DNA of 37,211 nt, from IMG/VR virus record IMGVR_UViG_3300020027_000274, positions 1 through 37,211 of that record. One strand, written 5' to 3'. The notes beneath the pieces are model-generated. The model saw only the letters and a program-made list of their open reading frames with translations. It searched no databases and had not been told where the DNA came from. Positions 1-37,211 of this stretch are shown one piece after another. Numbering within the stretch: position 1 is the first letter of the stretch; each line of letters opens with the position of its first letter. Both the position numbers and the translations under genes were made by a program. This stretch comes from a virus.

Positions 1-1224
1 ATGAACTCAGCAAAGTTGAAGATGTATCGTCGCGATGTCCGCAAGGATGGTACCTGCGGTATTTACTTGCAGGTCTTGATTAATCGGCGTAAGCTGGATA
101 TCGGACTAGATATCAAATGGCCGCCGAGTAAGTTTGATGAAGCAGTTGGCTGTAAGCCGCGGCCTATGAAAACTAAGCCTGAAAAGCTGAAGGAAACGGA
201 GACCGTTAATGCATTGAACATTATTATTGGCAATGCAAAGACGAAGGCGAATGATATTTTCTTATTCTATCACGTCCGAAACCTCCCAATAGACGTCGAT
301 ATTTTTCGTAGGGAGTTTCATTCCAACATGAATAAGAACGACTTCGTAACGTTCTTTAAACAGAAGTCCTACCATCGATGGAACAAAGGATTGATCAGCG
401 ATAACACGTTTAAGCAGGAAAAGTCGACTCTGGTTAAGCTGATCAAGTTCAACGAATCAATTCCCTTCAATTCATTTCATGCAGAATGGGGGCAGGAATT
501 CGACCTGTTCCTTCGGAAGACGTATGGCAATGCGCAGAACACGCTCTGGAGCGAGAAGAAGCGGATCCGTACCTATCTCAATATGGCGGCCAACGATGGT
601 ATTGCGTTCATAGATCCGTATAAAAGGTTCAAAGTGCCGCAGAAGAAAAGCCGCTTCAAGGCGCTTAGTAAAACGCAGTTTAAAAAGTTGATTGATTTTT
701 ATGATTCAAAGCACATTGACAACATTCAGAAGGTGGTCCTTCGTAGGTTTTTGTTTAGCTGCACAACCGGGTTGCGTATTGGAGATCTCCGAATCCTTAC
801 AACGCAGAATTTTAAAGATGGTAAGATGACCCTTGATCCGAAAAAAACAAAGCGCTATGCGACGCACATAGATGCCGTACCTCTTAATGAGATGGCGTTA
901 CGCTTTCTCGAAGAAGAAAAGGCCTTTACAAAATCTGCACGGTTGTTCTTTTCGCCAACGGAGCAATATGGGAATCGCGTTCTTAAAGAAATAGCTAAGC
1001 TTGACCGTGTAAAACTGGATCACAATATTCATAACCACATTGGCAGGTCAACGTTTGCTAGTTTATACGATCAGGCTGGTGGCAACCATCGTAGTCTTAT
1101 GGAATACATGGGTCTGACTAAAGTCGAAACGCTGATGAAGTATGTGCAGACTAACAAAGAGGTCATTGCTGATGGCATTGATAAAATGAACTCCAGCTTA
1201 AAAGAGTCTCCAGCCAATTCATAG
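1..1224 (+). CDS. int: Tyrosine recombinase / phage integrase
   Basis: A 407-aa site-specific recombinase expected to integrate and excise the phage. The N-terminal ~100 residues look like the arm-binding domain common in Bacteroidota integrases (basic, GIYLQVLINRRKLDIGL). A SAM-like core-binding domain follows (~110-205), then the catalytic domain (~215-390). Visible catalytic residues are Arg259 (CTTGLRIGDL), a Lys in KKTKR (~281-285), His346-x-x-Arg349 (HIGR) and the nucleophile Tyr381 (MKYVQ). The position normally holding the third His/Trp (LGH) reads MGL here, so that residue seems replaced by Leu372. The gene starts at the first base of the window, so its upstream region and any adjacent att site are not visible. 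It lies on the strand opposite to nearly all other genes. The family assignment is secure; activity is inferred. Confidence 0.95.
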   Translation: MNSAKLKMYRRDVRKDGTCGIYLQVLINRRKLDIGLDIKWPPSKFDEAVGCKPRPMKTKPEKLKETETVNALNIIIGNAKTKANDIFLFYHVRNLPIDVDIFRREFHSNMNKNDFVTFFKQKSYHRWNKGLISDNTFKQEKSTLVKLIKFNESIPFNSFHAEWGQEFDLFLRKTYGNAQNTLWSEKKRIRTYLNMAANDGIAFIDPYKRFKVPQKKSRFKALSKTQFKKLIDFYDSKHIDNIQKVVLRRFLFSCTTGLRIGDLRILTTQNFKDGKMTLDPKKTKRYATHIDAVPLNEMALRFLEEEKAFTKSARLFFSPTEQYGNRVLKEIAKLDRVKLDHNIHNHIGRSTFASLYDQAGGNHRSLMEYMGLTKVETLMKYVQTNKEVIADGIDKMNSSLKESPANS

Positions 1225-1239
1225 TTAGCCCTGTCTCTA

Positions 1240-1479
1240 ATGCGCACCCACTTTAACACCTACCAACAGAAGTATTCCGACGGCGGAGTTCTGCACATCT
1301 CAATCTGGAAGGATGAGTCGGGATACTTGAGCACAACGTACATGCTGCCCGGCGAAGAAAGCTGCGAGGCAAAGCCGGGTTATGAAGGCGATGTTTCATT
1401 TAAGCTGAACAACGGTCGGGAGCGCCCTCTATTTGACGTCTGGCGTGAGGTGAAATGGATGCTGAAACCTACGGATTGA
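1240..1479 (+). CDS. Small hypothetical protein (79 aa)
   Basis: Uncharacterised 79-aa protein starting 15 bases after the integrase stop, on the same strand and probably co-transcribed with it. The sequence (ISIWKDESGYLSTTYMLPGEE...) suggests a small beta-rich fold. No membrane segment, Cys motif or DNA-binding signature is visible. Its position next to int would suit an excisionase or moron, but nothing in the sequence supports either. The stop lies 2 bases before the ATG of the next small gene, which favours a small operon. Confidence 0.65.
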   Translation: MRTHFNTYQQKYSDGGVLHISIWKDESGYLSTTYMLPGEESCEAKPGYEGDVSFKLNNGRERPLFDVWREVKWMLKPTD

Positions 1480-1481
1480 TT

Positions 1482-1685
1482 ATGGCATACAAACACGGCG
1501 ATATATTTATCTATCCATACGGTAAAAAATGGGCGTGGAAATACGAAACTTCAATAGGTCAGAAACTTTTCAATGACTTGCCGGTGATCACGGACTACTG
1601 CTTTAGCGTCGCCCGAAAGACTGAATCCGATGTATACATTGAGGTGAAGGGCAAATGGGTGAAGATGAAGCCACCGAAGAAATAG
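1482..1685 (+). CDS. Small hypothetical protein (67 aa)
   Basis: Uncharacterised basic 67-aa protein (MAYKHGDIFIYPYGKKWAW...VEVKGKWVKMKPPKK-like composition: aromatic residues with a Lys-rich tail). I chose the ATG at 1482, two bases after the previous stop. An upstream in-frame ATG at 1455 would add nine residues and overlap the previous gene. It is the last of three plus-strand genes beginning with int and converges with the minus-strand gene ending at 1695. Function unknown. Confidence 0.6.
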   Translation: MAYKHGDIFIYPYGKKWAWKYETSIGQKLFNDLPVITDYCFSVARKTESDVYIEVKGKWVKMKPPKK

Positions 1686-1694
1686 GCCGCCCAT

Positions 1695-1850
1695 CTAATT
1701 CGGATGCTTCAGCCGCAGGATCAAGCGCCCATCGCCACAATGGTAGATCCTGCCGTTGAAATGAAACCCGTTGCCACGGACGACATAAGCGCCCTGGTCG
1801 TAGGCGATGACTTCAAATAGTACATAGAACAGGACCTCCCAGCTATTCAT
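1695..1850 (-). CDS. Small hypothetical protein (51 aa), translationally coupled
   Basis: A 51-aa reading frame beginning MNSWEVLFYVLFEV and ending LILRLKHPN. Its ATG overlaps the stop of the upstream minus-strand gene in an ATGA arrangement (bases 1847-1850), the same coupling used between most genes of this element. That overlap is the main evidence that it is real. The N-terminal half is hydrophobic and aromatic; the C-terminal half has a GxxFHFNGRIYHCGDGR stretch with a His/Cys pair. No family is recognised. The stop is 9 bases from the converging plus-strand gene's stop. Confidence 0.6.
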   Translation of the reverse strand: MNSWEVLFYVLFEVIAYDQGAYVVRGNGFHFNGRIYHCGDGRLILRLKHPN

Positions 1851-2104
1851 TCCCTCAGTAGTTTTTGCTTTGGGCTCACTTCTTCGAACGGAATGTACTG
1901 AGATTCCATTTCAGCCCATTTCAATGCAAACTGAATGGCTTCCGCATCCGTCCAGGACCGCCCATTCTTCACCCTAAAAGCATCTTCACAGCGAATGAAA
2001 TCCCATTTGGGAATGCGAATCTCGGACGAGTAGCCCCGGACGCCTATCACCATCTGCCCATTTATGCTATCATCGTAGCAATACACTTGTATTTCGTCAC
2101 CCAT
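1847..2104 (-). CDS. Hypothetical protein (85 aa)
   Basis: Uncharacterised acidic 85-aa protein. It has a beta-rich N-terminal half (EIQVYCYDDSINGQMVIGVRG-type pattern) and a predicted helix near the C-terminus (DAEAIQFALKWAEMESQ). It is the first of a two-gene minus-strand unit and its stop overlaps the start of the 51-aa gene by 4 bases. I preferred it to the same-length plus-strand frame because of this coupling and its balanced amino-acid composition. Function unknown. Confidence 0.65.
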   Translation of the reverse strand: MGDEIQVYCYDDSINGQMVIGVRGYSSEIRIPKWDFIRCEDAFRVKNGRSWTDAEAIQFALKWAEMESQYIPFEEVSPKQKLLRE

Positions 2105-2203
2105 TTTCCGGCCAGAATTTAATCAAAGTGCTGTAATTCAGAGAAATGAGGTTTCAAATTGTGAAAAACAGGACCCGATAGGCGACGGGCAGGCCCGGAG
2201 GCC

Positions 2204-2221
2204 TTAACTTTTGGCGACCGA
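2204..2221 (+). promoter_or_regulatory. Possible promoter/operator before the 101-aa gene
   Basis: The gap 2105-2245 separates a divergent gene pair. It holds AACTTTTG, which fits a Bacteroidota -7 box (xAnnTTTG), about 34 bases before the ATG at 2246. It runs into TTGGCGACCGA (2211-2221), an 11-mer found again on the minus strand inside the palindrome at 5445-5473. A second GGCGAC lies at about 2181. No good -33 box is seen. A regulatory role is inference. Confidence 0.3.
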
Positions 2222-2245
2222 CAGAGTTGAAAAATCGGGTGATAT

Positions 2246-2551
2246 ATGAATATTCGCGGTATGGAACAGTTTTTTAGTCAGCTGCCGCACAGGCCTTCAA
2301 TGCCAACGGCTTCAGCGGTGTTAAGTATCGATTTAGCCAAGCCGATCGATCTTTCGCAAATGACTGTAGTAGACGTGAGCACGCGTGTGGTCGAAAGGAA
2401 GTATGGTATGGGTTACACGAATGAGCATACTGTAACGCTCATTGGCTACGAGGATCCCGACAACGACGTTATCAAGGTTACCATTGTCAGAGAATCAGTG
2501 CGCCGGCCTGATTTCAAAGCGATCGAATTGGCATCTAAGAAAGACTCGTAG
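2246..2551 (+). CDS. Hypothetical protein (101 aa)
   Basis: Uncharacterised 101-aa protein with a Pro/Ala-rich N-terminus, an alternating beta-like middle (TVVDVSTRVVERKYG) and a charged C-terminus. It is isolated on the plus strand between a short minus-strand unit and the terminase gene. Its last 17 bases overlap the 3' end of terL on the other strand. It could be a small accessory or lysogeny-expressed gene, but the sequence gives no functional signature. Confidence 0.55.
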   Translation: MNIRGMEQFFSQLPHRPSMPTASAVLSIDLAKPIDLSQMTVVDVSTRVVERKYGMGYTNEHTVTLIGYEDPDNDVIKVTIVRESVRRPDFKAIELASKKDS

Positions 2552-4067
2552 TGTATAGCAGTACGTGGTCCTGGTCACTGTTGCGCTCGCGATGCTGGAG
2601 ACCGTGATACAGTCTATTGTCGTATCCATCGGTATAGTGAGTAGCATGCTGGGGTTTAATTGCAGCGTTGGTCTCTGATTTCTTATCCTTCTTGTCTCCC
2701 TTCATGCGAGCACCCTCGAGGGATATCTTCAGGTCAGCACAATTAACGGCGTTATGCCTAATCATTGGTAGCCGTGGATCATCACCCTTATGCAGCTTAG
2801 AGATAAAGCGGTGACGCTCTATGTGTTCAACGTCACCCATCTTCTTCTGAACAACGCGCCATCCTTTCGCTCTGAGCTTATCAGCGAATTGTTCAAAGGA
2901 TGTCTTCTTTGAATTGGCCACCTTGTTATTGCCTGTGCGGTCTCCCCATTGGAAGATCAGTTTCTCGCGATGACCGCGATAATACTCAATGAAGTGATCA
3001 GCTAGATCGTCCTGGTCTTCGGGTGCAGGACCACCGTTAAAAGTGTGCATACATTTAATGAAGCGCACCTCTCGTGGGTACTCCTGGTCGATCGTTATGC
3101 TATTGAACTTCCCCCAATCGTGGCTAATATTTAATGCCTTGTCGGGGTTATAGTCATCAGGGCCTACGTCGTATGTGGCATCACGTTTGAGCGTACCTAG
3201 CAGACTGATAGGTACTGTGATCATCTTTTCATTCGCTAACGGTGTGTACCAGTGCTTTGCCCCCAGCACAGGGTAAAAGATGTTACCATAGCTGGTAACG
3301 CGCTGGTTGAGTATCATGACCAGGTAAGCATACGCTTCCATCTCAGCTTTCATCTGTAGGATAGCTTTATCCCCGAGCACCAGGCGATTCATCCAGGTAC
3401 TACCTTGCTGCACCCGGGCGTTTGGCTCCCATCCAATGAAGGAATACATCGCGGGGTTAGTTTTTGCTTTCGCGTGAAAGTCTAATAACCAATCGCCCTG
3501 ATTTCTAAAAGGCATGCTGGTGGTGAAGCTTTGCTGAAGATGTATTGAGCAATCACGAAATCGTGGGTGCGTGCCTCTTACAGTAGGGATCACGTAGTTA
3601 TCGTAATCTTCTTTATCAAATAGATAGCACTCATCATTCACAACGTCGTCGTATGAAGCGCCAGACATCAGGGAAGGCCGATCGAATGAGCCGAACACAA
3701 CGCTACGTCCATTCCAAAACGTGATCACGTTCTCATAACGGTGCGGCCGTGCGTAGGGCTTTGCGAAGTGTTTCGGGGGAACTCTACCAACAACATAGTG
3801 GATGCCTTCGATATACCCGAAGTGCTGCTCGAGGGCCGATTTCATTGGTATGAGCGTCTTCGTATAGATCATGCTATACGTCGGAGAAGTGAATAGCCCC
3901 AAACTGCGTGGCATCACTTTAACTTTCTTCGCGGCATCAGCGCCATTGCCAAAGCTTTTGGAGAAACCTCTACCAGCGACTAGAATTTTGTACGGTGTTT
4001 CCGCGCAGTAATGCAGCTGAGCGATCGGATTCAAATATCGCTTTATCTCAGTCTTCTTCTCCGCCAT
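2535..4067 (-). CDS. terL: Terminase large subunit (packaging ATPase/nuclease)
   Basis: A 510-aa DNA-packaging motor that should pump DNA into the prohead at the portal and cut concatemers. The N-terminal ATPase has a terminase-style Walker A, AGRGFSKSF (31-39), in which the usual SGKS is FSKS. Walker B is VVNDE (142-146). The C-terminal RNase H-like nuclease shows the acidic positions Asp317 (SHDWGKF), Asp376 (WGDR) and Asp480/Asp483 (HYTDGYDN). The start overlaps the 3' end of the upstream terS-like gene by 20 bases. It is the last gene of the minus-strand late region, whereas terminase usually opens the late region. Length is typical for TerL. Confidence 0.92.
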   Translation of the reverse strand: MAEKKTEIKRYLNPIAQLHYCAETPYKILVAGRGFSKSFGNGADAAKKVKVMPRSLGLFTSPTYSMIYTKTLIPMKSALEQHFGYIEGIHYVVGRVPPKHFAKPYARPHRYENVITFWNGRSVVFGSFDRPSLMSGASYDDVVNDECYLFDKEDYDNYVIPTVRGTHPRFRDCSIHLQQSFTTSMPFRNQGDWLLDFHAKAKTNPAMYSFIGWEPNARVQQGSTWMNRLVLGDKAILQMKAEMEAYAYLVMILNQRVTSYGNIFYPVLGAKHWYTPLANEKMITVPISLLGTLKRDATYDVGPDDYNPDKALNISHDWGKFNSITIDQEYPREVRFIKCMHTFNGGPAPEDQDDLADHFIEYYRGHREKLIFQWGDRTGNNKVANSKKTSFEQFADKLRAKGWRVVQKKMGDVEHIERHRFISKLHKGDDPRLPMIRHNAVNCADLKISLEGARMKGDKKDKKSETNAAIKPQHATHYTDGYDNRLYHGLQHRERNSDQDHVLLYTTSLS

Positions 4068-4638
4068 CGCCTGTTAAATCAGCGTAGTCAACGTCCTGTA
4101 TAATATTCTCCTGGAGCTTCTTCGCCTCGCGCTGCAGTTCCTCCGGAGACGAAAAAATAGTAATGCTGTGCGCTTTGAAGTTTTTCATCAGATCCGCGAT
4201 ATCGGCGCCGGCTTCGCCATCGAGCTTATTCAATTTTGCGTACCGGGCGAGCAGCTTTTCATAGGCTTTCATGTCTTGATGCTCCCAGGCCTTTTTGATG
4301 CCCATCGTTATCCACTCTTCCAATATCAGTTTCTTCGCCTCTTTAGTTGAATGCTGCGGATCTCCGAAAAGCATCATGGCCTTATTGACATCGTCATAAG
4401 CAACGGTCTTTTGCACTTGGTGAGCTGCCATGATACCATCAACTACCTCACGACGTGTGAGCATGTTGGATAGCAACTTCCAGGCAAGATCCCAACGCTC
4501 TCGAATTACTTCCTCTTCTGAATTTAGGACTAGCTCTTTTTTACCAAAGTAGAATTTGTAGATTCGATCGAAAGTATCATCTGCAGATCTGCGTAATTCA
4601 CGCCCTTTACCCTTGTCGTTTGTTTGTACATCACCCAT
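4048..4638 (-). CDS. terS: Probable terminase small subunit
   Basis: A 196-aa mostly helical, charged protein directly upstream of and overlapping terL, where a DNA-recognising small terminase subunit is expected. An early helix-rich segment (WDLAWKLLSNMLTRREVVDGI, ~50-70) could be a helix-turn-helix. A central helical region (KKLILEEWITMGIKKAWEHQ) could mediate oligomerisation. The C-terminus is acidic (DLTGDGGEED), which would suit contact with TerL. The call rests mainly on position and size because small terminases diverge quickly. Confidence 0.65.
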   Translation of the reverse strand: MGDVQTNDKGKGRELRRSADDTFDRIYKFYFGKKELVLNSEEEVIRERWDLAWKLLSNMLTRREVVDGIMAAHQVQKTVAYDDVNKAMMLFGDPQHSTKEAKKLILEEWITMGIKKAWEHQDMKAYEKLLARYAKLNKLDGEAGADIADLMKNFKAHSITIFSSPEELQREAKKLQENIIQDVDYADLTGDGGEED

Positions 4639-4656
4639 AGAGCAAATTCGCTTTTA

Positions 4657-5439
4657 CTATTTATTAGATCGTGCCTCATACTGCATGCGCTTCAGCTGCT
4701 GCTTTAGGTCGTCACGCTTCGCCATAGACATGGCGACTTTCTCTTTCCAGTCGTTAATTTTCTTGGAAGGTTTGCCGTTCAATGGCATGGCTTCGATTTT
4801 TTTCTGCGTCTTATAGATTAAATCATCTAAGCGACGGATATCGTGTTGGATCGCTTTTTCTTCGCTGGTAACTTCAATGGGATCCTCGGCCGGATCCGGA
4901 AGGGTGCCATATTGCTCAACGTGCCTTATCTCGTCATAAATTTGTGCTCCCTCATCGATGAGCAGCTGCAGCGCGGCATAGTGCTTCTTCAATTCTTCGG
5001 AGCAATAGTCTCCGTTGAGTAGCGCCTGCGCGGCCTCCGGAGATAACCGTGATACGATATCGGTGATCATCGGCGCCGTACTGGACGAGAGCTTCCCGCG
5101 TTGACGTTTTACTTTCCCGAATTTTTCCCATAGTTCCCGAATTATTCCCGACTTCTTTTCGGCCGCATCGATGGCGGTAATAAACTTGGACTTTGGGATC
5201 TCAACGACCTGGTGTCGCTTGCGCTCCACGCAACCGTTTTCATCGCAGTAGTTCATGCCGCAAGGAACGGCGCACGCGCCGACCATCGCCGCCAGAGTTG
5301 ATTCGGAAGGGACAATAAGAGTGGCGTCATCCTTCACAACTTTTGTTTCCGAAATGATGATATCACTTTCCGAAATGGCAGTTGGGGCGATTTCACTCCC
5401 CTCAAGGCCCAGGATCTTTCGCGGGTTGATCTTGATCAT
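4657..5439 (-). CDS. Hypothetical protein with C-terminal coiled coil (260 aa)
   Basis: First gene of the block that ends with terS and terL. I chose the ATG at 5439 (MIKINPRKILG). A longer frame from TTG at 5469 would translate the promoter palindrome and is unlikely. Residues ~70-95 hold a Cys-rich patch (GACAVPCGMNYCDENGCVER), possibly metal-binding. The C-terminal ~90 residues are charged and helical (KAIQHDIRRLDDLIYKTQKKI; KKINDWKEKVAMSMAKRDDL), suggesting a coiled coil. It may be a packaging accessory or DNA-binding protein judging by its neighbours. No family is recognised. Confidence 0.75.
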   Translation of the reverse strand: MIKINPRKILGLEGSEIAPTAISESDIIISETKVVKDDATLIVPSESTLAAMVGACAVPCGMNYCDENGCVERKRHQVVEIPKSKFITAIDAAEKKSGIIRELWEKFGKVKRQRGKLSSSTAPMITDIVSRLSPEAAQALLNGDYCSEELKKHYAALQLLIDEGAQIYDEIRHVEQYGTLPDPAEDPIEVTSEEKAIQHDIRRLDDLIYKTQKKIEAMPLNGKPSKKINDWKEKVAMSMAKRDDLKQQLKRMQYEARSNK

Positions 5440-5443
5440 GCAC

Positions 5444-5479
5444 CAAAATTGGCGACGCTCGGTCGCCAATTTTAGGACA
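5444..5479 (-). promoter_or_regulatory. Predicted late promoter P-ter (TGTCCTAAAA / CAATTTTG)
   Basis: Reading the minus strand, TGTCCTAAAA (5479-5470) is followed after exactly 18 bases by CAATTTTG (5451-5444), which fits xAnnTTTG. The ATG of the 260-aa gene follows 4 bases later at 5439. The same 10-mer and spacing occur at three other block starts. It should drive the 260-aa gene, terS and terL. If transcription begins a few bases after the box, the mRNA is leaderless. The promoter role is inferred from recurrence and position. Confidence 0.72.
5445..5473. repeat. Perfect 12-5-12 palindrome over the promoter spacer
   Basis: AAAATTGGCGAC (5445-5456), GCTCG (5457-5461), GTCGCCAATTTT (5462-5473) form a perfect inverted repeat. 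It runs from the AAAA of the upstream promoter element to the TTTT of the -7 box. That placement suits an operator for a dimeric regulator that would block or organise polymerase. The lack of a downstream T-run argues against a terminator. The other three promoter copies do not have a perfect palindrome. Confidence 0.7.
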
Positions 5480-5572
5480 TCATTTTCGATAGCCCCCGTT
5501 TCGGAAGTGAATTACCACCATAACAACAATCAGCACTACGGCCGCTAAAAAGCCAGACAAGAAATTCATCAT
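5480..5572 (-). CDS. Tiny single-pass membrane protein (30 aa)
   Basis: A 30-aa frame starting with two Met codons. Its ATG overlaps the tape-measure stop as ATGA (5569-5572) and its stop codon directly abuts the late promoter at 5479. The protein is one hydrophobic segment (LSGFLAAVVLIVVMVVI, ~5-22) with a basic tail (HFRNGGYRK), so it should insert in the inner membrane. Translational coupling and the clean transmembrane pattern support it. A role in lysis or membrane modification is possible but not shown. Confidence 0.6.
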   Translation of the reverse strand: MMNFLSGFLAAVVLIVVMVVIHFRNGGYRK

Positions 5573-7998
5573 ACGTCCGAGTCGTTTTCGATCATGTTCA
5601 GCGTCTCAATGCCTTCCTTGGTATCGCGGACCATGTTAACTACGCGTAACGTCTGCGGCCAGGCAACCACAGCACCGTGGATCGCTTCCAGGCGATCCAG
5701 GATCTGCCCGTTCATTTCTCCGCTCTGATCTGCAGACGAAGCGCCAGAACGTGACACAGGACCGCGTGATTGATCGGTGAATGGACTGACGGGTCCGCCT
5801 GTTGCGTATGTGTATCGGTTGTTGAGCGCTGCCAGGTTATCAGGTCCGAGCGCGTCGGTAGCATCTTTGCTGAATATGAATTCCCCTCCCTCAAATTCGA
5901 TCGGCCGTCGGCCTCTGCCTACCACGCCCTTAATCCCACCACGCTTATGAGAGGGACCCTTTGCCAGGCCCACCGCTCCACCGTCAGCGAATTGCTGAGA
6001 GTCGATGTCCTTCATTGCCTGCTGCCCTCTGACGAGCGCTGCTGCCGTCTGGAGCGCGCCCAGGATGATACCCACCCAGCCCAGCTGCGATGAGTTCAGC
6101 CAGATCTGCGACACTTCGGCAAGCATGTTGATTTTAATCTGTGTCTTCTGAAGTTTTTTGTTCTTCTCTCCAGCTTTTTTCTTTTCGTCCAGCAGCTGCT
6201 TCTGCAATGCCTTATAACCGGTGCTCTCCTGTTGATTGAGCGCTTCCATACCGGCAAGGCGCTTCTCCAGCATTGACACCTCGCGGTTATTGTCGGCCAT
6301 CTTGGATTGAATGAGCGAATTGCCTAGGGCAATAGAAGCCTGGAAGGCTTTCTGCATGCCTTCTTTGTTCTTGTTTTGGAAGTCGATCTCCAGCTGCGCC
6401 TGCTGCGCTTTGATCTGCCGGTAGAGATCGGTTTCCTGTTGTCCCTGTTCTTCCAGGAGAGCTAGCTTTTCGGCGAACGCCGAACGCTGTGCTTCCAACG
6501 ACATGGCATCAAACTCATTACGCGAGATATCGCGATCGGCTAATGCGACCAGCAGCTTTAAATTTTCTTCAGCGTAGGCAGCGTCGATAGCTTCCAGCTG
6601 TTTTTTCAGTGCGTCCTGTTTATCCTTCAGGTCTTTCGAGTCCCACTTGCTGTTGACTTCGGCTTCAGATTTACGCGCTACTTCGCGTGCAGCAGCTGAG
6701 CGCTCAGCCACCAGTAATCCGGAGGCCTGGATCTCCTCGAGTTCACGCGACAGGTGCAGCTGCAGGGCGGCCAGATCCTTTGTACGCCCTTCCTCCATCG
6801 CGTCGATACGCAAGTCTTCCAGGTTACGAACTGCGTCCTGATAGGCTTTCTGTGCATCTTCAGCCTCCTTAAGACGTTTCTCTTCAGCTTTGCGCGCATC
6901 TTCCGCTTTCTTCTCGGCGTCACGGCGGGCCTTCTCCCGATCGGCTTCCATTTTTTCACGGATCTTGGACTCCTGCAAAAGAATTTTCTCGAGCAGCATG
7001 TTATTGCGCCCTTCGCCCTCAATGACTTTCACTTGCGCATCAACGATTTTTTGAAGCAGCTCGTCACTAATCTTGCCGCGCTTGGCGTACTCAGTCTCTT
7101 GCGCCAGTGTTCCTTCAGCCAGTGCGAGTATTTCATCTTTGGTAAGTCTGGACTCCAGCTGCGCTTTCTGAAGCAGAGCGTCGAGCTCCCTCTTATCCAG
7201 GTCATCGTTAGCTTTGAAGTTTTTCTCGGCTATTACTTTTGCGTCTTGGAGAATTTTTAAGCGATCGGTCAATCGGTCACCCAATGTCTTCTGCTGAAGA
7301 ATCAAGTGGTCGATCTGCGCGGACTCTTTGGCGTTGGTGATCAGGATCCCGCGCTTGGCGTCGTCCAGGTCCTGCTGCAGCACAGCCAGCGCGGCACCGG
7401 CGTCGTACGCTTTCTTCATTGAGTCGGCCAGGCCATCGAAGGATGAAGACACTTTGTCCAGGCCACCAGGCACCCCGGTGATCATGTCCCACAACCCTGA
7501 GCCTAGCTGCTGAAAGCGTTGAATGAGTTCACTCACAACGGCTGAGATGCCGCCCATGATCACCTCAATCTTGTCAAGCAACGGAGTGAAAGATGAGAAC
7601 GCCGATATCAACGCCATAACTACCAGGAGCAATGCCCCCACACCGGTGGCCGCGATCGCGCCACGTAGCATACCAAATCCGCTAGTCAGTCCACCGACGC
7701 CACCTTTCATTTGCCCCATCAGTCCGGAAAGCTGACTAAAGCCCGGGATCTGAGAGAGCACGCCGCCGAAAGATTTCTTCAGTGAGTCGCTTGCCTTGGT
7801 GGTCGAATCGAGTTGCTTTTTATAATCACCTTGGAGCTTCTTAGCGCGCTCCAACTTATCATTGGCTTTCACCCACTCCTCTGTACCAATGGCGGCCTTG
7901 TTAATCTCTTTGTTTGCCTGACCCACGGCTTTCGCCAGATCCTGCGCGGACTTCCCAGCGAGCTCACCGTTAACCAACTTGACAACTATTTCTGCCAT
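5569..7998 (-). CDS. Phage tail tape measure protein
   Basis: An 809-aa protein that sets tail length and occupies the tail lumen. An N-terminal helical head (1-75) is followed by a Gly-rich segment and a hydrophobic stretch (~113-135, GAIAATGVGALLLVVMALIS) typical of tape measures. Long coiled coils follow (~340-480, KAEDARKAEEKRLKEAEDAQ, and ~495-640). A second hydrophobic region lies at ~655-680. The C-terminus has the familiar FADGGAV...HKRGGI pattern (~693-712). It lies downstream of the tail genes, four bases after the 156-aa gene, and its stop overlaps the 30-aa membrane gene. The large size and long coiled coils indicate a siphophage-type tail. Confidence 0.93.
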   Translation of the reverse strand: MAEIVVKLVNGELAGKSAQDLAKAVGQANKEINKAAIGTEEWVKANDKLERAKKLQGDYKKQLDSTTKASDSLKKSFGGVLSQIPGFSQLSGLMGQMKGGVGGLTSGFGMLRGAIAATGVGALLLVVMALISAFSSFTPLLDKIEVIMGGISAVVSELIQRFQQLGSGLWDMITGVPGGLDKVSSSFDGLADSMKKAYDAGAALAVLQQDLDDAKRGILITNAKESAQIDHLILQQKTLGDRLTDRLKILQDAKVIAEKNFKANDDLDKRELDALLQKAQLESRLTKDEILALAEGTLAQETEYAKRGKISDELLQKIVDAQVKVIEGEGRNNMLLEKILLQESKIREKMEADREKARRDAEKKAEDARKAEEKRLKEAEDAQKAYQDAVRNLEDLRIDAMEEGRTKDLAALQLHLSRELEEIQASGLLVAERSAAAREVARKSEAEVNSKWDSKDLKDKQDALKKQLEAIDAAYAEENLKLLVALADRDISRNEFDAMSLEAQRSAFAEKLALLEEQGQQETDLYRQIKAQQAQLEIDFQNKNKEGMQKAFQASIALGNSLIQSKMADNNREVSMLEKRLAGMEALNQQESTGYKALQKQLLDEKKKAGEKNKKLQKTQIKINMLAEVSQIWLNSSQLGWVGIILGALQTAAALVRGQQAMKDIDSQQFADGGAVGLAKGPSHKRGGIKGVVGRGRRPIEFEGGEFIFSKDATDALGPDNLAALNNRYTYATGGPVSPFTDQSRGPVSRSGASSADQSGEMNGQILDRLEAIHGAVVAWPQTLRVVNMVRDTKEGIETLNMIENDSDV

Positions 7999-8002
7999 AT
8001 CA

Positions 8003-8473
8003 TTATTTTTTAACCGCTTCGTCCAGATCTCCCTGGATGGCTGCGTCGAATTCTTTCAGCATTTCCTCGTTCATCTCTTTGAGCACGCCGCTCAAACTTT
8101 TCTTTCTCCAGGTCTTCGCTCTCCAGGTGTCGTTCTTGCGTTGATTCCACGCAACGGCCCAGGCTAGACGCTTCGCTTGTTTGGGATCATCCTTCTTAGT
8201 TTCTGCCCACTCCAGCAGCTTGCCAATATTTGGCAGGCGCGTCCACTGCATTTTCGTTTTGTTCAGCATGATCAAATGATCAGCGAACGTGATGTTGAGC
8301 TGCGGCGAAGTGGAAGCGTTACCTTCCACCACTTCCACCTCGACGCTTCCCGCCGCGATGCCGGTGTTGGTGTAGCGCGGCTGTGATAACACGTCCACGA
8401 TTGCCTTCCGGAACAAGGGCTGATGCTTATAGGCCACCTGGTTGAGCGATTGAACCAAACGAGGGCTGTACAT
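8003..8473 (-). CDS. Hypothetical tail-region protein (156 aa)
   Basis: A 156-aa protein immediately before the tape measure, where tail assembly chaperones or tail completion proteins usually lie. It is rich in basic and aromatic residues (NQRKNDTWRAKTWRKKSLSG), with a charged helical C-terminus (LKEMNEEMLKEFDAAIQGDL). No frameshift-type slippery arrangement joining it to a neighbour was seen, unlike classical tail chaperone pairs. A tail completion or chaperone role is inferred only from location. Confidence 0.75.
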   Translation of the reverse strand: MYSPRLVQSLNQVAYKHQPLFRKAIVDVLSQPRYTNTGIAAGSVEVEVVEGNASTSPQLNITFADHLIMLNKTKMQWTRLPNIGKLLEWAETKKDDPKQAKRLAWAVAWNQRKNDTWRAKTWRKKSLSGVLKEMNEEMLKEFDAAIQGDLDEAVKK

Positions 8474-8474
8474 C

Positions 8475-10385
8475 TTAGTTCATCGTATAGAGATCAACGC
8501 TGTTAACGGTCACCCCTTGGTTAGTGATAGTCACATCAATTCCTTTCACCAGGTAGTTGACCCGGTTGAATCTTTGCTTCAGCTCCCAATCGAATTTTAC
8601 CAGCATACGCAACGGGAATGATATACGTAGCTTAACAATCTTACGCCGGCGTTGGTAGTGCAACCAGTACTTCCAGAACTTGTTATACAAGCCCTCCAAG
8701 GTGAAGGAATTTTCCAAAGACTCCAGGATTACGGTGCCGGTAATGTCGGCTCCAGGGTAGTCGAAAGTTCCTGCGTCAACCATTCCCTTGAAGTAGAATG
8801 TCCGGAGCTGATCACCGGTGCCCCAATTCTGTGAGACGCGGGGCGCATAGACAAACATGCCTTCGATAACGTCTCCGCTTTGCTGGTAGATCCTGCCGCA
8901 TTCGGTTATGATTTCCTGTGTCGGACTGCCGACCACAACCTTTTCTTGTATTGATAACGCGTCGTTATCATCCTTCTTAGACATGAGCGCGTAACCAGCG
9001 GATCTTTCATCGCTGTTCCCGCTGGAAGGTGTGCTGAGTGAGGTCACATCACTGTATGCCGGCGACTGCGCGATCGCCTCACGGCTCGAGATGCGTACCC
9101 GCTGCGTCTGTTCATTGAAATAGATAGCCAGGTTGTAGCGCATCTTCAATCGCCGTAAGTATTCGACTACCGTTATATCAGGAACCAGTTCCCGCAGATT
9201 GAATGATCGTTTCCAGAAAACAAACTTCTTATCACCTATGAATCCCATTGCCACATCCAGCGCTGCAGTATTATACTCCAGCATGTTTTCCAGATCAGCG
9301 TGCTCGTAGAAATCACCGTCCCAAGTGAAGTCGAATTCCGTGGCAATCTTATCCAGGATCCATTTCCTCCGGAGGACCGGAAGAATGGAGTTATAGTTCT
9401 TCACCTGAAAAGGCTTGCTGTTAAGCAGTCCCCAGTTGGGATCGTTTTTAATGAAGCCTGATGAATTCACTCCGTTAACGAGCTCGCCTTCTTTGATACC
9501 TGACTCAGCGAACGGATTTGCGTTGAGCATTACGGGGAACCTGAGTTTGCTATTAGGGTAGGATCCTGAGATGTACCCGCTCATGAACGTGGTGAACTCA
9601 CTGTAGTAAGTTCCTAGGTCCGCTTCGATCTGATAGTCGGAGGGTGTGTCGGTGGTGATGTGTAGCTCATGCAGCGGGTCAGCTGATGCGAGTATGCTTG
9701 GCGTCGGAACACCGAGGAAGTCGGCCGTATAGTAGATGGCCATTCCAATCTGGGCATAGTTGCCCGTGATTAAACCAGATGGTGTAGTGCCGCCGGTCAC
9801 CTTGCCGGCAGATGGCATGTACTTTCCGCTATCCAGAGAGGCATTGAATTCCGCGTTGATGGACGCGACAATGCTATCCAGGTCAGCTGCCGTGTGAGTC
9901 TTTCCGTTGATCACGATGTTATAGCTGCCGGTGTTGCTTTTCAAATAGACCTTTTTGTATATGGCCGAATTGCTTATAAGGAAATTTTCATCGATGACGT
10001 CGCGTAGCTTGGCTGTTTTGAACTCATCGCTGATGGTGCTCAGACCGAACTGAAAAAAACAATTAATGGAATCCGTTTCAGAATCGAGTGACTTTAGATT
10101 GCCCTTCTTGAAAGGGATCACATTGGAATCTGGAGCGGATGAAGCGAACAGCATGGCCTTTTGTATCTGATAGGCCTCGCTGTTTTCAATCACGTCGGGA
10201 TTCTTCAGCATACGAGAGTTACGTTCGCTCTTGGACCCACCTGGCAAACGAAAGGGATAAGAGAACGAACCTTTACTAATCTTGTCGTCATCGGTCAATA
10301 CAGGATTCTCCAGCCTCACCGTGATTGAGATGTCGGGAGGTGTATCCAGGAATTCTTGACCGCCTTCTAATTGTATGCCTATCAT
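8475..10385 (-). CDS. Probable tail-tip / baseplate structural protein (636 aa)
   Basis: A 636-aa beta-rich protein upstream of the tape measure. The N-terminus (PPDISITVRLENPVLTDDDK, then SFSYPFRLP) has the look of tail hub proteins in Bacteroidota phages. Its C-terminal third (EKVVVGSPTQEIITECGRIYQ onward) is again beta-rich and ends NSVDLYTMN. Its start overlaps the stop of the 577-aa gene by 4 bases. A hub or tail-associated role is inferred from size and neighbours. No lysozyme or peptidase motif was seen. Confidence 0.7.
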   Translation of the reverse strand: MIGIQLEGGQEFLDTPPDISITVRLENPVLTDDDKISKGSFSYPFRLPGGSKSERNSRMLKNPDVIENSEAYQIQKAMLFASSAPDSNVIPFKKGNLKSLDSETDSINCFFQFGLSTISDEFKTAKLRDVIDENFLISNSAIYKKVYLKSNTGSYNIVINGKTHTAADLDSIVASINAEFNASLDSGKYMPSAGKVTGGTTPSGLITGNYAQIGMAIYYTADFLGVPTPSILASADPLHELHITTDTPSDYQIEADLGTYYSEFTTFMSGYISGSYPNSKLRFPVMLNANPFAESGIKEGELVNGVNSSGFIKNDPNWGLLNSKPFQVKNYNSILPVLRRKWILDKIATEFDFTWDGDFYEHADLENMLEYNTAALDVAMGFIGDKKFVFWKRSFNLRELVPDITVVEYLRRLKMRYNLAIYFNEQTQRVRISSREAIAQSPAYSDVTSLSTPSSGNSDERSAGYALMSKKDDNDALSIQEKVVVGSPTQEIITECGRIYQQSGDVIEGMFVYAPRVSQNWGTGDQLRTFYFKGMVDAGTFDYPGADITGTVILESLENSFTLEGLYNKFWKYWLHYQRRRKIVKLRISFPLRMLVKFDWELKQRFNRVNYLVKGIDVTITNQGVTVNSVDLYTMN

Positions 10386-12115
10386 AACACGGAAGGGGTG
10401 TAGGATTGATCGTCGTAGGCGGGGCGCGCCTCGAAGCGAATGAACCTGGTGTACTGCTGGTCAGCAGCTGCCCAGCTGCCGGCGGTGATATTGATAGGGA
10501 TCCTGCGGCCGTCAGTTATGTCGTAGATCCTTGACGAATTCAAAAAGTCCTGCATGTACTCGTGCCACTGCTTTGCGTTACGGCCTTTGATAAAACCGCT
10601 GCTATAGTTTAACTGCGGCTGCATAGTGTTATTGGCGCTGACAAACTCGCCGTCTTCAGCCTCGTAGTTGTGTGGCAGGAATCGCTGTGATACATCACGC
10701 ACGTATTCGGTTACCATCTCCATCTGTCCTGTGAATCTCAGTACCTCATAGGCGCCCAGTGAGTTGAGAAACATCACGTGTCGCGTTAATGGATGCGCCT
10801 GCGCAATGTGGTATGTTCTTACTTCGCTTACAATTTGATCGGCATTGTTAAGAAGCACGACTTCGTAATACACGACATTCTTTTCCGGAGTCATTGCCAG
10901 TGCGCCGCACTGTGATGCTCCAACCGCGATTTGGTAAAGTGATTTATAGGAAACAGGAATAGTTTGTACAATCTGCGAGGCGGTCGTTGCATCGTCATAC
11001 ATGCAACCAATGTGTAATTTCAGTACGGTAATGGTCTCGTCGTAGACCCAAAAGTTCAGATAGTCTTCTTGGAGACGGTCTACGTACTTGTGCAGCGGCG
11101 CCCAGGTAAGAAATTTTTTATTGGTGGACATGTAAGTGGTCAGGTACTCAAGCGTCGGCCAATGGATCTTGCTGATGCCACCGTAGAGCACCAGGCATGG
11201 AGCTTCTTCGACCAGATCCTCCGGGACAGTTTGGATCTCGATCAATGGCCCCGTCACGCACTTGAATCGTTTAATGCGATCGGTGAGTCGCTTAAGCAGC
11301 GGACCGTTCAACACCGGCGTATCGAATGTGAATGCATCGCGAAAGGCCTCGTTGAGATAGAATACAACCTCGCTGTCTACATTTGGTGCGAGCTCGACTT
11401 TCAATTTTGAATTATAGTTTCCTGAATCCGCGTCATCTTCAATGCGCACGTCGCAGAAAATTCTATAGTTCGTTTCCGATTCCCATCCGTCGGGTGCCTC
11501 CTTCTCCAGTGTGACAGGGTTCTTTGAATGGAAAGTTGTTTCAGTCTCTTCGGGTTCTTCGGGTTCTTCGGGATCTGGATCCTCGGGATCCACTGGTTCC
11601 TCTTCCTCGATGTATTCAAATATCTCAAACTTGTCGACGTAGCATTCGCCACCGATTTCCACGTTTTCACCTATCGTATATTCCCCTGTAAGGCCTACCC
11701 AAACTTCGTTCCCTCCGGAGCCGTGCGTCCATCGTGATTCTATTTCAACCCACGTGTCTTCAGCTTCCTCTTTGGTGCGTACGGTGGTTAAAGTAACGGG
11801 AGTGTTGAGCGTGAAAATGAAAAACTCCAGGTTATCGTGACCGAAAGGCGTAGACGTTTTAACGCGCACACGCGCTTTAGCCAGGTAGGTTTTTCCGGAG
11901 ACACCTGGATAATTCCCCATAGCAATCTTGAAAGAGGCACTAAAGAAGCCCAGGTAATCGAATACGGTGTATTTCAAACTGTACAGTCCTGAGTACGCCT
12001 GCTCGCTGCTACGCACGGTGGTAATGGCCGAGAATCCCCACGTGGAGACATCAGTTTCGAACTGACCGGCGTTGCCGAATGTGTTAATGTTTCCTGTGAC
12101 CAGTGATATCGGCAT
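10382..12115 (-). CDS. Tail structural protein with carbohydrate-binding-like N-terminus
   Basis: A 577-aa protein in two parts. Residues ~10-167 resemble a beta-jelly-roll carbohydrate-binding module (YSGLYSLKYTVFDYLGFFSA; KARVRVKTSTPFG; GGECYVDKFEIFE). A strongly acidic Glu/Pro linker (~168-192) follows, encoded partly by short GGGTTCTTC tandem repeats near 11550. The remaining ~380 residues are beta-rich and typical of tail structural proteins. It could bind host surface glycans during adsorption. It overlaps the 636-aa gene and lies 3 bases from the 168-aa gene. The carbohydrate-binding call is by pattern only. Confidence 0.7.
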   Translation of the reverse strand: MPISLVTGNINTFGNAGQFETDVSTWGFSAITTVRSSEQAYSGLYSLKYTVFDYLGFFSASFKIAMGNYPGVSGKTYLAKARVRVKTSTPFGHDNLEFFIFTLNTPVTLTTVRTKEEAEDTWVEIESRWTHGSGGNEVWVGLTGEYTIGENVEIGGECYVDKFEIFEYIEEEEPVDPEDPDPEEPEEPEETETTFHSKNPVTLEKEAPDGWESETNYRIFCDVRIEDDADSGNYNSKLKVELAPNVDSEVVFYLNEAFRDAFTFDTPVLNGPLLKRLTDRIKRFKCVTGPLIEIQTVPEDLVEEAPCLVLYGGISKIHWPTLEYLTTYMSTNKKFLTWAPLHKYVDRLQEDYLNFWVYDETITVLKLHIGCMYDDATTASQIVQTIPVSYKSLYQIAVGASQCGALAMTPEKNVVYYEVVLLNNADQIVSEVRTYHIAQAHPLTRHVMFLNSLGAYEVLRFTGQMEMVTEYVRDVSQRFLPHNYEAEDGEFVSANNTMQPQLNYSSGFIKGRNAKQWHEYMQDFLNSSRIYDITDGRRIPINITAGSWAAADQQYTRFIRFEARPAYDDQSYTPSVL

Positions 12116-12118
12116 GAC

Positions 12119-12625
12119 TTATTCCCATTTAGAAGCGTTGTATAAAAGGCTGGTGGGATCCTGGAAGTTTATTGATAGTTCCCACCCAATGTACTTGGTG
12201 CTGCCAATGGCTTTCTCTATTGGCCCCGTTGACCAGGAGGCGATATCGGTGATGATCATCTGCCAGTCGCCAGCGACTTCTGCGCCGCGTTTGTCAACCA
12301 GGATCTTCGCCAGGATCTCTTCGATGATCAGTTCGCTTGCCTCAAAGGCGGCGTCTTCATCTTCAAACTTATCACTGGCGGCTACGCACATATAGGCAAC
12401 GCGTGCAGTTTTAATCTTATGCACGTTGTCGCTGGAGCGATCAGTATATCGAACGCGATCGTAAGGCATCGCCCACAGAAAATTTGGAGTAGCGTGACGG
12501 TTGTCGTTCATCACTACTTCTTTTTCGCCCCACTTAAAGCCGGCGATATCGACGTGGCTTGTAGCGATCGCGGAAAAGTAATCGCGATAAGCCGCCAGGT
12601 TAGTGAGTCTAATTGTTGTTGCCAT
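12119..12625 (-). CDS. Hypothetical structural protein (168 aa)
   Basis: A 168-aa protein in the tail module; its start overlaps the upstream 251-aa gene by 17 bases. It has a mixed fold with a charged helix (EDEDAAFEASELIIEEILAK) and an aromatic-rich C-terminus (STKYIGWELSINFQDPTSLL). Tail terminator or neck proteins of siphophages have this size and lie in this area, so such a role is plausible. There is no recognisable signature. Confidence 0.7.
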   Translation of the reverse strand: MATTIRLTNLAAYRDYFSAIATSHVDIAGFKWGEKEVVMNDNRHATPNFLWAMPYDRVRYTDRSSDNVHKIKTARVAYMCVAASDKFEDEDAAFEASELIIEEILAKILVDKRGAEVAGDWQMIITDIASWSTGPIEKAIGSTKYIGWELSINFQDPTSLLYNASKWE

Positions 12626-13364
12626 GCTTTTCAGATTTGCGTTTAGCCAGGTCCTCCAGGTAATCCAGGGCGCTGTACATATTTGATCCGCCGGTAACGT
12701 CGTATCCTTGGAACGCCGGCGTCTCCGCCAGGCGGTGTTTCAGACTTAGCCACATAGATCCCGTGGGAGCTGCCTTGCTGTTGTCGCTGCCTGGACCTGG
12801 TGGCATTAATGTTTTGCAGCGCTTAACTACGAATGTGCGCACGTGAGCGAAGGTGAAGAACACCAGGAACAGCTGCCAATCTTTCAGGCGTATCGTGTGC
12901 TCGAGCTGATCAACGTCCTCCTTATCGAAACGATCCTGGTAGATGGTGGCCACCAGTCTGCGCAGATACTTGATGTCGCTGCTTGCAACGTAGCTGCTAT
13001 ACTCATTGTCTGCGTATATGAAGTGATCAAATGAATGGCGCGCTAGTTTTTCATCAGGCGTTTTTCCCCATTTCAATGAGAGGTCCGGGAAGAAGTACCA
13101 GGGCTGATTTAGGAAAGCGAGATCGTTGTAGATATCGACCGCTTGGCTGACTGTGAGCTTGTCGACTAGCCTCGCGTTGCGTCTGAGATGACGGAGAAGG
13201 GCAATGAGGCGAGCGCCATATTGAACGCCCGGCTCTCCCGATCCTTCCATTGTTGGGGTACGATCGAGCTCTTGCTGGAGCAGGTAAACGGCAACGCGCA
13301 TTTTAGGTGAAAGGTCTTCCCACCTGGTAATGAATAGATCAGATACATTGTACGTCTTTGACAT
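12609..13364 (-). CDS. Hypothetical protein of the tail module (251 aa)
   Basis: A 251-aa mainly helical protein with many aromatic and basic residues (FLNQPWYFFPDLSLKWGKTP; IYADNEYSSYVASSDIKYLR) and a low-complexity C-terminus ending in KSEKHGNNN. Fifty bases separate it from the previous gene, one of the larger gaps inside this block. The gap contains only a short GCACTTGTGC dyad (~13398-13407). Function is unknown; co-transcription with tail genes suggests assembly. Confidence 0.7.
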   Translation of the reverse strand: MSKTYNVSDLFITRWEDLSPKMRVAVYLLQQELDRTPTMEGSGEPGVQYGARLIALLRHLRRNARLVDKLTVSQAVDIYNDLAFLNQPWYFFPDLSLKWGKTPDEKLARHSFDHFIYADNEYSSYVASSDIKYLRRLVATIYQDRFDKEDVDQLEHTIRLKDWQLFLVFFTFAHVRTFVVKRCKTLMPPGPGSDNSKAAPTGSMWLSLKHRLAETPAFQGYDVTGGSNMYSALDYLEDLAKRKSEKHGNNN

Positions 13365-13414
13365 TGCCTATTTTTGCTTTTGTAAAGGGGGTCGTTAGCA
13401 CTTGTGCCATTTTT

Positions 13415-13885
13415 TTATGCGACCTTCTTTATTTCATTCATCATCCGCGTGAACTCTGGATGTTCCTCTTTGAACACGGCCACGTTTAGGATATCCAGGA
13501 GCCTGTGTAATGCAGCTGGCTCCACGTGCTTAGTACAATAGTCTACCAGTCCTTGCTTGCCGCGCTTGTTGTACATGCGATGCATCGCGTTGTAATGATC
13601 AACGGCAACCATCTTAGGCACCGGCAGCTCATAACCTACAGTGTCCAGGATGATTTCGCCGTTGTATTCCTTCATGCCGGCGAGCTTCAATTCAAAGCCG
13701 GTGATCATGGTGTATTCTTGTCCGATCCTGGAGAAGGCCGGAAGTCCAGCCGCTACGGCCGCGATGAAATCCCTTACTTCAGCTGGGCAGCTTGTGGACT
13801 CGGCCTTCTTTAATCCTTCTCTCCAGGAACGGAGCTCGTCTTGTGGGACGATCTCTTTGGGTAAGTACGGTTGTGGTGTGGTCAT
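13415..13885 (-). CDS. Hypothetical protein (156 aa)
   Basis: A 156-aa protein starting MTTPQPYLPKEIVPQ. I used the ATG at 13885 because it overlaps the stop of the spanin-like gene as ATGA, matching the local pattern. A longer frame to 13957 would run far into that gene. Helical regions flank a central beta part (GEIILDTVGYELPVPKMVAV). It follows the lysis genes and precedes tail genes. Function unknown. Confidence 0.7.
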   Translation of the reverse strand: MTTPQPYLPKEIVPQDELRSWREGLKKAESTSCPAEVRDFIAAVAAGLPAFSRIGQEYTMITGFELKLAGMKEYNGEIILDTVGYELPVPKMVAVDHYNAMHRMYNKRGKQGLVDYCTKHVEPAALHRLLDILNVAVFKEEHPEFTRMMNEIKKVA

Positions 13886-14397
13886 AAGAGTCGATTTATT
13901 CTGAGGTATATGTATACAGCCAGGAGAATGACGATGATCAGCGAAAACCATCGACAAAAAATGTCGATGCCTCGTGTTTTGAATTCGGTCCGTACTTCGT
14001 GCGTGGTTTTAGTTTCCCTCCGGAGGTGATAAATCTCTTTGTCCTGAGCGGCAATGATCAGATTAAGGCTGTCACAGGTAGCCGTGGCCGTGAGCTTTCC
14101 GGAAGAATTCACTTTTAAGTTAAGTGTCGCCCGGCCGGACTTCTTTTTGATGGTCACAGGCTTTGGCTTATTGGTTTTTTCGTCGCACTCAATGCGCACT
14201 TCTTCGCGCACCGTGTCACCTGGTACCGGAACTTCAATAATGCGATCGCGATATTCAATGTGCGTGCTGTCGGTTACTTCAGAAGTTGAAGCAACGGTTC
14301 TCCTGGAGCAATGCGACAAAAGAAAAACGGTGAATGTCAGGATGAGAAATATTATCAACCTGGTGATCACGCTTAGGCCTTCGCCTTGCCTTACCAT
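13882..14397 (-). CDS. Spanin-like membrane protein (possible unimolecular spanin)
   Basis: A 171-aa protein from the ATG at 14397 (ATG at 14415 would add six residues). A hydrophobic N-terminal segment (LIIFLILTFTVFLLSHC) ends in Cys. The C-terminus is a second membrane segment (FSLIIVILLAVYIYL) followed by basic residues. Between them lie ~115 hydrophilic residues, beta-rich then helical. An N-terminal lipoprotein-like signal plus a C-terminal membrane anchor is the layout of unimolecular spanins, which fuse inner and outer membranes in the last lysis step. The gene follows the M15 endolysin, as expected. Caveat: His before the Cys is not a typical lipobox residue. Confidence 0.6.
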   Translation of the reverse strand: MVRQGEGLSVITRLIIFLILTFTVFLLSHCSRRTVASTSEVTDSTHIEYRDRIIEVPVPGDTVREEVRIECDEKTNKPKPVTIKKKSGRATLNLKVNSSGKLTATATCDSLNLIIAAQDKEIYHLRRETKTTHEVRTEFKTRGIDIFCRWFSLIIVILLAVYIYLRINRLL

Positions 14398-15020
14398 GTT
14401 ATGCTTTCTTCCCATGCGAGTGGATGTCCGAGTTTATGAAATGGTTTACCAGGTGCGTAGTACTCAGGGCACACGTCCACGTGAATGAAAGTCTGCCCGA
14501 TCTCCAGGTATTGCTTATGGCCAATTCGGACCTTAATCTGGAGAGCCGCGGCTACCTGCTTCATGGTGATGGCTGAGTCGTAATTGATGCGCATCATTTC
14601 CAGGCGCGCTTCCTTCTGCAATTCCGGCGTCATTACAACGGCGTTGTATCCACGCTTATGAATGATTTCGTTAAGGCCAGGCGTGTCGACGTCGGCGGCC
14701 AGCTTAACTACATGCGGAGATTTTGAAGCTGCCTTAAAGCCTGCCTTCTTCAATTGAGCCTGCTTGGCTTCATTCCTGTTAAATGAATTCAGGAATACCG
14801 GCTGGCCGATCGCCTGGCGGTATCCATCCAAAACCTTTAGCAGCATTTCATTGATGATCACTTCGCCGTACTCTTCAATATCCTGACGAAACCGCGACTC
14901 ACCGCTTCTGAAGTAGCGGCCGATTTCATTGGATCCTGCCTGGAGCCCGTTGCGTTTCTGCCATTGGTCCAGCGGGATCACTGATCCGTCACGAAGCATC
15001 ATTTTTATTTTATCGCTCAT
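14391..15020 (-). CDS. M15-family peptidase, predicted endolysin
   Basis: A 209-aa peptidoglycan peptidase (D-Ala-D-Ala carboxypeptidase / L-Ala-D-Glu endopeptidase type). The zinc motif SxHxxxxAxD is seen as SPHVVKLAAD (101-110), giving His103 and Asp110. The second motif, HVD, is at 180-182 (FIHVDVCPEYY). The N-terminal ~70 residues carry no signal peptide, so export would need a holin or another route. It lies between membrane proteins upstream and the spanin-like gene downstream, forming a lysis cassette inside the late region. It overlaps both neighbours by a few bases. Confidence 0.85.
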   Translation of the reverse strand: MSDKIKMMLRDGSVIPLDQWQKRNGLQAGSNEIGRYFRSGESRFRQDIEEYGEVIINEMLLKVLDGYRQAIGQPVFLNSFNRNEAKQAQLKKAGFKAASKSPHVVKLAADVDTPGLNEIIHKRGYNAVVMTPELQKEARLEMMRINYDSAITMKQVAAALQIKVRIGHKQYLEIGQTFIHVDVCPEYYAPGKPFHKLGHPLAWEESITW

Positions 15021-15502
15021 TGCAAGTGTTCAAATTTTTTACCCGGCTCAATGGAGCTTTGGTAAAGGGTTTTACAAATAGTCTCAATCTTCTGAACGTA
15101 GTCATCCATACGTTCCTTCACCTGGTCAGCGATCGCTGCGTAACCGTGATGATTTGGCTTGGCCAGCAACTTCAAATTCGCGTCGAGCGTTTTTGAATCC
15201 TGCCAGTACAATCCCAGAAGTCCCAGGCCGCTGGCCATCGCAGGCCTCGCCCTGGTGTGATGCATGAGATAATACAGCTCTCGAAGGGCTGCCGTCTTCT
15301 CGTTGATCATTTCCTCTTTCTCCACCAGGACCTTGAATTGCTCCTCCAGCAAAGATTCGTAGTCCTGCATTTGCTCGCTTAACATTGTCTCGTATTCTCG
15401 AAACTTCATCTTCGCCATGCGTGCGTACTGACGATTTGAGTGAATCCAAAACGCGGTGGCCACCAGGCCCCCGGCTATCGAGCATACTATATTCACCCAC
15501 AT
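15017..15502 (-). CDS. Membrane-anchored coiled-coil protein in lysis cassette (161 aa)
   Basis: One N-terminal membrane segment (IVCSIAGGLVATAFWI, ~5-20) is followed by a long charged helix (~30-75, MLSEQMQDYESLLEEQFKVL) that should form a coiled coil. A more globular C-terminus follows. It overlaps the holin-like gene by one base and the endolysin gene by four, so the three are probably made together. It could be a holin partner, an i-spanin-like protein or a structural membrane protein. The C-terminal part is larger than usual for an i-spanin. Confidence 0.65.
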   Translation of the reverse strand: MWVNIVCSIAGGLVATAFWIHSNRQYARMAKMKFREYETMLSEQMQDYESLLEEQFKVLVEKEEMINEKTAALRELYYLMHHTRARPAMASGLGLLGLYWQDSKTLDANLKLLAKPNHHGYAAIADQVKERMDDYVQKIETICKTLYQSSIEPGKKFEHLQ

Positions 15503-15927
15503 TACTCATCCTTGGTTTTTATCTCGTGATGATTGGCGTGATAGTTCTTAGTCAATTGATTGACGCCCCACAGTGTAGCCGCGAAACCGGTGAGGGCGAG
15601 CGTTATTCCAAGGTTGTCTTTGTTGTGTATCAGATCATAGACGGGCGTAATTACTCCACCCACTCGTCCGCATGTAAGCGCGAGCCAGTTGATGGCAGCG
15701 TCCTTCATATCGGACTTATTTTTTTTGCCGTCGTCGTCCATGACGAACACCATCAGATTGTCTCTCCACTTCTCAAACACTAAGCATAGCTCAGGGAGAA
15801 ACACCAATCCACACACGCAAAGCATTGTGAATTGAAGTATGTCGCTGAGAGTTGTATTTCCGTTGGCTACAACCGCCTCCTGGATAAGGTTGGCGATCGC
15901 CATGTGTGTGGTGTCTTGTGGATTCAT
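15502..15927 (-). CDS. Holin-like membrane protein (141 aa)
   Basis: A 141-aa protein with a strong hydrophobic segment (~29-51, LQFTMLCVCGLVFLPELCLV), a weaker one (~77-97) and a third (~105-122, LGITLALTGFAATLWGV). A charged loop (DDDGKKNKSDMKD) separates the first two and the tail is His/Lys-rich. Size, topology and position two genes before the endolysin fit a holin that permeabilises the inner membrane. Holins share little sequence, so the call is by topology and context. Confidence 0.6.
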   Translation of the reverse strand: MNPQDTTHMAIANLIQEAVVANGNTTLSDILQFTMLCVCGLVFLPELCLVFEKWRDNLMVFVMDDDGKKNKSDMKDAAINWLALTCGRVGGVITPVYDLIHNKDNLGITLALTGFAATLWGVNQLTKNYHANHHEIKTKDE

Positions 15928-16961
15928 AGCGCAAGGAATTTATCGTCAGGTCCAGGATCCGCGGTGCGCCACGTGGGCCCGGGCTCCGGCCTTCCGGTGT
16001 GAACAGTGGTAGCAGCTACCAATGGATAATCGGCTACGTTATCCAGGAGAAACTGCGAAAGTTCTTCTTCGTCCGATAAGTACCCCAGCTCGCCGTCCAT
16101 CAGCTGAGCGCGAAGGATCTTTATCTCTGAGTCGCTGGCCAGCTGGTCACGGGTGATCAGTTCGTCGGTACCAGAATACATCAGTAGGCCATTGTCACCA
16201 ATTGACACACGCAAAAAAGGCAACGCCAGGTAGAGCGCCCTCTTTGCGATAATAGGCTCCAGTTTGGCAATGAGTTTTGTGTTTGACGCCGTGGGGATCC
16301 CAGGACCTCCCGTCGTAAGCTGTGTAACCAACTCGGAATATTGAGGCGCGCTGATCAGCTTAGGGATAACACGCGTCTCCAGGTCGCGGATCTTTGTTTT
16401 TAGCTTCAGGAAAATTCTCCTGGAGAAATTGATATCGATGTGGCGCGACGCAACGGCCGTGCTATACACAATGAAGCCGCTTAGCTTGGTGTTATTGGTT
16501 GAAGCAAACCAAGTGTTGTAAACTAACACGCTGGCGTTGGTCTCCAGGAACTCCAGAAGCTTGTCTGCATGCAGATCACCATTCCGCAAAGCTGTGAACT
16601 GTAGTTTCTCCTGGAGCCAACGTGGCGCCGCGTCGCTGTCTTCGGCGCGATGCTGCCGAATCCCCAGCTCCCCGAATGTCGAGGTCAGGTGCGGGATGGC
16701 CTGCAGCTGCGCATAGTACGCTAAGCAGCGCTGTATGTAAACCAGCAGTTTCTTGTTTTCTTCCGAGAGTGGTACGGGCGATACTGTCGCAACGGAGTCG
16801 GTATACAACGCGTGAAACTCTTCGTAGAACGCACGCCCTAACAGGTCGATAATGAAAAACTCTTCGGCCTCTGTGATGTAAGGAGCTAACGTCGCGATCC
16901 TGGTATTACCATCGATGGTAATGTATTTCTGAAATTCGGCTATTGTGGCGATCAAACTCAT
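15924..16961 (-). CDS. Probable head/connector structural protein (345 aa)
   Basis: A 345-aa protein directly after the portal, overlapping it by 4 bases. The N-terminal half is helical (AEEFFIIDLLGRAFYEEFHA; VYIQRCLAYYAQLQA), typical of head-tail connector-like proteins. The C-terminal tail is Gly/Pro-rich (GRPEPGPTWRTADPGPDDK). It may be a connector or a head completion protein. The assignment is inferred from gene order and helical character; I do not recognise a named family with confidence. Confidence 0.65.
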   Translation of the reverse strand: MSLIATIAEFQKYITIDGNTRIATLAPYITEAEEFFIIDLLGRAFYEEFHALYTDSVATVSPVPLSEENKKLLVYIQRCLAYYAQLQAIPHLTSTFGELGIRQHRAEDSDAAPRWLQEKLQFTALRNGDLHADKLLEFLETNASVLVYNTWFASTNNTKLSGFIVYSTAVASRHIDINFSRRIFLKLKTKIRDLETRVIPKLISAPQYSELVTQLTTGGPGIPTASNTKLIAKLEPIIAKRALYLALPFLRVSIGDNGLLMYSGTDELITRDQLASDSEIKILRAQLMDGELGYLSDEEELSQFLLDNVADYPLVAATTVHTGRPEPGPTWRTADPGPDDKFLAL

Positions 16962-18337
16962 GGCTGTGTTTTTTTGCTGTCGCCGTCTCCTGAGGTGGGA
17001 GCGGGTTCACTTTGTTTTTCGAAACCACCTTTGCTTTGATCCACGCTCTGCAATACGATATCGCGATATCCTAAGTGCAGATCTTTAGGCCATCCATTTC
17101 TACGTTTGATGATTTCAAACGGCTCCAGCGTTGTTTGACGTGGCTGCGCTGTCATCACTTGCATGTAGAAATTGAATTGCTCGCGAAGGTCTGATCCGGA
17201 TCCGGATCCCAGGCCGTTGGGTAGAATCTGCCCGCCAATAGATGGGCTTAACCCCAGGCCGCTAGTGATGGCCATCGCGGCGGTACCGTAAGCGGTGAGC
17301 CACGCTGAATCTTTCACGTCATTGGCCAGCACGTTGATCTTCCAGCTGGGTAAAGGCTTGCCGCTTTCATCGACGGCGATCTTGGTATAGAAAGTTTTGC
17401 TGACGTTCGTTTCTCCTGTGAGAAGCTCGTCCATCTTCTTATACGTTTCGATCTCGTCCTTCTGAATGGCCAGCAGCTGCTCGTTCACATCTTTGTAACG
17501 CTCCAGTGGATGCCGGTCGAGGAAGTACTTCAACGGTATCTCTACGTGATACTTGATGTTGATGCTATTGTCGATGTTGGCCAGGATCCACCGAGGAATT
17601 TTTCCCGCGATGTGGAGCCACCTGGTTATACCATGCCACGCCGGCTGCGGGTTATAATCTTTGTCAACGGACACCAGCTGGTGGCGATAGATCCCTGAAG
17701 CTGATTTCGCGTTGTACTTATCAAATGCATTCACCCGGGCGTAATTCTCCATGTTAGGATTTGGCCAGTCTCCGGAGAGATAGAATGCTTGGACCTTACC
17801 GTTCTTCTTATCGCGTAGCTCGCTGCGCACGTCCTTGCGCCGGTGCCATTTCACTTCCAGGATCTTGCCATTGTTGGCCGTGATGTATTCGACGGTATAG
17901 TCATGCCACCATTCGAAATCAGCGATAATGCCTTGCGTGAAATTTTGAAAGTCGTTGAGATAAAAGAAGTCGTCAATTTCTGCCGGCAGTTCTTCGTCCA
18001 GGACTGGTTCGATAATGAGTTTCTTCTTTTCAACGATACGCCTATGGAACATTAATCCGCTTCCCCAGTGCATGGCCCTGCGCTTCTCCAATAGAGATGC
18101 GGCTGGATCCGCCATAACGGCGTCAATCAATCGCTGTGGGTAATTATTGTCGGATCCCCAGCGAGCCCATGGGCGGCCGGTGTTGGAGGGATTTTGTGTA
18201 ACGGCATCGGGCTCGATCTCTTTCTTCGACGTTTCATAAACGCCACCGCTGACCGTGCTCATGTGCATGCCGTTAGCGTGACGTATAAGATCGCCGTTTA
18301 TCATCGGCTTCTCGACCATTGAAATACCCTTCTCCAT
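16958..18337 (-). CDS. Portal protein
   Basis: A 459-aa protein fitting a siphophage portal, the dodecameric ring at the capsid vertex through which terminase pumps DNA. Supporting features are an N-terminal GRPWARWGSDNNYPQRL segment, a central alpha/beta region with many Trp/Tyr, and a later region with GLGLSPSIGGQILPNGLGSG followed by SDLREQFNFYMQVM, like portal stem/clip sequences. The Ser/Asp-rich C-terminus is disordered. The gene starts on TAATG overlapping the 108-aa gene stop. Terminase is far away at the end of the region. Moderately high certainty. Confidence 0.78.
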   Translation of the reverse strand: MEKGISMVEKPMINGDLIRHANGMHMSTVSGGVYETSKKEIEPDAVTQNPSNTGRPWARWGSDNNYPQRLIDAVMADPAASLLEKRRAMHWGSGLMFHRRIVEKKKLIIEPVLDEELPAEIDDFFYLNDFQNFTQGIIADFEWWHDYTVEYITANNGKILEVKWHRRKDVRSELRDKKNGKVQAFYLSGDWPNPNMENYARVNAFDKYNAKSASGIYRHQLVSVDKDYNPQPAWHGITRWLHIAGKIPRWILANIDNSINIKYHVEIPLKYFLDRHPLERYKDVNEQLLAIQKDEIETYKKMDELLTGETNVSKTFYTKIAVDESGKPLPSWKINVLANDVKDSAWLTAYGTAAMAITSGLGLSPSIGGQILPNGLGSGSGSDLREQFNFYMQVMTAQPRQTTLEPFEIIKRRNGWPKDLHLGYRDIVLQSVDQSKGGFEKQSEPAPTSGDGDSKKTQP

Positions 18338-18663
18338 TAGTGCTTAACTCTTAACCAGGTGTCCGTATTGAAGTCTTTGAAGCCGCAGATCATGGCCACC
18401 TTCACCGACCGTGGCTCGCTCAAATCCAGATCCTGGAGAAGCATCACACCGTTACGCTTAAGATTATACATGACGCGACCACGCTCGTCGGTTAGACCTT
18501 GAAGCGGAGTGCTCGGAGACTTTACATTTTTGCGTGCTTTCATGGTCCTGAAGCGACCATCGGATGTGATGAACTGAACGCCGTAAGATTTTACGGCCTG
18601 TGAATGTTCATCTACAGTATCATCGAATTTCGCTAGAACGGTGCCTATGTCAATCACGCCCAT
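18337..18663 (-). CDS. Hypothetical protein before portal (108 aa)
   Basis: First gene of the portal-lysis-tail block. It is a 108-aa basic protein with a beta-rich core (SYGVQFITSDGRFRTMKARKN) and a C-terminal part DLSEPRSVKVAMICGFKDF. Its ATG lies only 4 bases after the promoter box TAGTTTTG, so its mRNA is predicted to be leaderless. Its stop overlaps the portal start by one base (TAATG). No family is recognised; co-expression suggests a head or connector role. Confidence 0.75.
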   Translation of the reverse strand: MGVIDIGTVLAKFDDTVDEHSQAVKSYGVQFITSDGRFRTMKARKNVKSPSTPLQGLTDERGRVMYNLKRNGVMLLQDLDLSEPRSVKVAMICGFKDFNTDTWLRVKH

Positions 18664-18667
18664 AGAT

Positions 18668-18703
18668 CAAAACTAGGGCAACGGTGACCGCCATTTTAGG
18701 ACA
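18668..18703 (-). promoter_or_regulatory. Predicted late promoter P-portal (TGTCCTAAAA / TAGTTTTG)
   Basis: On the minus strand TGTCCTAAAA (18703-18694) is followed after 18 bases by TAGTTTTG (18675-18668), a full match to the Bacteroidota -7 consensus TAnnTTTG. The start codon of the 108-aa gene follows 4 bases later. The promoter lies directly downstream of two terminators, so it should start a fresh transcript through portal, lysis and tail genes. It is the best of the four copies. Confidence 0.78.
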
Positions 18704-18706
18704 CAA

Positions 18707-18735
18707 AAAAGCCGCGCTTTGCCGGCGCGGCTTTT
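18707..18735 (-). terminator. Rho-independent terminator (distal, GC-rich hairpin)
   Basis: AAAAGCCGCGC (18707-18717), a 7-base loop, and GCGCGGCTTTT (18725-18735) form an 11-bp stem. On the minus strand it is followed by a T-run (the A-run at 18705-18710 on the plus strand), making an intrinsic terminator for transcripts arriving from the capsid block. It is nearly symmetric and could work in both directions. The next promoter begins 4 bases beyond it. Confidence 0.85.
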
Positions 18736-18793
18736 AGAAACCTTTCACGATTTCTCTGGCCCTACAAACCTACCATCTGGCCAGCAAGATACG

Positions 18794-18822
18794 AAAAAAG
18801 GGGACGCGTTAACGTCCCCTTT
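18794..18822 (-). terminator. Rho-independent terminator (proximal to the 63-aa gene)
   Basis: The arms AAAGGGGACG (18797-18806) and CGTCCCCTTT (18813-18822) enclose a 6-base loop. Six T residues follow the stem on the minus strand (18799-18794). It lies 22 bases after the stop of the last capsid-block gene. With the second hairpin downstream it gives a tandem stop. The gap 18664-18843 holds these two hairpins and a promoter and no gene. Confidence 0.85.
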
Positions 18823-18843
18823 CCCTCTTATCAAACCTAAACC

Positions 18844-19035
18844 CTAAACCTTCTTTCTTAAATAACCCAGCTGCTCCAGCTGCTCGGCTGTCTGCATATT
18901 GATCCGCGTCAGATCAACAAGGCCGAACTCAGCGCATGCGAAGACCGTCAGGACGCCTTCAGGAACTTCATAAAGTTCTGATACCTCCGGCGACAACGCT
19001 ACGCCTTGGGGCTTCTTATGCTGATTCTTGGCCAT
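18844..19035 (-). CDS. Small hypothetical protein (63 aa)
   Basis: A 63-aa protein, last gene of the capsid block, followed by two terminators. Its start overlaps the previous stop on TAATG. The sequence (ELYEVPEGVLTVFACAEFGLVDLTRINMQTAEQLEQLGYL has a beta then helix pattern) ends in RKKV. Several phages carry such a small gene after the capsid genes, but no function is recognised. Confidence 0.7.
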   Translation of the reverse strand: MAKNQHKKPQGVALSPEVSELYEVPEGVLTVFACAEFGLVDLTRINMQTAEQLEQLGYLRKKV

Positions 19036-19589
19036 TACGCCGCAGGAGTTAACGGTACAGTGCCGGCGTACTCGATTGGATCGTGCGCGCAGGTGAACTT
19101 CCAGGACAATAGCGAACCATTCTGATCGGCGCGCTTCTCACCTGAGCTGGATTCGCCAGCTTCGAAATATGCAGGGATCTCTTTGGAGAGAACCGAGCTC
19201 GTTTTGTCAAGGCGTGCAACGCCCAGCAAATAGAGCTTACCTGTGTTTGCCTGGCGATAGATGATCACCGAAGGCGTGTTTTGGCAATCGCTGATAAAGT
19301 CAGCCAGCTCCGTACCCAACTTAGGGTAACGGCATGAAAGAACGGATTCCCGTGCTTTGCCATCGCGCTCACCAACGGTCTTAGTGTCGATCTTTCCTGT
19401 CTCATCTGTGAAGTACAGGCGCGAAAATTTCTTCGTTGACGCATTCACGATTTGTGCAGCTGCTGTTTTCAAACTTGCAGCTGACGTCAATGCAGGAAGT
19501 GACGCGATATCGGCTTGTGGGCACAAATAAATCTCACCCACGAGACCGGCCAGGTTATCGTTACCTGTGGTAAATAGTAAATCATTCAT
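19035..19589 (-). CDS. Probable structural protein near capsid gene (184 aa)
   Basis: A 184-aa protein starting MNDLLFTTGNDNLAGLVGEI. The ATG at 19589 overlaps the previous gene by 8 bases and gives a sensible N-terminus; a longer frame to 19655 is less likely. The protein is beta-rich with short loops (VIIYRQANTGKLYLLGVARL) and could be a tail-tube-like or head decoration protein. Its position two genes after the capsid protein, in a block isolated by terminators, suggests high expression. Identity is uncertain. Confidence 0.72.
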   Translation of the reverse strand: MNDLLFTTGNDNLAGLVGEIYLCPQADIASLPALTSAASLKTAAAQIVNASTKKFSRLYFTDETGKIDTKTVGERDGKARESVLSCRYPKLGTELADFISDCQNTPSVIIYRQANTGKLYLLGVARLDKTSSVLSKEIPAYFEAGESSSGEKRADQNGSLLSWKFTCAHDPIEYAGTVPLTPAA

Positions 19590-19881
19590 TGTTTTGTCCT
19601 CCTTCGTTGCTTGACTCATCTCCCTGGCCTTCGCCTTCTTCCAGGATAACAACATCAGTGATTTCGATCACGCCGCTCTGTAGAGCAACGAGTTCAGCGA
19701 TCACCTGCAGCGCGGCTTCGTCTCCTTGTGAGGCGAGCGCTTCTAATTCTGCGGAGTTGTACAATTGGCCGTTGTGGCGAAAGTTCAAAGCGGTGAAGTT
19801 TACATTCACATCGCCTTGTGGGAGGGAAGATGCCTGCTCAGAGCCGGCATCTCCCTTTTGAAGTCTGTTAATGTTTCGCAT
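19582..19881 (-). CDS. Small acidic hypothetical protein (99 aa)
   Basis: A 99-aa protein starting MRNINRLQKGD, right after the capsid gene. The C-terminus is very acidic and Gln/Gly-rich (EEGEGQGDESSNEGGQNNE). A central segment (HNGQLYNSAELEALASQGDE) followed by hydrophobic helices suggests a small helical domain. It could be a head-associated or connector protein. I used the ATG at 19881; an in-frame TTG sits two codons upstream. Confidence 0.68.
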   Translation of the reverse strand: MRNINRLQKGDAGSEQASSLPQGDVNVNFTALNFRHNGQLYNSAELEALASQGDEAALQVIAELVALQSGVIEITDVVILEEGEGQGDESSNEGGQNNE

Positions 19882-19887
19882 AGTCAA

Positions 19888-21111
19888 TTAAGCCTGGTCT
19901 CCGAGACGAAGTGCGTCGAGATCCTGGATCTGGAAACCCAAATCCAAAGAGATACCGAACTCTTCATTCCACAGTGCAGGGATTTGCTTGATGTCATTGG
20001 CATCAGAGAGCAGATCCGTTCCCATGACCAGGTTCGTACCCATTCCGGTACCAGGTGCCAACGGCTGCGCTATCAGGCGCCGTGAAGTACCGAGCCATGT
20101 TGCAGGCTTAGCCCATCCTTTGTAGTTGGTACCAGGGATTGGAATCAATCCGTTCTGGATCATTTCGCCAACTTCGGCCATCGTGTACTTGGTCACGTCT
20201 TCCATGCCGTCAATGAGCCATTGAGCGTCAGTGAAAGAGCAGTTGATAACAACGCCGTTGTTCTGATAAGCAACTGGCATGCTACGGAACAGCTTCTTGA
20301 AAGCCGCGATCGCAGTAGAGTTGCTAGTGATTGCGCCGGTAGTTGTTACCGCGAAGCCGCCAGTGATGGCCGCGTCGATGTAAGACTTAATACCAGGTAC
20401 AACCGCACGGGCCGTTACATTATTCCATTTAGCAGGAGCTGTGTCGGGGCTTTCGCCGGCAGTAGTGGTACCACCAGAAACGTTTTGGAAGTATTCAACT
20501 ACGCTGTTCTGAGTGAACTTCACATACAGAAGGGTAGTGTAAGTAGCTGCGGGGTTGAACGTCGGTGTAGCTGAGCTATCGAAACCGAAGTATGCAGTTT
20601 CATCGTTGATCTCGCGCTGCAGGCCTTTGATAACCTGATCCCAAACGAAGGGAGCGAAATCCATATCCTTGAAACCTTTGCTGGCGCGGTTACCAGGTGA
20701 AGTCCTCCAGGCAAGATGCTTGTTCTTGAAATCCTTCACGTCGATCAAAAGTTCGCGCTTACCAGTTTTGGTAGAAAGTTCGCGATCAGTGAAAGTGAGG
20801 CTTTTCTTGAATTCAGTAGTGCTGCTGTAGGGACGGAAGCCGTTACCCACAGATAGCTTGCTTAGCTGAATCTTGTTTTTCACGTTGGGGATCACCAGGA
20901 TATCCTTAGCGATATCCAGGCCGTTCACCAGGGTGGCGATCAACGGGCGCTTATGCTCATCCGCATAGGCAGTGATGGCCGTTACGTCGACGGCGTTAAA
21001 AAGTAAAGTGCTCATGCTCATAGGAGCAAAGAGAAACAGGGGCACCACGCCTGACACGGCCGTCAGCGCAACGCCGAAGACCAAAACCGAGAGTGCGAGT
21101 AGCTTTTTCAT
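19888..21111 (-). CDS. Major capsid protein (candidate)
   Basis: A 407-aa protein following the protease/scaffold gene, the standard place for an HK97-fold major capsid protein. The body (AYADEHKRPLIATLVNGLDI; KGLQREINDETAYFGFDS; helices and beta stretches to the end) fits a shell protein of usual size. Unusually, the N-terminus MKKLLALSVLVFGVALTAVS and the residues after it look like a signal peptide or membrane helix (1-30). An in-frame ATG at residue 31 (21021) or 33 (21015) would remove it. The ATG at 21111 has an A-rich upstream (TTTAAAAACAAA) typical of good Bacteroidota starts. The segment may be a scaffold-like delta domain removed by the protease. Confidence 0.78.
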   Translation of the reverse strand: MKKLLALSVLVFGVALTAVSGVVPLFLFAPMSMSTLLFNAVDVTAITAYADEHKRPLIATLVNGLDIAKDILVIPNVKNKIQLSKLSVGNGFRPYSSTTEFKKSLTFTDRELSTKTGKRELLIDVKDFKNKHLAWRTSPGNRASKGFKDMDFAPFVWDQVIKGLQREINDETAYFGFDSSATPTFNPAATYTTLLYVKFTQNSVVEYFQNVSGGTTTAGESPDTAPAKWNNVTARAVVPGIKSYIDAAITGGFAVTTTGAITSNSTAIAAFKKLFRSMPVAYQNNGVVINCSFTDAQWLIDGMEDVTKYTMAEVGEMIQNGLIPIPGTNYKGWAKPATWLGTSRRLIAQPLAPGTGMGTNLVMGTDLLSDANDIKQIPALWNEEFGISLDLGFQIQDLDALRLGDQA

Positions 21112-21137
21112 TTTGTTTTTAAAGTGGAGTAGATAAA

Positions 21138-21539
21138 TTATTTCTTCAGCGTATAGCCCATATCAGTGACGAGCTTGTCGGCTTCATCGTCGTGTTTTGT
21201 GCGAAATGATTTCGCGGCAACCAGGGGATCCGTAGCCGCGGATTCCTCGCTTTTGCCAGGGATGACAGTTGTCTTGCTGCCCGTAGGAGCTTCATCAACT
21301 TTCTTTTGTAATTCAGCCATAGCACTGGCGTGCGCGCTGACCATCGTTTTTATCTGCTCATTGAGCCCTGCGATAGTGGCGGCGGCGGCTGCAGCGGACG
21401 CCTGAAGCGAAGCAACAAGCGCTTCCATTTCCACGACCTTGGCGTCAGCCGCGGCTGCGTCGAATGCTACTGAAGTATCAGCGCTTTCGGACTTGCCAAA
21501 GAGTGAGCTGAATAGAGTTGAAACAAATGCGATTTTCAT
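21138..21539 (-). CDS. Possible internally initiated scaffold protein (133 aa)
   Basis: An in-frame ATG at Met321 of the protease (MKIAFVSTLFSSLFGK) opens a 133-aa product made only of the Ala-rich scaffold-like domain. Lambda uses this arrangement: Nu3 is made from an internal start inside gene C. Met321 lies at the junction of the protease and scaffold parts, which supports the idea. No clear ribosome-binding sequence can be judged in this host group, so internal initiation is a hypothesis. Confidence 0.35.
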   Translation of the reverse strand: MKIAFVSTLFSSLFGKSESADTSVAFDAAAADAKVVEMEALVASLQASAAAAAATIAGLNEQIKTMVSAHASAMAELQKKVDEAPTGSKTTVIPGKSEESAATDPLVAAKSFRTKHDDEADKLVTDMGYTLKK

Positions 21540-22499
21540 AGTCTTATTGGATGCGACTTTACCTTCTTCCAAAGGCACAAGTGCGGTGTTAGTTTTCTTT
21601 GATGCGAGTTCAGCTGAGCGATTGATAGCGCCCTGGAGAGTGTCGAGTCCATCGATCATCCCCAGGGTAAGCGCTTTGGAAGCCGGGTACATTTTGCCAG
21701 TGAAAATGTTTTCCTCACCGGTGTTCAACCGAGAGCCCCTTCCTTGTTTGACAGTACTGAAAAAATCTTCTGCCACCACACGAAGTTCTTCCACGAGTTG
21801 TTCGCGCAAGTCGTCCGTCAATGGTTCAAGTGAATTGATGCGCGCCTTGTCTGTTGATTGAGGTGCGCGAATGATTTCTACCGCGCCGATTTCTTTTTGA
21901 ATGTAGGCCTGGTAATTCTCGTAAACACACAAAACGCCAATGGAACCGAATTCCGTGGCGTTGTTTTTATTGCCGATAATCTCGGAGGCCTGGCTAGCGA
22001 TCCAGTATGCAGCGCTGGCCACCATTCCGTCGCCAAACGCTACTACGGGCTTGCGTTCTTTGGCTGCACTAATGGCAAGACCAAATTCGTTTGTACCGTC
22101 AACCGTACCTCCAGGGCTTTCAATGTCCATTACGATCGCCGAAATACTTTCAGCGCGAACAGCGCGGTCCAGCATGCGTGTATAATCGCGCATGCCGTAG
22201 CTGCACAGATCTCCACGCTTGGTGAGAGCGCCTATAACGGGAATGATAGCAACGTTGGCACCTGTCTGAGTTCGCGCTACAACCAGGCCGGCGTCGGGAT
22301 CCCACGATGTGGAGACTACCAATCCGTCAGTAGCGACGGGCAAAACGGAATAACGTTCGAGCAGTTTTTCCTGCGTCGTTTTCTTAATGAGGTTGTCAAT
22401 CGACTTCCCCTCTGCCAGTAGACCGAGAACAATAGCTCCGGTTCGACTAGCGAATTGATGTGAAATTGCCCATTGGCGGTATGACAGGATATCGATCAT
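21138..22499 (-). CDS. S49 prohead protease fused to scaffold domain
   Basis: A 453-aa protein. The N-terminal ~300 residues form an S49 (SppA/lambda gpC-like) serine protease with SPGG at 128-131, nucleophile Ser162 in VASAAYW, FGSIGVL at ~184-190, and a possible catalytic Lys218 (STDKAR). The C-terminal ~130 residues are Ala-rich and helical (ASLQASAAAAAATIAGLNEQ), like an internal scaffold. Such fusions process and template the prohead and then degrade themselves. It is the first gene of the capsid block, with the ATG 7 bases after the promoter box. It is followed by the capsid gene. Confidence 0.88.
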   Translation of the reverse strand: MIDILSYRQWAISHQFASRTGAIVLGLLAEGKSIDNLIKKTTQEKLLERYSVLPVATDGLVVSTSWDPDAGLVVARTQTGANVAIIPVIGALTKRGDLCSYGMRDYTRMLDRAVRAESISAIVMDIESPGGTVDGTNEFGLAISAAKERKPVVAFGDGMVASAAYWIASQASEIIGNKNNATEFGSIGVLCVYENYQAYIQKEIGAVEIIRAPQSTDKARINSLEPLTDDLREQLVEELRVVAEDFFSTVKQGRGSRLNTGEENIFTGKMYPASKALTLGMIDGLDTLQGAINRSAELASKKTNTALVPLEEGKVASNKTMKIAFVSTLFSSLFGKSESADTSVAFDAAAADAKVVEMEALVASLQASAAAAAATIAGLNEQIKTMVSAHASAMAELQKKVDEAPTGSKTTVIPGKSEESAATDPLVAAKSFRTKHDDEADKLVTDMGYTLKK

Positions 22500-22506
22500 G
22501 TGAACC

Positions 22507-22542
22507 CAAAGTTCTTCAGACCGAATCCGAATTTTTAGGACA
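22507..22542 (-). promoter_or_regulatory. Predicted late promoter P-cap (TGTCCTAAAA / GAACTTTG)
   Basis: TGTCCTAAAA (22542-22533, minus strand) is followed after 18 bases by GAACTTTG (22514-22507), which fits xAnnTTTG. The ATG of the protease gene lies 7 bases further. The spacer holds the direct repeat TTCGGATTCGG. The element occupies the gap between the 146-aa gene and the protease gene and should drive protease, capsid and three small genes. Confidence 0.72.
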
Positions 22543-22555
22543 ATGGTACGGGCCT

Positions 22556-22996
22556 TTAGAAAGGCACCGTTTTAGCCTGCTCATCGAACGCTACCGTGGC
22601 CAGCGTATCGAATGTTTTAGCAGCGATCATCGAATCCACAACGAATTCAACGCCGAGGGTTCCCGCGAAGATTTTTCCAAATTCACTAAGGGTAGGCGTG
22701 TTTTCAGGCAGGTCCATGTTAATCGCTTGCTCTTTCAGGCGAGGTGCCGACAAAGAGAGCCAGAATTGAACATCAACTTTATTTGTATCCGCCAGGACCG
22801 ATTCAGCCAATGAGCGATGTTTAAACCAGTTAGCTATTTGGTCCACTGTGGGGCGTTGATCATCGGTACCGTTGTAGCCGTTGTTGCCGTTCCAATAGAT
22901 AGCCTGGTCAATGACTGCCTGGCGAAGATTTTCTTTGTAGCGCGAATGTTTCTCAACTTCGATTCGCTGCTGTGGAGTAAGATTGATTGCTGTCAT
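22556..22996 (-). CDS. Hypothetical protein (146 aa)
   Basis: A 146-aa protein after the fibre genes and before the capsid promoter. The N-terminal part (TPQQRIEVEKHSRYKENLRQ) is helical and charged. A Gly/Asn-rich segment (WNGNNGYNGTDD) follows, then a mixed region. Function is unknown. It could be a fibre chaperone, since it is the last gene of the fibre block, but there is no signature. The A/T-rich stretch before its ATG is short (9 bases to the preceding stop). Confidence 0.7.
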   Translation of the reverse strand: MTAINLTPQQRIEVEKHSRYKENLRQAVIDQAIYWNGNNGYNGTDDQRPTVDQIANWFKHRSLAESVLADTNKVDVQFWLSLSAPRLKEQAINMDLPENTPTLSEFGKIFAGTLGVEFVVDSMIAAKTFDTLATVAFDEQAKTVPF

Positions 22997-23005
22997 AAAA
23001 AAAGA

Positions 23006-25432
23006 TTAATTGTTGGTTATCGTCCATCCATAGACGTTCTCAAGTACGTAAATTTTTTCCTTCTCGTTGGCCGGCGTTCCTTCCACGTATGCGATCCCGG
23101 CAGATACATAAGCCGTGAATGCCGTTGAATTTATAGGCGTCGTTCCGGCTTCGTTGTAAAGTTGGAACGTGTTCCCGGCAATACTTTTAATCATGTAGTA
23201 TTGTTGATTGACTTGCGACATTCCATTAACTGAACGGATACGGATCACGTCATTGTTTGCCAGCGTCCCGATAGCTGACACGGTTACGACGGCGGTCGCG
23301 GCTTGCGTGATCCCGGTAATCGTTCCGGTTTTATAGGTTGCGTTAGCTACTTCCGTGCCCGTTGCCGCGCCATTGGTCCCGCCAATAGTGAGACTTTTTC
23401 CGAGGGTTGTCGGCACGATATCCCAGTTTCGGCGGTTGGTGTAGATGCTGTTGATGTTCGCGTTCACGTTGGCCGAACTCATACCGTTATTTGCCAGGGT
23501 AATTACCCGGGGGTTCCAGTTGGCTCGTGACCCAAAAGCAAAATCTATATTCAATGCGTTGTCACTGAACAAGGTTGCGGCATCACCCGATGCGGTGTGC
23601 GTTACGCTTGTTAGGTTCGTGAATGTAGTGAGTAGGGGGTTATTGGTAACGTTCAGTATGTCGTTCACAAAGACAGCATTGGCCGCCGTTGACGGAAAAG
23701 TCAAGGTAACAAGGGCGGCATTATTAGTTACGGTGAATAGCGCGATTGTCGTCGTGATGCTCCTGCCTCCAACGTTGATCGCCGTTTGCCCGGTGTTGTC
23801 CAAAAACAACGCCGTCAAGTTATGCCGGCTGTTGGAGGCAAAGTTTACGTTCGCCGAGTTGTTGCTCATGCGCAGTTGACGCATTGCCGTGCCCCCGCCG
23901 TTCAGTCCTGAAATATTATTGTCTAGCAAAATCAAAACTTGGACGTTCGGCGGCGCTGTAAACGTTCCGGTCAACTTACATTTGGTTGCATACAAAGACG
24001 TGCAAACGGTAAGTGCTGAAAAATCCACGCCAGCTCCTAGACCGTTAGTTGAATCCTGCCCGTTTTCGATATTGTTGGCGGCTGTGATTTGTGTGCTGAA
24101 ATACAATTCCTGCAAAGCGGTCATCGCCTGAATCCGCGCAATCAACGTTGTGCTAACCGTCGTATCTAGTTTGTTGCCAGCAATCCCTAAGAACGTTACG
24201 CCGGTAGCGGCTGGCGGCAGTGTTAAATCCGTGATCCTACAATTTGACAAGTCGATCTGAGTTAGCCCGGTCAATCCTGAAATGTCAACCGTCGAAAGGT
24301 TGTTTTTAAGTGCGGGGTTTGTCACTGATGTCGGCGCATTACCGAAAATGAAAATTCCCAAACTTACCCGCGAAGCCGATAGCGTGATCGTTCCAGTCCA
24401 TACACTTGTTGAGCTGTTCAAAACCCGAACTACAGACATGCCGTTTGGTATATCCGACGCGGTAATGTTCCGTGTCCATGTCAGAGTGTTACTTTGCAAA
24501 ATCAGTTTTACAGCCGCGCCACTGGCAAAGAGTTTATTAATCGCCGACTGAAGGTCTGTTGTTATGCCGGTGCAACTAAGCAAAACAAGCACTTCAAGCG
24601 GTGGCGTAGCGTGTAGCGTTAACGAGGTTAAGCCAGAATTACCTAACGCCAGCACACGAAGAGATGGACAGTGGGAAAGGTTCAACGTAGCAAATCCAGT
24701 TAGCGTGTCTGTTATAAGGTTTGAATTTATAGCGCCCCCATAGAGGGACGGTGTTTTAAATGTCGAATCAACAACATACCCCATCCAGCAATCTTTTAAA
24801 TTAACCGCATCCTGTAAGCGATCATTGATGACTGACCCAACACCAGCGCCTAGGCTGATTTCAATTGTCTCCAATGCCGGGCTGAATCGTTGGGCTATCG
24901 TTGCAAATTGTGTAGTCCCGGAACTCGCATACCGAAAATCAATTAAGTTTCTCGCTTGACCTACAAGTCCGGACGGATAGTTTGCGCCGACAGACGGATT
25001 GCCGGGATTATTGCCGAAGCCAATACGGGAAACGTGACGCCACGTTGTTACGTCCACGGTAGACGTGCGGCTATACGTGCTTGCCTGCATCAATGCGGAT
25101 GAAATATCATGCCCGCGAAAAATCCTCTTTCTCATTCTCATGCTTGCTCTAACCGTGTTGCTTGTGTACCGCCATCCACGCGCCGGAAGGATCGGCGTCA
25201 CGTTAGCATTACCATTACCATTATAGGTAATGTACGTGTCAGAAATGAGCGATTGTGTATCGGGTGCCGGTTCGGCAACGGCGTTGATATTAAATTGATC
25301 GTTGGCAGGCACGCGGACAATCGCAGGAAATGGGGCGAATAACGTTTCATAAAAACGCGCCGCACCGCTCGCCCATCCAAGCGAATCGAATTCATCGACT
25401 AAATGCGGCTGAGCAAAAAAACCGAACATCAT
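23006..25432 (-). CDS. Leucine-rich-repeat tail fibre / receptor-binding protein
   Basis: An 808-aa protein. The first ~230 residues form a head-like domain. A long series of irregular leucine-rich repeats follows (~240-620), e.g. LATLNLSHCPSLRVLALGNS, LTQIDLSNCRITDLTLPPAA, VQVLILLDNNISGLNGGGTA, with the LxxLxLxxN/C pattern. The C-terminus holds a compact beta domain, NDVIRIRSVNGMSQVNQQYY...NTFQLYN (~725-790), which recurs in phage fibres. LRR domains bind proteins or glycans, so a receptor-binding role is likely. ATGA overlap joins it to the 541-aa gene. The sequence lacks the CTCCGGAG and GGATCC motifs frequent elsewhere, so it may be a recent module. Confidence 0.75.
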   Translation of the reverse strand: MMFGFFAQPHLVDEFDSLGWASGAARFYETLFAPFPAIVRVPANDQFNINAVAEPAPDTQSLISDTYITYNGNGNANVTPILPARGWRYTSNTVRASMRMRKRIFRGHDISSALMQASTYSRTSTVDVTTWRHVSRIGFGNNPGNPSVGANYPSGLVGQARNLIDFRYASSGTTQFATIAQRFSPALETIEISLGAGVGSVINDRLQDAVNLKDCWMGYVVDSTFKTPSLYGGAINSNLITDTLTGFATLNLSHCPSLRVLALGNSGLTSLTLHATPPLEVLVLLSCTGITTDLQSAINKLFASGAAVKLILQSNTLTWTRNITASDIPNGMSVVRVLNSSTSVWTGTITLSASRVSLGIFIFGNAPTSVTNPALKNNLSTVDISGLTGLTQIDLSNCRITDLTLPPAATGVTFLGIAGNKLDTTVSTTLIARIQAMTALQELYFSTQITAANNIENGQDSTNGLGAGVDFSALTVCTSLYATKCKLTGTFTAPPNVQVLILLDNNISGLNGGGTAMRQLRMSNNSANVNFASNSRHNLTALFLDNTGQTAINVGGRSITTTIALFTVTNNAALVTLTFPSTAANAVFVNDILNVTNNPLLTTFTNLTSVTHTASGDAATLFSDNALNIDFAFGSRANWNPRVITLANNGMSSANVNANINSIYTNRRNWDIVPTTLGKSLTIGGTNGAATGTEVANATYKTGTITGITQAATAVVTVSAIGTLANNDVIRIRSVNGMSQVNQQYYMIKSIAGNTFQLYNEAGTTPINSTAFTAYVSAGIAYVEGTPANEKEKIYVLENVYGWTITNN

Positions 25433-27054
25433 GGCTTGCGAATTATGTTAGGTGCATACATTACTTCAAGTACGCCCGATTCCCAGCAATAAAAAGTAAA
25501 GATGTCTATAGCTTTGGCCGGACTTGTTCCATTAGCCGCTGGATCTGTTAGCGCAGGATTGGCAGATGAGCCGCTAGGCCACCCCCAAATATTGCTACCT
25601 GCAAATACAATCGTCTTTAACGTTGTATTACTAACGATGGTAAGAACGTATGTCTCCCCTACAACCGCATTGCTATAGCTAAGCGAGGTAATGTTGCCAG
25701 TCGCTACGCATTTTTGTTGCTTGCCATTGTTCCAGTTTATCGTAACTGATCCACTGACGTTACCCGCGTCGTACACACCACTGATTCCGAGCCATGTCCT
25801 GAACTGCGCAACGGTTCGTGATATTAATTTTTTGCTGCTATTGAAATATGCGGCTTCGTCAACTCCCGCGTCGCTTACCGTGGGCCCAATAGTAAATGTT
25901 TGGGCAAGTGACCATGTGTGCGCCAGCGTCTTCAAGTTCGTCCACCAAGCCGCTAGCGTGTCTGGTGCGGCTGGTTTGTTATTAACTGTCCCTGCAATCA
26001 CTTCGGCGCTGGATGCAAAATCTTTATTGTAGGCAGATCCCTTCGCAGCCGATACTACGTTTTTACTCGCGTCTGTTTCCAGGACCTGACTACCTGTTGT
26101 ATTGATCAGCCTGATTCCTGTAGTGAAAATTTGAAGACTAGCCCACGTCCAAGGACCTGAAATAAAGGCGAGAAGCATTTCGACGAGTCCCTTTTCAGAA
26201 GGTGTCCTTGCGTCGCTGTTTGAGGAGTCGCTTGATCCGAGCGCTACCCTCGCTGTAATGTTTTGCGCTTCAGCTGTCAGTGATCTTTCAACTGTACCTG
26301 CGGTGGTAGGATCCCACGGCGCGACAGAAGAAAGGATTACATCAAGGCTCTCTTGTTCAGACAGCTTTCGGTAATCGGTGACCAGCGTTGCTGTGGTGGA
26401 TGCAAACTTTTGATACAACGCCCATCCGGAGCCGACCGTTGGGTCAGTGGTTGCCGTCGTCACTAGGTAGAAGAAATCTGTTTTCTGCGCAGCCTGATCA
26501 GCGAGCATGCCAGCGATATTTGTATAGGTCTTCGCTACTCCCTTGCCTGATCCAGATCCACCCATGCGCTCCCACTGCAGCGCTGTTATTTCAGTCTCGA
26601 TGTTGGTACTGGTGAATGGCCTGGTACCTACCAGGAGAACATACAAGCCGCGGCCATCAACGGAATGGTTATGGAAAACGATGATCAGTCCAGGACCGAA
26701 GACTCCAGCTGCCCACTCCGGAATAGCAGCACTCGACGAAGGCGAAACTTCTCTCCACCAGGTGTTCTCTATCGTGAGCGGGTTAGTGGGCGGCGCGTTA
26801 TTGATGTTGCCATCAGTCTTAGTTTCAAAAATCCTTCGCTTAGCGTTGGTATCTGGATGAATGCAGTAACGTCCGTCGCCACTTGCATTGGTATTGAAAG
26901 TAAGTGCAGAGGTCCAATCCGGAATAACGGTTGTGGCAGTCGACATCGAGACGTAATCGACGATCTTATACAAAGCAGTGCGCAACGTGGAGACCAGGTT
27001 GAGCGGAACGGTAAGAGTAGCTAAAATGAAATCTTTGACTTCCTGAGCGGTCAT
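25429..27054 (-). CDS. Tail fibre/baseplate-type structural protein (541 aa)
   Basis: A 541-aa protein whose C-terminal ~110 residues match a beta-sandwich frequent at the ends of phage fibres (VTINWNNGKQQKCVATGNIT; GETYVLTIVSNTTLKTIVFA; IWGWPSGSSANPALTDPAAN). A central part contains Thr/Ala-rich repeats. The N-terminal region (NIETEITALQWERMGGSGSG after a Pro/Trp-rich segment) would attach to the tail. It is coupled by ATGA to both neighbours. It is likely an adhesion device component together with the LRR protein. Confidence 0.72.
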   Translation of the reverse strand: MTAQEVKDFILATLTVPLNLVSTLRTALYKIVDYVSMSTATTVIPDWTSALTFNTNASGDGRYCIHPDTNAKRRIFETKTDGNINNAPPTNPLTIENTWWREVSPSSSAAIPEWAAGVFGPGLIIVFHNHSVDGRGLYVLLVGTRPFTSTNIETEITALQWERMGGSGSGKGVAKTYTNIAGMLADQAAQKTDFFYLVTTATTDPTVGSGWALYQKFASTTATLVTDYRKLSEQESLDVILSSVAPWDPTTAGTVERSLTAEAQNITARVALGSSDSSNSDARTPSEKGLVEMLLAFISGPWTWASLQIFTTGIRLINTTGSQVLETDASKNVVSAAKGSAYNKDFASSAEVIAGTVNNKPAAPDTLAAWWTNLKTLAHTWSLAQTFTIGPTVSDAGVDEAAYFNSSKKLISRTVAQFRTWLGISGVYDAGNVSGSVTINWNNGKQQKCVATGNITSLSYSNAVVGETYVLTIVSNTTLKTIVFAGSNIWGWPSGSSANPALTDPAANGTSPAKAIDIFTFYCWESGVLEVMYAPNIIRKP

Positions 27055-27677
27055 GATGATGAAGTATAAAAATTGGTGAATCCGAATTCAGAGATGATGT
27101 TGAATACCTCTCCAGGTGCGAGCGATGCGATAGCAACGCCGTTGTATTTCACTACGGCCGGCGCGGTGCCTACTGGTGGAGCGGATAGGGATCCGTTGTA
27201 ATGAAAAAAATTGTCCGGACCATCGGGATAGTAGAACCGGCAGTCGTATGCATTCAAGTTTTCAAATGATTTCCCGCTATCGTGATCGTACTCGAATCGA
27301 ACAGGCGTCTCCAGGCTCCCAAAAATTTTGTTGGTACCGTTGGCGTCAGTGAATAAGACTATGAATTCGTCTTCAGCTGCCAGGTCGAGCTGCGGTTTGA
27401 TAGCTGCGCGGTCTTTGGGAAGAAGGAACGGAAGTGTGTTTTGCTTGCTCGCCCCTTCCCTGGTTGCCTTGGTGGCAGACTTCGTACTACTGGATTCCAG
27501 GATTGCGCTCCAGACGACGAACGCCCTGCCTGCCTTGGGAACTATGTCGCCATAAACAATGCCATTGGAGGGCTCCGGAAAGGTTTCAACGTCATCCTTT
27601 CGAATGACTCTCAGCGTAATGATGCCTCCGATGTTATCATTAGCTGAGAACCTGGAGATGTTTTGTAGATAGGCCAT
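27051..27677 (-). CDS. Structural protein, first gene of fibre block (208 aa)
   Basis: A 208-aa beta-rich protein (IGGIITLRVIRKDDVETFPE; FIVLFTDANGTNKIFGSLET; PVRFEYDHDSGKSFENLNAY), probably a tail attachment or baseplate component. It starts the fibre block. The ATG lies 8 bases after a promoter box and is inside an inverted repeat (CCATCGT...ACGATGG). Its stop overlaps the 541-aa gene start. No named family is recognised. Confidence 0.7.
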   Translation of the reverse strand: MAYLQNISRFSANDNIGGIITLRVIRKDDVETFPEPSNGIVYGDIVPKAGRAFVVWSAILESSSTKSATKATREGASKQNTLPFLLPKDRAAIKPQLDLAAEDEFIVLFTDANGTNKIFGSLETPVRFEYDHDSGKSFENLNAYDCRFYYPDGPDNFFHYNGSLSAPPVGTAPAVVKYNGVAIASLAPGEVFNIISEFGFTNFYTSSS

Positions 27678-27698
27678 CGTGAGGACGAAGTACGATGG
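27674..27698. repeat. Inverted repeat spanning a start codon
   Basis: CCATCGT (27674-27680) and ACGATGG (27692-27698) form a 7-bp inverted repeat with an 11-base loop. One arm contains the ATG of the 208-aa gene, the other lies in the promoter spacer. As RNA it could mask the start only if transcription began upstream of the promoter. As DNA it could bind a regulator. Confidence 0.5.
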
Positions 27699-27721
27699 AC
27701 CTTGCTTGAAATTTTAGGACA
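27686..27721 (-). promoter_or_regulatory. Predicted late promoter P-fibre (TGTCCTAAAA / GTACTTCG)
   Basis: TGTCCTAAAA (27721-27712, minus) has the same 18-base distance to the downstream box as the others, but that box reads GTACTTCG (27693-27686), a weak match. The ATG follows 8 bases later. It should open the fibre block. The weak -7 suggests either lower basal activity or dependence on the upstream element. Confidence 0.6.
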
Positions 27722-27733
27722 CTACCAGAGGCG

Positions 27734-27752
27734 TTTGACAACGGCTGTCAAA
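27734..27752. repeat. Inverted repeat TTTGACA-5-TGTCAAA
   Basis: TTTGACA, ACGGC, TGTCAAA form a perfect 7-5-7 dyad in the 148-base gap between the early and late genes (27678-27825). There is no T-run, so an operator or a weak hairpin is more likely than a terminator. The same gap holds two further TGTCCC copies (27759-27763 and 27781-27785, as GGACA on the plus strand) and repeated TCGGGAA. Confidence 0.5.
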
Positions 27753-27825
27753 GAGGTGGGACAGTATCGGGAAAACTTTGGGACATAATCGGGAATTTAT
27801 TTTCGAGCCAACGGAGTGGTAGAAT

Positions 27826-28473
27826 TCACTCGGACATTTTCGGGAAGATTTTGGGACCCTTTCGTGCGATTTTTTTCATCCGATCCTTTCTCACGCTACG
27901 ATATCGGAGCCATGCCTTATGCGCGGCGTCGTAGGTGTACTCATTTTCGTCGATGTTAAAGAAAAATAGAAAGCTTTTGCAGCTATTGTGGGGGTTTACA
28001 CCGGCGTAACTCTGTGCAAAGATCCACAGAATCAATCCCTCCTGAAACATCTCATCGAGCAGCGTATTGATGTAGACAAGCTGCGAGATCCCCGGACTCA
28101 TCTTGGCTGCCCTAGACGACAGTTCAATGGCAATAGTGTCGGTTTGTCGCTCACTTAAGTTTGCCGCTTCCTGGCGATATTTGAGGGCTTTTAGGAGATT
28201 TTTTCCTACCGAGGTGTGCTCGTCAAGCCTGAAGGGCTCTGGTAGATCGAAGTTTTTGAGAAGAAACTTTTTGAGGTGGGGCTTAATGGGAACGTTCACT
28301 ACTCTACACTCGCTTGTCATCATCACACAGGGTTGTTTCGTCGAATAAATTTCGCCCGAGACCCCACCTTCAAACGTTACCTTGTAAGGTTTTCTGTCAT
28401 TGTGCAGGATTTCACTGAAATTCTGCATAGCCCCCGGCAGGATCAGTTCGGCCGGGGGATTGATTTTATTCAT
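27826..28473 (-). CDS. Hypothetical protein at early/late boundary (215 aa)
   Basis: A 215-aa protein with a beta-rich N-terminus (RKPYKVTFEGGVSGEIYSTK; MMTSECRVVNVPIKPHLKKF) and helical centre (KNLLKALKYRQEAANLSERQ). The C-terminus is strongly basic (RYRSVRKDRMKKIARKGPK), compatible with nucleic-acid binding. It overlaps the 108-aa gene upstream (ATGA). Because it lies between early genes and the first late promoter, it is a candidate late regulator; this is inference from position and charge only. Confidence 0.7.
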   Translation of the reverse strand: MNKINPPAELILPGAMQNFSEILHNDRKPYKVTFEGGVSGEIYSTKQPCVMMTSECRVVNVPIKPHLKKFLLKNFDLPEPFRLDEHTSVGKNLLKALKYRQEAANLSERQTDTIAIELSSRAAKMSPGISQLVYINTLLDEMFQEGLILWIFAQSYAGVNPHNSCKSFLFFFNIDENEYTYDAAHKAWLRYRSVRKDRMKKIARKGPKIFPKMSE

Positions 28474-28796
28474 TGTCCAGGGGGCTGCGTTGCCTCATTG
28501 CGTCTACGCATCCTGACGCGTCGCCCCTTCCGCATATCGAGATCGTCATTTGAAACCTGTAGCCACATAAACATACCGGCAAAGAATAAGCATACGATTC
28601 GCTCAGCGACCCGAAACTCCTTTATCCTGGTAATAAGGCGCTCGATGTTCTTCTCCAGAAGCTCAGTGTATTCCTGGTCCGGAATGATGCCGGTGCTCTT
28701 AAGGTTCTTGATGCCATCATGCGAAGCAGCAAAGCCATCGATGATGTGGTGATGCAAGTAAGTATTACTCTTCTTGCTGTACATTTTCTCTTTCAT
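28470..28796 (-). CDS. Small membrane-associated hypothetical protein (108 aa)
   Basis: A 108-aa protein with a His-rich N-terminus (SNTYLHHHIIDGFAASHDGI) and a charged helix (ELLEKNIERLITRIKEFRVA). One hydrophobic segment (~66-83, RIVCLFFAGMFMWLQVS) and a very basic tail (KGRRVRMRRRNEATQPPGQ) follow. It is paired with the 215-aa gene by ATGA overlap, so the two probably act together. Function unknown. Confidence 0.65.
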   Translation of the reverse strand: MKEKMYSKKSNTYLHHHIIDGFAASHDGIKNLKSTGIIPDQEYTELLEKNIERLITRIKEFRVAERIVCLFFAGMFMWLQVSNDDLDMRKGRRVRMRRRNEATQPPGQ

Positions 28797-28807
28797 AAAA
28801 TCAACTT

Positions 28808-28821
28808 TTAGACATTAGACA
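28808..28821. repeat. Tandem TTAGACA repeat before the 108-aa gene
   Basis: TTAGACA occurs twice in direct contact (28808-28814 and 28815-28821), 12 bases before the ATG at 28796 on the minus strand. The gap 28797-28871 has no gene and no clear promoter box. The repeat resembles the late element TTTTAGGACA but lacks one G and does not have the 18-base spacing. Possible regulator site, weakly supported. Confidence 0.35.
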
Positions 28822-28871
28822 TAAATGAGAGGGTCACTTTTGCCTGGCGGGTTGGTCTTAAAGTTGAATTC

Positions 28872-29111
28872 TTATACAAACAATCTGATCCTAAGCTTGA
28901 CCATTTTGTCGTCGATTGGTTTAAACCACCATTCACACGAGGTCCGTTGCAGGAGGTATGCCAATTTCTGAACATCTTCATAGTTGAAGAATGTGGACAT
29001 CACTTCCACGGAACCATCACAAGTCACTACTAGCACCATACGGTTGCTGCTGTCTACTATAGCAGCTAATTTTTCGATGAATAATTCTCGAGAGATCTGA
29101 TAGCGAATCAT
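28872..29111 (-). CDS. Small hypothetical protein (79 aa)
   Basis: A 79-aa protein starting MIRYQISRELFIEKLAAI. I used the ATG at 29111, 14 bases after the HerA-like gene stop; a longer frame would enter that gene. A helix is followed by beta strands (RMVLVVTCDGSVEVMSTFFN) and a C-terminal basic segment. Possibly a small DNA-associated protein; unknown. Confidence 0.6.
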   Translation of the reverse strand: MIRYQISRELFIEKLAAIVDSSNRMVLVVTCDGSVEVMSTFFNYEDVQKLAYLLQRTSCEWWFKPIDDKMVKLRIRLFV

Positions 29112-29124
29112 TTTAACAAGGGGG

Positions 29125-30846
29125 TTAGTTTTCAAAGAATACATCTGCAGCCTTAATATCTTGATATCCTTCAATGAGCTGAAGGGTACGAAGCTTACTT
29201 AATGCATTGGAAAAACTTCCGCTGTTCCAGGAGTAGCCCGTAGCGGTACCGAGTTCTTCCTTGCGGAAAACTCCTGGATGACCTTCGAGCAACGTGGTAA
29301 GAATCTGTTGCTCCATCCGACCGACTTTTGAAAACCAATATTGTTGTAGCGCTTCACCCGTTGGCATCGGATCGACTGGACCGATAGCGCCCAGGCCTTC
29401 ACCTGTGATGCCAATAATTTCGGAACTGCCAGATATCATACCAGCAGTGCGTAAACGTGATAGCGCGTTAGAGAAAGACCCCGACGTCGATGAATATCCT
29501 GACAGTATACCCAGCTGGCTCTTTGTTGTCTGCGCACGACCATTGCGTTGGGCGAGGACCTGAAGGATTGCCCGTTCCATTCGTCCAATACCAATCGGTC
29601 CGTTTGCTTTGTCTCTCTTGACAACGGGTGCTACAGCGTTGGGTATGACTGAACGCAGGCGCTGTGCCGGCGAATTAGGAGCTTCGACAGCACGACCATT
29701 CTTAACTGACTGGAGCGCTGCCAGTAATGCTTTCGCTACTGAATCCTGGTTTTCCCAGAACAAAGCCATTGCATTCCCATGGCGTTCAGCTTCATTGACC
29801 ATTGCCACCAGATTCTTTTCCGCACGCTTAAAAAAGGCTTCTGATAATACGTTCACCTCCTTCACCTTCTGTGGTGCTGCAGGTTTGCCATTGGCAACTA
29901 GCTTTTCGAGTTCAGCAATTCTCTTTTTGAGTTCCCTAGGATCCTCAGCCTTGGCGCGCTCGATCGTCGCCTTCATTTTCTCTTTAACTTCTGCCAGATC
30001 AATTTCCTTCAAAGCCTTTCCTCTGAAAGTTCCGCCAGCTTTAGGAGTTGAGGTCGAATCGAATGTCCGCTTCTTCGATATTTTTATCTTCTGCAGCACG
30101 TCAAGCCATTGAGGTGACCACACGTAACATTCTCCAGGCTTGAGACTGGGAAGCTCTTCGATCAATTTGACGTCCATGCCTTGATGCACAATCCATTCTC
30201 GGATCGCTTTACGTTCGTGAGCGCCATTGACCTGGAATGCCATCAGGCATTCTGTCTGATTCAAGACTTCCTTATTGACGCTTTGTGGCCGCTGAGTTAT
30301 CATCGTCACACCAATACCGTAATTCCTTCCCAGCCGAATGATCTCTTCATATATGCCGACCATCGATGCCGAGTCACCCCGTACCGCCTCCGGAATGATT
30401 AGCTGCGACTCTTCGAGAACAAGCATCACCGGCGTAGGGTTGTGTTCTGCTTTCTTGCGCTTCCACAGTTGAGCACCAAATGCCGTAGCAAATCTTTGTC
30501 GGTCTACTTTCGTGAACTGGCTTGCATCGATGACAAGGCTTCTACCGCTGTCAATCAGAATATCTGCGACTAATGTGCCCCCAGTTGGTTCAAGAGGAAT
30601 GTCGCCGCGTAAACCGCCAATGATCGGAATATCGATACCCTTTGATTTTCCATCTGCAGCCAACCGAAGCCCATACCAATTACCCACGGTATCGAGTATT
30701 GCGACCTGTATGCCGGCATCAATTAGTAACTCGACCAATTTTCCGGAGCCATAACTTTTGCCGCTTCCCTTTCGGCCAATGAAGGCAAAGGTTTGAGTTG
30801 CTGCATCGAGCGGAAGTGATAACGTTTCAGATAATTTTATCTTCAT
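29125..30846 (-). CDS. HerA/FtsK-like ATPase with duplicated winged-helix-like C-terminus
   Basis: A 573-aa ATP-binding protein of the HerA/DUF87 type. Walker A is GRKGSGKS (24-31), Walker B VMLVLEES (140-147) with catalytic Glu, and TQRPQ (184-188) is a sensor-like motif. A charged helical linker occupies ~280-420. The C-terminus has two homologous units, GRMERAILQVLAQ...GYSSTSGSFSNALSRLRTAG (~421-470) and GRMEQQILTTLLE...GYSWNSGSFSNALSKLRTLQ (~509-556), each resembling a winged helix. HerA proteins are ring-shaped DNA translocases. Its place in the replication region suggests DNA processing; a defence role is an alternative because HerA ATPases occur in anti-phage systems. It forms a run of coupled genes with the 105-aa and 109-aa proteins. 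Confidence 0.85.
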   Translation of the reverse strand: MKIKLSETLSLPLDAATQTFAFIGRKGSGKSYGSGKLVELLIDAGIQVAILDTVGNWYGLRLAADGKSKGIDIPIIGGLRGDIPLEPTGGTLVADILIDSGRSLVIDASQFTKVDRQRFATAFGAQLWKRKKAEHNPTPVMLVLEESQLIIPEAVRGDSASMVGIYEEIIRLGRNYGIGVTMITQRPQSVNKEVLNQTECLMAFQVNGAHERKAIREWIVHQGMDVKLIEELPSLKPGECYVWSPQWLDVLQKIKISKKRTFDSTSTPKAGGTFRGKALKEIDLAEVKEKMKATIERAKAEDPRELKKRIAELEKLVANGKPAAPQKVKEVNVLSEAFFKRAEKNLVAMVNEAERHGNAMALFWENQDSVAKALLAALQSVKNGRAVEAPNSPAQRLRSVIPNAVAPVVKRDKANGPIGIGRMERAILQVLAQRNGRAQTTKSQLGILSGYSSTSGSFSNALSRLRTAGMISGSSEIIGITGEGLGAIGPVDPMPTGEALQQYWFSKVGRMEQQILTTLLEGHPGVFRKEELGTATGYSWNSGSFSNALSKLRTLQLIEGYQDIKAADVFFEN

Positions 30847-31160
30847 AAGAATAGCGATGTTACTTTACTCTTGGACTCCACCTGTAATTCAATCTTTGCT
30901 TTCAAGTCGTCGCACTTCTTTAGTGATTCGACGAAGCTGACCAGGTGCTGCAGCGCTGCACTTTGCTCTCTTAGCAATTCGGTCGAAGCCGATAAATGCA
31001 ATGGGTTCAGGAACGAAAATGTATCCTGCTTGTCGGCACGACCACTGAGCGCTTTGATACACTCTGTGGCATAGTTCCAATCTAGGTCGCGACAAGCCAG
31101 CTTAATGATTTCGATCTGCATGGCTAAACGAGACGATTGCTCAACGGTAGTAGCCATCAC
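30843..31160 (-). CDS. Small helical protein coupled to HerA-like gene (105 aa)
   Basis: A 105-aa mostly helical protein (SSRLAMQIEIIKLACRDLDW; AALQHLVSFVESLKKCDDLK). Both its start and its stop overlap neighbours by 4 bases (ATGA), so it is made together with the HerA-like ATPase and the 109-aa protein. It could be a partner or adaptor of the ATPase. No known motif. Confidence 0.68.
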   Translation of the reverse strand: MMATTVEQSSRLAMQIEIIKLACRDLDWNYATECIKALSGRADKQDTFSFLNPLHLSASTELLREQSAALQHLVSFVESLKKCDDLKAKIELQVESKSKVTSLFL

Positions 31161-31486
31161 TTCACGTTGTTTAAAATGTTGTGTACCTCATTCAATGTGC
31201 CTTGCTCTGCCAGGTAGCGCTTCAGGAGTATTATTTTTCCCTGCAGCACCCGGACATCTTCGCGCATTTTGTCTACTGCGGCACGCTTCACTTCCTGCTG
31301 TTTCTGTTTTTCACGCTTGAGCTTGGCGATAACTGAGTCGGCGTCGTCGCTTGGCTTAATTTCCATCACGCCCATTAGCATGTCGGCCGCAGTCAGTCCG
31401 CCCTTTTCGGGTAGTGCTTCCAGGCCGTCAATAATCAATTTGAAGTCGGCCTCTGAGAGGTTGATGTGGTGCTTCAGATCACTCAT
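31157..31486 (-). CDS. Small coiled-coil protein (109 aa)
   Basis: A 109-aa protein starting MSDLKHHINLSEADF. The start was moved to 31486, downstream of a longer frame reaching 31549 which would cross the gap to the zinc-finger gene. A long charged helix (IAKLKREKQKQQEVKRAAVD) suggests a coiled coil, and a C-terminal helix follows. It opens the three-gene unit with the HerA-like ATPase. Confidence 0.68.
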   Translation of the reverse strand: MSDLKHHINLSEADFKLIIDGLEALPEKGGLTAADMLMGVMEIKPSDDADSVIAKLKREKQKQQEVKRAAVDKMREDVRVLQGKIILLKRYLAEQGTLNEVHNILNNVK

Positions 31487-31523
31487 AATTTTTGAAGGTT
31501 TAATAGTTTGGATGAAAAGGATT

Positions 31524-31871
31524 TTACAATGAATAGGGCCTCCGTACACCGGGGATCCGAGCCTGGCAGGTGCTGCACAGATCTGCTTCGACCCAGTGGC
31601 AGTTTCCCTCCGGCGCGATGCAAGGATTGTTTTCCGAGCACCCGCACTTGCGGCAGATCCGGGAGTTGATCGCCACGAAGGAGGCGCGCTCCCAGGGATC
31701 CATTTGCGGCCACCCGTCTTGGGTGACGCTTTCGATCAGTCGAAGGAGCTTCTGACCTTTGCCTGGAGTTGCGACGTCCCGGAGGCCGTTGTCGCAAATG
31801 TGGTACAGGGACCCATCTGCGTACTTGAACATGACTTCTACCATAGTTTTAGGAATTTTTTTTGTGCTCAT
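31524..31871 (-). CDS. Zinc-binding small phage protein (115 aa)
   Basis: A 115-aa protein whose C-terminal half has clustered Cys/His: CRKCGCSENNPC (~73-84), NCHWVEADLCSTC (~89-101). The combination CRxCGC...C...C.WVE.DLCS.C recurs in small phage proteins and should bind zinc. The N-terminal half (YADGSLYHICDNGLRDVAT) is different and uncharacterised. It is the first gene after the iteron-like array, 17 bases downstream of it. A role in DNA binding is plausible. Confidence 0.75.
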   Translation of the reverse strand: MSTKKIPKTMVEVMFKYADGSLYHICDNGLRDVATPGKGQKLLRLIESVTQDGWPQMDPWERASFVAINSRICRKCGCSENNPCIAPEGNCHWVEADLCSTCQARIPGVRRPYSL

Positions 31872-31887
31872 GGCCGTTGAAAAGTGG

Positions 31888-32013
31888 TGTCACGCTGTCA
31901 CGCTTGTCACACTTGTCACGCCTGTCACGCTTTGTCACGCGTTTATCACGCATTTATTTTTATTAACTAATTGATAATCAGATAGTGAGACAAAGCGTGA
32001 CAAGCGTGACAGG
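31888..32013. repeat. Iteron-like TGTCACGC array with AT-rich core (putative replication origin)
   Basis: Six direct copies of TGTCACGC (one reads TGTCACAC) begin at 31888, 31896, 31905, 31914, 31923 and 31933, and a seventh degenerate copy TATCACGC at 31944. Two inverted copies GCGTGACA lie at 31995-32002 and 32004-32011. Between them is an AT-rich stretch (~31951-31984). The outer parts CCTGTCACGCTTTGTCACGC (31921-31940) and GCGTGACAAGCGTGACAGG (31995-32013) are near-perfect inverted repeats. The array lies between the primase-helicase and the zinc-binding gene, in a gap of 154 bases. This layout fits an origin with initiator sites and an unwinding element. An operator is the alternative. 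Confidence 0.75.
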
Positions 32014-32025
32014 TTTTTGGGGATT

Positions 32026-35000
32026 TTAAAATGGAACGTCCTCATTTTTTTTGCTGACGGTCAGCTGGACCGGCGCCGGCGTGGCCGTTCCGTTCCCAGT
32101 GCGACCAATTTCGGGGCTGTCCAAGCCACCTCCGGAGGCCTTGGAAAGGGATTCCTTGACCAGGACAATGCCCATATTATTCATCTGGCTGTAGTCAAAA
32201 ACCAGGCAACTGGTACGCTTATCGTTGAAGGATTCTGCCGGACACAGGCCCAGGTAATAGGGCTGGTCCCTCATATATAGAGCGAGCGTATCTTCAGCCG
32301 GCGGCACCTGTCCGGTCCGCTCCCTGTACGACTTCGCGTACTTCGCGTAGACGTTGCTAAACCGGATCAACAAAACGTCGCATCGGATATCCTTCTTCTT
32401 TTCAATCTCAGAGCCGACCTTCAAGGCGATCTCCTTCCTGGAGCTGACCTTTATGTCTACGCCTTCGACGATCACCCCCTGATCGAACATGAACTCGACG
32501 CCCTTCCAGAAGATATTTATAGCGCTATTGTCCCTGAGCAACTTAGTGTGGTTGATCACCTGGCGCATGGCCATTTTAAACACTTCCTCGTAGCTGAATG
32601 GAAGCTTCACGAACGTAGCGAGCAGTTTGGTGGCCGCCAGGATCAACCCATAATTATTTAGCAACCGAGCCTCTACACGTTCGCCTATTGCCCGTGTTTC
32701 TATGGTCAATCTCTGATGCTCAGAGAGAAAAACTTTGGGAAGCTTTTCCTTTACTTCATCGCGATACTTCAAAAGCTCTAAGAGTAAACTACTCAGTCCA
32801 TGCTGTTCGGCAGTCTTCAGGCTTTCGTGGGCCTGTTGCTGAGATTCCGTCAGGTTACTTAATCGATCTAAACTAAAGGGACACGTGATGGATCGGCTAA
32901 GCACAGAGCCGTCATCACGGATAGAGATGTATTGTCCGACGAGAATTACCGTACCCTGAATCTTCTGGATCCTGGTCTTACGCTTCTTACCTGTGTCACC
33001 GTCGCCAACCTCGCGACCTTCACCATCATAGGCCGCTTTGAAGGTGCCGAACTTCCAATCTTCAATACTGTTTTCATCGAATTCGTTAAAGAGTACGGGA
33101 CAATTTCTAAAGCGCTCTACACGATTGAAGAAACTAAACGGCGTTCCTTGGCCGGGATTCAAATTGAACCCTTTAATCAAATCACCCTCGCCGTTCTTTC
33201 CAGAGAAAAACAACCAGGTCAAGCTTTCCGCCATTGCACTTTTGCCGGATCCCTTCGGTCCGTAGCAGTAAAGCATTGGCATTTTGGTGATACGCGTTAC
33301 GATATCTTTAAACACCGTAAGGAAAGCGAATGCTATTCCATATGGTGCGTTGGAGCCGTATGTCGTATTGAACAATGAGGCCCATTTTTCGAATGTGATG
33401 TTGCTTTGCATATAAGATAAATAAAGGTCGTTCTCGTAAGGATTATCAGTTAGTCGTTCGTCGCGGTGGATCTTGCTGCGTCCTAGGGACAGATAGAATT
33501 TGTCATCGACCCTGATCGTTCCCATGTCGTCGTAGCGCAACATGTTCCCGCCGTGGTATACTGCATCACTGAAAGCAAAAAAACCTTCGGGCTGCCACCC
33601 TAAAGTTTTTAGTTCAAACGCCAGCGGCATGGTATCCATCAACCAACCAGTGACGCGCTTGAAATGTTGCTTCTGAAATTGAAACTCCGTACGAAAGTTT
33701 CCTCTGCGGAGCAATTCATTTTCGAAATGCGTTTGATTTCCGAACGCTTCTGTCGGCATCTCCACCATCGCATTGCGTACACAGTTAAAGATTTCTACGA
33801 GCCGGCGATTGTTGCTCTGCTCATAGATGTGATAGAGTGGCCTTAATGTGAAGTTGGTCGTGCGATACACGCCACCATTCACGTTCTTAAAATAGATACC
33901 GGCTTTGTATCCATCTTGCGAGACGGCCAGCTGCACGAACCCATCTTCGTCGAGGCGCTTTTTGTCTACCCAATCTGGCAACGGATCCTGAAACATCGAA
34001 TCTTCCTCCATTGTTCGGATCTTTTCCTGCGCACGCTGCTTAACAGCTTTGTCCAGAGGCTTTGATAAGTCCGCTGCCTTTAGACCGTACTTTTTTGCCA
34101 GTGATTTCACGTATTGCTCTACGCGGATCTCGCTTGTCATCAGAGAAAGCAGGTTAATGGTGCTCTTGATGGCCACCGACATATTGTAGGCAGACAATTT
34201 TCCCTCTGTCAGATACTTGCCACATAGGTACTCGACGCCGTCCTGGTAGTCCCAAAGGACGTTGACCATCTTTTCAGTACAGTCGAACAGTGAATCGGGA
34301 TCCTCTTTTGGTGGGAGAATGCATATGAAGACGTTGAATTGCTCGGCAAGCAGAATGGGGATATCCTTTTCCATGGCAGCAATGCCGGCGGCATCGCCAT
34401 CGCGCAACACCAGGACTGTGTCAGTGTAGCGTCTCAGGATCTTGGCGTGCTTCTCAGTGAGCGCGGTACCGCAGGTGGCCACCGTATTGTCCCATCCAGA
34501 TTGATGGAGCTTGATAACATCGAAGTACCCTTCTACCAGGACGGCCATGCCGTGATCTCTAAACCCTTTGATCGCTTTCGACAAACCGAATAGCACCTGT
34601 GATTTGTGATAGATCGGACTCTCCGGAGAGTTCATGTACTTTGCCCCTTCGTTGGCCAACCGACGGCCACCGAGGGCGACTACTTCGCCACGCTTATTTT
34701 CGATAGGTATGGTGATACGATGATGGAAGTAATCGTAAAGGGTGTTGTTGTCACTGGCCTTCACCAGTCCGCACTTCTCGGAAAGGGTGTAGCCTTCTTT
34801 GACAGCGGTTGTGGTGAATGATTTCCAATCAAGGCATACGCCTAGCTTCCAATCGATGATGGTTTCCCTGGTGAGTCTACGCTGCTCCATCAGGTACTTC
34901 ACCGTCGGCATGTCAAGAGATCGCCGGTAAAGGTCCTGCGCTTTAAACATCAGGTCCTTCATGGTAAGTTCTTCGCTCTTTTCCTCCGGAGACTTCTCGG

Positions 35001-35301
35001 TGGTTTCCTTTTCAACGAGCTCGATGCCGTGATCCCTGGCAATAAGACGGACGGCTTCATCGAAAGGTAAATTTTCGTGCAGCATAACGAAGTGAATTGC
35101 GTCGCCGCCGGCGCCACACCCGAAACACTTGAAAATGTTTCTCCCTGGATGAACGTAAAAGGATGGGGTACTCTCGCCGTGCAAAGGACAACAGGCTTTA
35201 AAAGAGACGCCTGCTTTCTTTAGAGGCACGAAAAGCTCGACTATACTGTCAACGGGTAACTCGCGAATCGCCTCTATTGTAGTTGTTGAAATGTAGGACA
35301 T
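32026..35301 (-). CDS. DNA primase-helicase fusion
   Basis: A 1091-aa replication protein. N-terminal CHC2 zinc finger: Cys38, His41, Cys59, Cys62 (ACCPLHGESTP...KCFGCGAGGD). DnaG-type TOPRIM domain: VEGYFDVI (256-263, Glu257), VLRDGDAAG (Asp301, Asp303) and DPDS (334-337). The C-terminal half is a P-loop ATPase with GPKGSGKS (681-688) and Walker B VLFNEFDE (~736-743), resembling primase-associated or DUF927-type helicases. It makes primers and probably unwinds DNA for phage replication. It lies next to the repeat array, its likely origin. The linker (~400-650) is not assigned. Confidence 0.9.
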   Translation of the reverse strand: MSYISTTTIEAIRELPVDSIVELFVPLKKAGVSFKACCPLHGESTPSFYVHPGRNIFKCFGCGAGGDAIHFVMLHENLPFDEAVRLIARDHGIELVEKETTEKSPEEKSEELTMKDLMFKAQDLYRRSLDMPTVKYLMEQRRLTRETIIDWKLGVCLDWKSFTTTAVKEGYTLSEKCGLVKASDNNTLYDYFHHRITIPIENKRGEVVALGGRRLANEGAKYMNSPESPIYHKSQVLFGLSKAIKGFRDHGMAVLVEGYFDVIKLHQSGWDNTVATCGTALTEKHAKILRRYTDTVLVLRDGDAAGIAAMEKDIPILLAEQFNVFICILPPKEDPDSLFDCTEKMVNVLWDYQDGVEYLCGKYLTEGKLSAYNMSVAIKSTINLLSLMTSEIRVEQYVKSLAKKYGLKAADLSKPLDKAVKQRAQEKIRTMEEDSMFQDPLPDWVDKKRLDEDGFVQLAVSQDGYKAGIYFKNVNGGVYRTTNFTLRPLYHIYEQSNNRRLVEIFNCVRNAMVEMPTEAFGNQTHFENELLRRGNFRTEFQFQKQHFKRVTGWLMDTMPLAFELKTLGWQPEGFFAFSDAVYHGGNMLRYDDMGTIRVDDKFYLSLGRSKIHRDERLTDNPYENDLYLSYMQSNITFEKWASLFNTTYGSNAPYGIAFAFLTVFKDIVTRITKMPMLYCYGPKGSGKSAMAESLTWLFFSGKNGEGDLIKGFNLNPGQGTPFSFFNRVERFRNCPVLFNEFDENSIEDWKFGTFKAAYDGEGREVGDGDTGKKRKTRIQKIQGTVILVGQYISIRDDGSVLSRSITCPFSLDRLSNLTESQQQAHESLKTAEQHGLSSLLLELLKYRDEVKEKLPKVFLSEHQRLTIETRAIGERVEARLLNNYGLILAATKLLATFVKLPFSYEEVFKMAMRQVINHTKLLRDNSAINIFWKGVEFMFDQGVIVEGVDIKVSSRKEIALKVGSEIEKKKDIRCDVLLIRFSNVYAKYAKSYRERTGQVPPAEDTLALYMRDQPYYLGLCPAESFNDKRTSCLVFDYSQMNNMGIVLVKESLSKASGGGLDSPEIGRTGNGTATPAPVQLTVSKKNEDVPF

Positions 35302-35337
35302 AGTGGTTAGGTTAAAAAAATTGGATGGTAAGAGTGT

Positions 35338-36093
35338 TTACTGCGCTGTCGCTTCTGTCACTGCCTTTCTTTCCATGATCAGCTGGCCTTGTCTGAATAA
35401 CTCTGATCGCCTACGATTAAGATATCGCAGCATGGTAGCTGCTATTAACAATGAGCCTTCCTGGCCCAGGTAGAAATTTACCGGGTCGAGCTTCGGACCT
35501 GACAGAGTTAGCCCATGGATCGAATCTTTACGAATCGAATCAAGGGTCACAATCTGTCGGTCGATGTCTTCAATGTGCTGATTGATCAGTCTGATCTTCA
35601 TCACTCTTTCTTCATCTGAAATTTCATTTAGCTTGTCTACAATAGACGTTTGCATAGGTAAGTTGTTAAAGTGATTTAAAATGGAGAATAGACGCAACTG
35701 ATGACGGCGGGAGAACTTCTTACCGTACTTCATTCGCATAAGGTTATCGCCGCGATCGTGAGACAAATGACAGCGCCGGCACCAATACTTGAGATTCCAA
35801 AATCGGTTATTGTTGATGTCTCCATCCACGTGCGCGCAGCCCAGCTGTACTAAGGTGCCTGGATTGAGGTTGCTATCGTTACCCGCGAACCCGGTCGGAT
35901 CATTAGAGAAAATGGATAACTGATTCCTTCCGGAAAATTTGGGCCTAATGACTTCACCGATGTATACTGATCCGTTCTCAGCGCGACAGTCGGGAAACTT
36001 TTCAGATCCCTCGCAGCGGTTGCCGGCACGCCGCCTGATCAGCCGCACGATGAGCGTCCACTTAGGATGATATTCGCTGTAGTCTACTGGCAT
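35338..36093 (-). CDS. HNH-type zinc/nuclease protein (251 aa)
   Basis: A 251-aa protein with an HNH-like N-terminal domain: RRRAGNRCEGSEKFPDC (~21-36), then CAHVDGDINNNRFWNLKYW (~86-104) and CRRCHLSHD (~105-113). Cys pairs plus the His and Asn core give the expected metal and catalytic sites. The C-terminal half is helical (VMKIRLINQHIEDIDRQIVT), perhaps for DNA binding. Such proteins act in phage DNA cleavage or recombination, or are free-standing homing-type nucleases. It overlaps the 81-aa gene by 10 bases and precedes the primase gene. Confidence 0.72.
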   Translation of the reverse strand: MPVDYSEYHPKWTLIVRLIRRRAGNRCEGSEKFPDCRAENGSVYIGEVIRPKFSGRNQLSIFSNDPTGFAGNDSNLNPGTLVQLGCAHVDGDINNNRFWNLKYWCRRCHLSHDRGDNLMRMKYGKKFSRRHQLRLFSILNHFNNLPMQTSIVDKLNEISDEERVMKIRLINQHIEDIDRQIVTLDSIRKDSIHGLTLSGPKLDPVNFYLGQEGSLLIAATMLRYLNRRRSELFRQGQLIMERKAVTEATAQ

Positions 36094-36329
36094 GACCGTT
36101 GTTTAGCGCTCCAGACCGCCGCAACTTCTTCTCGGACCTTTGAGTAGTAATCGACATGGCCACAGGGATTATTCCAGGAGTGAACATACAGACGCCTGCT
36201 GCCGTCATAGGAGAGCGCGTCATACGGCACGCCTCGAGGGCCGCCGCATACAGGACAAGTATCAGAGATTTCTACGTCGATGGAAAATATTCCTTCGTGC
36301 TCTGTGCGAGCAGGGATAGTTACTCTCAT
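36084..36329 (-). CDS. Small zinc-ribbon-like phage protein (81 aa)
   Basis: An 81-aa protein with CPVCGGPRG (~25-33) and NNPCGHVDYYS (~53-63) around a YDGSRRLYVHSW segment. The CPVCGGPRG...NPCGHVD pattern is a frequent small-gene family in Bacteroidota phages, expected to bind zinc. It overlaps the HNH gene, suggesting co-expression. Function unknown. Confidence 0.75.
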   Translation of the reverse strand: MRVTIPARTEHEGIFSIDVEISDTCPVCGGPRGVPYDALSYDGSRRLYVHSWNNPCGHVDYYSKVREEVAAVWSAKQRSCQ

Positions 36330-36345
36330 AAAAAGGTGTCAGTGG

Positions 36346-36444
36346 TTAAAGTGGCCATCCATCGTCGTTTGGATCGACAGGCGGACCGCTTATAAGGCAA
36401 TAGATTAGCGCTGCTATTAGAGCAATGAATAAAATCGCTAGCAT
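36346..36444 (-). CDS. Tiny single-pass membrane protein (32 aa)
   Basis: A 32-aa protein: one hydrophobic helix (MLAILFIALIAALIYCLIS) and a short acidic tail (PPVDPNDDGWPL). Its ATG overlaps the stop of the 61-aa gene as TGATG (36442-36446). A longer frame covering 36346-36786 exists, but its upper part overlaps two better genes and has low-complexity content, so the short version is preferred. A membrane role is likely. Confidence 0.55.
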   Translation of the reverse strand: MLAILFIALIAALIYCLISGPPVDPNDDGWPL

Positions 36445-36629
36445 CACGTAGGACTTTTTGCCTGAACGTAAAGCCGCGTAAGGATAACCTCGATCTCCTT
36501 GGCGACCTGTTCCTTTGTTGAACCGGTTATCTTGTCCTTTACCATTTGATGATAGAGTCTTTGCTTGTCGTACAATGCCAGTTTCAGCTGCGCTTTGTTC
36601 ATTAGGCTGTATACAAGGTTCATGATCAT
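36444..36629 (-). CDS. Small hypothetical protein (61 aa)
   Basis: A 61-aa charged helical protein (NKAQLKLALYDKQRLYHQMV; KEQVAKEIEVILTRLYVQAK). Its start overlaps the 66-aa gene stop by ATGA, and its stop overlaps the 32-aa membrane gene start. Four coupled small genes are typical of an early phage region. Function unknown. Confidence 0.62.
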   Translation of the reverse strand: MIMNLVYSLMNKAQLKLALYDKQRLYHQMVKDKITGSTKEQVAKEIEVILTRLYVQAKSPT

Positions 36630-36826
36630 GCGGGTTTAGAATCAAATACTTCGTTTCCATTGACCGGATACCACGAATGAATTTTGTGGTTCCTGTTCTC
36701 TCCGTGGAGCTTGATAAAAATGAGAACATTGTTGAGTAGTGAATTGATGTCAGAGGTTGTAAAGACGCGCTCCAGGTCGAAATCACGGTGCGTTCCGTTG
36801 GTTAGAACAACTCTTATCTTCTCCAT
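36626..36826 (-). CDS. Small hypothetical protein (66 aa)
   Basis: A 66-aa protein with a beta start (MEKIRVVLTNGTHRDFDLER) and helix (FTTSDINSLLNNVLIFIKLH), then HKIHSWYPVNGNEVFDSKPA. Starts one base after the stop of the 127-aa gene. No recognised family; an early-region accessory gene by location. Confidence 0.62.
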   Translation of the reverse strand: MEKIRVVLTNGTHRDFDLERVFTTSDINSLLNNVLIFIKLHGENRNHKIHSWYPVNGNEVFDSKPA

Positions 36827-36827
36827 G

Positions 36828-37211
36828 TTATCCGTGTTTAGCTATGATGAACCCCCGGCGCTGAGCTTCACTGACGATTTCGTCTAGCGTATTTCGAAAG
36901 AATCTATTTTGCCGATCCTTGTTAAGCACCCAAGCCAACACATTCACTGCGCAATGGGCTGAATGAATGGACTGACTGGTTGTTGGAATGTCAATCTCGC
37001 CTGATAAGAGCGCTGTTAGAATGTAATGAGCTTGCTGTACTTCAGCCTCAGCTTTCATATCACTATCGACAGGATGGCAGAATCGTTTTATTGAGTGGTG
37101 AACTTCAACGTAACGGCCTTGTTCCTCTAGCTTCCTGGCGGCCTCCATGATCATGGGATCATGAGGATTGCCGTAGAGCACGATCATTTCATCGGAGATA
37201 GGTGTGTCCAT
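36828..37211 (-). CDS. Hypothetical protein (127 aa), at window edge
   Basis: A 127-aa protein beginning with ATG at the last base of the window, so an upstream in-frame extension cannot be excluded. It has a helical middle (DPMIMEAARKLEEQGRYVEV; SDMKAEAEVQQAHYILTALL) and a basic tail. It belongs to the run of small early genes and is followed after one base by the 66-aa gene. Function unknown. Confidence 0.62.
   Translation of the reverse strand: MDTPISDEMIVLYGNPHDPMIMEAARKLEEQGRYVEVHHSIKRFCHPVDSDMKAEAEVQQAHYILTALLSGEIDIPTTSQSIHSAHCAVNVLAWVLNKDRQNRFFRNTLDEIVSEAQRRGFIIAKHG

Follow-up and report, generated by a model that had tools for sequence, protein, structure and literature searches.

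The systems closest to the locus described here are the replication modules of SaPI/PICI islands, known from staphylococci, and of SCCmec elements, the P4 alpha protein and the replication gene of pRN1. The C-terminal domain of SaPI Rep and of Cch2 recognises iterons that lie immediately 3' of the gene for the protein itself (PMC7581432), and helicases of the Cch/Cch2 type carry no primase domain (PMC7581432; PMC10061031). PICI origins are found immediately 3' of the initiator gene and consist of two sets of iterons around an A+T-rich region; a PICI rep gene together with its ori replicates a plasmid (PMC6092414). In P4 alpha one chain carries a Toprim primase, a helicase and a winged helix for binding the origin repeats, and in pRN1 the origin lies downstream of the replication gene, which encodes ORF904, a protein with a C-terminal winged helix (PMC4234260).

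The window, that is the whole stretch of DNA analysed, is a virus record of 37,211 bases which encodes an integrase, a large terminase and a head maturation protease and is thus a tailed phage. An array of short repeats lies in the interval from the end of a primase-helicase gene (32026–35301, minus strand, 1091 aa) to the start of the gene at 31524–31871; it is on the 3' (downstream) side of the minus-strand primase-helicase gene and begins 15 bp past its stop codon. The segment 31888–32011 is very probably a phage replication origin of the SaPI/PICI rep-ori type, with the adjacent primase-helicase as the candidate reader of its iterons. The neighbourhood also includes an HNH-endonuclease-like protein encoded directly upstream of the primase-helicase (35338–36093, minus strand) and, at 29125–30846 (minus strand), a HerA-like ATPase. 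The latter also shows similarity to a large terminase subunit (phrog_2666) and is distinct from the terminase gene at 2535–4067, which lies away from the array.

The direct iteron set comprises seven TGTCACGC-type units on the plus strand (31888–31951) with starts at 31888, 31896, 31905, 31914, 31923, 31933 and 31944, at steps of 8, 9, 9, 9, 10 and 11 bases; the unit at 31905 reads TGTCACAC and that at 31944 TATCACGC. It is followed by a core of 80% A+T (31952–31992), presumed to be the melting site by analogy with PICI origins (PMC6092414), and by an inverted pair of exact TGTCACGCT units on the minus strand (31994–32011; 9-mers at 31994–32002 and 32003–32011). Read from the stop codon, the layout consists of two forward units, a 64-base step over the A+T core and six reversed units. 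The iterons also make up the arms of a long inverted repeat (26 nt each, 92% complementary, 52 nt apart). Direct octamers, A+T-rich core, inverted units and long inverted repeat had all been reported in a preliminary description of the sequence and are confirmed here.

Within the genome the array stands out by several measures. Exact TGTCACGC occurs seven times in the 37,211 bases, always inside the array, compared with an expectation of 1.34, and none of 100 shuffles reached seven. GTGACA is present eight times in the array, which is the densest short repeat of the 37 kb; elsewhere in the 37 kb scanned no hexamer exceeds four copies per 200 bp, and in 20 dinucleotide shuffles of the entire window the highest count per 200 bp was 3–5. 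The genome is 51% A+T, and only 10 of 37,171 positions match the core in A+T richness. A search for a terminator found none, and the cumulative GC-skew minimum, at 34,701 and 2.7 kb from the array, is not decisive.

The primase-helicase combines, in its N-terminal part (residues ~1–340), a DnaG-type zinc ribbon, a DnaG core and a Toprim domain with a helicase of the Cch/SaPI-Rep type (residues ~561–920) that Pfam barely detects. An AlphaFold model of residues 561–1091 (pLDDT 78) had SCCmec Cch as its best Foldseek match (5dgk, E 5e-13); it aligned with Cch over 383 residues (Z 23.3, rmsd 4.9, model 2–492) and with SaPIbov1 Rep over 360 (Z 19.0, rmsd 6.6). Both matches span nearly the whole of the model, and the next fold group is that of the MCM helicases (Z 15.0). 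The proposed iteron-binding domain is a predicted C-terminal winged helix (residues 920–1056; 32134–32544, minus strand; pLDDT 85.9). Taken alone, this domain had no significant Foldseek match, and its likeness to the oriT-binding protein TcpK (Z 6.4) and to residues 452–561 of SaPIbov1 Rep (Z 6.2) is moderate, other scores being 4.4 or less. A sequence search of solved structures with the primase-helicase retrieved neither Cch nor Rep, so that the link to Cch is by predicted fold.

On these features the locus resembles the pri-rep-ori arrangement of SaPI/PICI elements (SaPIbov1 Rep, EcCICFT073): the array is immediately 3' of the gene for the candidate initiator helicase, as it is on the 3' side only in the relatives that have one, two iteron sets flank an A+T-rich region, and the predicted folds of both the helicase and the C-terminal domain match SaPIbov1 Rep, the helicase being assigned to the Rep/Cch type by modelled structure. 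It differs from them in that the helicase is joined to a DnaG-type primase, in that the iteron sequence is its own, and in that the window, which encodes a large terminase as well as a head maturation protease, is a tailed phage and not a satellite, so that the type of origin alone is shared. SCCmec Cch/Cch2 provide the best match by predicted fold and likewise have direct repeats downstream of the gene, but sequence similarity is not detectable and the window protein carries a primase. The domain order of the protein is similar to that of P4 alpha (Toprim primase, helicase and a predicted winged helix in one chain); the primase of the window protein has a DnaG zinc ribbon and core, its helicase appears by modelled fold nearer to Cch/SaPI Rep and MCM, and no P4 alpha structure or family was among its matches. 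As in pRN1 ORF904, the probable origin is downstream of the replication gene and the C-terminus is a winged helix (here a predicted one), whereas the pRN1 origin is a large stem-loop without iterons and the window has iterons, with inverted arms 52 bases apart.

Relatives of the primase-helicase occur in phages of Porphyromonas, Cellulophaga and Flavobacterium, among others, which makes a member of the Bacteroidota the probable host of the window; a direct search of viral contigs found no close relatives. Loci of the family were collected by protein similarity only, blind to repeats, from viral contigs, 395 Bacteroidota genomes and GenBank phages, and three stretches were tested in each (3' flank, 5' flank and inside the gene; 600 bp tested), an array being scored where the hexamer count was reached in none of 100 shuffles. 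Of 25 loci, the window included, 13 have an array on the 3' side of the gene; on the 5' side the count was none of 23 and within the gene none of 28. Their units include CCAACA, CCTACA, CTCAAC, TACAAC, CTAACG, CTAACC, TCTAAC and TGCTAA among others, and in the Flavobacterium phage laban6-1 the array is 63–222 bp past the primase stop. Seven loci (L374, L382, L486, L489, L477, L480 and, less cleanly, L485) have the layout of the window, with 2–3 forward units separated from the reversed units by a step of 37–96 bases across an A+T-rich core, written in CCAACA, CCTACA, CTCAAC, TACAAC or CTAACC. A constant layout with changed letters is the trace expected of a diverging pair of initiator and origin.

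The remaining 12 of the 25 loci, for instance Cellulophaga phage Ingeline and Porphyromonas phages, have no strong array within the 600 bp tested, and in some of them the array may have been relocated. The Porphyromonas phage locus L059 contains nine CCTACA-type units ~1.6 kb past the primase stop and several genes away from the primase, perhaps a displaced origin; in L486 the same CCTACA unit appears soon after the primase stop.

Because its helicase half has the predicted fold of Cch and SaPIbov1 Rep and ends in a winged helix, the adjacent primase-helicase is itself most likely the initiator. The preliminary description had suggested a phage origin beside this gene, and position, layout and the 13 loci with an array of their own in that place support it; its further proposal, that no initiator was evident and that a small protein or a gene outside the window might serve, finds no support in the modelled Cch/Rep fold and winged helix, so that its interpretation stands only in part.

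Pattern scans for TGTCAC (GTGACA on the opposite strand) retrieved arrays adjoining the 3' end of primase-helicase genes from the AAA_25/Prim-Pol, VapE, DUF5906/D5, DUF927 and DUF3987 families. A universal role of TGTCAC as a phage origin motif was considered and rejected as a selection effect, the loci having been chosen by the motif. Among helicases sampled by protein alone a TGTCAC array was present in 1 of 173 loci and other hexamers occupied the same place, which indicates a general location combined with a sequence particular to each replicon; TGTCAC is this phage's own specificity. In protein-sampled loci of the AAA_25 type a strong array was located from –200 to +300 of the stop codon in 53 of 73 cases, and groups of these loci each have their own hexamer (e.g., GTACCA, GTTACA, GTCCGA, TGGGAA, CGGGAC). 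Dense octamers, earlier described as uncommon, are uncommon within this genome but common among phages 3' of primase-helicase genes. A partial literature search found no paper on a TGTCAC phage origin, and earlier descriptions of such origins may exist.

The same sample bears on the possibility that the array serves not as an origin but as an operator or a site of autoregulation, for the gene at 31524–31871 or for the primase operon. Such a role would suit its place directly upstream of the start of that gene and the two weak sigma-70-like matches that overlap it. It is nonetheless quite improbable, given that 13 of 56 arrays of the AAA_25 set precede a convergent ORF and so control no start there, that the position of the array follows the helicase stop codon (of 58 strong arrays, 53 fall within –200 to +300 of it), and that a span of 125 bp with two opposed sets flanking an A+T core would be an unusual layout for an operator.

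Repeats were also observed in other settings. In the VapE family (A3) arrays at the stop codon are rare, and weaker repeats (CTGTCC, GTGGGA, GTCCCA, GGGACA) recur ~380 bp past the helicase stop in many of the loci L397–L470. Long arrays of TGTCAC units occur in five contigs assigned to Thaumarchaeota/Nitrosopumilus (L092, L100, L109, L151, L172), where they may be origins or coding repeats. TGTCAC arrays with direct and inverted units adjoin a terminase-small-subunit-like gene, with no adjacent helicase, at L006:400–693, L041:9592–9885 and L049:4322–4615 and also in L032 and L044.

Clustered repeats serve in partition, incompatibility or packaging too, and the arrays of L006, L041 and their kin beside a terminase-small-subunit-like gene would fit such a role. 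For the array of the window such a function is highly improbable: a scan of ten neighbouring proteins found no ParA or ParB, the identified terminase gene is elsewhere, and the relatives keep the array with the helicase.

Which part of the protein follows the repeat unit was examined in 34 non-redundant, unbiased AAA_25-type helicases, a family different from that of the window; a first covariation test had included loci selected by TGTCAC and was repeated on unbiased loci only. The last 110 residues best predict similarity of the repeat unit (partial r 0.217 with the other segments controlled, reached in 0 of 500 permutations), a weaker effect is seen for the segment before the helicase core (0.117; 1 of 500 permutations), and the remaining segments are near zero. 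This covariation supports the C-terminus as the reader of the repeats and is not proof, as the permutations leave relatedness in and the family is the AAA_25 type and not that of the window. Helicases with different cores beside TGTCAC arrays (L007, L016, L017, L019, L040, L221, L230, L013, L194) share a C-terminal motif like (K/R)RQA(F/L)xRA, possibly a recognition helix, and similar motifs with other residues accompany GTACCA and GTAACG units.

An origin at this site could also be served by a separate small phage protein or a host protein that binds the iterons, the primase-helicase being merely recruited, in the manner of the three separate proteins of RSF1010 or of lambda O. Several small uncharacterised genes adjoin the array, and a shared binder could explain TGTCAC arrays 3' of helicases with unrelated C-termini; yet TGTCAC is almost absent from helicases sampled without selection for the motif. 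Units differ, moreover, among relatives with the same helicase within the Bacteroidota, a variation incompatible with a conserved host factor, the fold predicted for the helicase belongs to initiators which bind their own origin, and in the AAA_25 set it is the C-terminus that best tracks the repeat unit. A separate binder is accordingly considered unlikely.

With the primase-helicase as initiator, its C-terminal winged helix would bind the TGTCACGC units of both iteron sets and helicase rings would load on both sides of the A+T core, which would then melt, whereupon the rings would unwind the DNA; the fused N-terminal DnaG-type primase would prime both forks or strands, and a host polymerase would continue synthesis. 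Gene and target, being adjacent, would move together as a single module that has its own specificity. The probable rep-ori of SaPI/PICI type described here differs from those known in having a DnaG-type primase joined to its helicase, and it occurs in a tailed phage and some dozen relatives.

More tentatively, and with appreciable doubt, a helicase gene with a 3' iteron array may represent a general, swappable replication module of tailed phages from many host phyla, in which the C-terminal winged helix would set a unit of 6–8 bases and TGTCAC would have been reached or shared by unrelated families (D5/DUF5906, VapE, DUF927, DUF3987, AAA_25 and DnaG-Cch). Few of the phages known only from sequence have an assigned origin. 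The rule that a helicase has its own repeat on its 3' side lets many phage origins be read off, and the many pairs of helicase and iteron with differing units make a recognition code testable. If the module is indeed swappable, it would provide a readable protein–DNA code as well as a system for compatibility among co-infecting elements.
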